Source: Gemmatimonadota bacterium
GTDB taxonomy: Bacteria > Latescibacterota > UBA2968 > UBA8231
Length of the DNA stretch: 11,079 bases
Assembly (NCBI GenBank): GCA_002712305.1
Contig: PATE01000076.1
Span: 17,740-28,818 of the forward strand
Direction of reading: 5' to 3'
Positions 1 through 11,079 of the stretch are shown one piece after another. The stretch's first letter is position 1. Every line of letters begins with the position of its first letter. The translations under genes were made by a program, and so were the position numbers. The notes beneath the pieces were generated by a model that worked only from the letters and a program-made list of their open reading frames with translations, had not been told where the DNA came from and did no database searches.

Positions 1-2
1 AC

Positions 3-668
3 CGAGCGATGGCCCGCTTTCGCCGCCACAACTGGATTGGTGCATTCCTCGATGGCCGGCGCAGTATCGATCACCTGAAGAAGGCGCTCAAGGGAGATCC
101 AAAGTTATACGACGTCTACTTCGGCCTCGGTGGATATCACTATTGGCGCACCGCGAGAGCCGGGTTCATCCGCGCCGTCGCGTTCTGGATGCCCGATCGT
201 CGCGAGCTGGGTCTGCGGCAAATGGAGCTGGCCGCACGACACGGTCGCTACATCAGAAACGGGGCCTTGCACGGGATCGCCCTCTCCCTGTATGACGCGG
301 GTGAATTCGAAAGGGCGGTGGTTTTCAACACACAGGTGGTGGGTCCCAGCGAACCTGCAACGAATGGATCCCTCTACATGCGCGGCCGGTTGCTGGCCCG
401 ACGACAGGACTGGTCCAATGTGGAGGTGACGTTCAAGACACTGCTGGAGAAGCTTCCCCCTCGATCGGTCGGCTACCAGGTGGAGTGCAAACACTGGATC
501 GCCAGAGCATCTCATGAGCTGGGTCGTGAGCAGGATGCGAGAGAGTGGGCGGCCGAAGCTCTTGCTCAGCGCGAGACCCGCCAGCCAGATCTGGAACTTG
601 AAAACGCGTTGGACACGTTCGGTACCATCTATCAACGTCTGGTGGCGCTTCAGCAGGTGCTGCAGTGA
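3..668 (+). CDS. TPR-like repeat protein, 3' part (5' end beyond window)
   Basis: The frame is open to the left edge, so this is the C-terminal part of a longer protein; the ATG at 9 is probably internal. About 220 residues are visible, rich in paired helices with tetratricopeptide-like spacing: a segment with G-L-G-x-Y-H-Y-W-R near residues 39-47, then repeated A-x-x-H/G-x-x-x-A-x-x-L patterns (residues 70-100, 125-150, 160-190). Proteins of this style are scaffold or outer-membrane-associated TPR proteins with no catalytic residues, and nothing here points to a substrate. It ends with TGA at 666-668. A 73-bp gap separates it from the next gene, so it is probably a separate unit from the enzymes downstream. 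The TPR call is by eye; the family and cellular location are unknown. Confidence 0.6.
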   Translation, partial: RAMARFRRHNWIGAFLDGRRSIDHLKKALKGDPKLYDVYFGLGGYHYWRTARAGFIRAVAFWMPDRRELGLRQMELAARHGRYIRNGALHGIALSLYDAGEFERAVVFNTQVVGPSEPATNGSLYMRGRLLARRQDWSNVEVTFKTLLEKLPPRSVGYQVECKHWIARASHELGREQDAREWAAEALAQRETRQPDLELENALDTFGTIYQRLVALQQVLQ

Positions 669-728
669 GGGCTTGCCGGCGCCGCCGAACCTGCCTTAGA
701 TCGAGGCGCGCCTGTCACGACCTCGAGC

Positions 729-734
729 AAGGAG
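729..734 (+). promoter_or_regulatory. Ribosome binding site fixing the GTG start at 742
   Basis: AAGGAG lies 7 bases before the GTG at 742. It supports that GTG as the start of the PhyH gene in preference to the out-of-frame ATG at 735. Confidence 0.7.
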
Positions 735-741
735 ATGACGA

Positions 742-1476
742 GTGAAGGGTCCAACAGCACACGAGCGAGAGTTCTGGGAGGAGAATGGGTATCTCCACTT
801 CGAACAGGCCATGATGGGAGACGATCTCACACGGCTGCAGCGTGCCTTCGATCGTGCCGTCGACGACTGCAAAGCAGACTGGCTCGAGGGGGTCGCGAAG
901 GGAACATCCCCGGCGGCCCACTTCGATATTCCCAAGCCCCTTGGGCGGGACGATGTCTTCATCGACATCGTCGACTATCCTGCGTGGTATCCGTATCTAC
1001 AGGACTTTGCCGAGGGCGAGTTGATCATTATCGGGACTCAGGTGCGCATCCTGCCGGCGCAGCCGATCAGTTATGTCGGCTGGCATGCTGATGTGCCACT
1101 GACGAATCCTCTGCACATGAAGGTGCAGATCTACCTGGAGGATGTGCCCGAGGACGGCGGCGCCTTCGCCTTCGTGCCGGGAAGCCACAAGCCGGATGCC
1201 GGGCCCTGTCCGCAGCCGGTTCCCTATAACGCCATGCCCGGGCACAAGACCTTCCCGGGCAAGGCGGGGGACGCCATCCTCTTCAACTCCTACGGGTGGC
1301 ACACGTCGATGATCAACGCAACGCAAACACCGAGAAAGTCCATCATCCTCATCTACGAGCGCTGGACGGAAGGCAGAGTATCCGCCGCCGACCATGTGTC
1401 GATCGCCGATCGGCTGACCACACCCGAACGTCGACGACTGTTCTGTCTCGAACCGGCGGGTGTATCCACGTCATGA
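742..1476 (+). CDS. PhyH-family Fe(II)/2-oxoglutarate dioxygenase (canonical active site)
   Basis: A 244-residue protein of the phytanoyl-CoA dioxygenase (PhyH, PF05721) superfamily, cytoplasmic enzymes that use Fe(II), O2 and 2-oxoglutarate to hydroxylate small molecules. The facial triad is complete: H115-A-D117 (in G-W-H-A-D-V-P), then the distal H187 (G-W-H-T-S). R198 sits in the place expected for 2-oxoglutarate carboxylate binding. The E-D-G-G-A-F-A-F-V-P-G-S-H segment (137-149) is the typical core strand and turn of the family. The length is at the short end for PhyH proteins. The GTG start is chosen from the AAGGAG seven bases upstream. Its TGA overlaps the ATG of the following amidohydrolase (ATGA, 1473-1476), so the two are probably co-translated and may act in succession. 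The substrate cannot be told from sequence. Confidence 0.88.
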   Translation: MKGPTAHEREFWEENGYLHFEQAMMGDDLTRLQRAFDRAVDDCKADWLEGVAKGTSPAAHFDIPKPLGRDDVFIDIVDYPAWYPYLQDFAEGELIIIGTQVRILPAQPISYVGWHADVPLTNPLHMKVQIYLEDVPEDGGAFAFVPGSHKPDAGPCPQPVPYNAMPGHKTFPGKAGDAILFNSYGWHTSMINATQTPRKSIILIYERWTEGRVSAADHVSIADRLTTPERRRLFCLEPAGVSTS

Positions 1477-2354
1477 TCGACGCTCACGTCCACGTTTTCG
1501 CGAAAGACTCCGATGAGTTTCCACGGGACGTCGATGAGACGACACTTGCCGATCGCGAGGAAACGGCCGAGCAGTTGTTGGAGACCATGTCCCTCAACGG
1601 TGTGGAGAAGGCCGTCCTCGTGCAGATCGGCGGCTGCAACTTCGAGCAACATGCTTACCTGCTGCACTGTCTACGGGAATACCCCGATCGGTTTCGCGGG
1701 ATCGGCCTCATCGCCGACCACGCCCATCCCGAAGACCAGATGGACCGGCTCGCCGATGAAGCGGGCATCATCGGCTTCCGGCTGTTTTCGATCGGTGGTG
1801 AGTCAGACCCCCTGGCGCCGATCAATGTGCGCACTTTCGATACCTACAGGGTCTGGGAACACGCTGCTCGCAAGGGATACGTGATCTGGCTCTACCCGCC
1901 GGCGGTGGAGAATCACTGCGTTCCTTTCCTGCTAGACGCCTTTCCCGATCTGACGGTTGTGTTCAACCACATGGCCTTCTGTCCGGGCGAGGGGTCTTTC
2001 AGCTACGACGACCAGGGTCGACCCAAGATCGACCTGCCCATCCCACCCGTGACTCGATACAACACGATGGGGCTGCATCAGTATCCGAATGTGTGCGTGA
2101 AGTTGTCGGGTCAGTACGCCTTCTCGAAGGAGCCCTACCCCTATCCCGATCTGGCCGGCTGGCACGGTAGCCTGCTCAGGACGTTCGGGGCGGATCGACT
2201 CATGTGGGCGACGGATTCGCCGTGGATTCTCAAAGAGCCTGGATACGACAAGCTGGTGAAGATTCTGGATACACAACTACCCGAACTGAGTGCCGATCAG
2301 CGGGCGCTGATCATGGGAGGCACCGCACAGGCACGTCTCTTCGACAGAGACTGA
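1473..2354 (+). CDS. Amidohydrolase_2-family metal-dependent hydrolase/decarboxylase
   Basis: A 293-residue TIM-barrel protein of the amidohydrolase_2 family (PF04909), which hydrolyses lactones and amides or decarboxylates aromatic or sugar-derived acids at a divalent metal. Metal-site residues visible: H5-V-H7 in the first strand (D-A-H-V-H-V-F), H166 after strand 5 (V-V-F-N-H-M), and D248 in M-W-A-T-D-S-P-W near the C-terminus. The A-T-D-x-P-W motif is characteristic of the family. The open frame extends back to an ATG at 1296, but that region is inside the PhyH gene. The ATG at 1473 begins exactly at the expected family N-terminus and overlaps the PhyH stop as ATGA. There is no signal peptide, so a cytosolic enzyme is expected. 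The pairing with an oxygenase suggests hydrolysis of the oxidised product, but the substrate is unknown. Confidence 0.87.
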   Translation: MIDAHVHVFAKDSDEFPRDVDETTLADREETAEQLLETMSLNGVEKAVLVQIGGCNFEQHAYLLHCLREYPDRFRGIGLIADHAHPEDQMDRLADEAGIIGFRLFSIGGESDPLAPINVRTFDTYRVWEHAARKGYVIWLYPPAVENHCVPFLLDAFPDLTVVFNHMAFCPGEGSFSYDDQGRPKIDLPIPPVTRYNTMGLHQYPNVCVKLSGQYAFSKEPYPYPDLAGWHGSLLRTFGADRLMWATDSPWILKEPGYDKLVKILDTQLPELSADQRALIMGGTAQARLFDRD

Positions 2355-2356
2355 TG

Positions 2357-2389
2357 CGCTCTCAAGCGATCGGTCGTCTCCTGGGAGCG
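2357..2389. terminator. Weak hairpin in the convergent gap
   Basis: CGCTCTC (2357-2363) can pair with GGGAGCG (2383-2389), giving a 7-bp stem with one G-U pair and a 19-base loop, between the convergent amidohydrolase (ends 2354) and PhyH gene (ends 2419). There is no T-run on either side, so intrinsic termination is only a possibility. Nothing else is seen in this 64-bp gap. Confidence 0.2.
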
Positions 2390-2418
2390 TGACGTCATTG
2401 CAGCGTTCGGGTGCAGAG

Positions 2419-3234
2419 TCAGTCCCTGGGTTTGTACAGGTCAGACCCCTTGTCTTCTCGGCGGTAGTGCGGCTGTGAGATGACGGCCCTCTGATCGTCG
2501 GTGAGCTCATCGAGCCAGGGAGGCGGTGTCCAGGTGCCCATCACGCCTTCAGCGGTCACCCCGTTGTTGTAACGCATGATGACCGAGCGGCGCTGGTGGG
2601 TCGCCCTCCACGGCAGGGTGCCATGCATCAGGCACTCGACGAACAGAATGGCGTCTCCAGCCTTCGCGGGAATCTGCGCAAAACGACTCTGCGCAGCCTC
2701 GTAGAGGCGAATGTCGTCGGGGCAGGGGAAGTTGGCGCGGTGACTGCCTGGCAGACACGCGAAACCACCATCTTCGGGGCCCACATCCGTGAGTTGCACG
2801 GCCATGTTTGTCATGCCCGAATACATACGACCATTTCGATAGAGGTAACCGCGAGAGCGGTCGAAGGGTTCGCCGCCCTCGTGGAACCAGAAACCCTCGG
2901 CGCCCTCGTCCATCGTGATGATCCCTAACCCCTCCAGCCGAAAACCCGTACCGAGCATTTCCTCCAGGTAAGGGGTCAGACGCGGGTGTACCATCATCTG
3001 CCGGAAGGGGTCACAATGGGGTTTGTCCCAGGTGAGCATCCCACCGAGGTCACCCCGTCCCGTGGTGCCCTTCAGCGTGTCCGAAGCATGGGCCAGGTCA
3101 TTTGGCCGGATGGTGATCTCATCTGCGTGGGCATCGATGGCTTCATTGGCCGCAGCCACCTCTTCTGACGTCAGGGCTTGCTCGATGACGACGTAGCCGT
3201 GCACGTCCATGAGATACTTCTCGCCATCTGTCAC
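2419..3234 (-). CDS. PhyH-family protein with His-x-Gly in place of His-x-Asp
   Basis: A 271-residue phytanoyl-CoA dioxygenase-like protein. Recognisable parts are the N-terminal G-Y-V-V-I-E-Q-A-L helix-strand start (13-21), the core E-D-G-G-F-A-C-L-P-G-S-H-R (154-166), A-G-D-A-I-L-F (192-198), the distal H204 (C-L-M-H-G-T) and R215/R216 in the 2-oxoglutarate position. The first iron ligand region reads F-W-F-H118-E-G120-G-E, so the carboxylate of the usual H-x-D is replaced by glycine. The GTG start is chosen over the ATG at codon 9 because a near-perfect AAGGAGG lies 6 bases upstream. It is the last gene of the - strand cluster, 13 bp after the UxuA-like gene. It resembles the PhyH protein at 4662-5531 more than the + strand one. 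It could be a hydroxylase using another ligand, a halogenase-like enzyme, or a non-catalytic binder. Confidence 0.85.
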   Translation of the reverse strand: MTDGEKYLMDVHGYVVIEQALTSEEVAAANEAIDAHADEITIRPNDLAHASDTLKGTTGRGDLGGMLTWDKPHCDPFRQMMVHPRLTPYLEEMLGTGFRLEGLGIITMDEGAEGFWFHEGGEPFDRSRGYLYRNGRMYSGMTNMAVQLTDVGPEDGGFACLPGSHRANFPCPDDIRLYEAAQSRFAQIPAKAGDAILFVECLMHGTLPWRATHQRRSVIMRYNNGVTAEGVMGTWTPPPWLDELTDDQRAVISQPHYRREDKGSDLYKPRD

Positions 3235-3240
3235 CTTGGG

Positions 3241-3247
3241 CCTCCTT
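3241..3247 (-). promoter_or_regulatory. Strong Shine-Dalgarno fixing the GTG start at 3234
   Basis: AAGGAGG on the - strand directly follows the TAG stop (3248-3250) of the UxuA-like gene and lies 6 bases before the GTG start codon of the terminal PhyH gene. Confidence 0.8.
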
Positions 3248-4204
3248 CTATTCGTCCGACACAGCGCGGATCATGGCGATGATATATCCGAACTGGAACG
3301 CCCATCCCTGGCTGACCCGAACAGAGACACCTTCCGGATGGCGATCATCGGGATGGGACGGTGCGTGATCGGGCATCAGCATGTAGGGATAGCCCGTGCG
3401 ATGAAAGATCTTGGCGAGGGTGAACATGTCCACGTCGCCTTCATCGGGCCACACTTCGACGAAGTCATTGAGGCCGCCACGGATGTTGCGAAAGTGGACG
3501 TTGAAGATCTTCTTGCGAGAGGAGAAATACTCGACGATCTCCGGCAACTCCTCGCCCGGCTTCTCCAGCCCCTCCGCAGCGACGCCACAGCAGAAGTTGA
3601 AGCCATGGTAAGGGCTGTCGGCGAGTTCGCTGAATCGTTTCAGCCCCTCAAAGACGGGGAAGTTCCAGCGTTCCTCGCCACGCAGGACCGGCGCCGGCGG
3701 ATCTGGCAGGTGACAGGCCATCTGCACCTTGTGCTCTTCCGCAACGGGGATCACACGCTCGAGGAAATAGCTGATTCGAGCGAAGATCTCATCGCGATCG
3801 ACAGAGCCGCCCTTGTGAGGCTCATCATTGTCGTACTTGCTGAACTCGAAGGAGCTGTACCCAGAGCCTCCGCGTCCGTATCGGGTCTCGGTGCGCTGAT
3901 ACCCGACGGTAGAGAAGTTGTAGTTCAATCCTCGCAGCCCCGCCTTTCCTGCATTTTCGATCCAACCACACATCGTATCGATGTCCCGATCACGCTGCGG
4001 GTCGAGGGCGAGGGGGATGCTCTCGGCGAAGGGGATATGGATCATCTCGAGATCGACGCCGGCAGCGGTGGCCGTCTCTCGCTCCCTCACGATCTCATCG
4101 AGATTCCCCGGATCCGGATCGCTGTCCATGTGGGTGACGCCATGACGGCGTAGGAACTCCAACTCCATCTTCGAAGTGCCAATGCCCTGCACACCTACGT
4201 ACAT
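3248..4204 (-). CDS. UxuA-like (mannonate dehydratase-type) TIM-barrel sugar-acid dehydratase
   Basis: A 318-residue protein related to D-mannonate dehydratase UxuA (PF03786), which dehydrates mannonate to 2-keto-3-deoxygluconate in hexuronate breakdown. The fold's signature pieces are present: A-C-H165-L-P-D-P-P (164-170, compare H-P-D-D-P-P in UxuA), F-N-F-C-C-G (203-207), F-N-V-H237-F-R-N-I-R (235-242), P-D-E-G-D-V-D-M (253-260) and M-P-D279-H280 (277-280). C205 or C206, H237 and D279 match the Mn ligands, and H280 the catalytic His, described for UxuA. It is shorter than UxuA (about 350-400 residues). The C-terminal G-Y-x-x-x-x-R region that carries the catalytic Tyr in UxuA is replaced here by G-W-A-F-Q-F-G-Y, so mannonate itself may not be the substrate. 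The ATG at 4204 follows a GAGAGGA site. It lies 30 bp downstream of the VOC gene. Confidence 0.8.
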   Translation of the reverse strand: MYVGVQGIGTSKMELEFLRRHGVTHMDSDPDPGNLDEIVRERETATAAGVDLEMIHIPFAESIPLALDPQRDRDIDTMCGWIENAGKAGLRGLNYNFSTVGYQRTETRYGRGGSGYSSFEFSKYDNDEPHKGGSVDRDEIFARISYFLERVIPVAEEHKVQMACHLPDPPAPVLRGEERWNFPVFEGLKRFSELADSPYHGFNFCCGVAAEGLEKPGEELPEIVEYFSSRKKIFNVHFRNIRGGLNDFVEVWPDEGDVDMFTLAKIFHRTGYPYMLMPDHAPSHPDDRHPEGVSVRVSQGWAFQFGYIIAMIRAVSDE

Positions 4205-4234
4205 ATCGATTCCTCTCCCGTTTGATCAGTCCGA

Positions 4235-4615
4235 TCAGATCTCGGCGTAGACCTCGAGCAGATTGTGTTCCGGATCGTAGAAGTAGAGGGTTCTGTGTCC
4301 GCGTGGCTGATCGGTCGGTGGTTCGGCGATTTCTACTCCGTAGTCCAGCAGAACCTGATAACACTCCTCGACCTGTTCCGGCTTGACGAGAAAGGCGAGC
4401 TGCACCCCCGGGGCGTCGAGCCGGGGACCTTTCCCATCATAATCGCGTGTGCGTTTTCTCAGTGAAAACAGCGTGTTCCCGGGATTGAAACCGATTCCGT
4501 CATCCCCTTCGCCACGGATCTCGAAGGGGAACAGGTCGCGGTAAAATTCCTTCATCTTCTCCACATCATCTACCAGCAGAATGGTGTAGGTCAGATCGTT
4601 GATGCCAGGCAGCAT
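4235..4615 (-). CDS. VOC (glyoxalase/bleomycin-resistance) family protein
   Basis: A 126-residue single-domain vicinal-oxygen-chelate protein (PF00903 type). It shows the two beta-alpha-beta-beta-beta halves: L-T-Y-T-I-L-L-V-D-D then K-E-F-Y-R-D-L-F-P-F (residues 8-31), and V-Q-L-A-F-L-V (71-77) followed by the C-terminal Y-D-P-E-H-N-L-L-E-V-Y (113-123). By eye the metal positions read Y10, Q72 and E121, so the first His is missing; metal binding is uncertain. The family covers isomerases, lyases, ring-cleavage dioxygenases and binding proteins, and the exact reaction is not predictable. The frame reaches back to an ATG at 4642, but AGGAG at 4622-4626, six bases before the ATG at 4615, decides the start. 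It sits between a PhyH gene (46 bp upstream) and the UxuA-like gene. Confidence 0.85.
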   Translation of the reverse strand: MLPGINDLTYTILLVDDVEKMKEFYRDLFPFEIRGEGDDGIGFNPGNTLFSLRKRTRDYDGKGPRLDAPGVQLAFLVKPEQVEECYQVLLDYGVEIAEPPTDQPRGHRTLYFYDPEHNLLEVYAEI

Positions 4616-4621
4616 GGACGA

Positions 4622-4626
4622 CTCCT
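4622..4626 (-). promoter_or_regulatory. Ribosome binding site fixing the VOC gene start at 4615
   Basis: AGGAG on the - strand lies six bases before the ATG at 4615. It is inside the frame of the longer alternative start at 4642, which has no comparable site. Confidence 0.7.
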
Positions 4627-4661
4627 GAGAATGCGGGCTCAATGCCCAGGTGAAGCGACGC

Positions 4662-5531
4662 CTACACGGCGTCGACGAGATTGCCTTCTACATGTACAGG
4701 ACGAAACAGGGTCTGGCGTTTGGCGGGCATGGCGGCGAGCAGATCAGGATGGGGCTGCCACTTGTGCCACTTGCTGTTGACGTAGTTGTACCGGGTGAAA
4801 ATGGCGATGCGGTCGCGCTGGGCACTCGCCCAAGGTGCGGTCGAATGTGTCGTGCCCTCACAGAAGATGAGAAGTGAACCGGCGGGGCACGAATAGGTTG
4901 TCCACAGGGGTGACTCGGGATCCTGTACGGGCGGCAGGAAGGCGCCCTTGTGACTGCCATTCACCAGCAGCGTGCCACCACCCCCGTGTTCGACCTCGTT
5001 CAACTCCCACACGACGCAGGTCAGGCCACTGCGGGCCTTGCCGGGGGCGCAGCGATAGTGGTGGGAGTCGCCGGGCATGCGCCAGAGTCCGTTGCCATTG
5101 TGCGGGCCGAACGAGCCTTCGCCTTCGGAGCGGACGCACAGAGAGGTAGACTCCATGCGAAATCCGTAGCAGTCCTGGCTGGTCAAGTCTGGATTGGCGA
5201 GAAACTCATTCATGAAACCGACGATGAAGGGATGATCTGCCAGCTTCTCAAGGGGACCGGCCACGGGCGATCTCTGCGACTCAGGGAGTGATTCGGGATC
5301 GCTGTGCAGTTGCTCGCAGTAGGCGCGCATCTGCCTCACATCACTCTCATCCAGCAGGCCTGGAATCAGCAGCCAACCCTGCGTGTCGAAGAGATACTTC
5401 TGCTCAGGTGTCGGGTCGATGACATCTACGCCGTCGGCATTGGTCCGTGGCAGGTCCATGTTCTCCACGTCCACATACTCGAGCCGGCTCTGCGAGAACA
5501 GCAGAGGTTGCGATGAGGATTGGGGCGTCAC
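4662..5531 (-). CDS. PhyH-family protein with His-x-Gly active-site variant
   Basis: A 289-residue PhyH-like protein with an extra ~45-residue N-terminal extension before the domain start (T-P-E-Q-K-Y-L-F-D-T-Q-G-W-L-L-I-P-G, 41-58). Core elements: F-G-P-H144-N-G146-N-G, H-G-G-G-G-T-L-L-V-N-G-S-H-K (182-195), A-G-S-L-L-I-F (217-223), distal H229 (T-T-H-S-T-A-P-W) and R239/R241. As in the PhyH protein at 2419-3234, the aspartate of H-x-D is a glycine. The H-to-H spacing (85) nearly matches that protein (86) and differs from the canonical one at 742-1476 (72), which suggests the two - strand proteins are related. The GTG start is supported by AGGAG nine bases upstream; that site overlaps the TAG stop of the NIPSNAP gene. 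A shorter start at Met25 is possible. The substrate is unknown. Confidence 0.84.
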   Translation of the reverse strand: MTPQSSSQPLLFSQSRLEYVDVENMDLPRTNADGVDVIDPTPEQKYLFDTQGWLLIPGLLDESDVRQMRAYCEQLHSDPESLPESQRSPVAGPLEKLADHPFIVGFMNEFLANPDLTSQDCYGFRMESTSLCVRSEGEGSFGPHNGNGLWRMPGDSHHYRCAPGKARSGLTCVVWELNEVEHGGGGTLLVNGSHKGAFLPPVQDPESPLWTTYSCPAGSLLIFCEGTTHSTAPWASAQRDRIAIFTRYNYVNSKWHKWQPHPDLLAAMPAKRQTLFRPVHVEGNLVDAV

Positions 5532-5540
5532 GTTCAGTTT

Positions 5541-5545
5541 CTCCT
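5541..5545 (-). promoter_or_regulatory. Ribosome binding site for the PhyH gene starting at 5531
   Basis: AGGAG on the - strand shares bases with the TAG stop (5544-5546) of the NIPSNAP gene and lies nine bases before the GTG at 5531. The overlap of stop and Shine-Dalgarno favours coupled translation. Confidence 0.6.
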
Positions 5546-5939
5546 ATTGCATCGGTGAGACGGGGTCGGGTGTAAGGACCACGGTGGATTCGCCGGCCAC
5601 GAGGGGACCATCCACCTCACTGGCAGCACGTAGTGCTTCCCATTCCGGGTCTGCAACAAAGGACCTCCACGCGTCGTCGCGTTGTTGCGGACTGTCGAAG
5701 GACACGATGTAGGCCACTCGATCCTGGCCGAACTGCGCGTCAACGATGGGAAGCACAATGCCACCCCCTGAGATCTCCTCGACAGCCCCATCCGGGATCT
5801 GTCCAATCTCGAAAAAGCCATGCAGGGTGATACCATGTCTGGCGAACAGACGAGTACTGTGTTCGCTGAAGCGCCTCTTGAAGGCATCCAGCTTCCCGGG
5901 ATGCAGATCGTAGGTGCGAAACTCGAAGATGCGCGGCAT
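5544..5939 (-). CDS. NIPSNAP-family protein (dimeric alpha-beta barrel fold)
   Basis: A 131-residue protein opening with M-P-R-I-F-E-F-R-T-Y-D-L-H-P-G-K-L (1-17), the hallmark N-terminus of NIPSNAP domain proteins (PF07978). These have a ferredoxin-like dimeric alpha-beta barrel fold also used by small monooxygenases and isomerases. The second half shows R-V-A-Y-I-V-S-F-D-S and a D-P-E-W-E-A-L segment, also typical of the family. Bacterial members have no agreed function; some sit beside sugar or aromatic catabolic enzymes, as here. The frame runs back to 6065 inside the aldo/keto reductase gene. The ATG at 5939 is chosen because it gives the family N-terminus and leaves 7 bp after that gene's stop; the ribosome binding site is weak (GAG), so translation is probably coupled. 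An ATG at 5957 is the alternative. Confidence 0.85.
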   Translation of the reverse strand: MPRIFEFRTYDLHPGKLDAFKRRFSEHSTRLFARHGITLHGFFEIGQIPDGAVEEISGGGIVLPIVDAQFGQDRVAYIVSFDSPQQRDDAWRSFVADPEWEALRAASEVDGPLVAGESTVVLTPDPVSPMQ

Positions 5940-5946
5940 GGGCTGC

Positions 5947-7005
5947 TCAGTGGCCATAGGTCCAGGTGATGTCGGGAAACCCGTCCACCACGTCGGCCAG
6001 ATCATCAAGTTCTTCGGCCGAAAGTGGGCCCGCCTCGATGGCGGCAGCGTTCTCCTCGATCTCATCGATACTGCGAATGCCGGATACGATCGTCGAGACC
6101 GCGCCGTTGCTCAATGCGAATCGAAGGCCGAGCTGCCGCAAGTCCTGAGGACGCCCTCCGGCAAATTGTTGCAGACGATGGGCACAATTGACCATCACCT
6201 CGGATTTCTCCAGGCCGGGATCCTGGACCTCGAAGAAACGTTCGAGATCCGTCAGGGACTGACACGCAGGGTCTCCCGCCAGCAACCCCGAGTGGAAGAC
6301 TCCGCCGAGGAGTACGCCGATCTCCTGTTCTACGGCCAGGGGCAGAAACTCGCTTGCCGCGTCTCGCACGAGCAGGTTGTAGGTTGCGTAGGCCAGCGTC
6401 ACATCGAACAGCCCCGTGCGAGCAGCCGGAATCAGTTCCGGTAACTGGCCGCTCACACCGAAACAGCGGATGATCCCAGTCTCCTTGAGTCTTGCCAAGG
6501 CGTCGACCATTCCCGCGTCGATGACGTGCTCAACCGCTTTTTCCTGGTGGCCATACTGATCGATACTGTGAATCAGCAGGATGTCGATCTGTTCGATCTG
6601 CAGCCGTCGCAGACTTGCCTTCGCCTGTGCGGCGATGTCGTCAGGTACCAGCGTGTCGCCATCTCCCATGGCTCCGCACACGCCGGTCTTCGTGCACACA
6701 ATCCATTGACGACGATGGGCGGGATCGCGCAGATAATGGCCGAAGATCTCCTCGCTCTGGCCATAGGAGGGGGCCGTGTCGAGGAGGTTGACGCCCAGAT
6801 CCGCGGCGCGGCTCATCGTTCGAGCGAAGCCGTCCGGCGCGACATCGAAATGAGGAATCTCGCGATAGGTGTTCGAGGGGCCCGAACTCGGCGTCGGACT
6901 CGTCCCATCGGCCGCAACGGGCCCGTATTTCCCCATGGGCCCGATGCCACCGATGCCAATCTCGCTGACTTCGATCCCCGTGCGACCCAGTGCCCTGTAG
7001 CGCAT
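5947..7005 (-). CDS. Aldo/keto reductase
   Basis: A 352-residue NAD(P)H-dependent oxidoreductase of the aldo/keto reductase superfamily (PF00248), reducing aldehydes or ketones or oxidising sugars in the cytosol. It begins M-R-Y-R-A-L-G-R-T-G, a standard opening. The catalytic tetrad is complete: D76 (N-L-L-D-T-A-P-S-Y-G), Y81, K106 (V-C-T-K-T-G) and H146 (L-L-I-H-S-I-D). The C-terminal part has S-T-I-V-S-G-I-R-S (about 303-311), a typical cofactor-phosphate loop region. An insert after the first strand (about residues 25-57, rich in Gly, Pro and Ser) is longer than usual, and members with it occur among L-fucose/galactose-dehydrogenase-like reductases. AGGAG (7012-7016) lies six bases before the ATG. 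It is 27 bp after the sulfatase gene, so it probably works on a sugar released by the upstream hydrolases. Confidence 0.93.
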   Translation of the reverse strand: MRYRALGRTGIEVSEIGIGGIGPMGKYGPVAADGTSPTPSSGPSNTYREIPHFDVAPDGFARTMSRAADLGVNLLDTAPSYGQSEEIFGHYLRDPAHRRQWIVCTKTGVCGAMGDGDTLVPDDIAAQAKASLRRLQIEQIDILLIHSIDQYGHQEKAVEHVIDAGMVDALARLKETGIIRCFGVSGQLPELIPAARTGLFDVTLAYATYNLLVRDAASEFLPLAVEQEIGVLLGGVFHSGLLAGDPACQSLTDLERFFEVQDPGLEKSEVMVNCAHRLQQFAGGRPQDLRQLGLRFALSNGAVSTIVSGIRSIDEIEENAAAIEAGPLSAEELDDLADVVDGFPDITWTYGH

Positions 7006-7011
7006 GGACTT

Positions 7012-7016
7012 CTCCT
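7012..7016 (-). promoter_or_regulatory. Ribosome binding site of the aldo/keto reductase gene
   Basis: AGGAG on the - strand in the 27-bp gap after the sulfatase stop, six bases before the ATG at 7005. Confidence 0.6.
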
Positions 7017-7032
7017 ACCTCACGCCAGAGAT

Positions 7033-8451
7033 TCAGACAGATGTCTCAGCACGCAACCGTCCTTTCTCATCCTGCGCTTCGTGCCACGTATCTAGCTCGG
7101 CACGCAGGGCCTCAATGGTCTGATGGCGGGCCGGCTCGTCGATGAGATTTCGTTGTTCGAGGGGGTCGGCATCCAGGTTGTAGAGCTCGTACACGACATG
7201 GCCATCGACATTTCCGCGCACGAGTTTGTCTGACTCCCGCACGATGAAGGATTGATTGCCCTTCTTCCACACAGACCGATTGTCCCAGTCGGACACTTGA
7301 CCCGAGACCAGTTTCGTCAGATCTCGTGATTCGACGTCATCCGGTGGGGCCACGCCTGCTGTGGAGAGGAAGGTCGAGAATAGGTCGATGTTGCTCACGT
7401 TCTGATCGCATCGACGACCACCGGCCGGAGCCCGCGGATCATGCACGATCAAAGGCACGTGACAGGAGGCTTCGTAGGGCAGTCCCTTGTAGAAGGCCCG
7501 GAACTGACCGCCGAATTCTCCGTGATCGGCGCTGAAGACGACGAGTGTATCCTCCCACAGTCCCTCCTCGCGAAGGGCGGTCAGCAATCGACCGACACCA
7601 TCGTCGATCATGGCCACATAGCCATAGTAGGCGGACAGAAGCCGACGATACGTGCCTTCGTCCCAACCCAACCGATCGCGTCGATTGAGCCAGTCCATCT
7701 GAGGTGAACTGAGAAACAGGGGCTTGTCCTCGACAGAGTAGTAAAAATCGTCGGGCAAAGGGATCTCATCGGCGGGGTAGAGATCATCCCAGGGGGGCGG
7801 ACACAGATAGGGCTGGTGCGGACCGAAAATGGAGCAGTTGAGGAAGAAAGGTTCGGCTGCGGGTCGTTCGTGTCGCAGATACTGAACCGATTCGCGAACC
7901 GACCAATTCACCTCGTGGTGCTCGAGGTCGAGGAACCCGCTGCCGAGCATGAATCGTTCCTCGTCGGTGTGCTGGCAGGCTTCATCGTCGGTGAATCGCT
8001 GGACGGCAGCGGCCGGATCGTGCTGGAAAGCGGTCTCCTGCAGATACCGGATGTAGGCGGAGTCCGTCGCTTCTTCTGCGCTGTAGTTCGTGTACGGCGC
8101 ATCATGCCGCAGCAGGTGCCGGAAACCGAAGGCGCGGTCCATCGGCTTCAGATGGAGTTTGCCCACCAGAGCCGTGTCATAGCCTGCATCAGTCAGATAC
8201 TCAGGCAACACCTTGCGGTCATGTGGATACAGGACGGTTTGATTGCCGCCCATGCCGTGCGTATCGGCGTAGTATCCGGTGAACAAGGAGGCCCGAATCG
8301 GTGCGCAAGCCATGGTCGGGCACCACGCATTGGAGAACAGTGTCGACTCTGCGGCGAGGGCATCGAGATTCGGTGTCTGCACGACCGGATGGCCGAGCAT
8401 GCTCAGGCAGTCGAAGCGGAATTGATCGGTGAGAATGAAGAGGATGTTCAT
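7033..8451 (-). CDS. Sulfatase (formylglycine-dependent, type I)
   Basis: A 472-residue alkaline-phosphatase-superfamily sulfatase (PF00884) that hydrolyses sulfate esters. The maturation motif is C49-A-P-I-R53 (C-x-P-x-R), so Cys49 should be converted to formylglycine by a maturase encoded elsewhere; the usual Ser/Ala at the fourth position is Ile. Other active-site positions: D9 in I-L-T-D-Q, K98 and H100 in V-G-K-L-H, H212 in G-P-H-Q-P-Y, D309-H310 in S-A-D-H-G-E and K322. The protein starts directly with the first strand (M-N-I-L-F-I-L-T-D) with no signal peptide, so it acts in the cytoplasm, unlike most sulfatases of polysaccharide-degrading bacteria. The ATG overlaps the stop of the glycoside-hydrolase-like gene as ATGA, meaning the two are co-translated. 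The likely substrate is a small sulfated sugar or a choline-sulfate-like compound; the exact ester is unknown. Confidence 0.94.
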   Translation of the reverse strand: MNILFILTDQFRFDCLSMLGHPVVQTPNLDALAAESTLFSNAWCPTMACAPIRASLFTGYYADTHGMGGNQTVLYPHDRKVLPEYLTDAGYDTALVGKLHLKPMDRAFGFRHLLRHDAPYTNYSAEEATDSAYIRYLQETAFQHDPAAAVQRFTDDEACQHTDEERFMLGSGFLDLEHHEVNWSVRESVQYLRHERPAAEPFFLNCSIFGPHQPYLCPPPWDDLYPADEIPLPDDFYYSVEDKPLFLSSPQMDWLNRRDRLGWDEGTYRRLLSAYYGYVAMIDDGVGRLLTALREEGLWEDTLVVFSADHGEFGGQFRAFYKGLPYEASCHVPLIVHDPRAPAGGRRCDQNVSNIDLFSTFLSTAGVAPPDDVESRDLTKLVSGQVSDWDNRSVWKKGNQSFIVRESDKLVRGNVDGHVVYELYNLDADPLEQRNLIDEPARHQTIEALRAELDTWHEAQDEKGRLRAETSV

Positions 8452-9902
8452 GAGCTCTTTTGAGTCGGAAACACGCCGTACTCGATTATGAGCTCAACAT
8501 CGTCTACACGGATCTCGCCCTCGAAATCATCAGGTCGCGAGTGCAGGACGAATTGGACCTTGTTCGTCCCCTTCGTTGGGCGAAGGCCATCGAGATCGAA
8601 TTCGAGCCATTGTCCCGTATAGGCATCGTGCCAGCGTGGTGTGCGGCGGCAGGTTTCCGTGGAGAGGGATGTTCCATTGAGGCTGACCTCAAACCGATCC
8701 TGAGACACGAGTTCGGCCACGTTGATCTTGAGTATCATCCGCCGAATGCGGTCGTTTTCTGGATCGTCGTTGATCGAAAACTCGACTTCGTAACTCTTCG
8801 CCGGGTCTGCCGCCGGAATCGAAACGGGCAACTCGGCACCGTACACGTAGCTCTCCTCGTTCTCGGGTCGCTGCCTTAGGAAGTAGTGCTTGTCGCCTTC
8901 TCGCGTGAGATCAGGATCCCCCATGAAGGAGAGGGTGCGCCGTTCGCCATCTTCCAGGGGCCAGTCCATGAACCACGTGTACAGGCCATCTACATCGGCC
9001 TCCCAGAAGTTCGACGCTGCGGCACGCATCATCTGCGGTGTCGCGTGTTCGACTTTCGTGTTGGGCCGTCGTCCATCCAGGTAGTAGGGCTGCAGCATGC
9101 CATAGACGGAGATGTCGTTGGCATGGGCCGCCTTCACGATCCAGTCGATGGGCATCTGTGCATCGAGGACAAAACAGGAATAGGCCATGGGGACGACAAA
9201 GTCGACGTATCCCTTGGCCAACCACGTCTCCACGTCGAGACCTGCCCGCTGATTCAACTCCACCGTCGGATAAACGCGCGCGCCGAGAAGGCCGGGTTGT
9301 CCAGGACGTCCCCTCACTGTGGCCGAGGCGTCGCGGACGAAATCCGTCATCAGCGAGGCGTGCTCGGGGGCCTCATCCGGGTTCAGGCAGAAGGGGCATC
9401 CGCCGGGGGAGGCGGCGAAATCAAGCTCGATACCCTCCGCATCGTAACGGGTCGCCAGTTCTTCGATGATGGCGTGCTGATGATCTCTGACCTCGGTATG
9501 TACGAATCCGCGGCCCCCTTCGGCCACGTTGTGCTCAGGATTCATTCCACCATAGGCACCCAGACGAAGACTGGAGAAAAACTCCATCCCCTTTTCGTGC
9601 GCGCGATCGATGAGGACCTGCAGTGGGTCGAGATCCTTGGCGATCAGACTCTGCATGTTCTCCCAGCAGCGCCATTCGTAGGCATTCTGAAAAGGTTTGC
9701 GGTCCGAGCCCCATTCCAATCCGACACGAGAAGGGTAGAACAACCCATCGGCGCGAGACACGCCATAGATGAAGGTGTCGATCCCTGTGCCGGCGACCTC
9801 GTCGACGGGAATCCACGCATCCTCCATCCGCATGGGCGGTTCGAAGACGAACAGGTAGTAGTGGCGCGCGTCGTTGAAGTAGATGGTGCGTCGCTTTCTC
9901 AT
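8448..9902 (-). CDS. Glycoside-hydrolase-like TIM-barrel protein with C-terminal beta domain
   Basis: A 484-residue two-part protein. Residues 1-330 look like a putative glycosidase (beta/alpha)8 barrel of the uncharacterised GH-like kind: D-A-E-G-I-E-L-D-F (154-162) and Y-V-D-F-V-V-P-M-A-Y (232-241) are strand ends where catalytic acids and sugar-contacting residues usually sit, and W-F-M-D-W (310-314) is a probable eighth strand. E159 and D161 are candidate catalytic residues. Residues 385-476 form a beta-rich domain ending in V-D-D-V-E-L-I-I-E-Y, similar to the truncated protein at 10653-10931 and probably a carbohydrate-binding or packing module. Residues 165-173 hold a C-P-F-C pair. There is no signal peptide. 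The ATG overlaps the creatininase-family stop (ATGA, 9899-9902), and its own stop overlaps the sulfatase start. I infer hydrolysis of a glycoside; no biochemical family can be named with certainty. Confidence 0.8.
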   Translation of the reverse strand: MRKRRTIYFNDARHYYLFVFEPPMRMEDAWIPVDEVAGTGIDTFIYGVSRADGLFYPSRVGLEWGSDRKPFQNAYEWRCWENMQSLIAKDLDPLQVLIDRAHEKGMEFFSSLRLGAYGGMNPEHNVAEGGRGFVHTEVRDHQHAIIEELATRYDAEGIELDFAASPGGCPFCLNPDEAPEHASLMTDFVRDASATVRGRPGQPGLLGARVYPTVELNQRAGLDVETWLAKGYVDFVVPMAYSCFVLDAQMPIDWIVKAAHANDISVYGMLQPYYLDGRRPNTKVEHATPQMMRAAASNFWEADVDGLYTWFMDWPLEDGERRTLSFMGDPDLTREGDKHYFLRQRPENEESYVYGAELPVSIPAADPAKSYEVEFSINDDPENDRIRRMILKINVAELVSQDRFEVSLNGTSLSTETCRRTPRWHDAYTGQWLEFDLDGLRPTKGTNKVQFVLHSRPDDFEGEIRVDDVELIIEYGVFPTQKSS

Positions 9903-10642
9903 AACCGTCCGTTCCGGATGTCGCTGACCACTTCTACGAGGCCATCGACAACGGCCTCCAGCATCTGTTCGCCCTTCTCTGCCGTGCCAAAACTCGGGTC
10001 TCCATGGACGCCGACCCTGGTGCGTTCATCCATGCGTTGGAACTGAGCCACGAGTCCGCCATGACGCGATTCGGGGTGAATCCCATCCAGGCCCGGTCGA
10101 TCGGCCTTCACCAGATCTGGACGGATGACGAGCATCATGGACGTTTCCATCTCTCCCGCATGTCCTGAGCCCAGCGGGCCTGCCTCCTTGATCTCGTCCA
10201 GCTCCTGTCCCGCAATGCGCCAGTGGGAAGCGCCGAATACCCTCGTATCGTCGTGGGTCTCCTTGATCTTCTGCAGGGCCACGGCCATATCCGCCTCGTT
10301 GCCGCCATGCCCATTCAGGATCAACACTTGGGAGAATCCGGCCGAAATCAGACAACCCACCGTCTCGTAGATCACATTGATATGTGTCTCGGATGTGGCG
10401 GTGACACTGCCGCCAAAGCGTATGTGATGGTAGGAATATCCGAGCCACTGCGTGGGTAGGCAGACAACATCGTCGGGGATTCTGCCCTCCAGGCGACGGA
10501 CAATCTCGTCGGTCTCCATCGTATCCGTGAGAAAGGGCAGATGGGGACCGTGCTGTTCGAAGGAGGCGATGGGGTAGACGGCAACCAGGGCGTCCTTGTC
10601 CAGTTGTTTCACTTCGGGCCACGTCATTTCGCCGAGTTTCAT
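9899..10642 (-). CDS. Creatininase-family metal-dependent amidohydrolase
   Basis: A 247-residue protein of the creatininase family (PF02633), binuclear-metal enzymes that open cyclic amides or cleave formamides; members include creatininase, a FAPy deformylase and MftE. Metal-site motifs are clear: S-F-E29-Q-H31-G-P-H-L-P (27-36), D40 (L-T-D-T), N-G-H112-G-G-N (110-115) and S-G-H-A-G-E164-M-E-T-S (159-168). Length is normal for the family. The frame runs back to 10669, but AGGAG at 10648-10652 places the start at the ATG at 10642, giving the usual M-K-L-G-E-M-T-W opening. The stop overlaps the start of the glycoside-hydrolase-like gene (ATGA). Ten bases separate it from the upstream frame. 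In this context it may hydrolyse an amide or lactam-type sugar derivative; this is inference. Confidence 0.93.
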   Translation of the reverse strand: MKLGEMTWPEVKQLDKDALVAVYPIASFEQHGPHLPFLTDTMETDEIVRRLEGRIPDDVVCLPTQWLGYSYHHIRFGGSVTATSETHINVIYETVGCLISAGFSQVLILNGHGGNEADMAVALQKIKETHDDTRVFGASHWRIAGQELDEIKEAGPLGSGHAGEMETSMMLVIRPDLVKADRPGLDGIHPESRHGGLVAQFQRMDERTRVGVHGDPSFGTAEKGEQMLEAVVDGLVEVVSDIRNGRL

Positions 10643-10647
10643 GGACT

Positions 10648-10652
10648 CTCCT
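10648..10652 (-). promoter_or_regulatory. Ribosome binding site fixing the creatininase-family start at 10642
   Basis: AGGAG on the - strand begins one base after the TAA stop (10653-10655) of the upstream frame and lies five bases before the ATG at 10642. It excludes the longer start at 10669, which would overlap the upstream gene. Confidence 0.75.
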
Positions 10653-11078
10653 TTAGTAGCGAACGACAAGTTCGACGTCTGTGAGGGTGATCGGTGCGAG
10701 CAGCTGCGGGTGACGTTCGATCAACACGACGTGCACTCCATGCCTTCCCGGTTCGATCTCTCGCGATGTCAGATCCCACTCAAGCCATGCAGCACTGCTG
10801 ACGGTAGAGATTTCGCGCCAACGAGGCTGGGGCTGAAAGGCGCCACCGGGTGGTGATGGATTCTCCAATCGGCACGGAACAACCTGCGCCGAATCGAGGA
10901 CTTCACCGTCCCAGCAGACACGCACCACGTCCTGCAGCAGCATCTGGTTGAGTTCGCTGATACGGCGTACAATGCGGAAAAAAGCCCGCATCATCTTTTC
11001 AACCGCGGTTTTACTGTCATCACCATAGCCCATCATGGCGGCCACATCTGGCTGATAATCGAACAATAAGCGGTTTTC
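10653..11078 (-). CDS. Chimeric open frame: GlnD fragment joined to the C-terminal beta domain of a GH-like protein
   Basis: The frame is open to the right edge, so its true 5' end is not visible; the first possible start (TTG, 11064-11066) is inside homologous sequence. Two unrelated parts are joined in frame at about 10932. The first 49 visible codons match the PII uridylyltransferase GlnD. From Q-D-V-V-R-V onward (10653-10934) it is a beta-rich domain with W-L-E-W-D-L and [10 protein letters not shown], closely parallel to residues 401-475 of the glycoside-hydrolase-like protein at 8448-9902 (W-L-E-F-D-L and V-D-D-V-E-L-I-I-E-Y). The beta-domain part ends ten bases before the creatininase-family gene and fits the operon as the 3' end of another GH-like or binding protein. 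The fusion has no plausible joint function; see the GlnD entry. Confidence 0.75.
10932..11078 (-). pseudogene. glnD: GlnD (PII uridylyltransferase) internal fragment
   Basis: About 49 codons of clear GlnD sequence: N-R-L-L-F-D (codons 2-7), A-V-E-K-M-M (25-30) and [12 protein letters not shown] (38-49). These correspond to the region just after the nucleotidyltransferase domain, roughly a third of the way into the ~850-900-residue enzyme that uridylylates PII in nitrogen control. In real GlnD the sequence continues L-F-D/Q-E-A-I-L; here it switches after L-L-Q to an unrelated beta domain. The segment resembles gammaproteobacterial GlnD. By hand count it is about 49% G+C with codons such as TTA, AAA and GTA, unlike its ~60% G+C neighbours. 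It is a broken piece that happens to be in frame, either an assembly chimera at a contig end or a recombination remnant. Confidence 0.8.
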
Positions 11079-11079
11079 A

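Follow-up and report, generated by a model that had tools for sequence, protein, structure and literature searches.

Does the reading frame at the right-hand edge of this locus encode a real protein, in which a piece of GlnD is joined to an unrelated beta domain, or has the join been made in the assembly? The window (the whole stretch of 11,079 nucleotides analyzed here) covers positions 17740–28818 of contig C97 of genome G000; on the right it extends to the last base of this 28,818-base contig. A sequence-only reading of the window considered an assembly chimera most likely and, failing that, an insertion of foreign DNA into the operon head. Here, we argue from sequence comparisons that the fusion is almost certainly an assembly artefact, a chimeric contig end corresponding to no real gene or fusion protein. 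The features discussed are collected in Table 1.

Table 1. Coordinates of the features at and near the right edge of the window (positions are those of the window).
Feature	Position	Strand	Basis or remark
GHL10-like protein, native	8448–9902	-	C-terminus resembles the beta domain of the broken gene
Creatininase-family gene, native neighbour	9899–10669	-	Pfam PF02633, E 4.5e-66; same order in G001
GlnD/beta-domain fusion frame	10653–11078	-	141 codons open; enters from the window edge
Native 3′ end of a glycosyl-hydrolase-like gene of GHL10 type, comprising the stop codon and the C-terminal beta domain	10653–10931	-	67% over 100 amino acids to the G001 protein
Probable false junction	10931/10932	-	10932 is the last Alteromonas base, 10931 the first native base
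Foreign fragment, internal segment of an Alteromonas glnD (PF08335 positions 93–141)	10932–11078	-	49 codons, reaching the contig edge; 147/147 bases; Pfam and NCBIfam
Final contig base	11079	-	T where A. alba has C; agrees with three related Alteromonadaceae

The two parts of the frame differ sharply in what they resemble. Residues 1–48 match the Pfam family GlnD_UR_UTase (PF08335; E 3.3e-10) and the NCBIfam GlnD model PRK05007 (E 4.1e-17), while for the 93 residues that follow, neither Pfam nor NCBIfam gives any match at E values up to 1. The frame therefore does join a GlnD fragment to an unrelated beta domain, as had been read from the letters, and the switch, previously placed near 10932, can be positioned between two adjacent bases. 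The reported drop in G+C content to about 49% is borne out by counting (49.3% in 10932–11079 versus 59.5% in 10653–10931, the latter also being the value of the whole window). The frame carries no full-length GlnD, with nucleotidyltransferase, HD and ACT domains; only the part of PF08335 listed in Table 1 is present.

The source of the GlnD part can be traced closely. In a scan of ~85,000 bacterial and archaeal genomes, Alteromonadaceae rank top for this part, with 100% amino-acid identity (49/49 residues) to Alteromonas alba strain 190 and to the Alteromonadaceae metagenome-assembled genome (MAG) UBA2620. At the DNA level, all 147 bases are the same as in the glnD gene of both (NZ_PVNP01000147.1 in A. 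alba). Identity to A. alba then falls at a single base, from 100% to 19% across the next 112 bases past the junction; the Alteromonas gene carries on as GlnD beyond this point, whereas the window sequence turns into GHL10. A 680-base query against the A. alba and UBA2620 genomes aligns over the same 147 bases only, the remaining matches being at chance level. The description of the GlnD part as gammaproteobacterial thus holds through its identity to Alteromonas, but third-position G+C does not reveal it, being alike in the GlnD and native parts (0.612 and 0.613).

Other sources of the tail were considered and rejected. Over 95 bases, Escherichia coli glnD reaches only 76% identity, which excludes that species alone. 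The genome's own GlnD fares no better as a source: the sole other PF08335 match in the genome is weak and partial, lies on contig C96, and looks by eye like a GlnE remnant. On that contig (L004:1053-1875), a short aminotransferase-like frame is immediately followed by this remnant, and the pair may be a decayed gene or a further assembly fault. Among related genomes, the tail is found in none of the 60 compared; distant GlnD matches (36–37%) occur in only four of them, within frames of 891–922 amino acids. No copy of the junction was found in viral contigs.

On its native side, the frame belongs to a recognizable gene. Matches to the query occur in 33 of 60 related genomes, the best being in the same-genus genome G001, where 67% identity over 100 residues starts exactly at the junction. 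The two halves of the frame point apart in this way, one to Alteromonadaceae and the other to a genome of the same genus. The G001 match is the C-terminus of an intact 582-amino-acid protein with a GHL10 domain (L009:55-1803, contig C44), in which the GHL10 domain and the C-terminal beta domain share one frame. Downstream, the G001 gene is followed by a creatininase gene and then by a second GHL10-like gene, the order seen in the window, with 77% DNA identity over 2.3 kb. In one detail this departs from the earlier reading: the broken domain belongs to a GHL10-type gene of its own, which lies ahead of the creatininase gene and is a paralogue of the 8448–9902 protein. The likeness to the C-terminus of that protein, on which the earlier reading had remarked, is genuine yet modest (35% over 57 amino acids, E 9e-8, for this single pair). 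The window holds only the C-terminal domain of the GHL10 protein because the contig end cuts the gene.

These comparisons bear on the idea of a genuine beta-domain protein in which the GlnD segment functions as the N-terminal domain. The reading frame is indeed open through the junction, as such a protein would need. However, this architecture is found in none of the 60 relatives, the GlnD contribution is only a 49-residue slice from inside a domain, and the relatives that match best carry the beta domain at the end of frames some 510–950 amino acids long. Both the intact G001 gene and the 5′ part of this gene elsewhere in the assembly (see below) contradict a genuine fusion protein, and we regard it as hardly credible.

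To find the missing 5′ half of the native gene, the N-terminal part of the 582-amino-acid G001 protein served as a query against the window's own genome. This yields a 23-residue match (87%) that terminates at the very last base of another contig, C123, which stops ~30 codons into a GHL10-type gene. The last 62 matched bases of C123 are the start of that gene (85% to G001), and the 2.3 kb upstream of it are 75% identical to the corresponding upstream DNA in G001 with order kept; the genes there are sulfatase-like and TIM-barrel, xylose-isomerase-like (both named by eye). Because C123 ends in the first codons of the gene and its upstream genes match those of G001, the native GHL10 gene begins at the C123 end and finishes in C97, making the two contigs likely neighbours ~1.2 kb apart. 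The gene that is whole in G001 is here split between two contig ends, with its middle (~1.2 kb, roughly 400 codons by G001 coordinates) left out of the assembly. A direct overlap of C123 and C97 was looked for and none was found, in keeping with the absence of the gene's middle. Among 40 contigs inspected, the shortest measures 11.9 kb, which suggests that short contigs were left unbinned. The region bearing the first codons of the gene that ends at window 10653–10931 is C123:14500-17025 (L237).

The same genome contains two full-length paralogues of the broken gene, on C43 and C90 (80% and 61%, respectively, to the G001 N-terminal part), besides more distant ones; altogether there are more than ten GHL10-like copies. 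The C-terminal domain of the C43 paralogue is only about half identical to that of the window gene, and 23 identical bases are shared with C90. Such similar paralogues may have contributed to the break in the assembly at this gene.

Could the tail instead reflect a very recent, true transfer of Alteromonas DNA, inserted in the GHL10 gene and replacing part of it? The deposited sequence is contiguous and in frame over the junction, and the contig end would hide the extent of any foreign DNA. However, the transfer would have to be recent enough to leave 147 bases unchanged, would have to be accompanied by a deletion that removed ~1.2 kb (about 400 codons) from the host gene, from the C123 end to 10931, and would require the contig to break off after no more than 148 bases of the insert. 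Moreover, the remainder of the 4.1 kb A. alba glnD locus was searched for in the genome and is absent. A recent transfer is therefore very improbable, and the proposal that foreign DNA marks the head of this operon finds no support, the operon itself showing no sign of an insertion. A chimeric contig end, by contrast, is strongly supported because the foreign segment is terminal, is near-identical to its source up to a single-base boundary, and has displaced a continuation that is present at the end of C123.

How the join arose, in library preparation or in assembly, is a matter of inference. Genuine C97 sequence would stop within the 3′ part of the GHL10-type gene, at 10931, a site that was presumably poorly covered or repeated. 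There, a 148-base tail from the interior of glnD of a marine Alteromonas close to A. alba would have been attached; the likeliest causes are a chimeric read, a chimeric library fragment, and wrong extension or gap filling. The sequence-only reading suggested that a short stretch shared by both sides could have driven misassembly or recombination. The motif CTGCTGCAG lies at 10932–10940 and occurs once in the window (0.12 copies expected); it is Alteromonas sequence, and G001 has CTACCAGAG at that place. The stretch common to both sides of the junction probably amounts to only a few bases, and no repeat of k-mer length able to explain a de Bruijn misjoin was found there. A k-mer-driven misjoin is a poor fit because the common stretch is too short, and a chimeric read or fragment entering a poorly covered gap appears the more likely route. 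The open frame through the junction is an accident, the chance of which is one in three.

If Alteromonas DNA had entered the assembly more widely, other contig ends might carry it too. Eighty ends of 40 contigs were ranked by G+C content, and the three with a marked drop (on C106, C17 and C100) were compared with Alteromonas. None of the three matches A. alba or UBA2620 significantly, which rejects systematic contamination at these ends and makes the tail appear to be a single event rather than a systematic fault. The lack of Alteromonas sequence at these ends, as well as that of a k-mer-length repeat at the junction, counts against the artefact reading. Among the other contig ends, those of C18 and C98 have 95 identical bases in common, probably a join left unmade by the assembler, and the start of C105 resembles 16S rRNA sequence by eye.

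Chimeric contigs are a known class of artefact in MAGs, addressed by tools such as GUNC (PMC8201837). As in the known cases, segments of two lineages would be combined in one contig; the difference is that the foreign piece here is only 148 bases long, terminal, and confined to one partial gene. Tools that work on whole genes would probably overlook such a tail. The importance of the case is one of quality control only: a plausible in-frame fusion could be taken up by databases, whether as a novel domain architecture or as an instance of horizontal transfer. Cutting C97 back to 10931 would eliminate the tail, and the end of C123 would supply the correct 5′ neighbour.

Further from the junction, the window contains three phytanoyl-CoA-dioxygenase-like frames within 5 kb (742–1476, 2419–3234 and 4662–5531). 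Pfam PhyH is confirmed for the latter two, the first being judged by eye. UxuA-like, aldo/keto reductase and sulfatase genes lie near these frames, and the ensemble resembles a catabolic gene cluster.
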